From NCBI GenBank assembly GCA_003280265.1, contig QCFJ01000011.1:1-36210 (forward strand): DNA of 36,210 nt, given 5' to 3'. The stretch comes from Prochlorococcus sp. AG-363-G03. GTDB lineage: Bacteria; Cyanobacteriota; Cyanobacteriia; PCC-6307; Cyanobiaceae. Shown here piece by piece: positions 1 through 36,210 of this stretch (the first letter of the stretch is position 1; every line of letters starts with the position of its first letter). The translations under genes and the position numbers were made by a program. The notes beneath the pieces were generated by a model. The model saw only the letters and a program-made list of their open reading frames with translations, was not told the origin of the DNA and made no database searches.

Positions 1-347
1 ATAATAAGGCTCCATATTGTGAGATATTATCTCCAATGCCCAAAATAAGAGTTGAAGTGTCTGATACAGGATGTGGTATTTCTGAAATAGATCAACAAAG
101 AATATTTGAACGTTTTTACAGAGTTGAGGATTCAGTTCATACGGAAATAGGGACTGGATTAGGGCTTTCAATTGTCAAAGGTATCGTCGACAAACATGGG
201 AGTGAAATAAGAATGGCTAGTGAACCAAATACAGGAACGACTTTCTGGTTTGAGCTCCCTCTTGAAGATTCGGATTCAGATCAGTTATCACTTAAATCTA
301 CAATGAAAAATTGGGAAATTGAAAATGACAAGTCTTTAATAAAATAG
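1..347 (+). CDS. nblS: Sensor histidine kinase NblS (Hik33/DspA type), C-terminal fragment
   Basis: This is the last ~115 codons of a gene entering from the left; the frame is open from base 3. It carries the end of a HATPase_c domain: the G1 box VSDTGCGIS, the F box IFERFYRVED, and the G2 box GTGLGLSIVKGIVDKHG, ending with TTFWFELP. The VHTEIGTGLGLS stretch closely resembles NblS/Hik33, the membrane kinase that senses high light and other stresses and controls RpaB in cyanobacteria. From what I know of Prochlorococcus, nblS next to kaiC is conserved order, which supports the name. Its stop lies 3 bases from the kaiC stop, so the two genes converge with no room for a terminator. The sensing (HAMP/PAS) half is outside the window, so the exact subfamily is inferred. 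Confidence 0.85.
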   Translation, partial: NKAPYCEILSPMPKIRVEVSDTGCGISEIDQQRIFERFYRVEDSVHTEIGTGLGLSIVKGIVDKHGSEIRMASEPNTGTTFWFELPLEDSDSDQLSLKSTMKNWEIENDKSLIK

Positions 348-350
348 AAA

Positions 351-1853
351 TCACTCTTCTTTCGTTTCAATGGTTTTAAAAACACCAGGAATTTGCTCTT
401 CAGGATTAATTCGATGAGGGGCTCCACTAAAAATTTGTTCAAAATTAGAGAATGAATCTTTAATTTCAGGGCCTTCATTAGTAATGATATATTCACGAAT
501 TCTTTTGTCATGCCATGATCCCCGCATCTTAAAAACATTTATTGCTCTTGCCATTTCCCCTCTTATTTCTACATACTGTAAAAGCAAAATAGTATCAGTT
601 ATCGTCGAAATATGGGAATCAGTAATCGAGTGGCTTCCCATAAATTCTTCTGCAGTATTAGTAAAGAATCCTGCTATTTCTTCTTGTTTTGCATAACCAG
701 TTACTCCAATAACGAACTGTCTAAATGCATTTAAGCTTACACCTCTTGCCAATGCAGATAGTGAATCGATTGCCATCCTGGAAGGTTTATAATCAGTAAT
801 CTCGGATTTGATAATTTGCAGATGATCTTCCAACCCAGTTGATTCTGGATAAGCACAAATAATCTTCAATAATCCATCAGCTTCCATTTTTTCAAAATCA
901 ATCCCCCAGCTAGTTGCATTCCTTAGAAGTTGAGCTCTTGATTCTTCATATGCAAAAAGGATTGTTCGTTCTTTATGTTTATAAGCATCTTCAACAAACT
1001 TAGAAACCAACATCGTTTTCCCAGTACCAGTCGCACCAGTTGCAAGAATAATTGAATCTTGAAAATATCCTCCTCCACACATTTCATCCAAATCAGGGAC
1101 ACCAGAACTTATGCGAATATTTGATGACCTTTGAGTCAATCTCATTGCACCTAAAGGAAATGCAACTATTCCTTGGGGACCCATTGTGAAAGGGAATTCA
1201 CCCTTCATATGAGTAGTTCCTCTTAATTTCAAAATTTCTACAGTTCTTCGCCTCTTCTCTGCTTCTAAAACATTTCTTAAAATCACAACATTGTCAGAAA
1301 CAAATTCTTCAACTCCATATCTAGCAATTGGACCATATTCATCTATTCTTTCAGTTGTCATAACAGTAGTCACTCCTATTTCTTTTAGTCTTGCTATTAG
1401 TCGAAAAATCTCTCTTCTAACAACATAAATAGCGTCATATTGTTGAAAAACTGCTGTCATTGAATCTATAGCCACTCTTTTAGCTTTGAACTTTCTAATG
1501 GCATAACTAATCCTTTCAATTAACCCAGATAAATCAAAACTTCCAGCTACATCTTGTCCTTCTGGGTCTGGTGATGCATCTAAAATAAAAAGTTTATTTT
1601 GGTCAATTAATTCTTGTAAATCCCAACCAAAACTTGCGGCATTTCGAACTATGTCTAGAGGTGATTCTTCAAAAGTAACAAAAATCCCAGGTTCATCAAA
1701 ATTACATATTCCATGATGAAGATATTGCAGAGAAAAAACTGTTTTACCAGTCCCTGATGTTCCGCTAACTAAAGTGCTTCGTGCATTAGGCAACCCACCA
1801 TGACAGATATCATCAAAGCCCTCGATCCCAGTGGGGAGTTTTTGAACATGCAT
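351..1853 (-). CDS. kaiC: Circadian clock ATPase/autokinase KaiC
   Basis: Double-domain RecA-like ATPase of 500 residues, the central oscillator protein. The CI domain has Walker A GTSGTGKT (31-38) and the catalytic pair E62-E63 (FEES). The CII domain has Walker A GATGTGKT (273-280) and E303-E304 (YEES). The autophosphorylation sites are S416 and T417 in HISTITDT, with T411 nearby, corresponding to S431/T432/T426 of Synechococcus elongatus. The N-terminus is about 15 residues shorter than in S. elongatus, and a TAA lies just upstream of the ATG, so the start is secure. The C-terminal tail after FSGAPHRI differs from the S. elongatus SELSRIV segment, which is where KaiA binds. It lies downstream of kaiB, as in a kaiBC operon, with a 129-base gap. 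Confidence 0.97.
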   Translation of the reverse strand: MHVQKLPTGIEGFDDICHGGLPNARSTLVSGTSGTGKTVFSLQYLHHGICNFDEPGIFVTFEESPLDIVRNAASFGWDLQELIDQNKLFILDASPDPEGQDVAGSFDLSGLIERISYAIRKFKAKRVAIDSMTAVFQQYDAIYVVRREIFRLIARLKEIGVTTVMTTERIDEYGPIARYGVEEFVSDNVVILRNVLEAEKRRRTVEILKLRGTTHMKGEFPFTMGPQGIVAFPLGAMRLTQRSSNIRISSGVPDLDEMCGGGYFQDSIILATGATGTGKTMLVSKFVEDAYKHKERTILFAYEESRAQLLRNATSWGIDFEKMEADGLLKIICAYPESTGLEDHLQIIKSEITDYKPSRMAIDSLSALARGVSLNAFRQFVIGVTGYAKQEEIAGFFTNTAEEFMGSHSITDSHISTITDTILLLQYVEIRGEMARAINVFKMRGSWHDKRIREYIITNEGPEIKDSFSNFEQIFSGAPHRINPEEQIPGVFKTIETKEE

Positions 1854-1982
1854 GTTTGGTCGAATTTTTTATTGAAGAGCGCTTAAAGCTGTTATGAGTA
1901 AAACATAATCAACAAACACTAAGAATTGCTTAGTTATCGGTTGGGCTTAAGAATTCATTTACTTCTTGTTGAATTAGCTAAA

Positions 1983-2306
1983 TTATTTATCAGAAGAGTA
2001 AAACATTTCCTGATCTGAAAGTTCATCATACAAAAGGTCCAATCCAATTAGCACCTTTTCTCTATCTGAAAGGTCTCCAATGATTCTTCGTACAGGTGGG
2101 GGTAATATCTTAGATAAAGTTGGCGTTGCAAGGATTTTATCTTCCTCGGCTAATTGAGGACTTTTTAAAACATCAATAACTTTAAGAGCATAGACACCTT
2201 TAAATTCACTTTCTAAGATTTGTCTCAAAGTGTTCAAAGCCCTCATAGAGTTGGGGGTATTCCCAGCCACATAGAGCTTAAGGATATATGTCTTTCTTGC
2301 ACTCAT
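1983..2306 (-). CDS. kaiB: Circadian clock protein KaiB
   Basis: 107-residue thioredoxin-fold clock protein that binds the CI ring of phosphorylated KaiC. The N-terminal [14 protein letters not shown] and the central [20 protein letters not shown] are characteristic, followed by [14 protein letters not shown]. The ATG at 2306 gives the normal length. It is first in the kaiB-kaiC pair on this strand. In S. elongatus kaiA sits upstream of kaiB; here the next 170 bases hold no kaiA and lead directly to the divergent rplU. Confidence 0.97.
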
Positions 2307-2401
2307 TTAAAAACCTCTTAAAAATCAATAGAACTTTGCCCTACTTAGATCTTGACTAAGTAACCAACAAAAAGCCAGAATGTTAGTTTGTTTTTCGATT
2401 A

Positions 2402-2418
2402 CGATTAAGGCTTAATCG
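2402..2418. promoter_or_regulatory. Perfect 17-nt palindrome between divergent kaiB and rplU
   Basis: The sequence CGATTAAGGCTTAATCG has two exact 8-base arms around one central base. It sits in the 171-base divergent region, about 60 bases before the rplU start and about 96 bases before the kaiB start. A dimeric regulator operator is plausible for either gene; a hairpin is less likely because the spacer is one base. The palindrome is observed; the function is inference. Confidence 0.4.
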
Positions 2419-2477
2419 ATTAAAAGAAGGAAACCCTTTTTATTTTATTTCGAGCCTTAACGTGTCACCAAATAATC

Positions 2478-2894
2478 ATGGCTGATAAAAAATCAACTCC
2501 CACAAAGAACACAACACAAGATAAAACTTACGCGATAGTTGAAGCCTCAGGAAAACAATTTTGGCTTCAACCCAACCGTTATTACGATTTAGACAGATGC
2601 AATGCAGAAGTTAATGATGTTTTGACTCTTGAAAAAGTGCTTCTGCTTAACGATGGTAAAGATTTAAAGCTTGGGAAACCTTATGTAAAAGATGCGAAAG
2701 TAGAAATTAAAATCTTAGAGCATAGAAGAGGTCCAAAAATAATAGTCTATAAAATGAGACCAAAGAAAAAGACAAGAAGAAAAAATGGACATCGTCAAGA
2801 ATTAACAAGAGTTTTAGTTCAATCAATATCAGTAGAATCAAAAAATAAAAAGACAAAAGACACCAAAACTACTACTGCTAAAGTAGAATCATAA
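2478..2894 (+). CDS. rplU: 50S ribosomal protein L21
   Basis: Large-subunit protein that binds 23S rRNA. The core from YAIVEASGKQFWLQPNRYYDLDR through VLLLNDGKDLKLGKPYV to KMRPKKKTRRKNGHRQ is typical L21. At 138 residues it is longer than the ~100-residue E. coli protein because it has a ~15-residue charged N-terminal extension and a lysine/threonine-rich tail after the conserved RVLVQSI. Start is ATG. It lies 28 bases ahead of rpmA, the usual rplU-rpmA operon. Confidence 0.97.
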   Translation: MADKKSTPTKNTTQDKTYAIVEASGKQFWLQPNRYYDLDRCNAEVNDVLTLEKVLLLNDGKDLKLGKPYVKDAKVEIKILEHRRGPKIIVYKMRPKKKTRRKNGHRQELTRVLVQSISVESKNKKTKDTKTTTAKVES

Positions 2895-2922
2895 AAATTA
2901 AAATTAAAAGATTCCATAAATC

Positions 2923-3195
2923 ATGGCTCATAAGAAAGGTACTGGATCAACAAGGAATGGGAGAGACTCAAACTCCAAAAGACTTGGTGTAAAAGCTTAT
3001 GGTGGTGAAAAAGTAACTGCGGGGTCTATTCTCATTCGCCAAAGAGGTACATCTATACTTCCAGGGATTAATGTAGGCAGAGGAAAAGATGATACTCTTT
3101 TCGCTCTAGCTGATGGTTCAGTTCATTTTGAAAGTATCCGAAGAGGGCTAAAGAATAGAAAAAGAATCAATATATCCACTGCTAAAGCTGTTTAG
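2923..3195 (+). CDS. rpmA: 50S ribosomal protein L27
   Basis: 90-residue protein near the peptidyl-transferase centre. It begins [19 protein letters not shown], and the [30 protein letters not shown] core is diagnostic. There is no cleavable N-terminal extension of the Firmicutes type. Co-directional with rplU. Its stop is one base from the stop of the converging methyltransferase gene. Confidence 0.97.
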
Positions 3196-3196
3196 T

Positions 3197-3964
3197 TTAT
3201 TTTTTTAAAGGTTTATAAGCTCGAGTAGTAATTAAAAAAGGATGGAACACTTCTAAGAAGTTTAATTGTAAGGTAGAAAAAAAATTCTCAATAAGAATAG
3301 GATCATCAAAATGGAAAGGATATTCTCCGTTTTTACCTTTATAAAAATACCAATTCATTAAAGCTATCCCTTTAGGAGAAAGTTTTTCCAAAAATATTCT
3401 CAATTGTTTTGCTGGATCTGGAAGATGTTCTAAGACATCCAAACAAATAAGAGAATCAAAAATCACATCAGAGGTGCTTTCTAAATCTCTAAAAACTGAA
3501 ATCTTTTTCTCTATACCCAATTCCTTAGATCTATGTTCTACAAAACTACGGTTTTGAGGATTAAGATCCACAAACCAAACATGTTCAACATCTGGCAAAA
3601 ATGATGCAGCCAGAGCATGCGTACCAATACCACCGCCAAAATCTAAAACTTTTCCAGAGGCAAATTTTTGTTGTAAACGAAGAGTATCAGCTATGTAATT
3701 AGAACTATTTAAATGCCAAGATGCAAGGTCTATTAAATGAGCATCTCCAACTTCTGCCTCATAAAAATCACCTGCATTTTTCTCAGTAAACGCTCCTGGA
3801 TGCAGAGCCGCCAAATCATGAACACCGTTAATTAACCTTTGATCTAGTTGATCATTATTTATATGAAGGAAATCAATAAGGTGTTTCTTTAAATTAAAGC
3901 CATCTTTAAGGAAGCAGGAAATACTTAGATCTAAATTGGTCATATTATTTGGCTCTCTGAACAC
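3197..3964 (-). CDS. SAM-dependent methyltransferase, class I, unknown substrate
   Basis: 255-residue protein with a Rossmann methyltransferase fold. Motif I is VLDFGGGIGTHALAA (about 105-119), an acidic loop VWFVDLNPQN follows, and DSLICLDVLEHLPDP (about 168-182) is the typical motif of ubiquinone/menaquinone-biosynthesis-like and TylF-like methyltransferases. The ~90-residue N-terminal part has no motif I recognise. The longest reading starts at a GTG (3964); an ATG at 3943 (MTNLDLSISC) is equally possible and I slightly prefer it. The gene is divergent from truB and converges on rpmA. The substrate cannot be read from the sequence. Confidence 0.8.
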   Translation of the reverse strand: MFREPNNMTNLDLSISCFLKDGFNLKKHLIDFLHINNDQLDQRLINGVHDLAALHPGAFTEKNAGDFYEAEVGDAHLIDLASWHLNSSNYIADTLRLQQKFASGKVLDFGGGIGTHALAASFLPDVEHVWFVDLNPQNRSFVEHRSKELGIEKKISVFRDLESTSDVIFDSLICLDVLEHLPDPAKQLRIFLEKLSPKGIALMNWYFYKGKNGEYPFHFDDPILIENFFSTLQLNFLEVFHPFLITTRAYKPLKK

Positions 3965-4039
3965 ACTAAGTTATAACTTTAAATGTTCAGGGTTACTTGA
4001 ACAATCTTTTTACGTGAGCCTCAACCTACAATACTAATT

Positions 4040-4978
4040 TTGGAAAAACCTTTTGGATTTGTTGTCATTGATAAGCCTGCTGGGCTTACTTCTCATGATT
4101 GCGTGAATAGACTTCGAAAAGTATTTGATATCAAAAAAATTGGACATAGTGGAACACTAGATCCCTCAGTTACTGGTGTACTACCAATAGCGATAGGTGA
4201 TGCGACAAGATTAATCCCTTATTTACAAGGCTCTAAAGCCTATACAGGAATCATTCAGTTGGGGACCACTACGAATACTGATGATATGCAAGGAGAAATC
4301 ATAGAATCAAAAATTTTGCCATTAATTAGCAAAAATGATATAAATTGTATACTAGACAATTTCAGAGGCGAGATATTACAAAAGCCCCCTATTTTCTCTA
4401 GTGTTCATATTAAAGGAGAGAGAGCTTATAAGAAAGCAAGAAAAGGAGAGAAATTTGATTTAACACCTAAAAAAATAACCATAAACAAATTAAATTTAAT
4501 AAGCTGGTCACAAAGTAATGGTGAGTTATTAGTTGACGTCGACTGCTCAACAGGAACATACATTAGATCCTTGGCTAGAGATATTGGAGATAAAATTGGA
4601 TGTGGTGGTCATTTGAAAAAGTTGAGACGCACCAAAGCCTATAATTTCAACGAGAAACACTCAATACTACTTCCTGAGAAATCAGAATTTTATCCAGAAA
4701 AAAATAAACCTAGAGTCCTTAACCCTAATATTTTTTTTGAACATCTTTCTTCTTTTAAATTAATTTCTGAAGAAGAGATTCTTAGTTGGCGCTCAGGAAG
4801 AAAGATAAGTTTTCAAAATAATATAAAACGTTTAAAGTTATCTAAGAACAAAAAAATTGAAAATAGTAGTATTAATAATATATTAGTATTGGATATTGAA
4901 AATAAAATCCTTGGGATAGCAGTTTTAGATAAAAGTTATGCAATTAAGCCTAAGGTTGTTTTTAATGCAATTGGTTAA
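4040..4978 (+). CDS. truB: tRNA pseudouridine(55) synthase TruB
   Basis: Makes pseudouridine 55 in the T loop of tRNAs. The N-terminus GFVVIDKPAGLTSHD is followed by HSGTLDPSVTGVLPIAIGDATRLIPY, with catalytic Asp41 in GTLDP. Later motifs include KPPIFSSVHIKGERAY and CSTGTYIRSLARDIG. The length of 312 is normal; the last ~100 residues are lysine/asparagine-rich and poorly conserved. The start is TTG at 4040, supported by conservation immediately after it. The rplU-rpmA-truB neighbourhood, with the methyltransferase inserted on the opposite strand, is a familiar picocyanobacterial arrangement. Confidence 0.96.
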   Translation: MEKPFGFVVIDKPAGLTSHDCVNRLRKVFDIKKIGHSGTLDPSVTGVLPIAIGDATRLIPYLQGSKAYTGIIQLGTTTNTDDMQGEIIESKILPLISKNDINCILDNFRGEILQKPPIFSSVHIKGERAYKKARKGEKFDLTPKKITINKLNLISWSQSNGELLVDVDCSTGTYIRSLARDIGDKIGCGGHLKKLRRTKAYNFNEKHSILLPEKSEFYPEKNKPRVLNPNIFFEHLSSFKLISEEEILSWRSGRKISFQNNIKRLKLSKNKKIENSSINNILVLDIENKILGIAVLDKSYAIKPKVVFNAIG

Positions 4979-5029
4979 ACTAATAAAATATAAAACTTAT
5001 ATTATTAATCTATAACCAATAATATTTAA

Positions 5030-6247
5030 CTAATAGGTTTTGATTTGTACTCCCGTATAATAATGTTTAAGGATTTCACGAAAACTTGATCCTTTTTCAG
5101 CCATAGCTTTAGCGCCCCATTGGCTCATTCCTACCCCATGCCCAGCGCCATAACCTCTCACTAATAAGAAATAGTCTTTTGGAATCTCCGGTAGAGGTTG
5201 AGGTGCCATATCATTGAAAACTTTATTATAAATATTCAATTTATTATCTAAATTACTTTGTTTATATTTTAAATACACATCAAATTTAGTACTAAGCAAT
5301 TGTAATTTTTTTCTTAAATTTTTCCCAGAGATATTCTTGTTTCCATTCAACCCATAAAGTTTAATTTTCAAGACTCTATTAGTATTGCTTTTGTTAATAA
5401 TTTGTATACTGTTTACTCCACCCAAGTCAGGAAAGATTTCGTCTAACTCTCCTGAAGTAAATTTATTACTCCATCTATACTTTTCACCGTTTTGATCATA
5501 GTCTATAACACTTTTTAAATAAGGTAATTGATACTTCCAAACTGTGCCACTATTCTCAGTCCTCCCACCAGAACTACTATGAAAAACTGCCTCTATAAGT
5601 TTATTTTTATAAAACAAAGCAAGTGATCTTGTACTTTTGACTGCTCTATTTATTTTTGCTGTTTCAGCTTCAAGTCCTAAATAAACTTGACTTTCTTGAG
5701 TTGAATGAATATCAAAGGATTCATTCTCATCTAAAAGTTTTAAAGCATAAGTCCTAGCTGCTATTGCTTGAGCTTGAAGTGCTGCAAATGGAAATTCTTT
5801 AGGCATTTCACTACCGACAACACTTTTTAAATATTTCTCTAAGTTTAAAGAATTTATTATTTGCAAATTCTGATCATTCAAAGAAATTCTTAAGTCTCCC
5901 GCATATCTTCTATTTTTATACCAAATGCCTCTATCATCATTATTTTTGATTATTAAATTAAAGTTCTTTGGTAATTCAAACCAAGAATTTTTATTGTTGT
6001 TAATAGAATAGTTAACATTGCCATTATCGTAAATTATATTTATAGATTTAATAGATCTTTGTTTAGAAGAAATCCCTTTAACAAAAAAAGATTTGGCACC
6101 ATCTGCTCTAAATCTTACCTTTTTTTCTTGACCAATTAAGACTCTTATTACTGGATCTTTAGCAGCAATTGCCTTTAATGGGGAGATGAAAAATATAGCT
6201 AAAAACATCATGGCCCATCCCTTACTAATTTTAGGTGACGTGCTCAC
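5030..6247 (-). CDS. SpoIID/LytB-domain protein, secreted, probably cell-wall associated
   Basis: 405 residues with a signal peptide at the N-terminus (WAMMFLAIFFISPLKAIAA). The SpoIID domain shows VVGSEMPKEFPFAALQAQAIAARTYAL near 140-170 and ends with GYGAGHGVGMSQWGAKAMAEKGSSF near the C-terminus, the two most conserved SpoIID stretches. In Bacillus, SpoIID cleaves denuded peptidoglycan and LytB enhances the LytC amidase. In cyanobacteria the family is common, and a role in cell-wall remodelling is inferred. The longest reading begins with GTG at 6247; an internal ATG (Met13 or Met14) would leave an adequate signal peptide. Divergent from rnz. Confidence 0.88.
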   Translation of the reverse strand: MSTSPKISKGWAMMFLAIFFISPLKAIAAKDPVIRVLIGQEKKVRFRADGAKSFFVKGISSKQRSIKSINIIYDNGNVNYSINNNKNSWFELPKNFNLIIKNNDDRGIWYKNRRYAGDLRISLNDQNLQIINSLNLEKYLKSVVGSEMPKEFPFAALQAQAIAARTYALKLLDENESFDIHSTQESQVYLGLEAETAKINRAVKSTRSLALFYKNKLIEAVFHSSSGGRTENSGTVWKYQLPYLKSVIDYDQNGEKYRWSNKFTSGELDEIFPDLGGVNSIQIINKSNTNRVLKIKLYGLNGNKNISGKNLRKKLQLLSTKFDVYLKYKQSNLDNKLNIYNKVFNDMAPQPLPEIPKDYFLLVRGYGAGHGVGMSQWGAKAMAEKGSSFREILKHYYTGVQIKTY

Positions 6248-6344
6248 AATAAAAATTGAATTTAGGTACTAATTCTGCCTATAAGATAGAAGATCTACCA
6301 GTGGTCAAAGCTTTGAATGGCACCATGTACTAAAGAGGAGAAAC

Positions 6345-7301
6345 TTGCAAATCACTTTTCTAGGAACAAGCTCAGGAGTTCCAACTCTAACTAGAAACGT
6401 ATCAGCGATGGTACTAAAGCCTCCACAAAGATCAGATTTGTGGTTGTTTGATTGTGGTGAAGGTACTCAACATCAATTCATAAGAAGCAAGCTTAAATTA
6501 TCTCAAATAAAAAAAATATTCATAACTCATATGCATGGTGATCATGTGTATGGCCTACCAGGACTTTTATCAAGTATTGGGTTAGCTGGAAGCAGCTCTG
6601 GAATTGAGCTTTATGGACCAGCACCTCTTAAAAATTTTATTGATGCTTGCTTGTATAACAGTTCCAGCAGATTGGCTTACTCTTTAAAATTCCATAGGGT
6701 AGAAAATTCTGCTTTTCAAAAAGAAATTTTATTTGAAGATTCCGATTTAGAAGTAAAAGTTGCTCCACTCAAGCATCGAATCCCATCTTTTGCTTACAGG
6801 GTGAACCAGAAAGCCAGACCAGGTAAATTCAATATAGATAAAGCAAAATCAGAAAAGATAGCTCCTGGCCCCATATACGCCGCCCTTCAGCGTGGCGAAG
6901 AAGTGAGATTGGAGGATGGACGAATTTTTTCTGGAAAAGAATTCTGCGGGCCTCCTAGAGCTGGTATTAGCATGGTTTATTGCACGGACACTGTTTATAC
7001 AGAATCCGCAGTTGAACTTTCGCGAGAAGCTGATCTATTAATTCATGAAGCTACATATAGTTTTCAAGAAACCGAAATGGCATATCAACGAGGCCATTCA
7101 ACTTCCAGCATGGCGGCTCAAATTGCTGCAAAAGCGAACGTAAATCAATTGATTTTGACTCATTTGAGCCCGAGATATACCCCTGGGAATGAAACAAGTC
7201 CTAATGATTTGCTTAATGAAGCAAAAGCCATTTTTCCAAATACCCAGTTAGCAAAAGACTTTTTGCAAATTGATATAAAGAAACGCTGCAACAGTTCTTG
7301 A
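6345..7301 (+). CDS. rnz: Ribonuclease Z (tRNA 3'-processing endonuclease)
   Basis: Metallo-beta-lactamase-fold nuclease that trims tRNA 3' trailers. [14 protein letters not shown] opens the protein. The zinc motif HMHGDH gives H62, H64, D66 and H67. [17 protein letters not shown] and LLIHEATY follow, then GHSTSSMAA and LTHLSPRY supply the remaining ligands. The length of 318 matches the short bacterial form. Start is TTG at 6345, 5 bases after a good AGGAG, which decides it. This activity is needed for tRNAs lacking an encoded CCA, like the tRNA-Val at 13,352. Confidence 0.96.
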
Positions 7302-7375
7302 TCCCTTGCCTATGAAATGCCACTACATGAAACAATGGTCGAGTTTGGTGCTTCCGTCAATCGCTGGCGTTATTA

Positions 7376-7924
7376 ATGGATTCTTTTATTTCTTCTCTTA
7401 AACGGTCCCTTACAAGACTATTTGTTTTGATACCTGTGCTTGTAAGTCTCATCATTAGTCCTCTTTCTGCAAGTGCCTTGTATCCCAGCGATCCTTCTTC
7501 TGTGGATACCTTAGATACAAGCTTGGCTGGTAAGGACTTGCAAAATACAGAGTATGTAAAATACGACTTGTCAGGGAAAGATCTTGGTGGAGCTAATTTC
7601 ACTGGGGCATATTTCAGTGTCTCAACTTTGAAGAACTCTGATCTAACAGGCGCAAATATGACAAATGTCATTGCCTATGCAACAAGGTTTGATAATGCGA
7701 ACCTCACAAATGTAAAACTGACTGGTGCAGAGCTTCTGAAGAGTGTTTTTGATGGTGCAACCATTGATGGCGCTGACTTTACTGATGCAGTCTTAGATAG
7801 AAGTCAACAAAAGAATCTATGCAAAGTAGCTACTGGAAGCACAGCCGAAAGTCTTGGTTGTAGCACTACAGCTGCTGGATATGTTCCTGCAACTAAAGGT
7901 AAAGGTTTCAACCCAGGTACTTAA
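7376..7924 (+). CDS. Pentapeptide-repeat protein, exported (probably thylakoid lumen)
   Basis: 182 residues. The N-terminus has basic residues then a hydrophobic stretch (LFVLIPVLVSLIISPLSASA), a signal peptide with cleavage likely after SASA. From about residue 60 to 140 it shows A(D/N)LXX-type repeats such as ANFTGAYF, SDLTGANMTN, ANLTNVKLTG and ADFTDAVLD, which build a right-handed quadrilateral beta-helix. The C-terminus has two cysteines in LCKVATGSTAESLGC. It resembles the family of small lumenal pentapeptide proteins of cyanobacteria and chloroplasts, whose function is unknown. Followed by a strong terminator. Confidence 0.85.
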   Translation: MDSFISSLKRSLTRLFVLIPVLVSLIISPLSASALYPSDPSSVDTLDTSLAGKDLQNTEYVKYDLSGKDLGGANFTGAYFSVSTLKNSDLTGANMTNVIAYATRFDNANLTNVKLTGAELLKSVFDGATIDGADFTDAVLDRSQQKNLCKVATGSTAESLGCSTTAAGYVPATKGKGFNPGT

Positions 7925-7950
7925 ATTTATCCAAAATTTAAAAACCAATA

Positions 7951-7978
7951 AAAAAGGGGCCAAATGGCCCCTTTTTTA
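7951..7978. terminator. Bidirectional rho-independent terminator
   Basis: A GGGGCC / GGCCCC stem with an AAAT loop has a run of A on the left and six T on the right, so it reads as a terminator on both strands. It lies between the convergent pentapeptide gene and the small gene at 7999-8190. Confidence 0.9.
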
Positions 7979-7998
7979 TTGGTTGAAAACTAACATTT

Positions 7999-8190
7999 TC
8001 ACTTGGTAATAAGAAAGAAAGCCGCTGCAGCTCCGCCAACCGCAAACATTGGAAGACCCACAAGCAAATGTGAGGTACCAAAGCCAAATCCTTTTTGGCG
8101 CAATATAAAATAGCCAACCCCAGCAGCTCCAGCAGCCAATGGAATAGCAGCGGTGGCAGCAGAAGCAACAGCGTGATAGTCGAAGTTCAT
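7999..8190 (-). CDS. Small two-helix membrane protein, unknown function
   Basis: 63 residues, rich in Ala and Gly, with two hydrophobic segments: roughly 10-30 (ATAAIPLAAGAAGVGYFILR) and 43-62 (LLVGLPMFAVGGAAAAFFLI), joined by the loop QKGFGFGTSH. ATG start. It ends against the bidirectional terminator. I do not recognise the family; the look is of a conserved picocyanobacterial membrane protein. A longer overlapping frame on the same strand (7938-8168) is out of frame and unconvincing. Confidence 0.7.
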   Translation of the reverse strand: MNFDYHAVASAATAAIPLAAGAAGVGYFILRQKGFGFGTSHLLVGLPMFAVGGAAAAFFLITK

Positions 8191-8281
8191 CCCTGTGTTG
8201 AAATTTAATTACTTACAATTATCCTTCAAATTTGAAAAATGGTATGAACTTATGCGCGAAATGCTTCATATCTTCATCACT

Positions 8282-8704
8282 TTAAATCGAAAAAGAGTTT
8301 TCAATTTTTCTAGATTCATCATGTTGAGGTGCAATATTTGAGCTATCTCTGGAACGCGGATGTTTGCTATACCACCATTCCTGAATATTTGTATCTAAAC
8401 GACGAGAAAACAAAGTCAAGATTGTTTTTGTTGGCTTAACGCCTGGTTGAATAATTTCAACAGAATATGATGGGCATTTTTGTGCAGCAATATCAGCAAC
8501 AAATCTTTTCCCAATTCTTCTCCAACTAGGTTCCTTACTTCGCCATGAGAGTCTGCAACACGGCCAAGGTAATTCTTCACGGTCATAGAGTCGACAACAT
8601 GGGCCTAACACCCTAAAACTAAATTGTCCTCCAATACTTGAGTGAATAGATCCATGATCTAAAAGACCTTGAACTTTATCTGTTGGTAAAACTTCTGAAA
8701 TCAA
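8282..8704 (-). CDS. Conserved-looking hypothetical soluble protein
   Basis: 140 residues with no membrane segment or signal. The most protein-like part is the middle: two CC pairs in GPCCRLYDREELPWPCCRLSW, a basic/Trp stretch (WRSKEPSWRRIGKRF), then VADIAAQKCPSYSVEI. Start at TTG 8704. The cysteine pairs suggest metal or disulfide chemistry, but there is no recognised motif. The gene is flanked by ordinary cyanobacterial genes on the same strand, but there is no operon evidence beyond orientation. Confidence 0.6.
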   Translation of the reverse strand: MISEVLPTDKVQGLLDHGSIHSSIGGQFSFRVLGPCCRLYDREELPWPCCRLSWRSKEPSWRRIGKRFVADIAAQKCPSYSVEIIQPGVKPTKTILTLFSRRLDTNIQEWWYSKHPRSRDSSNIAPQHDESRKIENSFSI

Positions 8705-8813
8705 TTAATCTCTAAATAATTTTATTTGCGCTCATGAGCACATTAACCAGAGGTTGGCGAGAAAGAAGATACTTGGCAAGCTAAACGATAAAAATCTGGC
8801 GAAAAAATTAATA

Positions 8814-10086
<1,273 letters not shown>

Positions 10087-10087
10087 A

Positions 10088-11676
10088 TTATAAAGTCACA
10101 GAATGAGCTTCGTTTATTCCTTGCATTGCAAGAATTGAGCCAAGCAACTCAGATGGGATAGGGTCATCGATACTTAAAACCATAACTGCCTCACCTCTAA
10201 CGATCCTTCTTCCTACTTGCATTGAGGCAATATTAACATTGTATTTTCCAAGAAGTGAACCTATCTGACCAATAATTCCAGGCATGTCCCTATGTCTCGT
10301 AAAAAGCATATGTCTACTTGGCACAAAATTTATCGGGTACTCATCAATACTTGTAATACCGAGATCACCATCACCAAAAACAGTACCAGAAACGCTATGT
10401 CCACCTTTGTCGCTAAAACTATCCAACTGTAAAGAGCCTCGAGCAAACTCTGGGCTCAATTCATCCTTAATTTCGACGACATCAATACCGCGTGCTTTTG
10501 CTTCCAATGAAGCGTTTACATAATTAATTTTATCTCCCAATGCACTAGTAAGTAACCCCTTCAAAGTAGCAATAACTAGCGGCTGAGATGGATGTTGAGC
10601 GAATTCTCCCTGCAAACGAACTTCTAATTTTTGAATCTGTCCCCCCTGAAATTTGACTAACTAATAATCCTAACGTCTCCGCAAGTTTTAAATGTGGTTT
10701 AAGACTATCCATTATCTCTGCGCTTAGACCAGGAATATTTACCGCGCTGCGTGCAGGCAAACCCAAAAGAACATCTCTAATTTGTTCTGCAACATCAATA
10801 GCTACATTTTGTTGTGCCTCAACAGTTGAAGCACCTAGATGAGGAGTAAGGACCAAGCCTTTTTTTACAGCGCGTAGAGGAGATTTCTCAGCTAAAGGTT
10901 CTTTTGCATATACATCGATTGCAGCACCTTGTATGACATTTTCTACTAATGCATTAGCTAAATCATTTTCATTAATAATTCCGCCCCTTGCACAATTCAC
11001 CAATCTTGCAGTTGGTTTCATTTTTTCTCAAAAGGTCCATATCAACTAAATTTTCTGTTTCAGGTGTCCTTGGAAGATGAAGGGTTACATAATCAGATTG
11101 CTTGAACAAATCTTCAATATCACTTAGTCGAACCTGCATTTGCTGAGCTCTTTCAGTTGAAACGAAAGGATCAAATCCTATGACTTCCATACCCATTGCA
11201 TTCGCGACCTTTGCTACATGAGATCCAATCTTGCCAAGTCCAACTACTCCTAAAGTTTTCTTATAAAGCTCATTCCCTACATATTTTTTGCGATCCCAAC
11301 CTCCAGAAAACATACTTGCATGTGCTTGAGGAATATTTCTAGATAATGCAAGAATCATTGCCAAAGCATGCTCTGCTGCTGCAATCGTGTTTCCACCTGG
11401 AGAATTTACAACTAAGACACCCTTTTTAGTAGCACTCGGAACATCAACATTATCAACCCCAACTCCAGCTCTACCAATGATTCTTAATTTCTTAGCCTCA
11501 GCAATCACATCTGAGGTAACTTGAGTTCCTGAACGGATCATTAAACCTTCATAATCACTAATAATATTCTTTAACTCATCTATCGAAAGACCTACTTTTT
11601 GGTCAACCTGAGCAACCTGAGTAAGAATATCTATACCTGCTTGATCAATTGAATCAGAAACAAGAACTTTCGTCAT
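10088..11676 (-). pseudogene. serA: D-3-phosphoglycerate dehydrogenase SerA, interrupted by two frameshifts
   Basis: The first enzyme of the phosphorylated serine pathway, split over three frames: 11676-10972, 11021-10545 and 10615-10088. Together they give the full ~528-residue protein: substrate domain (KVLVSDSIDQAGIDIL), Rossmann domain (TLGVVGLGKIGSHVA), VNCARGGIINE, ASB domain, and C-terminal ACT domain (RHRDMPGIIGQIGSLLG). The first break is in a run of six A (T6 on the plus strand at 11021-11026), where five would restore RKMKPTARL. The second is in a run of six G (C6 at 10641-10646), where five would restore SGGQIQKLEVRLQGEF. The total length exceeds a multiple of three by exactly those two bases. 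Protein conservation right up to both breaks argues for sequencing or assembly error or very recent damage. Confidence 0.93.
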
Positions 11677-11780
11677 TAAAGGCGATAAACGTGCCGATCT
11701 GAACTTTAGTGATCTATTTGCTGCTGGCCAGAATTATGTTGAGCAGGATTGAATATCCAAACATTTCAAGGAGCTAATTA

Positions 11781-12347
11781 ATGTCCACATTCGTAATCAT
11801 CTCGAAAGAAAAGGAACCAGTAAAAGAGTTACTTCTCAAATTAAGAGAGGCTCAAACACCTATCCTTAATTGCGATCTTGTAGAACCATTGGATAAACAA
11901 TCTAAGAATGAGGAGTCAAATCTAGACACATCTGAAGAAGTTTTTGCCAATAAATCAAATTTTAATAATATCAAGTTTCTCAATCCGAATCTTGCTCGAA
12001 AAGATCGCCAAAAAACTTTGGCATCATGGTTGATTCCCTTTGGTTTTATTGCAGGTCTAAGCTTTTCTCAAATGACAGATCTTAAAACATTCGCAGACAT
12101 GGGGTTTCCAAATCAATTAGAGAAGCTCTTAGGAGGCATAGTAGGAATGATTTCAGGAGCCCTTGGAAGTTTTTTTTCGGCTGGGGGCATTAGCCAAGAA
12201 ACAAATGATGATTTAAGAGCTATTAGAAAAAAGAGCGAAGGAGGTTGTTGGCTGTTAATTTTAGAATTACCAATAGAGATAGAACCACCTTGGGGGATTC
12301 TAAAAGGAATAGATAGCTTAGAAATTATAACTATAGGCAAAGAGTAA
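11781..12347 (+). CDS. Hypothetical membrane-associated protein of cyanobacterial type
   Basis: 188 residues. The N-terminal third is hydrophilic and acidic. After the conserved-looking NLARKDRQKTLASWLIPFGFIAGLSFSQMTDLKTF come two hydrophobic, glycine-rich stretches (about 80-100 and 117-137, GGIVGMISGALGSFFSAGG), resembling a membrane hairpin. It ends with a mixed segment containing EGGCWLLILELPIEIEPPWG. ATG start. It is divergent from serA. I do not recognise a named family. Confidence 0.7.
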   Translation: MSTFVIISKEKEPVKELLLKLREAQTPILNCDLVEPLDKQSKNEESNLDTSEEVFANKSNFNNIKFLNPNLARKDRQKTLASWLIPFGFIAGLSFSQMTDLKTFADMGFPNQLEKLLGGIVGMISGALGSFFSAGGISQETNDDLRAIRKKSEGGCWLLILELPIEIEPPWGILKGIDSLEIITIGKE

Positions 12348-12494
12348 TTCTAACTTAAATAATATTTAAACAAGGGGAAATGATGTTAAAAGCTAAAACC
12401 TTAGATTTAACATTATATTTATCAAAATCAAGCATTCATTTAAAAGAAAGGTTTAGAATATTCAAATATAAAACGAGAAATTTATTCTCTTTTC

Positions 12495-13283
12495 ATGTAT
12501 CTTCCGAAACAAAAGATTCTATTAAATAGCAATTTTTGCGAAGAGCTAGAGATTTTACTTGATTATGCAGAAAAGGCACTAAACGAGAGAAAACCTATAT
12601 GGTCTCCTTTCGTTTCAGCACAATTAATGGAGGAAGTTAAAAAAAAATTCAATAATTTAAGTGATATAACCCTCTTTTTTGAGGGAGGATTCCCTGGTTC
12701 AGAACGTAAAAGAATATGTTTCATAAGATCTGAACAAGAAATCAACTTTCTGACTTCAAATATTCCCATAAAAGGTATTTATCTAAAAGGAAATTTCCTA
12801 TTCGATAGAGCAAAACAAAATGATTTTAGAGATACCTTGCATGAGCTTGGAGTAGAAGAAGGCGCAATTGGAGACATTTGGTTAATTAGAGATAGAGGTG
12901 CCCAAGCCATTTGCTCGCAAAAATGTGCAGATTTAATTCATAAAAAAATTGGCAAATTACGAGAAGTCGAAATAGCTATCGAAGCGTTAGATCTCAATGA
13001 TATGGAGATCCCTTTTAAGAGACCAGAAAAAATAATTAATACAGTTGAGGCCTCTACACGAATAGACGCAATAGCCTCTGCAGGATTTGGTTTATCGAGA
13101 TCAAAAATAACGACTCAAATCAAGAAAGGCTGCCTGCGACTTAACTGGAGGCTGAATAATCAGCCCAGCAAATCGTTGAAAATTGGAGACCTAATCCATT
13201 TGGAGCACAAAGGTTCACTTAAAATCCTAGATATAGATAAAACAAAAAAGGAACGCTGGAGAATCAAATTACTAAGGCAATGA
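12495..13283 (+). CDS. Photosystem II S4-domain protein (YlmH-like RNA-binding protein)
   Basis: 262 residues. The C-terminal S4 RNA-binding fold is clear around 185-250: ASTRIDAIASAGFGLSRSKIT, IKKGCLRLNW and SKSLKIGDLIHLEHKG. The N-terminal part (LLDYAEKALNERKPIWSPFVS, then FFEGGFPGSERKRICF and GVEEGAIGDIWL) matches the YlmH-type domain seen in the cyanobacterial family annotated as photosystem II S4 domain protein. The family link to PSII is by name and phylogenetic distribution; the biochemical role is not established here. ATG at 12495. Confidence 0.88.
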   Translation: MYLPKQKILLNSNFCEELEILLDYAEKALNERKPIWSPFVSAQLMEEVKKKFNNLSDITLFFEGGFPGSERKRICFIRSEQEINFLTSNIPIKGIYLKGNFLFDRAKQNDFRDTLHELGVEEGAIGDIWLIRDRGAQAICSQKCADLIHKKIGKLREVEIAIEALDLNDMEIPFKRPEKIINTVEASTRIDAIASAGFGLSRSKITTQIKKGCLRLNWRLNNQPSKSLKIGDLIHLEHKGSLKILDIDKTKKERWRIKLLRQ

Positions 13284-13351
13284 TTATTAGGTCCTATTGC
13301 CTGCTAACTTCATTGAGGAACTTAGCAATTGAGGTGAAAACCGATTTGCAA

Positions 13352-13423
13352 GGGCGATTAGCTCAGAGGTAGAGCACTACCTTGACACGGTAGGAGTCAC
13401 TGGTTCGATTCCAGTATCGCCCA
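13352..13423 (+). tRNA. tRNA-Val (anticodon GAC)
   Basis: A 72-base cloverleaf can be drawn by hand. Acceptor GGGCGAT pairs with ATCGCCC, with discriminator A. The D arm contains GCTC-AGAGGTAG-AGC. The anticodon stem CTACC/GGTAG encloses the loop TTGACAC, giving anticodon GAC. The T arm is ACTGG-TTCGATT-CCAGT. No CCA is encoded at the 3' end, so CCA must be added by a nucleotidyltransferase after RNase Z processing. Confidence 0.97.
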
Positions 13424-13487
13424 TTAATCAAATTTTGTTCGCTTAGATATTTGAATAAATAAAAGTAATAGAAAAGATTTAAAATTT

Positions 13488-13634
13488 TTACTTATCAAAC
13501 ATTTGATGAAGCTTAATCCATGTAAGCTCACTCTCACTCTGCTCACCCCCACCAATTAAAGAATACTCACCATTAGTTGATTCTTGTTTTTCTTTTAGTT
13601 TTAACATTTCCACGCCATCAATGTTTGCAGGCAT
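13488..13634 (-). CDS. Candidate 48-residue small protein
   Basis: An ATG-initiated frame of 48 residues reading MPANIDGVEMLKLKEKQEST, a Gly/Glu-rich middle (LIGGGEQSESE) and LTWIKLHQMFDK at the end. It is hydrophilic with an ordered-looking C-terminus. It lies in an otherwise empty 500-base stretch between the tRNA and murD. No clear Shine-Dalgarno. The rest of that stretch (13635-13923) shows nothing I can support. Composition resembles real coding sequence, but no family is recognised. Confidence 0.45.
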   Translation of the reverse strand: MPANIDGVEMLKLKEKQESTNGEYSLIGGGEQSESELTWIKLHQMFDK

Positions 13635-13923
13635 TAAACAGAAGCAAATTCCTTTTCATCAAAACAACTTTTAAAGAATAAAGCCAGAAGTATTAATGAT
13701 TCTTTAATCTTATAAAAATCAAGTTGCAAGATTTATTATTAATTTTTTACCTTTAGGACAGTAAGCATTGTAGTAAAAACGAGTAAATATCTTTGTTTAA
13801 GGATGAAAATAATGCAAGCAAAAAAATATTTTATATTAGAGAGTAGTCAAATTTTTATGCAAGCAGATTCGTCTTAAGCTAGTTAGCAATAGAAAACCTA
13901 TTTACATTCAAATCTAAATTAAA

Positions 13924-15333
13924 TTGTCAAAACAAACACAATCAAATCAAATACATATTGTCCTCGGGCTGGGCAAATCTGGTATAAGTGCAGCTAAGCT
14001 ACTTAAATCAGAGGGCAAGGAAGTTTTAGTGTTAGAAAATAATACAAATGAAAAATTAATAAGTATATCTAATAAGCTAGAATCAGAAGGAATAAGTGTT
14101 ATCTTACTCGATGAACAACTTAATATTAATAATTTCACGCCATGGATAGGTAAAATTGATACTATAATTGTAAGTCCAGGGATAGAATGGGAACATAAAG
14201 TTCTAAAAGAATTAAGAAGCAAAAATATCAATATTCAAGGTGAGGTAGACATGGCTTGGGAAAGATTGAATCATGTTCCTTCAATTGCTATTACTGGCAC
14301 GAATGGCAAAACCACCGTAACAAATATGCTTAATCATGTTCTAAAATCAAATGGTTTAAATACTGATATGGGAGGTAATATTGGAAAGGCATTATCTAAA
14401 ATCGCCTTAGAAAGTATAAACAATCAACACCAACATCTGAACTGGCTAGTTTTAGAATTAAGTAGTTATCAAATTGAAGGTTCTCCAAAAGTACAACCGT
14501 CCATCGGCATATGGACAACATTTACGCCTGACCATTTAGAAAGGCATGGTGATATAGAAACTTATTTCAAAATCAAGCGAAGTTTATTAGAAAAATCATC
14601 CATTCGAATTTATAACTCCGATGACAAATCTTTATCTAGAAAAAGAAAAGAATTACCTCAAGGAATATGGGTTGGGATAGAGGAAAGATCATCCTATAAT
14701 CATCATCCAAGATTCTGGATCGATCAAAAAGGTTATATTTATGAAGAACACAAACAACTATTTCACAACTCGATACTTAAGTTACCCGGAAAACATAACT
14801 TGCAAAACCTTTTACTCGTAACAGCCGCAGCAAGAGAAATAGGTCTTGATCATACATCAATAGCTACAGCCATAAATTCATTTAGAGCAGTACCCCATAG
14901 ATTGGAATATTTAGGAATTACAAAAAATTTAAGTTTTTACAATGACAGCAAAGCTACTAATTTCGACTCTTCAATAACTGGTTTAAGATCCATTCCCTCC
15001 CCGATAATTTTATTAGCTGGCGGCATACAAAAGAAAGGAGATCATCTATCGTGGTTAAAACAAATAAAACAATCTACTAACGGAGTGGTTTTATTTGGAC
15101 TTAGTGCCAAAAACTTACAGAAAGTATTATTAGATTCTTCTTATAAAGGAGAAGTCATTGTCAAACACAATCTAGAAGAGGCGACAATAGCCTCTATTAA
15201 TTTAGCCAGGGAAACAGCTTCCAAAAGCATATTATTATCTCCAGCCTGTGCAAGTTTTGATCAATATCAAAACTACGAAGAAAGAGGTGACCATTTTAAA
15301 GAGCTAGTCAAAAAATATAGAGATACTCAATGA
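13924..15333 (+). CDS. murD: UDP-N-acetylmuramoylalanine--D-glutamate ligase MurD
   Basis: Cytoplasmic peptidoglycan precursor ligase adding D-Glu to UDP-MurNAc-L-Ala. The N-terminal Rossmann-like domain has LGLGKSGISAAKLL; the ATP loop is ITGTNGKTTVTNML (about 123-136). LVLELSSYQIEG, TTFTPDHLERHG and YNDSKATNFDSS are typical Mur ligase motifs, and LLSPACASFDQYQNYEERGDHF ends the C-terminal domain. The length of 469 is normal. Start is TTG at 13924, the only plausible start before the conserved domain. Confidence 0.97.
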   Translation: MSKQTQSNQIHIVLGLGKSGISAAKLLKSEGKEVLVLENNTNEKLISISNKLESEGISVILLDEQLNINNFTPWIGKIDTIIVSPGIEWEHKVLKELRSKNINIQGEVDMAWERLNHVPSIAITGTNGKTTVTNMLNHVLKSNGLNTDMGGNIGKALSKIALESINNQHQHLNWLVLELSSYQIEGSPKVQPSIGIWTTFTPDHLERHGDIETYFKIKRSLLEKSSIRIYNSDDKSLSRKRKELPQGIWVGIEERSSYNHHPRFWIDQKGYIYEEHKQLFHNSILKLPGKHNLQNLLLVTAAAREIGLDHTSIATAINSFRAVPHRLEYLGITKNLSFYNDSKATNFDSSITGLRSIPSPIILLAGGIQKKGDHLSWLKQIKQSTNGVVLFGLSAKNLQKVLLDSSYKGEVIVKHNLEEATIASINLARETASKSILLSPACASFDQYQNYEERGDHFKELVKKYRDTQ

Positions 15334-15428
15334 TCTATTTTTTCCAAGACATATAGATTTGGTCGGAGATCCACCCTTGGGGGATAATTTACGCATGATA
15401 GTTTAAATATATTCCTAAAATTTATACT

Positions 15429-15743
15429 TTGAACAACGACCAGTTTTCACAAAATGCTATAAGTCATAAGGAATTAAATGACTTTTTAATCAGAGCCAGA
15501 AAAAATATATCTTCATTTGATACCTCTGAAAAAAATAAATCGAAGGAAAGTCAAGAATTGATTGATTTGCTTGAAACCTGGACAGAATCAAGTCAAAAGT
15601 TACTCCTAATGATCAGCAAGGAACAAAAAGTTTTAACTGAAAACAGAAGTCCTAAATCTCTGATAGCCTTTGGGGCTATGGGAGCCCATATAAATATGGC
15701 CTTGCAAGCACTCAAAGCAACAGAATCTGACCAAGAAGGTTAA
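15429..15743 (+). CDS. Small cyanobacterial hypothetical protein, helical
   Basis: 104 residues starting at TTG. It is hydrophilic in its first half, then LIDLLETWTESSQKLLLMISKEQKVL and a moderately hydrophobic LIAFGAMGAHINMALQALKA at the end. It looks all-helical with no signal peptide. Same direction as murD and the two small genes that follow, but gaps of about 100 bases leave operon structure uncertain. No family recognised. Confidence 0.65.
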   Translation: MNNDQFSQNAISHKELNDFLIRARKNISSFDTSEKNKSKESQELIDLLETWTESSQKLLLMISKEQKVLTENRSPKSLIAFGAMGAHINMALQALKATESDQEG

Positions 15744-15815
15744 ATATTAGGAAGTTTATTACATAAGAAATTAAAAGAACTAAATGTACTTTTTAAAAAA
15801 TATAATTAAATATAA

Positions 15816-15835
15816 AATCCTTTAAAAAAAGGATT
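15816..15835. repeat. Perfect inverted repeat upstream of the gene at 15852
   Basis: AATCCTTT and AAAGGATT flank an AAAA loop, 16 bases before the next start codon. There is no T run after it, so it is a poor terminator. It may be a leader hairpin or an operator. Only the symmetry is observed. Confidence 0.35.
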
Positions 15836-15851
15836 ATAGGGATATCTTATT

Positions 15852-16274
15852 TTGTCCGAACAAAACCAAAATCCACTTGTTCTCGTTCCAGAGTCAACAG
15901 CTAAATTGATGAAGTCCATATCAGGCGAAAGTATTGGTTCGGTTGATGATTTAATTTATTGTCACCTATATGGAATTGTAGGTGACTGGTACCTTTCAGA
16001 GATATCAGAAGATAGAGAAAAAGCCTTTGGATTTCAAATAATAAATTCTGAACCTGCTTGGGAAATGGATAATTGGTTAACTAATTCCAGCAAATGGGGA
16101 GAAATACCGGTAAAAGCACTGCAAGAACTTGTTAATGAAAAATTTTTAAAAGAAAAAGATATTCGTTTTTTAATTACAAGAGATTTATTTTGGGAACCTA
16201 CAAAGTTCTCAGAAATTAATCTCGATCAAAATACTCTTTTCTATCCAGGTACAACTGATAGAAGTTTATCTTGA
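15852..16274 (+). CDS. Conserved-looking cyanobacterial hypothetical protein
   Basis: 140 residues, soluble, starting at TTG. It is rich in aromatic residues: DDLIYCHLYGIVGDWYLSEI, EPAWEMDNWL, ITRDLFWEPTKFSEI. No catalytic motif, signal or membrane segment is visible. It probably forms a compact alpha/beta domain. Followed after 47 bases by another small acidic-protein gene in the same direction. I do not recognise the family. Confidence 0.65.
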   Translation: MSEQNQNPLVLVPESTAKLMKSISGESIGSVDDLIYCHLYGIVGDWYLSEISEDREKAFGFQIINSEPAWEMDNWLTNSSKWGEIPVKALQELVNEKFLKEKDIRFLITRDLFWEPTKFSEINLDQNTLFYPGTTDRSLS

Positions 16275-16321
16275 ATATATGAAACACTGCATGTCACTTA
16301 CATAAATAGTTTCTAATTAAA

Positions 16322-16567
16322 ATGAAAGAAATAGACCCCAAAAAAGATCCTCTTTATTTATTAACAAAAGCTGTTGAGAGAGGGGATCCTCAAGTTGGAC
16401 AAAAAGTAAAAGATCGACTTGATAAATCAGATGATCCTTCAGAAATGAGATATTTAGAAGGATTACTTATACTACTAGGAGAGAAACCAGGAGAACTAGA
16501 AGATCCACCCGACGTCGAAGATGATCCAGATGAGTATTGGCAAGAGAATGATTACTTTGAGGTTTAA
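16322..16567 (+). CDS. Small acidic hypothetical protein
   Basis: 81 residues, ATG start. An N-terminal helical part (PLYLLTKAVERGDPQVGQKVKDRLDK) is followed by MRYLEGLLILLGEKPG and a strongly acidic tail (EDPPDVEDDPDEYWQENDYFEV). Its last 4 bases overlap the 3' end of the convergent transporter gene. No family recognised. Confidence 0.65.
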   Translation: MKEIDPKKDPLYLLTKAVERGDPQVGQKVKDRLDKSDDPSEMRYLEGLLILLGEKPGELEDPPDVEDDPDEYWQENDYFEV

Positions 16568-17430
16568 ATTAAAGCGATAGCAACTCCAACAAAAGATAAA
16601 AAAGAGTAAAAAATTGTTAATTTATTTATTTCATCTCCCTCTCTCTTTGAAATAAAAAGTGCAAAAACAGGAGAAAGACTTAACAAAGTCCAACCAATAC
16701 CTATAGGCAAAAATTTAAAAACTATTTGTTGAAATAGTATTCCAAAATTAGTACCAATTAAGGTTGATAAAATTAAATTTGAATTCTTATTTTTAGTTAT
16801 TGATCTATTATTTAGAAGCTCAATAAAATCCTTTTTGAAAATGAAAAATAAAAACATCGATGCTGATAAAAGTCTTATTTCAGATGTTTGTAATGGAGTT
16901 AATGTAGAGCTGATCAAAATTATCCTTGATAATAAAGCTGCAAAAACTGCGCAAAATACCGATCCCAATGCGCACAGAATACCAAGAATATTTGTTTCGC
17001 TAGTTCCCTTTTTTTGAAATGTGTTTTGACGTACAATCATCAGTAAAGAAAAAGATACAATTAGAGATCCTATCCATACTCTTTGAGGATATATCTCATT
17101 AATACTGAATGTTCCTAAAGTAGTCGCAATTATTGGTGTTAGTGCTTCAAATGAGAGAGTTTTTCTAGTCCCTATTATTTTCAATGAATTTATGTACAAG
17201 GTATCCCCTATAGAAATACCAACTATTCCACTTATAACCAAAACAAATATAGAGGTTAAATCAGAAACCCAATTTATTGTTAGGGCAACTGGTAAAAAGA
17301 AAATTGAAGCAAGAACATTTTTATAAATATTGATTTGCCTAGGTAGCAAGTTTTTAGATTCTCTACGCCAAACAGAACACGCAAAAGTCCAAGAGAATAC
17401 TGCAGATATAGCCGCGATAAAACCAATCAT
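16564..17430 (-). CDS. EamA/DMT-family membrane transporter
   Basis: 288 residues with about ten hydrophobic helices and two EamA halves. The first half includes VLVISGIVGISIGDTLYINSL, and SFEALTPIIATTLG is a typical EamA repeat end. The second half includes IGTNFGILFQQIVFKFLPIG and WTLLSLSPVFALFISKREGD. Members export or import small metabolites such as amino acids or nucleotides across the plasma membrane; the substrate cannot be told. ATG start at 17430. Confidence 0.85.
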   Translation of the reverse strand: MIGFIAAISAVFSWTFACSVWRRESKNLLPRQINIYKNVLASIFFLPVALTINWVSDLTSIFVLVISGIVGISIGDTLYINSLKIIGTRKTLSFEALTPIIATTLGTFSINEIYPQRVWIGSLIVSFSLLMIVRQNTFQKKGTSETNILGILCALGSVFCAVFAALLSRIILISSTLTPLQTSEIRLLSASMFLFFIFKKDFIELLNNRSITKNKNSNLILSTLIGTNFGILFQQIVFKFLPIGIGWTLLSLSPVFALFISKREGDEINKLTIFYSFLSFVGVAIALI

Positions 17431-17538
17431 ATTTATCTTTTTGGATAAATAAATTTTAAAAGAATTAAATTTTCGTCAATAGTTTACGTAGTTACTAACT
17501 AAAATAAACTTATTTTCTAGTTAACTAACTACTTCTTT

Positions 17539-18285
17539 TCATTCTGGCTTGTTTTTCTTACTATTTAAATTAAGTTTGTCATCACTCCAAACTTCTAATA
17601 CATCAGGGAAGTGCTTCTCCATGCATAAATCGCAAATTCCATGACTAAAACGAATATCTGCAATTTTTGAAAGGTATTTTTCTAAGTGCTGCCACTCTCC
17701 ATCAGAATCCCTAACCTCTTTACAATATGAACAGGTTGTTAAGATACCCTCAGTGTTATGCATATGGGTAAGAGCATCAAGAAGACGAATAGATCTTTTA
17801 CGAAGTTCTAATAAAGTAACAACCTGTCTAGACAATGCCTCCATAATTTGATGCTGTTGACCAGACAAATGTCCAGGCTTTCTATCAATCACGCAGAGAG
17901 TTCCTATTCGCTGATCATTAGGGGTTTGCAATGGAAACCCAGCATACAAACGAATTTTTGGTTCCTCAACCACCAAAGGATTTGATTTAAATCGCTCATC
18001 CAACAAAGCATCCTCAACAATCAACGGCTCAGGGCTTGCAATAGCATGAGCACAAAAAGAAACGTCCCTTGATGTTTCTTTCGTCTCAAACCCACACATT
18101 GATTTAAACCATTGTTTATCTGTATCAACCAGACTCATTAAAGAAATAGGAGCTCCACAAGTCAAAGAAGCAATTTTCGTTATGTCGTCATAACATTGCT
18201 CAGGTTGAGTACCTAAAATTCTATACTCAGCAAGAGCTTTTAATCGCTCTTCTTCTTTGCTTATCTTTGGGGCACCAAAACCCAA
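17539..18285 (-). CDS. GAF-domain protein with a C-terminal cysteine-rich tail
   Basis: 248 residues. A GAF domain occupies about 10-160: ITKIASLTCGAPISLMSLVDTDKQWFKS, SFCAHAIASPEPLIVEDALLDERF, and RLYAGFPLQTPNDQRIGTLCVID. After a short helix comes TCSYCKEVRDSDGEWQHLEKYL and FSHGICDLCMEKHFP. This CxxC...CxxC tail often ends cyanobacterial and proteobacterial response regulators. There is no kinase, cyclase or receiver domain, so it senses or binds a ligand and must signal through a partner. The start is TTG at 18285; the nearby ATG is out of frame. Confidence 0.85.
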   Translation of the reverse strand: MGFGAPKISKEEERLKALAEYRILGTQPEQCYDDITKIASLTCGAPISLMSLVDTDKQWFKSMCGFETKETSRDVSFCAHAIASPEPLIVEDALLDERFKSNPLVVEEPKIRLYAGFPLQTPNDQRIGTLCVIDRKPGHLSGQQHQIMEALSRQVVTLLELRKRSIRLLDALTHMHNTEGILTTCSYCKEVRDSDGEWQHLEKYLSKIADIRFSHGICDLCMEKHFPDVLEVWSDDKLNLNSKKNKPE

Positions 18286-18496
18286 AACATTTTCCTAGCT
18301 ATATAGTTTAAGAATAAGTAATCCTTAGCAATAAAAATGAATCTCTTCTCAATAAGACATAATTAAGTTTTTACAAGAAAACCTTAAAAACTTTAAGAAA
18401 AATCAAAACCAAAAAACTTACTAGTTAATCTACAGAATCTAGCTTTTCGGCCATTTTTTGCTTTTATATAAATCTTATAAGTACTGATATATTCTT

Positions 18497-18778
18497 CTAA
18501 AAGGTTTTTGTAGTCCTAATTTTAAAACTACTTTTAGTTATCAAATTATCATCACTAATATCTAGCCCTTTCACACTAGAGATCTGCCCTTTCAAGCCCT
18601 CTAATTGAAGTTGATCAATCATCTGCTGAATAACCTGGCTTTCTACTAATTTCTGATCAATCATTTCTGGAGTCATTTTCTCAAATAATTTACCTGCTTT
18701 AGAGGCAACCACATCTGATGCATTAGTAATTTTGAGAAGAATCATAATTAAAGCAAAACTTAGAAAATTGAAATTCAA
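18497..18778 (-). CDS. Small hypothetical protein with N-terminal hydrophobic segment
   Basis: 93 residues from TTG 18778; a later ATG (18745, MILLKITNASD) would shorten it. The N-terminus FLSFALIMILL is hydrophobic, like a signal peptide or anchor. The rest is helical: GKLFEKMTPEMIDQKLVES and QVIQQMIDQLQLEGLKGQ, followed by a polar tail. No family recognised. The 211 bases between it and the GAF gene show nothing I can support. Confidence 0.55.
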   Translation of the reverse strand: MNFNFLSFALIMILLKITNASDVVASKAGKLFEKMTPEMIDQKLVESQVIQQMIDQLQLEGLKGQISSVKGLDISDDNLITKSSFKIRTTKTF

Positions 18779-18851
18779 TTCAATTTATTAATAAATAAAT
18801 ATTATATAAATTTATACTTCAGCCAATATTAAAGAATTATGGAAATGTAAT

Positions 18852-18983
18852 TCAACTAAGAATCAATATAAAAATTTGGATTAAGACCAAGCATATAAAA
18901 ATCCAAAGCAATGTCATTCCTATTTTATTGTGGAAGGAACCTTTCTTATAAATTGATGGACCTGACTCACAATCCCTTGTCAT
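18852..18983 (-). CDS. Candidate 43-residue single-span membrane protein
   Basis: The ATG-initiated frame begins MTRDCESGPSIYKKGSFHNK, a polar basic N-terminus. Residues 21-43 form one long hydrophobic helix (IGMTLLWIFICLVLIQIFIL) running to the stop. The positive-then-hydrophobic layout is typical of tail-anchored small membrane proteins. It lies in the 390-base gap before doxX; nothing else in that gap is convincing. No Shine-Dalgarno, as for many genes here. Confidence 0.5.
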   Translation of the reverse strand: MTRDCESGPSIYKKGSFHNKIGMTLLWIFICLVLIQIFILILS

Positions 18984-19169
18984 TATTAAAAGTAAAACAA
19001 TCTAAAAATAACATAGCAATAGATTTGCATTTTGATTGCTCACGCAAACAAGCAATACAATTGAAAATCAAAATTTAAAAAATTAAGAAATATCCACAAA
19101 AACAAAATAAATATTACATAATAATATATTAAAACTTAAACATTAATTTTTTCTCTTAATATTAAGTAA

Positions 19170-19571
19170 ATGGACTTTGAACAAACAAGAAATTTAATTG
19201 GAAGAATATTAATCTCAGCTATATTTATTTATGCAATTCCTGGTAAGATATTAAATTTCGAAAGGACGGTCGAGGTTATATCAAATAAAAATATACCTCT
19301 TACTTTAGCACCATATTTATTGCTTTTGGCAATCATTTGCTTGGTTTTTGGTTCAATCCTTTTCATCTCGGGATTCAAGCAAAAATTAGGCGCATATCTT
19401 CTACTAATCTTCATCGTACCAACAACTTTTATATTTCATTTTTCTCCTTTCCAAGCAAAAGCTGTTCTAATGAATGTTGGCCTTATTGGAGGTTTATTAC
19501 TCGGTTTAAATAATCTTAAAAGGAACTCACTTAAAGAGATTTTTAATAATCAAAAAATTAAAAAACAATAA
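19170..19571 (+). CDS. DoxX-family membrane protein
   Basis: 133 residues with four predicted helices. The start LIGRILISAIFIYAIPGKILNF is the typical DoxX opening (R-x-L-x-A-x-F, then P/G and K). The third helix region GAYLLLIFIVPTTFIFH ends at the usual His. DoxX proteins are quinone-linked or redox-associated membrane proteins of loosely known function. ATG start. Its convergent neighbour is OsmC-like, a pairing that would fit a thiol/oxidative-stress theme, but this is inference. Confidence 0.82.
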   Translation: MDFEQTRNLIGRILISAIFIYAIPGKILNFERTVEVISNKNIPLTLAPYLLLLAIICLVFGSILFISGFKQKLGAYLLLIFIVPTTFIFHFSPFQAKAVLMNVGLIGGLLLGLNNLKRNSLKEIFNNQKIKKQ

Positions 19572-19586
19572 TATATCTACTTATTT

Positions 19587-19967
19587 TTAAATTTTTGTTT
19601 GATGCCAATTCAACTTAATCTCAATAGAGTTCTCTAGGTTACGCTTTACGGGACAATCTTCAGCTATCCTTTGAAGGATTTTATACTTTTTAGAGTCTAT
19701 AGAAGATGGCATATATATTTCTAAATTAATGGTCTTTATTTTTCTTAGTCCATCTTTTGTCATTATTTTATAAACATCAATCTGAATATTTCCAAGTTCC
19801 CATCCTCTACGTTTTGCCTCAATAGCCATAATCGTTATTACACAAGTTCCCAAAGAAGATGCTAACAAATCAGTTGGTGCAAAATCTTTTCCTTCGCCAT
19901 CATGGTCTTTCGGTGCATCAGTATGAATCACACTCCCTGAAAAGCAATGCTTTGCTTCAGTGCGCAA
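19587..19967 (-). CDS. OsmC-family hydroperoxide reductase-like protein
   Basis: OsmC/Ohr fold; the two reactive cysteines are C42 (SSLGTCVITIMAIEA) and C105 (AEDCPVKRN), as in thiol peroxidases of this family. FSGSVIHTDAPKDHDGEGKDFAPTDLLA is strongly typical. The reading given starts at TTG 19967, but the same frame stays open upstream and translates as KISCKYIGEL directly before it, which fits the expected first strand of OsmC. No ATG/GTG/TTG occurs before the upstream stop, so the true start may be a rare ATT/ATA codon near 19,990-20,000. Confidence 0.85.
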   Translation of the reverse strand: MRTEAKHCFSGSVIHTDAPKDHDGEGKDFAPTDLLASSLGTCVITIMAIEAKRRGWELGNIQIDVYKIMTKDGLRKIKTINLEIYMPSSIDSKKYKILQRIAEDCPVKRNLENSIEIKLNWHQTKI

Positions 19968-20175
19968 TTCCCCAATATATTTGCAACTAATTTTTATAGA
20001 GTTGGAAAAAGTATCTGTTGAGTTTTTGATTTGAAGGCCTCATCGTTACTTTATTTTACCGAATTTATTCGCTAATCAAGTATCAAATAAGTTCCTTTTA
20101 TCATAGACAAAACAACTATGATGACAAATAAAAAATAATATGATTTCACAGAAATATTCTCTCATTCTTAAGTAA

Positions 20176-20547
20176 ATGATTTTTATTTCATTTTTCCTTA
20201 GTTTACTTATTGCTCTTAATCCTTCACCAAGTTTCGATTGTGATGGGAACAGATTAACTGCCGTCATCAGAAACAACTTAAATGGAGATTTTTCAATAAC
20301 AGATGATATTTCCAATATTGATGAAGGAGCATTTATAGTTCTTAATTGGCGCGATATCAACCTTATGCTCCCAGTATCTTTTAAGGTCGGTGAAATATCT
20401 TTCACAGACAAGAAATGGTTATGGAGTTATAAGGATGAAAAAAATGGATTAAGAATGGATGAACCCAGATTTGCTCAACTTTTACCTAATGGAGATATTC
20501 AAGAATTTTCTTGTCAAGCTATTTACCCAGAGGACATGGTTTCGTAA
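20176..20547 (+). CDS. Hypothetical secreted/periplasmic protein
   Basis: 123 residues. A short N-terminal hydrophobic stretch (IFISFFLSLLIAL) looks like a signal peptide. The mature part is rich in Trp and acidic residues: FDCDGNRLTAVIRNN, AFIVLNWRDINLMLPVSFKVG, ISFTDKKWLWSYKDE, ending near FSCQAIYPEDMVS. The two cysteines (one near each end) could form a disulfide. ATG start. No family recognised. Confidence 0.65.
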   Translation: MIFISFFLSLLIALNPSPSFDCDGNRLTAVIRNNLNGDFSITDDISNIDEGAFIVLNWRDINLMLPVSFKVGEISFTDKKWLWSYKDEKNGLRMDEPRFAQLLPNGDIQEFSCQAIYPEDMVS

Positions 20548-20615
20548 AGAAAGTCTTAAGCAGGAAATAATCAAGACATGTTATGGCTAGGTATTAAGTA
20601 GCTGAAAAAACTTAA

Positions 20616-20810
20616 ATGACTGTATCAAGATCAAAGAATTTTGTATTTGTAGATTCAAAGCAAAATATAAATAAAAAACAAGTTTTTATTTTTGGATCAA
20701 TAATTGCAAGTAGTTGCTTAGGTGGTGCATTTTTAATCGCACTTTATATTGAATATCTTCATAATCCAGCTTTTCACAATTTTGTTCAATCAAGAGGGAT
20801 ATTCCTATGA
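20616..20810 (+). CDS. Small single-span membrane protein, unknown
   Basis: 64 residues with a polar basic N-terminus (NFVFVDSKQNINKKQ), one helix (VFIFGSIIASSCLGGAFLIALYI) and a short tail (EYLHNPAFHNFVQSRGIFL). ATG start. It faces the hli operon and the terminator at 20848. I do not recognise it. Confidence 0.6.
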   Translation: MTVSRSKNFVFVDSKQNINKKQVFIFGSIIASSCLGGAFLIALYIEYLHNPAFHNFVQSRGIFL

Positions 20811-20847
20811 AGCTTAAGTTAATCGATGCTAGATATTCCTTCTAAAA

Positions 20848-20870
20848 AAGCTCCCAAAGAATAGGAGCTT
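20848..20870 (-). terminator. Rho-independent terminator of the hli operon
   Basis: AAGCTCC and GGAGCTT form a 7-base stem with a 9-base loop. On the minus strand it is followed by a T run, so it fits termination of the leftward hli transcript; on the plus strand the T tract is broken (CTTATTT) and weaker. The 130 bases between it and the last hli gene hold nothing convincing. Confidence 0.7.
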
Positions 20871-21000
20871 CTTATTTAGAAAATTTATAGATGTTTTTTC
20901 TGATTAACCAGCCAATTGATCCATTTTCAATGACTGACGATTAGAAACCAAATATGTGAACATCAATAATATGTTCTCGATTTGAATAACTTTTCGACAG

Positions 21001-21147
21001 TTAAACAAAACCAGGAATAATTTGGCCTGTTGTTGCATATGCACCGATCAAAGCAATACAACCAAATAGCGCTGCATACCCGTTAAGCCTTTCTGCGGTT
21101 ACCTTTTCAGGGTCAATGTTTCTTGTGATGTTTTCTTTAGTAGTCAT
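21001..21147 (-). CDS. hli: High-light-inducible protein (HLIP), third gene of the hli operon
   Basis: 48 residues, too short for most gene callers. After a polar N-terminus (ITRNIDPEKVTAERLNGY) it has one helix, AALFGCIALIGAYATTG, and ends QIIPGFV. This is the chlorophyll a/b-binding-like fold of HLIPs, thylakoid proteins that protect PSII and bind pigment under stress. The usual E-x-x-N-G-R motif appears as ERLNGY, with Tyr in place of the Arg, as often in Prochlorococcus multicopy hli genes. Its ATG overlaps the previous gene's TAA by one base (TAATG), implying coupled translation. Confidence 0.9.
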   Translation of the reverse strand: MTTKENITRNIDPEKVTAERLNGYAALFGCIALIGAYATTGQIIPGFV

Positions 21148-21266
21148 TACACAACTCCAGGAATAAGTTGGCCAGTAGTTAGGTAGATACCTGTTAGAAG
21201 TACGAAAGCCATCATTGCTGGTCTGCCGATGCTTCTTTCCAAGATTGTCTTGTTAGATGGTTGCAT
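21147..21266 (-). CDS. hli: High-light-inducible protein (HLIP), second gene of the hli operon
   Basis: 39 residues. MQPSNKTILERSIGRPAMM keeps the E...GRPAM chlorophyll-binding signature with its Arg. The helix AFVLLTGIYLTTG follows, and the protein ends QLIPGVV. It starts 10 bases after the first gene's stop and overlaps the third gene by one base. This ERSIGRPAM subtype differs from the NGY/NGW subtype on both sides, so the operon mixes two HLIP types. Confidence 0.9.
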   Translation of the reverse strand: MQPSNKTILERSIGRPAMMAFVLLTGIYLTTGQLIPGVV

Positions 21267-21276
21267 GATTAAAATT

Positions 21277-21384
21277 TTAGAAAATACCAGGAATTATTTG
21301 TCCTGTTGTTGCATATGCGCCAAAGGCTGCAACGAAGCCAAGCATTGCTGCCCAACCATTAAACTTTTCTGCTTCAGGAGTCAT
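21277..21384 (-). CDS. hli: High-light-inducible protein (HLIP), first gene of the hli operon
   Basis: 35 residues beginning MTPEAEKFNGWAAMLGF and ending AYATTGQIIPGIF. An upstream in-frame ATG would give a 67-residue reading, but the extra part is unlike any HLIP and would run across the HLR1 site, so I take the ATG at 21384. The helix carries NGW where Arg is usual. This TGQIIPG ending is the signature of multicopy Prochlorococcus and cyanophage hli genes. Confidence 0.92.
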   Translation of the reverse strand: MTPEAEKFNGWAAMLGFVAAFGAYATTGQIIPGIF

Positions 21385-21400
21385 TTGGTAATGAATCGAA

Positions 21401-21418
21401 TATGTAAAGGAATGTAAC
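21401..21418 (-). promoter_or_regulatory. HLR1 motif (RpaB-binding site) upstream of the hli operon
   Basis: On the minus strand the sequence is GTTACATTCCTTTACATA: two direct repeats of (G/T)TTACA(T/A)(T/A) separated by 2 bases, an exact fit to the HLR1 consensus bound by RpaB, the response regulator controlled by NblS. It ends 16 bases before the first hli start codon. That is very close, so RpaB would probably overlap the promoter or sit in the leader and repress in low light. Motif match is observed; binding is inferred. Confidence 0.75.
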
Positions 21419-21578
21419 GAACTATTGTATGTTGTTGATGGTGGGCAACCGAACATAATAGTAAAAATTATCAAGTGCATTAGAAAAATCTATATAAAAA
21501 CAAAATCTGAGTGCTTGTATTTTCTTTGAAACAATTAAGGATCACTATAATAATTAAAAAATTTAATCAATAAGGAAT

Positions 21579-21800
21579 TTGTACGACCCTTCGATTGGAC
21601 AAGATTCACTCACCATCATTGATGTTGTAGGAGTATTAATAGGACATGTCCTTTTTGGAGTCTCTGCTACTCTTTTAATTGATTGGAGTTGGATCCCCTT
21701 AAGTTCTCAACAAAGAAAAACTGGTCGATCACTAAAACAAATTAAAAGAAACTGGGGCTGGGATGAAAAACCCGATAAAAATGATGAGCTTCATACCTAG
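21579..21800 (+). CDS. Small membrane protein, unknown
   Basis: 73 residues starting at TTG, divergent from the hli operon. A hydrophobic segment (IIDVVGVLIGHVLFGVSATLLI) is followed by DWSWIPLSSQQRKTGRSLKQIKRNWGWDEKPDK, a basic tryptophan-rich tail that probably lies on the membrane surface. Divergence across the HLR1 region might place it under the same light control, but this is inference. Confidence 0.6.
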   Translation: MYDPSIGQDSLTIIDVVGVLIGHVLFGVSATLLIDWSWIPLSSQQRKTGRSLKQIKRNWGWDEKPDKNDELHT

Positions 21801-22134
21801 AAAATAGAAAATCCTTAGTAAATACAACGAGTAATCTTTTAATCCCTAGTTAGGTCAAATCATTTGCTTTGATTAGTATCATATCATCTGCAAATTTTTA
21901 AAAGATCTATTAATAATAGGTAAAAGTAGTTTTCAATTCAGACGATCCTTTTTGTGATTGCCAACTTGAATGCTCTCTACTATCAAAAAAATATTACCCT
22001 TAAAAAAATGGAATTAAAAATTAGATCTTGGAAAATTATTTATCTGTGTTTATTGCTTATTACAATAGCTATAGATAATTATAAATAATTTGTGTTTCGA
22101 AAATATATTTTTTTTAGTTTATTAATATCTTTAA
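21801..22134. other. Gap with at most one tiny frame
   Basis: 334 AT-rich bases. The only frame worth noting is an ATG at 22008 giving 26 residues (MELKIRSWKIIYLCLLLITI then a short polar end) just ahead of the DUF3386 gene. It resembles a single membrane helix but is too short to support as a gene. Otherwise I see nothing here. Confidence 0.3.
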
Positions 22135-22833
22135 TTGACTAAAATAATTCATAAATTAATTTTTGCGCTAAACAATGAAATGACAGGTGAAGATTGTACT
22201 CATCTATTTAAGTCTGCCTATGAAAATAGATACACATGGGAATCAGATTTTTCAGGTTATGAAGGAAGATGTTCATGGACAGATGGCAACAGAGAAGTAG
22301 AAGGAAACTTTTGCTTGGGACAAGATTTAAAAGCTACTGTTCACGATATAGATGACGAAGAAATAAACAAAGCAATTTTTTCACAACTTTGGGAAGTTGC
22401 CATTCATCGAGTGAGAAGATCATTTGAACAAACCCATGGTAAAAATACTTTTACCATGGGGGATACGAATGAAATCGGCTTAGAAGTTATAGTTGGAGGG
22501 AAAAACAAAGGTGACAAATATAGAGTCAAAAATGATGTAGTTACAATGGTTTATAGGAATATTCATGGGAATCTAATAATTATTCTCACTGAGGATGTCA
22601 TTCATACTGGCAATGGCTACTTAAGCAAGAGTTATTCCAGCCAATATCTTGATCCAATTTCAAAAAAAGATTTAAAGGGAAAAAGCTTTTACAAAGATAC
22701 TTTCATACCTTTATTCAAAGGAGGGCCTTGGGTTTTATCTTCCAGAGCTATACATCAAGAATCTTCAAAAGGTTCAGCAATGAATAGACAAGTATTTTCT
22801 TTTTCGGAGTTAAAAAGTCTTGGTACAAAGTAA
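22135..22833 (+). CDS. DUF3386 family protein
   Basis: 232 residues. LFKSAYENRYTWESDFSGYEG, then IFSQLWEVAIHRVRRSFEQTHGKNTFTMGD and VIVGGKNKGDKYRVKND match the cyanobacterial/plastid DUF3386 family, whose function is unknown. The middle (VVTMVYRNIHGNLIIILTEDVIHTGNGYLSKSY) and the FPLF-like end region also fit. Soluble, no signal. TTG start at 22135. About 950 bases without a large gene follow. Confidence 0.85.
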   Translation: MTKIIHKLIFALNNEMTGEDCTHLFKSAYENRYTWESDFSGYEGRCSWTDGNREVEGNFCLGQDLKATVHDIDDEEINKAIFSQLWEVAIHRVRRSFEQTHGKNTFTMGDTNEIGLEVIVGGKNKGDKYRVKNDVVTMVYRNIHGNLIIILTEDVIHTGNGYLSKSYSSQYLDPISKKDLKGKSFYKDTFIPLFKGGPWVLSSRAIHQESSKGSAMNRQVFSFSELKSLGTK

Positions 22834-22980
22834 GTTAAGAAAACTAAATCTTAGCGGCAATAATGATTTTCATAAAAATATCTAACTAGATGAAAACCGG
22901 GATTTATAAATTAACTAATTTCGATTATTAATAAATGGCAAGGACAAGAGGTTTACAAAAGCTTATTAATTTTTCCCTAA

Positions 22981-23103
22981 TCATGTTTTTCGTAAAACAC
23001 CACACTTATCCTTCTTAGATGCAGGCGTAAATGTATCAAAGGGGCCGATGTTTATCATCACAAAGATGCCATATCTCCCCGTGGTGACAGTGATTTTGAG
23101 CAT
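22981..23103 (-). CDS. Candidate 40-residue small protein
   Basis: ATG-initiated frame reading MLKITVTTGRYGIFVMINIG, then PFDTFTPASKKDKCGVLRKT. Amphipathic, with a hydrophobic strand-like core and a basic tail. The frame continues protein-like upstream of the ATG (DYLQSLNGVKFDDELI) to a stop, so the start may be non-canonical or the gene may be a decayed longer one. It is one of two supportable items in the 22834-23788 gap. No family recognised. Confidence 0.35.
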   Translation of the reverse strand: MLKITVTTGRYGIFVMINIGPFDTFTPASKKDKCGVLRKT

Positions 23104-23480
23104 TATTAATTCATCATCAAATTTGACACCATTTAGTGATTGAAGGTAGTCGAAAATTCACTCTTATCAACCCTAAAGGGGATGAGCTACTCCATGTTAT
23201 TTTTCAGTAGAGCAATGGGTGCACTTCAAATACTAATTAGCAAATAGCCCCTATCAAAGTCAGATTAAAAAGGTAGTGATCCTTGAAAAATCTTCAAGTA
23301 AGATAATCATCGCCTGTAAAAATAATGCAAATTATTGCTTAGTTGCTTTTTTATTTGTTTGTAAATTCCTATTTCGTTTTAGCCAGATCAGCCTTGTCTG
23401 GATTAGGGATACTGAAATGAGTTAGCATTTCATGAGAATCATGAGAAATTCAAAAATATTGAAACCTTATACATAACTAA

Positions 23481-23570
23481 CTATTCATTTTCTACTTGAA
23501 ACTCTTTTAATGAGTCTCCGTAATAACTCATAGCCAATTGAAGCAAGACCCAATTCATAGCTCTTGACAT
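23481..23570 (-). CDS. Candidate 29-residue small protein
   Basis: ATG-initiated, reading MSRAMNWVLLQLAMSYYGDS then LKEFQVENE. The amphipathic helical look with the aromatic pair and acidic end resembles a real micro-protein. Weak support by length. The remainder of the 22834-23788 gap contains only short broken frames. Confidence 0.3.
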   Translation of the reverse strand: MSRAMNWVLLQLAMSYYGDSLKEFQVENE

Positions 23571-23788
23571 TGTTATCTCGAAATGACTTCAAATTAAAGA
23601 TGGCTTATATTTCACAGCCTTGCCATGAGTAATTATTATTTTTAAAGGATTTATAAATAATACATTAATAATTTAAGATCAAATCAATATTGAATTTGGT
23701 TATCAAATCAAGTAACGATAAGTAATTATTCAGAGCATTTGTTCATTTTAAATATAAACTTTGCTCATAAAGCAATTAAAGGTATTGC

Positions 23789-23983
23789 ATGGTTTTTCTA
23801 TCGAATCCACAGGTTTGGCACTTGCCTGGCACTTGGTCTGAGAAACCTATTGATGGCCCTTACTTAGGTATGACTTCAAGTCAATTAAGTTGGGTGGCTG
23901 CATCGATTTTGGTAACCTTATTGATGGCTTTTAGTATTTACATCCTTAAGACGAGCCAGTCAATGCGAAAAAGAAGTTCTTAG
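23789..23983 (+). CDS. Small single-span membrane protein, unknown
   Basis: 64 residues. The N-terminal WHLPGTWSEKPIDGPYLGMT is a polar, Trp/Pro-rich segment; then one helix (WVAASILVTLLMAFSIYIL) and a short basic end (KTSQSMRKRSS), so the N-terminus is probably on the non-cytoplasmic side. ATG start. First of several tiny membrane genes running to about 25,600. No family recognised. Confidence 0.6.
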   Translation: MVFLSNPQVWHLPGTWSEKPIDGPYLGMTSSQLSWVAASILVTLLMAFSIYILKTSQSMRKRSS

Positions 23984-24027
23984 AATATTAAAATAATTAG
24001 AATGACTGACTCGGTAATTAATATTTT

Positions 24028-24351
24028 ATGACATATTTTATTTTATATTTTGCTGGAATAGCCTCAATTTGGTGGGTTTATAAAGTTGGATGGACTGAAG
24101 CTCTAAAGACCATTCTCAGTGTTTTAATTCCTTCTTTATTAATTATTCTTTTTAATGTCAAAGCAGGACGACTAATATTCAAAAATCCCACAGTTGGGAT
24201 AATAAGTGTTCTTCCTACCGCAATTTTTATTTATCGAGGATCAAAGCCTCTCGTATTTGGAATTAATAGTTGGATAGATAGGAAAAGAAACGAATTTGTT
24301 TATTCACAAGAAGTGGTTGATGCGGAAGTGGTTTCTAAAGAGGAAGCATAA
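24028..24351 (+). CDS. Hypothetical membrane protein
   Basis: 107 residues with about three hydrophobic segments: YFILYFAGIASIWWVYKVGW, ILSVLIPSLLIILFNV and TVGIISVLPTAIFIYRG. The soluble tail is acidic (EVVDAEVVSKEEA). ATG start. Co-directional with the gene 45 bases upstream and the one at 24557. No family recognised. Confidence 0.6.
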   Translation: MTYFILYFAGIASIWWVYKVGWTEALKTILSVLIPSLLIILFNVKAGRLIFKNPTVGIISVLPTAIFIYRGSKPLVFGINSWIDRKRNEFVYSQEVVDAEVVSKEEA

Positions 24352-24556
24352 ATTTAGATTTCAACAACGTAGTCATAGTGAGAGATCTGAAGAGAAGAAA
24401 ACTCTAAACCCCTTTATTTGGATCTATTTCCCATCGTAGAAAAGTAAATTCTATTTTGAATCTCAAAAAAATTAGGAGTTTCTTTATTCTTTTATTAGTT
24501 ATATTTGTTGAACGCTTTGGATAAATGGCAATAATGAAGTGATTAATCATTCAACC

Positions 24557-24709
24557 ATGACAGATAACGAGCCAAAGTGGGATTACACCACCAAAGAAGG
24601 AAATTTTGCTGCAGGAGCAGCCGTTGTTGGAGGGAATTTACTAGTTCTTATTATTTACATTCTCTATAGAACAGTTCCCTCTGTTCACCATTTTATTATT
24701 GGGAGATAA
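24557..24709 (+). CDS. 50-residue small membrane protein
   Basis: MTDNEPKWDYTTKEGNFAAG is a polar N-terminus, followed by a glycine-rich transition and a helix (AAVVGGNLLVLIIYILYRTV) and a short end (PSVHHFIIGR). ATG start, clean layout, and a composition matching neighbouring small membrane genes; I regard it as real despite its size. Function unknown. Confidence 0.6.
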   Translation: MTDNEPKWDYTTKEGNFAAGAAVVGGNLLVLIIYILYRTVPSVHHFIIGR

Positions 24710-24756
24710 CTCAAACTTTTCCTGGAAAACTACTTAATTATTGGAGAGCAGAATTC

Positions 24757-24963
24757 TCAGTATCTTCGGTTAGTTGTTGATTGCGACCAGATAAAAGTCA
24801 ATAAAAAAGCCATTCCAATTAACGGAAGAAGAGTTTTAATCAAGCCAACTAGAACCAAAACCCCTATTCCGGCAGAGCTATAAATTGCCCATTTAGGGAT
24901 ATATCTACCTGCTCTACTCCCTTTATTACTTGAAGGAGGAATTACTTCTGGATCAATAGTCAT
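24757..24963 (-). CDS. Small membrane protein, unknown
   Basis: 68 residues. The proline- and basic-rich N-terminus (PPSSNKGSRAGRYIPK) precedes two closely spaced hydrophobic stretches (WAIYSSAGIGVLVLVGLI and LLPLIGMAFLLTFIW). The end is polar (SQSTTNRRY). ATG start. Convergent with the 50-residue gene at 24557. Likely the last gene of a leftward set of tiny membrane genes beginning at 25606. Confidence 0.6.
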   Translation of the reverse strand: MTIDPEVIPPSSNKGSRAGRYIPKWAIYSSAGIGVLVLVGLIKTLLPLIGMAFLLTFIWSQSTTNRRY

Positions 24964-25056
24964 TTCAACTGAAAAATAATCAAGCTTTAATCAGAATAAA
25001 TTCATTCAAAAGGAAAACAAGCCCCTAATGGAGACTTTAATAATGAGAAATTTTTG

Positions 25057-25287
25057 CTAACCATACCCACCCATATCTAAGTTTAATGAAGCATCTATGT
25101 TTTTTTTAGTTTCTTCAAATAATCCCAAAAAAATCCATGCTATTAATGAAACAAGTCCTATTAGCAAAGACAAGATGGCAAAAGTAAATTTCCCTAAAAA
25201 AAGAACTGTAATAGATGTTGTTATGAAAATTAAAGAAAAAATTAGATAAGTATTGGCAGGGATTTTTTTAGTAACTCCATAATTCAT
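25057..25287 (-). CDS. Small two-helix membrane protein, unknown
   Basis: 76 residues: TYLIFSLIFITTSITVLFLG and FAILSLLIGLVSLIAWIFLG are two transmembrane helices joined by a short turn, followed by a polar tail (FEETKKNIDASLNLDMGGYG). ATG start, 17 bases after the stop of the gene at 25305-25472, so probably co-transcribed with it. No family recognised. Confidence 0.6.
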   Translation of the reverse strand: MNYGVTKKIPANTYLIFSLIFITTSITVLFLGKFTFAILSLLIGLVSLIAWIFLGLFEETKKNIDASLNLDMGGYG

Positions 25288-25304
25288 CTATTAAAAAATA
25301 TTTA

Positions 25305-25472
25305 TTAAAAAGGAAACTCAGATTTTATCCATAAGGCAGAAATAACTTTCATAAGTAACCACATAACTAAAGCGCCCTCAACAAAGCCAAACCAATAAAG
25401 GGCGTAATTAGATATCCCCATTTCTTTTTGAGCACGTTCAACAAATGATTTATGCCATTTAATCAACTTCAC
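25305..25472 (-). CDS. 55-residue membrane protein overlapping its upstream neighbour
   Basis: GTG start. The N-terminus KLIKWHKSFVERAQKEMGIS is basic and amphipathic; one helix follows (ALYWFGFVEGALVMWLLMKV), and the protein ends ISALWIKSEFPF. The GTGA at the junction overlaps the stop of the upstream gene by 4 bases, the classic arrangement for coupled translation. No family recognised. Confidence 0.55.
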   Translation of the reverse strand: MKLIKWHKSFVERAQKEMGISNYALYWFGFVEGALVMWLLMKVISALWIKSEFPF

Positions 25473-25606
25473 AATTCATCTGTATACATAAAATTATTAT
25501 AGTTAAAAGCAGCAAATAACAACTTTTTCAGGACAAGAGCATCTCTTATTCTTGCGAGATATTTGTCTATTCCAAAGTTCTTGTACCAACGAACTAAAGT
25601 AAACAT
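25469..25606 (-). CDS. 45-residue small basic protein, first of a coupled pair
   Basis: ATG-initiated frame MFTLVRWYKNFGIDKYLARI, then RDALVLKKLLFAAFNYNNFM and an acidic end. Basic amphipathic helix type. It is immediately followed, with a 4-base overlap, by the 55-residue membrane protein; this overlap supports both being genes. Function unknown. Confidence 0.5.
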   Translation of the reverse strand: MFTLVRWYKNFGIDKYLARIRDALVLKKLLFAAFNYNNFMYTDEL

Positions 25607-26053
25607 AATAATTTTATTGATTCAATAGCTACGAAAATGAGTCATTTAAAACCTTTTAAAATATCAGTCCAGGGATTTAACTAATTCAGGGAATGTTAAT
25701 AGGCATATAAATAATAGAATCTTATTCTAACAATATGGATATATTAATATGCCTGAAATTATTATGGGTATGAATTGATCTTAAATCATCAATGCGCATA
25801 TAAGTGAGCTTTCTCTGAAACTTTGAATCAGAATTACACTACACATAAATCTTCCATTGAAATACATATGAACCAGGTTATATACTCCCATCCCCATCCT
25901 GTGGCTTGAGTCGAACTACGGTCTTCATAGGCAAATCGGACGATTGAGGAGTAAAAGCTACCTCGCTTTCCCAATATCAAAACTCAAGAAAATCAATGGT
26001 TACAATTTGGTCTAAATCTGTTTTTCGTCGTCATAAGAAAAATTACGTTGTTA
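25607..26053. other. Gene-poor gap containing a GC-rich, coding-like block at 25878-25976
   Basis: The first 260 bases are AT-rich and empty. Then 25886-25972 is about half G+C (45 of 87 by hand count), sharply above its surroundings. On the minus strand an open frame 25976-25878 reads like protein: YWESEVAFTPQSSDLP, then MKTVVRLKPQDGDGSI and a stop. An ATG-only reading is 16 residues. It could be a remnant of a transferred gene, a micro-gene, or a structured RNA. A TTCGAC resembling a tRNA T loop is present, but its flanks do not pair. Not assigned. Confidence 0.35.
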
Positions 26054-27976
26054 TTAGGCTAGCTCAGACAACTCACTTAGCTCAATCCATCTATCCTCAT
26101 GCTCGTGTATAGCTTCAATAAGCTCTGCTAACTGATGACTAATTTCACTAATATCTTCATCACTATCAGTTATTTTTTTTTCTAAAAATATTTTCTGTTT
26201 TTCTAACATAGGGAGTTTAAGATCTAGTTCTTTTAATTCTCTAGCTTCTTTAAAACTCAATTTTCTGACAGTTTGTTGAGGGTTTGATTTTTTTTCTGAT
26301 CCAACCTTGTTATGTGAATTATTAACCATCTGATCTCGTTCTTTGGCTTCTTTATTTCGCTCAACTAATATTTTTTGTTCCAAAAATCGAGAGTAATTAC
26401 CTTCATATCTTCGTAAACGACCATTTTCAAAATGAAAAATTCGATCAATAGTTCGATCAAGAAAATATCTATCATGCGATACGACTACGACACAACCTTT
26501 GAAGTCCTCTAGAAAATCCTCTAATACACTTAGTGTTTGTATATCTAAATCATTTGTAGGCTCATCAAGCAACAATACATTGGGAGCTTGTATGAGCATT
26601 TTACATAGAGCAAGTCTTCTTTTTTCTCCTCCTGAAAGTTTAAGTAGAGGACTATGTTGCTGACTCGGTGGAAACAGGAATTTTTCTAAGAGTTGTGATG
26701 CGGTTATTTGTTTTCCCCCATGTTCAATTCGTAATGCAGCTTCCTCTACGAATTCGATAACTTTGCGCTGTTGGCCTCCCCCTTGATTTAAATCATTTGT
26801 ATGTTGGTCGAGATAGCCAATATGAACGGTTTCTCCAAGTTTTATTTTCCCACTAGTAGGCAATCTTTTACCTGCAATTAGATCTAAAAGAGTCGATTTA
26901 CCACTTCCATTTGGACCAATGATACCTACACGATCCTCAGGACTAAAGCTATACGTGAAATCATGTAAAAGATCCAAATTTTTTTCTTTATCATTTAAAG
27001 AGAGTCCTACACCTTCAGCTTCAATTGCGATCTTTCCAATTCTTCTACTCAATGAATTCATTTCTAATTTAGCTTGGACATGATTTTTAGGTTTCGCTTG
27101 CATTTCAGCAATCCTTTGAATACGTGCTTTTTGTTTTGTACTTCTTGCTTTAGGACCTTGTCTTAACCAAGCTAATTCCTTTCTTAAAACACCCTGAAAT
27201 TTTTTCTTTGTAGATGCCTCTGATTGTTCTTGTTCAACTTTTTGTTGAAGAAATTGGCGATAATTTCCGGAATACTTGCGAGCTTCTCCATTATTGATTT
27301 CAACCATCCGAGTAGTAATACGATCAAGAAAATATCTATCGTGAGTTATCAAGACAAGAGCGCCGTCATAATGGTCTAACCAATTTTGTAGCCATTCTAC
27401 TGCAGATGCATCAAGGTGATTGGTAGGTTCATCAAGAAGCAAGACATCTGGTTGAGATACAAGTGCAGCGGCGAGTCCCACTCTTTTGCGGTAACCACCA
27501 GAAAGCTCTTTTACTGGCTTATCTAAATCTTTTATACCTAGTCTTCTTAGAACATCTTGGCATTGTTGTTCTAAATTCCATGCCCCAGCGACATCCATAA
27601 GTTCACTTGCCTGACCAAGTTTTTTCAAAAGATCTTCATCTTCTTGGTTTTGAGCAATTTTTCTACTTAGCTGACTGAAATTAAGTAATAATTTTCTTTT
27701 GTCTCCACACCCTTCAAGAACTTCTTCCAAAATACTTTTGTCACTGTTGTAACTTGTTTCTTGCCCAACTAAAGATATCCGCAAAGATGATAAACATCTC
27801 CTTTCTCCTTCCATCAATGGTTCTACTCCTGCAATGACTCTCAAAAGTGTTGACTTCCCAGATCCATTGGGACCAATCAAACCAAGTCTCTCTTTTTTAT
27901 TTATATGAAGATCTAAATTTTTAAAAAGATTTTTTATTCCAAAGTCTGTAGAAGCATTAACAAGACTAATCAACAC
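26054..27976 (-). CDS. ABC-F family ATPase (Uup/EttA-like)
   Basis: 640-residue soluble protein with two ABC domains and no membrane helices. The first has Walker A GPNGSGKST (35-43), signature ELSGGYRKRV and Walker B LLLDEPTNHLD. The second has GPNGSGKST, signature KLSGGEKRRLAL and LLLDEPTNDLD. Between them is the ABC-F linker (about 240-310, RKELAWLRQGPKARSTKQKARI). The C-terminus is a charged coiled coil, as in Uup. ABC-F proteins act on ribosomes. Start is GTG at 27976, with a TTG alternative at the next codon. Uup is likelier than EttA because of the C-terminal extension. Confidence 0.93.
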   Translation of the reverse strand: MLISLVNASTDFGIKNLFKNLDLHINKKERLGLIGPNGSGKSTLLRVIAGVEPLMEGERRCLSSLRISLVGQETSYNSDKSILEEVLEGCGDKRKLLLNFSQLSRKIAQNQEDEDLLKKLGQASELMDVAGAWNLEQQCQDVLRRLGIKDLDKPVKELSGGYRKRVGLAAALVSQPDVLLLDEPTNHLDASAVEWLQNWLDHYDGALVLITHDRYFLDRITTRMVEINNGEARKYSGNYRQFLQQKVEQEQSEASTKKKFQGVLRKELAWLRQGPKARSTKQKARIQRIAEMQAKPKNHVQAKLEMNSLSRRIGKIAIEAEGVGLSLNDKEKNLDLLHDFTYSFSPEDRVGIIGPNGSGKSTLLDLIAGKRLPTSGKIKLGETVHIGYLDQHTNDLNQGGGQQRKVIEFVEEAALRIEHGGKQITASQLLEKFLFPPSQQHSPLLKLSGGEKRRLALCKMLIQAPNVLLLDEPTNDLDIQTLSVLEDFLEDFKGCVVVVSHDRYFLDRTIDRIFHFENGRLRRYEGNYSRFLEQKILVERNKEAKERDQMVNNSHNKVGSEKKSNPQQTVRKLSFKEARELKELDLKLPMLEKQKIFLEKKITDSDEDISEISHQLAELIEAIHEHEDRWIELSELSELA

Positions 27977-28086
27977 AGCTTACGTCCTCTTGTCCATAAC
28001 TAAAGCCAACTCATAAATATTACCCCCCTTAGTCCTCATGATCTTTTTCAAAACTTGAATATGAAATTTATAAATAAATTCTGTCA

Positions 28087-28164
28087 TTACTTAATAGCCA
28101 TACATTCTATTTCAACACTTACTTCAGCTAGGAATATATGATTAGTTGCAAGAGCAGAAAGCAT
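28087..28164 (-). pseudogene. Possible remnant of a RidA (YjgF) C-terminus
   Basis: A 25-residue frame ends LAEVSVEIECMAIK, resembling the final strand of RidA enamine/imine deaminases (typically LPK-x-V-x-VEIEAIA). The preceding residues are not RidA-like and no upstream domain is found, so if related it is only a tail fragment. Weak, based on a short resemblance. Confidence 0.2.
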
Positions 28165-28201
28165 AAACAAGAAACTTAGCGAAAGAAATTGCAGTACTGC
28201 T

Positions 28202-28384
28202 CTACCCTTGAGCTACCCTTCCAAAATCTTTTAAGCCTAGTGACCTTGCGGCATCACCACCATTAATTTCGACTGCATGGTATCGTCCACAAATATTCTT
28301 GGTTTCATAAATTCGATCATCAGACTTAACAGCCATCGGAGACATAAAAGCAAAAGATAGAGCCATGAAAAAGATACGGTTCAT
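28202..28384 (-). CDS. Small exported protein, unknown
   Basis: 60 residues. A signal peptide (MNRIFFMALSFAFMSPMAVK) precedes a short polar domain SDDRIYETKNICGRYHAVEI, then NGGDAARSLGLKDFGRVAQG. One cysteine remains in the mature part. ATG start. No family recognised. It may be truncated at its 3' end, because the next frame downstream is also protein-like. Confidence 0.55.
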   Translation of the reverse strand: MNRIFFMALSFAFMSPMAVKSDDRIYETKNICGRYHAVEINGGDAARSLGLKDFGRVAQG

Positions 28385-28465
28385 TATTTTATTTATGAGA
28401 TAAAAAACTTTAGAGCCTTTTAAGAGTAAGATCTTAAATAATTATTTATACATGTAAGAATAAGG

Positions 28466-28828
28466 ATGAATTTTTTAGAGAGAGTTCTTTCAAATTACAT
28501 TCTGGCTTGGAGTCAGATTTTCAATTACAAAGATAAAACAAGTAGAATACCTTTTTGGCACTTTTTTATCCTTGATGGATTAATAGGAACTGTGGTTTCA
28601 ATTCTATCTAATGACACCCTTGCTAATGATCCAAATGATTTTTATACCCTCTCTGAGGGATATGATTGGAGTTATTTGTATAGCATTCCATCTTTTTTAG
28701 TTTTTATAGCTTTATTAATCAGAAGGCTAAGAGATATAGGCAAGGAAAACCTGGTTTTATGGGCATTTTGTTCTTTTATTCCTTTCTATAATCTTTATAT
28801 ATTTGCTCAGCCTTCCTCTAAAAAATAA
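28466..28828 (+). CDS. DUF805 family inner-membrane protein
   Basis: 120 residues. A short amphipathic start leads to FNYKDKTSRIPFWHFFIL, the R-x-x-FW pattern of DUF805, then helices around SIPSFLVFIALLI, RRLRDIGKENLVLWAFC (the R-x-x-D-x-G signature) and FIPFYNLYIFAQPS at the end. The function of DUF805 proteins is not established. ATG start. Confidence 0.85.
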   Translation: MNFLERVLSNYILAWSQIFNYKDKTSRIPFWHFFILDGLIGTVVSILSNDTLANDPNDFYTLSEGYDWSYLYSIPSFLVFIALLIRRLRDIGKENLVLWAFCSFIPFYNLYIFAQPSSKK

Positions 28829-29119
28829 TCATTTCCTACCTTTAAAAGTCCGAGGATAAGGAATATTAAGGGCATTAAACCTTTTCAATTTTTTACTACG
28901 CCTATAAAGCTTATAAAACAAGTCAAAAAGTGTCGAAACTCCAAACCAAGATAGAATACAACTTATAAATATCCGCGCCCCTTCAGTCGATGCGAGCCAA
29001 TAGATAATAGGATCAACTATAAGATTAATACTAATTATAAAACCAATAAACAAAGAGAAAGTCAGACAAGCTATTACTGATAAAGCTCTGATTATTTTTT
29101 TTGTATTGTAATTTTTCAT
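28829..29119 (-). CDS. Small two-helix membrane protein
   Basis: 96 residues from the ATG at 29119 (MKNYNTKKIIRALSV); a TTG at 29125 would add two residues. Helix one is VIACLTFSLFIGFIISINLI; a second follows the DPIIYWLAS turn (IFISCILSWFGVSTLFDLFY). The tail is very basic (RRSKKLKRFN ... RTFKGRK), so the C-terminus is cytoplasmic. It ends back-to-back with the DUF805 gene with no gap. No family recognised. Confidence 0.6.
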   Translation of the reverse strand: MKNYNTKKIIRALSVIACLTFSLFIGFIISINLIVDPIIYWLASTEGARIFISCILSWFGVSTLFDLFYKLYRRSKKLKRFNALNIPYPRTFKGRK

Positions 29120-29125
29120 ACCCAA

Positions 29126-29981
29126 ATGTTTAAAATCCTATTAGGAATCCATATTTTCTATTCTCAAGCAATATAGATAGTAAAGGAATTTTAATGTAAT
29201 AAAAGTTGATTCAGCTTTTATATTGTATATATAATTCACAGATCAAAAGTAGAAATTAAAAGCAACTACTTTTAGTAGACATATACTACAAATAACTATT
29301 AGACAGCAATATGGCAATCAGGCAAGGGGCTTACGTAATTCATCTAAGCATTAAAACTACTCATACCAAAATTTTTGGAAGTTTACAAACTGGTCTCAGA
29401 GGGTAATTTAGATTAGCTACTTTTAGCAGATTGCATTTCATCAATCTGTCGAAGAAACGATGTCAGACCTTATATGTCATAGGTCTAGAAGAACTGATAA
29501 ACTCAATACTAGAGATCAGTTAGCTATTTATCAAGAATACAGAGAATGGATCAAAATATAAAGAATAAAAACCTTGTTCCACAGAACATACTCTTTACAA
29601 ATACATCTACTTTTGGGAAAACTAATCAATAAAAAGAAGACCTAGCTTTAAATTTTACAAAGTTACTAAACTTTTTCAGCTCTTATACTTACTCACAAAT
29701 CATTTATAAAGATGAAATTAACTATTAGATAATTAAGAGTTAACCTAATGCAGATTCATCATCAGAAATTGATCTGGTTGATTTAAGCTTATTCATTTAT
29801 AAATAAAGACAAATATTCTATCTTTAGAAGATATTTAAACTCAAAAAATACGCTTTGAAGTTTCAACGGGCTTTATTTGTGAGATCACAACTTTGAATGA
29901 AGAAAAAGTAAAAGATTTTCTTTAATTGTCTGGGAAATAGAAAAATTTGGCGAAAATCAAATTTATTAATCAAAAAAAATT
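29126..29981. other. 856-base gene-poor region before the amino-acid transporter
   Basis: Two tiny plus-strand frames are noted: 29311-29406 (31 residues, MAIRQGAYVIHLSIKTTHTK...) and 29460-29561 (33 residues, MSDLICHRSRRTDKLNTRDQ..., ending IYQEYREWIKI; protein-like text extends 12 codons upstream to a stop). Neither has a recognised family. A near-palindrome TAAAAGTTGATTCAGCTTTT at about 29200 and the TTGTGA/TCACAA repeat at 29877 are the only other structures. This may be decayed sequence. Confidence 0.35.
29877..29890. promoter_or_regulatory. Inverted repeat TTGTGA-GA-TCACAA upstream of the aap operon
   Basis: Exact 6-base arms around GA, 91 bases before the aapJ start. The arms resemble CRP half-sites, but the 2-base spacer is too short for CRP (which needs 6). 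Winged-helix regulators of the GntR type use compact repeats of this size. No NtcA site (GTA-N8-TAC) was seen. A local operator for the importer is inferred. Confidence 0.4.
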
Positions 29982-31028
29982 ATGCGTCGCTTGGTATCAG
30001 GAATAGTTGGTCTAGCAGCTCTATTAGCTGGTTGTGCGACAACAAATCAAAACAATAGTTCTAGACTTAACCTGATAAAAAATCGCAACGAGTTAATTTG
30101 TGGAGTAAGTGGGAAGATTCCGGGATTTAGTTTTCTGAAAAGTGATGGTAGTTATGAAGGACTAGATGTGGATATATGTAAAGCATTTGCTGCTGCATTT
30201 ATAGGAGATTCGGAAAAAATCCAATACAGGACTCTAACTGCAGCAGAAAGATTTACAGCTATAAAAACTGGGGAAATTGACCTTTTATCAAGAAATACCA
30301 CTTTCACTCTCAGTAGAGATTCCTCAGGAGGAAATGGGTTAACTTTTGCACCAGTTGTTTTCCATGATGGGCAGGGATTGATGGTTAAGAAGGAAAGTAA
30401 AATTAGTAGCCTGAAAGATCTTGCAAATAAATCTATATGTGTAGGCTCAGGCACAACCACTGAGCAAAATATAAATGATGCATTCGAGAGTGCCTCGCTG
30501 CCTTATACACCAATCAAATATCAAGACCTTAATCAAGTAGTTGCTGGTTATTTACAGGGTCGTTGTTCAGCCATGACTTCTGATCGTTCACAATTAGCAG
30601 CAGCCAGATCTGGTTTTAAAAATCCAAAAGAACATATTATTCTAGATGATGTATTAAGCAAGGAGCCACTTGCTCCAGCCTCCGATGGCCAAGATCAGAA
30701 ACTAGCTGATGCGATGAGATGGGTTATCTTTTCCCTAATATCAGCAGAAGAGCAAGGGATAACAAAGTCAAATATTGATGAAAAAGTACAACTTGCAAAA
30801 AATAATCCTCAATTAAAACCTTTAAGAAGATTTCTAGGTATTGATGGAGGCCTAGGAGAAAAAATTGGTCTTAGCAATGACTTCGTAGTTAAAGTAATTA
30901 GCTCAACTGGCAATTATGGCGAGATTTACGAAAGAAATTTAGGTCAAAATAGCGAGGTACCTATTCCAAGAGGACAAAATGAGTTATATAACAAAGGAGG
31001 TGTACATATTTCACCACCATTTAACTAA
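29982..31028 (+). CDS. Polar amino-acid ABC transporter, substrate-binding lipoprotein (AapJ/NatF type)
   Basis: 348 residues. The lipobox LLAGC follows a short signal peptide, so the protein is anchored after processing at Cys18. The SBP_bac_3 domain shows ICGVSGKIPGFSFLKSDG, GLDVDICKAFAAAF, AAERFTAIKTGEIDLLSRNTT and SICVGSGTTTEQNI. The GLDVDICKAFAAA and DLLSRNTTFTLSRD runs match the AapJ/BztA general L-amino-acid subfamily, called NatF in cyanobacteria. ATG start. First gene of a four-gene operon. Confidence 0.93.
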   Translation: MRRLVSGIVGLAALLAGCATTNQNNSSRLNLIKNRNELICGVSGKIPGFSFLKSDGSYEGLDVDICKAFAAAFIGDSEKIQYRTLTAAERFTAIKTGEIDLLSRNTTFTLSRDSSGGNGLTFAPVVFHDGQGLMVKKESKISSLKDLANKSICVGSGTTTEQNINDAFESASLPYTPIKYQDLNQVVAGYLQGRCSAMTSDRSQLAAARSGFKNPKEHIILDDVLSKEPLAPASDGQDQKLADAMRWVIFSLISAEEQGITKSNIDEKVQLAKNNPQLKPLRRFLGIDGGLGEKIGLSNDFVVKVISSTGNYGEIYERNLGQNSEVPIPRGQNELYNKGGVHISPPFN

Positions 31029-31046
31029 AAATAATTTGTTACGGGA

Positions 31047-31946
31047 ATGAAAATAAATCAAAAAATATTTTTTCAATTAGGGACAACTATTATCTTTTTT
31101 GGTTTGATTGGGATACTAATTAATAATTTGACAATAAATCTAATAAGAACAGGTCTTGGTTTTAATTTTAGCTGGCTTTTTAAACCAGCGAGTTTTGCTT
31201 TAGCGGAACACCCCTTACCTTATACCTCCTCAGATAGCTATGCTTGGGCATTATTTATAGGTTGGCTTAATAGTCTAAAAGTAATAGTCTCATCATTATT
31301 ATTAGCTACTTTATTGGGAATACTTGTAGGCTTTGCAAGAACTGGTAAAAACTCATTACTAGGGCTTATTTCAGCTGGGTACATTACAATTATTCGCCAA
31401 ACCCCTCTTTTACTTCAACTTATGTTTTGGTATTTTGTTGGTTTTCTAGGCTTAAAAGATAATGTATTAATCCAGATAAAAGATATATTTATAATTTCAA
31501 ATGAAGGAATAGAGTTATCAGGGTTCAACCTATCTTCAGAGTTTTCAGCATTGTTACTTGGTCTAAGTATTTTCGCAAGTGCGTATATAGCAGAAGTGAT
31601 TCGTGGAGGGATACTTTCTGTTCCAAGGGGGCAATGGGAAGCTTATAGAAGCTTAGGGCTCTCTGAAAGAAAAGGTCTTATCAGCATCATAATTCCACAA
31701 GCGTTACCAGCAATCATTCCAGGATTAACAAGTCAATATCTTAATCTTGCAAAGAATAGTACCTTAGCGATAGCAGTTGGTTACTCAGATATTTATGCAA
31801 TAAATGATACTATTATTAATCAAACTGGAAGAGCAATCGAATGCTTCCTTATATTGCTTACTAGTTTCTTATTATTAAATCTATTAATAAGTAATAGCAT
31901 GGAAATTATTAATAGGATAATTATTAACTCTAGAAAACATAACTAA
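31047..31946 (+). CDS. Amino-acid ABC transporter permease (AapQ/NatG type)
   Basis: 299 residues, membrane-spanning. The HisM-type domain includes LNSLKVIVSSLLLATLLGILVGFART and the C-terminal coupling loop EVIRGGILSVPRGQWEAYRSLGLS with IIIPQALPAIIPGLTSQYLN (EAA loop). It is shorter than rhizobial AapQ (about 400) because the long N-terminal part is reduced. Starts 18 bases after the binding protein. Forms the heteromeric channel with the next gene. Confidence 0.93.
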   Translation: MKINQKIFFQLGTTIIFFGLIGILINNLTINLIRTGLGFNFSWLFKPASFALAEHPLPYTSSDSYAWALFIGWLNSLKVIVSSLLLATLLGILVGFARTGKNSLLGLISAGYITIIRQTPLLLQLMFWYFVGFLGLKDNVLIQIKDIFIISNEGIELSGFNLSSEFSALLLGLSIFASAYIAEVIRGGILSVPRGQWEAYRSLGLSERKGLISIIIPQALPAIIPGLTSQYLNLAKNSTLAIAVGYSDIYAINDTIINQTGRAIECFLILLTSFLLLNLLISNSMEIINRIIINSRKHN

Positions 31947-31958
31947 TTCATACTAAAT

Positions 31959-32978
31959 ATGACTTTAATTATATATCTATTTCAAAGACTAAGAAAAACT
32001 TTGTTTTCAAGTTTATCCAATAGCATTATTAGCCTAATCTTCATATTGATTATTAGTTTAGTTTGTCTAAATACGTTTAAATGGCTTATATTTAAAGCTA
32101 ATTGGGCAGTTGTCACATCGAATCTTCCTTTGTATGCATTTGGTAGCTTCCCACCGAATGAACGATGGAGGCCTACAACTTGGATTATTATTCTCTTTTC
32201 ACTCAGTATCATTACCATTTTTGGCCCTGGATGGAAATGGCTACGCAAAAATCTTTTAATAGCATGGGTAGGAACTATACCCCTAGGCCTTTATTTACTT
32301 TATGGGGGATTTGGATTATCACCTATCATGAGTAGACATTGGGGAGGATTAACTCTAACTATTCTACTAACTGCTTGTAGTTCATTTTTATCATTACCAT
32401 TGGGAATAGTCTTAGCACTTTGCCGTCAAAGTTCATTACCATTAATTCAGAAGCTAAGTTCGTTCTATATAGATGTAATGAGAGCAGTCCCTCTTATTGC
32501 TGTACTTTTCTTTGGTCAACTATTAATACCTTTATTTCTTCCAGTAGAAATAGAAGTTGATCGTGTTTGGAGAGCTATCTTTGCATTCACTCTTTTTGTC
32601 TCTGCCTACATAGCAGAAGATATTCGTGGCGGATTGCAGTCAATCCCTAACACCCAAATAGAAGCAGCTAATAGTCTTGGCCTTAATCAATTCCAAATCA
32701 TCCAATTGATATTGATACCTCAAGCCTTACGTATTGCATTACCTGCTTTGACTAACCAATCCATCGGACTTTTTCAAAATACATCTTTAATGGCTATTTT
32801 AGGATTAGTGGAGTTACTTGGTGTAGGCAGAAGTATCCTGGCTAATCCAGAATTTATTGGTCAATATATTGAAGTTTATGTTTGGCTAGCATGTGTCTAT
32901 TGGATGGTTTGTACAATCATGGCTGTTCTAGCAAGACATCTTGAACAAAGAATGACCATTAACCAAGCTAATTTTTGA
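31959..32978 (+). CDS. Amino-acid ABC transporter permease (AapM/NatH type)
   Basis: 339 residues, membrane-spanning. An N-terminal helix and WWIF-like region are followed by GGLTLTILLTACSSFLSLPLGIVLALCRQ and the EAA loop EDIRGGLQSIPNTQIEAANSLGLN with ILIPQALRIALPALTNQSIG. The Y-x-D-x-x-RAVPL segment is typical of AapM/BztC. ATG 12 bases after the previous stop. Second half of the importer's membrane pore. Confidence 0.93.
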   Translation: MTLIIYLFQRLRKTLFSSLSNSIISLIFILIISLVCLNTFKWLIFKANWAVVTSNLPLYAFGSFPPNERWRPTTWIIILFSLSIITIFGPGWKWLRKNLLIAWVGTIPLGLYLLYGGFGLSPIMSRHWGGLTLTILLTACSSFLSLPLGIVLALCRQSSLPLIQKLSSFYIDVMRAVPLIAVLFFGQLLIPLFLPVEIEVDRVWRAIFAFTLFVSAYIAEDIRGGLQSIPNTQIEAANSLGLNQFQIIQLILIPQALRIALPALTNQSIGLFQNTSLMAILGLVELLGVGRSILANPEFIGQYIEVYVWLACVYWMVCTIMAVLARHLEQRMTINQANF

Positions 32979-32984
32979 TAATTC

Positions 32985-33731
32985 ATGGAACCTATTGTTG
33001 TTGCAAAGAATCTCACTAAGTCTTACACAAAAGGATTACGAGCTCTTGATAATGTTTCTCTGACAGTTAATCAAGGAACAGTCCTAGTGGTAATGGGTCC
33101 CTCTGGCTCAGGGAAAAGTACTCTGATTCGAACCTTTAATGGTCTTGAAACTTTTGACACAGGAGAACTGAATGTTTTAGGAATAACAGTTAATTCCACT
33201 CATGATGAAAAGAAAATCCAAAAAATAAGAAGAAGAGTAGGAATGGTTTTTCAACAATTCAATTTATTCCCTCATCTATCAATCCTTGAAAATATCACTC
33301 TCGCTCCAATAAATGTGCAAAAACGTCGTCAAATTGAAGCGGAAGAATATGGCATGTATCTCTTAAATCAAATGGGAATAGATTCACACGCGAAAAAATA
33401 CCCAAGTCAACTTAGCGGAGGGGAACAGCAACGAGTAGCCATAGCTAGAGCGTTAGCATTAAAGCCTGAGTTGCTTCTATTTGATGAACCCACTAGCGCT
33501 CTAGATCCAGAAAGAATCAATGAGGTACTCGATGCGATGAGAAGACTTGCTGAGCAAGGCATGACAATGGTTGTAGTCACACATGAAATTGGTTTTGCTA
33601 AAGACGTAAGTGATCAAGTTTTATTTATGGATTCAGGTAAAGTCATAGAAACATCTCCTCCAAATATTTTCTTTTCCAATGCAAGACACGAGAGAAGTAG
33701 AAAATTTCTAAATCAACTTGATAAACATTAG
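32985..33731 (+). CDS. Amino-acid ABC transporter ATPase (AapP/BgtA type)
   Basis: 248 residues. Walker A GPSGSGKST (about 38-46), Q loop VFQQFNLFPHLS, signature LSGGEQQRVAIARALA, Walker B LLLFDEPTSALDPE and switch VVTHEIGFAKDVSD are all intact. Belongs to the GlnQ/HisP group. Starts 6 bases after the permease. It supplies the energy for uptake. In Anabaena, natFGH with bgtA transports acidic and neutral polar amino acids; the same specificity is plausible here but unproven. Confidence 0.95.
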   Translation: MEPIVVAKNLTKSYTKGLRALDNVSLTVNQGTVLVVMGPSGSGKSTLIRTFNGLETFDTGELNVLGITVNSTHDEKKIQKIRRRVGMVFQQFNLFPHLSILENITLAPINVQKRRQIEAEEYGMYLLNQMGIDSHAKKYPSQLSGGEQQRVAIARALALKPELLLFDEPTSALDPERINEVLDAMRRLAEQGMTMVVVTHEIGFAKDVSDQVLFMDSGKVIETSPPNIFFSNARHERSRKFLNQLDKH

Positions 33732-33880
33732 CAATTGCTAAATCATAATAAAACGAAAAGGAAGATCTAAACAAAAGAGTGAAAGAGTAAAGAGTTCAAA
33801 GTGTGGGAAGTTTTTACCTTACAAAAAATTGTAAATATTTTGTTGATTAAAGCAGAGGAGAAAGTAGATAATTAAAACAA

Positions 33881-33903
33881 AAAATCTACAAAAGGTAGAT
33901 TTT
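33881..33903 (+). terminator. Probable terminator hairpin after the amino-acid importer
   Basis: AAAATCTAC pairs with GTAGATTTT around an AAAAG loop (stem of 9, mostly A-T). The T run at the 3' side is part of the stem, so termination strength is uncertain. It lies 150 bases after the ATPase stop. Confidence 0.5.
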
Positions 33904-34706
33904 ATACTTATATGTAATTAACAAGAAAAAATGCAATAAAGATAATTTGATTAGGCTGAAAGAGTCTAGTAACACTGATTCTTCAAAAATTTATAAGTCT
34001 ATGTCTAGCGATAAGTTTTATTAGCTTCAAAGGTTAGGTAATGTTTGGAGAGAAGCAAGCGGAATAGAATAAATCCGTCAACACTCTGCTCAACACTGCA
34101 TTTCTGCTGAGATCCCATAGCAGCAAAGAAAAACAACTATTGGCTAATGACAGTTAAATAGCGGTGCAGAAACAAGATATGAACTCCTTCTTGGATTAGC
34201 TGAATCAGCAGAAAACAAAGCTCTATTTACTGAGATGCCTGGTTTTGGTTAATGTGAAAACTGAGATTCATAATAGAAAGAAATCAGTAGTGTAGAAAAA
34301 AACCACTTTCTAAGATAATTTCAAAAAAAAAAAAAAACACACACACAACGGTAACCTTATGCCACTTGAAACTTACATAAAAGCTAATTAAACCCAAAAT
34401 CTAATTATCACCTCAAAGTAGACGTTTCAATTATTCACACTCATTATTCGTTCACAAAAGAATACTTCTAACTATTTACCAAACCGTCGGTTCTCATTTT
34501 TAAACATCACATTTAAAAAACACGTAAAAGAGATTTTTATTCAGGGATTAGAAGAAATTTTCAATCAATGATGCCCTTATATAGAAATAATATACCAACC
34601 TACTTATTTTTCTCACCATATCAGTTCAAAAATACTGTTAGGGAGAATAAAAAAACGATTTGAATTTGTAGTAAAGTTCACGCAATAAAACTATAAAAAC
34701 GACGTA
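33904..34706. other. 803-base gene-poor, low-complexity gap before the sulfotransferase gene
   Basis: No complete gene of useful length. A frame from 34031 to 34252 reads protein-like with four internal stops (VWREASGIE, AQHCISAEIP, then ETRYELLLGLAESAENKALFTEMPGFG). It could be a decayed gene but might be chance. The A15/(CA)5 tract is annotated separately. The region probably marks the edge of a variable island. Confidence 0.4.
34323..34347. repeat. A15 homopolymer followed by (CA)5 microsatellite
   Basis: Fifteen consecutive A are followed by five CA units. This is the longest homopolymer noticed in the window and a natural site of slippage or of assembly error. It is not in a coding region. 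Confidence 0.95.
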
Positions 34707-36210
34707 GTGAATGAATTCGATCCAAGTAAGGAGGTTAAGACAAAAGTAACTGAATTGACTGCATTCCCAGTTCCACTTGCTTTACAAGAAATTAACGAAA
34801 ATATTTCTATTTCTACTGACACTGGTACTAAACCTTCTAAAGAACAAATAATTAATCAAGCATTTAAGTTTCATTCAAAAGGTAATATAAAAGAGGCATT
34901 TAAATATTATCAATATTTTATCAATCAAGGATTCAAAGACTACAGGGTTTTCTCTAATTATGGAGTTATATTAAAGAATTTTGGTAGATTTAAAGAGGCA
35001 GAATTCTCTATTCGGAAAGCAATTGAACTCAACCCTGATTTGCCCATGGCCCATTATAATTTAGGAAATATATTGAATGATATTGGCAAATCAAAAGAAG
35101 CTGAATTATCAATTCGCAATGCAATTCAATTGAATCCTAATTTTGTGGATGCTTATATAAATCTAGGGAACATATTAAAAGATCTGGGAAAATTACCAGA
35201 AGCAGAGTTTTCTTTTCGCAAAGCAATTGAACTCAATCCTAATTTAGCGAATTCTCATCTTAATTTAGGGAATATATTTATAGATCTCGGCAAAGTAAAA
35301 GAAGCAGAATTATCAATTCTCAAAGCAATTGAGCTGGATCCTAACTTAGCAGGAGCATATTATTCTATTTCTTTACTCAGTTATTCTAACAAAAATCAAG
35401 TATGGCGAGATAAACTCTTCTCAAAAAATATCCTTGCTAATAAATCAAAAAAAGAAAAAATTGATATTTACTTTGCAAGAGCAAATATTCTTCATAAAGA
35501 AAAAATATATAAAGAAAGCTCTAAATACATTGTTTTAGCAAATAATCTTAAGCTGGATCTTAATCCCTCTAATGCTTATGCCTTAATAGATAAATCTAAT
35601 GCATTAATTATAGAATCTGATGAAAAAGAGATTAACAATGAAGAAGAAAAAAAAAGTTCTTCTGAGAGTATTTTTATTGTAGGTATGTTTAGAAGTGGCT
35701 CTACATTATTGGAATCAATTCTTAGCATGAGAAATGATGTATATAATCTAGGTGAGATTAATATTCTAGAAGAGTCATTTCTTGAGTTTAGTGAACAGAA
35801 ACAACATTTAAATATAGCTGAATTATATAAAAGAAAAGTAAAAAATAAAACTGAATTGAATATCACAACTAATAAGTGGTTATTAAACTTCCAATATGCA
35901 GGTATTATTGCTAGGTATATACCTGACTCAAAAATTATTCACTGCTATAGAAATCCTCTAGATAATATTCTTTCAATTTATCGAGCAAATTTTGCTAAGG
36001 CAAATGAATATTCATCATCATTGGTTGATTGTGCAAAAGTATACTTAGATCAGGAGGAAACAATGGATATTTATAAGACAAGATACCGCTCAAAGATATA
36101 TGACTTAAATTACGACTCATTAGTGAGGCAATCTGATCAAGAAATTAAAGCTTTAATCTCATGGCTAGGCTGGGAATGGGATGATGCGTATTTATCGCCT
36201 CATCTTAATC
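34707..36210 (+). CDS. TPR-repeat sulfotransferase, 5' part (runs off the window)
   Basis: About 501 residues visible, no stop before the window ends. The start is taken as GTG at 34707, the first start after an in-frame TAA; an AAGGAGG at 34728 lies inside the frame, so a later start is possible, although no good start codon follows it. Residues ~50-225 are TPR repeats of 34 residues (for example GRFKEAEFSIRKAIELNPDL). From ~322 a sulfotransferase domain begins: FIVGMFRSGSTLLESIL is the PAPS 5' loop (one Met-Phe variation from the common GMPRSGTT) and IIHCYRNPLDNILSIYR the 3'-phosphate motif. It probably sulfates a protein or glycan; the target is unknown. Confidence 0.88.
   Translation, partial: MNEFDPSKEVKTKVTELTAFPVPLALQEINENISISTDTGTKPSKEQIINQAFKFHSKGNIKEAFKYYQYFINQGFKDYRVFSNYGVILKNFGRFKEAEFSIRKAIELNPDLPMAHYNLGNILNDIGKSKEAELSIRNAIQLNPNFVDAYINLGNILKDLGKLPEAEFSFRKAIELNPNLANSHLNLGNIFIDLGKVKEAELSILKAIELDPNLAGAYYSISLLSYSNKNQVWRDKLFSKNILANKSKKEKIDIYFARANILHKEKIYKESSKYIVLANNLKLDLNPSNAYALIDKSNALIIESDEKEINNEEEKKSSSESIFIVGMFRSGSTLLESILSMRNDVYNLGEINILEESFLEFSEQKQHLNIAELYKRKVKNKTELNITTNKWLLNFQYAGIIARYIPDSKIIHCYRNPLDNILSIYRANFAKANEYSSSLVDCAKVYLDQEETMDIYKTRYRSKIYDLNYDSLVRQSDQEIKALISWLGWEWDDAYLSPHLN

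What the first reader, a model, noticed from the sequence alone, without database searches (positions are those of the whole stretch)
10088..11676. serA split by two single-base insertions, both in homopolymers
Seen: three overlapping frames rebuild one full-length SerA, with one extra A in a run of six (11021-11026, T on plus strand) and one extra G in a run of six (10641-10646, C on plus strand). Everything else, including the ACT domain, is intact. Either the assembly has indel errors typical of homopolymers, or the strain has just lost the phosphorylated serine pathway, or slippage restores the frame in some product. A real double lesion would imply serine supply from glycine or uptake, and the window carries an amino-acid importer.
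Basis: partly seen in the sequence, partly recalled or inferred. Interest (0 to 1): 0.72.

Follow-up and report, generated by a model that had tools for sequence, protein, structure and literature searches.

The report
Probable sequencing artefact splitting serA
A serine-making gene in a marine cyanobacterium looks broken by two extra letters, but comparison with relatives suggests an error in a partial genome assembly rather than a real gene loss, so it is probably ordinary.

Summary
It is not a clade trait: 29 of 29 congener loci and 80 of 80 genome-contig loci (overlapping sets) have an uninterrupted serA.

The assembly is not full of homopolymer errors. Of 324 genes (298 kb) compared with a closed relative, serA was the only one found with single-base frameshifts inside the gene, although that sequence holds 842 runs of six or more. 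The fault is local to serA.

Apart from the insertions serA shows no clear decay: 3 private non-synonymous changes, against a mean of 2.3 in 29 intact relatives. Two successive neutral insertions should have come with more. The assembly is 57% complete and probably from a single cell; the workflow behind several near relatives has a published benchmark of 3.0 indels per 100 kb.

I judge a local amplification or assembly artefact most likely (0.70) and a genuine, very recent serA null second (0.24). Slippage, a working split gene or a mutator are unlikely. Raw reads would settle it.

The parts
10088..11676 (-). serA, D-3-phosphoglycerate dehydrogenase, split by two one-base insertions
   Evidence: tblastn of four relatives' 528-aa SerA in three frames; Pfam domains
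10972..11676 (-). Piece 1: ORF of 234 aa; residues 1 to about 218 of SerA, then out of frame
11021..11026 (-). First site: run of six A, one base more than in the close relatives
10545..11021 (-). Piece 2: ORF of 158 aa; SerA residues from about 219 to about 345, then out of frame
10641..10646 (-). Second site: run of six G, one base more than the frame of the close relatives allows
10088..10615 (-). Piece 3: ORF of 175 aa with the intervening and ACT domains
29982..33731 (+).
   Evidence: Pfam; binding protein and permeases also in G020

Best explanation
The two extra bases are most likely a local technical error in this partial assembly, and the cell's serA was an ordinary intact gene making D-3-phosphoglycerate dehydrogenase. 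Inferred mechanism: uneven whole-genome amplification left few independent fragments over serA, and one-base slips in the A and G runs, made in amplification, library PCR, reading or assembly, were not outvoted. Shown: the insertions are private to this assembly among the sequences read, are confined to serA in the survey, and come without clear further decay. Inferred: the technical origin, the low coverage and the single-cell source.
For: 29 of 29 congener loci and 80 of 80 genome-contig loci (overlapping sets) have an uninterrupted serA. 249 of 251 genomes at least 90% complete and at most 5% contaminated have a match. Private changes in this serA are few: 2 synonymous and 3 non-synonymous, against 77 and 68 over 29 relatives. 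If indels arise at a tenth of the substitution rate (recalled), two neutral insertions should bring about 11 more non-synonymous changes; 3 or fewer then has probability 6e-4 (0.04 at a ratio of one to five). The workflow used for several near relatives has benchmark averages of 3.0 indels and 5.0 mismatches per 100 kb (PMC6122165, Methods). The assembly is 57% complete in 61 contigs.
Against: The assembly is otherwise clean: 324 genes, 297,682 coding bases, 827 A/T and 15 G/C runs of six or more, and no other single-base frameshift found inside a gene. The benchmark rate would predict about 9 indels there; 2 were seen (probability of 2 or fewer 0.007), and both in one gene has probability 0.005 for random hits. 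P. marinus assemblies tended to have the fewest indels in the method paper (PMC5519541, passages). Four other partial congener assemblies gave no in-gene single-base frameshift among their multi-frame rows in 232 genes. The 3 private residue changes equal the highest values among the 22 closest relatives, L003-L024 (0 to 3). Read depth could not be seen, and the window's accession is unknown.
Confidence: 0.7

Rival explanations
1. A genuine and very recent serA null in this wild cell: one +1 slip inactivated the gene and a second followed. Serine would come from glycine through serine hydroxymethyltransferase, or from uptake.
For: The assembly is otherwise clean, so two indels in one gene are unlikely as random errors (0.005). 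Serine hydroxymethyltransferase is intact (421-aa open frame) and an amino-acid-type importer is present. SAR11 isolates live without a complete serABC set (PMC10030771, passages).
Against: No clear relaxed selection; two neutral insertions without matching substitutions are unlikely; no broken serA in 29 congener or 80 wider loci. In a very large population a null in a conserved gene should be rare (inference).
Confidence: 0.24
2. The three frames are expressed as separate chains that reassemble into a working enzyme; the second ATG lies directly after the A run.
For: Piece 2 begins at an ATG at 11021 and pieces 1 and 2 overlap, which would allow coupled translation.
Against: The first break falls inside the NAD-binding domain, at position 117 of 178 of the Pfam profile; no relative read has such a split.
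Confidence: 0.02
3. Transcriptional slippage or ribosomal frameshifting restores the frame at both sites.
For: Both breaks lie in homopolymers.
Against: Runs are only six long, one is G, and two rescues are needed in each transcript. In E. coli and Buchnera, homopolymer transcript insertions fell only in A or T runs and rise with length, while deletions, the direction needed here, were rarely in homopolymers (PMC5574713, passages). Avoidance of A/T runs is evident at nine in many genomes (PMC1088944, passages). The insertions are not conserved.
Confidence: 0.01
4. The cell is a mutator (for example mismatch-repair deficient), so homopolymer slips accumulate.
For: Both changes are +1 in homopolymers, as in mismatch-repair mutants (recalled).
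Against: No other in-gene single-base frameshift found in 324 genes with 842 runs of six or more. Repair genes were not searched.
Confidence: 0.02

Closest known systems
Indel errors in single-cell amplified genome assemblies
   Same: Single-base indels in an otherwise normal gene of a partial Prochlorococcus assembly; benchmark 3.0 indels per 100 kb.
   Different: Two fall in one gene and none other was found in the 298 kb compared.
Loss of serABC and glycine/serine dependence in SAR11 subclade I isolates
   Same: Would remove the same biosynthetic entry step in an abundant streamlined marine bacterium (PMC10030771, PMC6775983, passages).
   Different: There the genes are missing; here serA is full length apart from two bases and shows no clear decay.
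Homopolymer frameshifts rescued by transcriptional slippage in AT-rich bacterial genomes
   Same: Frame break in a homopolymer of an AT-rich genome.
   Different: Runs are only six long, one is G, two rescues would be needed, and no relative shares the break.

Membership tests
SerA, D-3-phosphoglycerate dehydrogenase with intervening and ACT domains | 2-Hacid_dh, 2-Hacid_dh_C, PGDH_inter and ACT domains in order | tested here: met
   Found across the three pieces in the order seen in the intact G028 protein
SerA, D-3-phosphoglycerate dehydrogenase with intervening and ACT domains | One open reading frame | tested here: not met
   Three frames in the assembled sequence
Pseudogene by neutral decay | Frame-breaking lesions absent from relatives | tested here: met
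   Two private insertions
Pseudogene by neutral decay | Relaxed selection or further lesions | tested here: not met
   3 private non-synonymous changes against a mean of 2.3 in relatives; no further stop
Technical indel error | Reads or an independent copy disagree with the assembled run length | not testable with these tools
   No reads held; nearest genome about 91% identical over the locus
Technical indel error | Assembly-wide excess of homopolymer indels | tested here: not met
   No other in-gene case found in 324 genes; a local patch is still possible
Programmed slippage or frameshift gene | Break conserved in relatives | tested here: not met
   29 of 29 congener loci are in frame

The most novel reading that the evidence does not exclude
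The cell truly carried a very recent serA null and lived on serine from glycine or uptake: a first step, in a Prochlorococcus, towards the serine dependence known from SAR11.
Probability: 0.22. Interest if true: 0.5.

Novelty: not a real feature. Interest (0 to 1): 0.15.

Why it matters
Taken at face value, this contig would suggest that a wild Prochlorococcus has lost a near-universal biosynthetic gene. The case shows how to weigh such a finding: a clean assembly elsewhere speaks for the lesion, while the absence of accompanying decay speaks against it. If reads confirmed it, it would be a natural test of serine supply from glycine in an oxygenic phototroph.

Tried and rejected
General homopolymer error in the assembly: rejected by the survey of 324 genes against closed relative G020. 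That call flagged 16 rows for several frames, an early stop or low coverage: serA; four other multi-frame rows; eight with stops only within the first 20 residues (read as start codons called too early in the reference; not examined one by one); and three single-frame rows not resolved (L202:1034-1342 with one stop, and two partial rows in L207). Of the four multi-frame rows, three were read at DNA level: in L203 a one-base difference upstream of the likely start; in L202:15460-15836 a two-base difference past a stop, where I read a convergent gene by eye; in L125:1003-1631 a four-base difference near the end of a 210-aa ORF, still ambiguous. L120 looks like two tandem similar segments (not examined further). 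The survey is not exhaustive: it took the best hit per reference ORF, so a truncated ORF at window 22970-23277 was passed over for a 60%-identical copy in L126.

Other multi-frame rows in the window: the 102-aa G033 ORF at 21250-21508 is not an ORF in G020, G028 or G010 and lies opposite a 67-aa minus-strand ORF (69 aa in G020 and G010), so I do not count it as a lesion. A 97-aa G028 ORF at 220-511 overlaps the kinase and KaiC-like genes and was not followed up.

Controls G006, G014, G018, G009 (232 genes): six rows printed after showing only multi-frame rows or stops beyond residue 40. The G018 row is antisense to a 968-aa ORF and the multi-frame G014 row is a start-site difference. The G009 row has a one-base difference upstream of the likely start. 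The G006 row and two more G014 rows are single-frame and were not followed up. Rows hidden by the display filter were not looked at.

Loss of serC as support: rejected. The canonical model gives no match here and is below cut-off in 7 of 7 relatives. The strongest class V aminotransferase of the 8 relatives searched is also unseen here, as is glycine decarboxylase P; incompleteness can explain both.

Loss of serA in sister genomes: 5 of 41 same-genus genomes (G001, G012, G021, G024, G354; 51 to 86% complete) have no match; incompleteness predicts about 7.7. Two of 251 high-quality family genomes lack a match (G400, G415), and some counted matches are weak only (for example G095, G166, G237).

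Literature: the search for Prochlorococcus serA (titles and abstract starts of 15 of 405 papers) showed nothing on its loss. I make no claim that it is unpublished.

Full report
Observation. On the minus strand serA runs from 11676 to 10088 with a run of six A at 11026-11021 and six G at 10646-10641. SerA proteins of four relatives align to the window in three collinear pieces in three frames. In DNA alignments of the close relatives the window is one base longer at each site. With one base dropped from each run in a script, the gene reads 528 residues with only the final stop, the length found in 29 of 29 congener loci. The Pfam domains are divided among the pieces.

Source. The window is contig 11 of a 61-contig, 1.21 Mb assembly rated 57% complete. 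The nearest genomes searched are about 91% identical over the locus. By length, G020 and G033 look like the closed LLI genomes MIT0801 and NATL2A (recalled). That the window itself is from a single cell is inferred.

Is serA broken in relatives? No case was seen. 29 of 29 congener loci and 80 of 80 genome-contig loci, the best 80 kept of 407, hold an uninterrupted serA; the sets overlap. In the family search 381 of 400 genomes have a match, and 249 of 251 among those at least 90% complete and at most 5% contaminated; some matches are weak only, and the list of matches was cut, so intactness was not seen for all. Five of 41 same-genus genomes lack a match; incompleteness predicts about 7.7. Six-G runs at the second site occur in frame in some relatives, for example L003 and L016, so such a run does not by itself force a shift.

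Is the assembly bad at homopolymers in general? No. 1,110 ORFs of at least 100 aa from 1.38 Mb of G020 were compared with 694 kb of this assembly, giving 324 genes and 297,682 distinct coding bases. Of 16 flagged rows, serA is the only one found to have single-base changes inside a gene. Three other multi-frame rows were read at DNA level: one difference lies upstream of a gene, one after a stop, and one is a four-base difference near a gene end and stays ambiguous. Eight rows look like start-site differences, one like tandem segments, and three single-frame rows were not resolved. The compared sequence holds 827 A/T and 15 G/C runs of six or more. In four other partial congener assemblies, 232 genes gave six displayed rows; the two multi-frame ones are a start-site difference and an upstream one-base difference.

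Does the gene show decay? Not clearly. At amino-acid columns invariant in the 29 relatives this serA has three changes; the relatives have 0 to 6 each, and the 22 closest, L003-L024, 0 to 3. At invariant DNA columns it has two synonymous and three non-synonymous changes; the 29 relatives total 77 and 68. If indels arise at about a tenth of the substitution rate (recalled), two neutral insertions should bring about eleven more non-synonymous changes at these sites; three or fewer then has probability about 6e-4, or 0.04 at a ratio of one to five. So both insertions appeared late and with little else, which suits a technical origin better than successive neutral decay.

Expected technical rate. 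The data paper quotes benchmark averages of 3.0 indels and 5.0 mismatches per 100 kb for its workflow (PMC6122165, Methods part 1 of 2 and Usage Notes read). That predicts about 9 indels in the coding sequence compared, against 2 seen (probability of 2 or fewer 0.007), and two or more in a given serA-sized gene with probability 0.0011. The method paper says P. marinus assemblies tended to have the fewest indels (PMC5519541, passages). So this assembly is cleaner than the benchmark, yet both indels fall in one gene (0.005 for two random hits). This is the main evidence against a random error; a patch of low coverage over serA would reconcile it, but coverage cannot be seen here.

Alternatives. 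A real null could be fed by serine hydroxymethyltransferase, which is intact here, or by uptake. The importer at 29982-33731 is a binding protein, two permeases and an ATPase, but the binding protein and permeases are also in G020 with intact serA. The canonical serC model is below cut-off in 7 of 7 relatives, with weak matches to a 384-aa class V aminotransferase. Glycine decarboxylase P is found in G020 and G033 but not here, which incompleteness can explain but which would also weaken the glycine route if real. Slippage is unlikely: in E. coli and Buchnera homopolymer transcript insertions fell only in A or T runs and rise with run length, and deletions, needed here, were rarely in homopolymers (PMC5574713, passages); avoidance of A/T runs is evident at nine in many genomes (PMC1088944, passages).

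Verdict. The sequence is as described; the biological lesion is probably not real. Local artefact 0.70, real recent null 0.24, other readings together about 0.06. Only reads can decide.

Noticed in passing
window 22970-23332: About 1.1 to 1.3 kb present in G020, G028, G033 and G010 is missing between 23277 and 23332, truncating a 180-190 aa ORF that all four carry; its remains lie in two or more frames. A 60%-identical copy is in contig C10 of the same assembly (L126).
   Followed up: partly
window 21001-21048 and 21274-21323: A repeat of about 46 bases occurs twice here and again in each of the four relatives compared.
   Followed up: no
L233-L236 (G011, G026, G020, G033): Seven of seven relatives have no match above the canonical serC cut-off, only a weak match to a 384- or 385-aa class V aminotransferase. 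Which enzyme does this step is open, although serA is near-universal.
   Followed up: no
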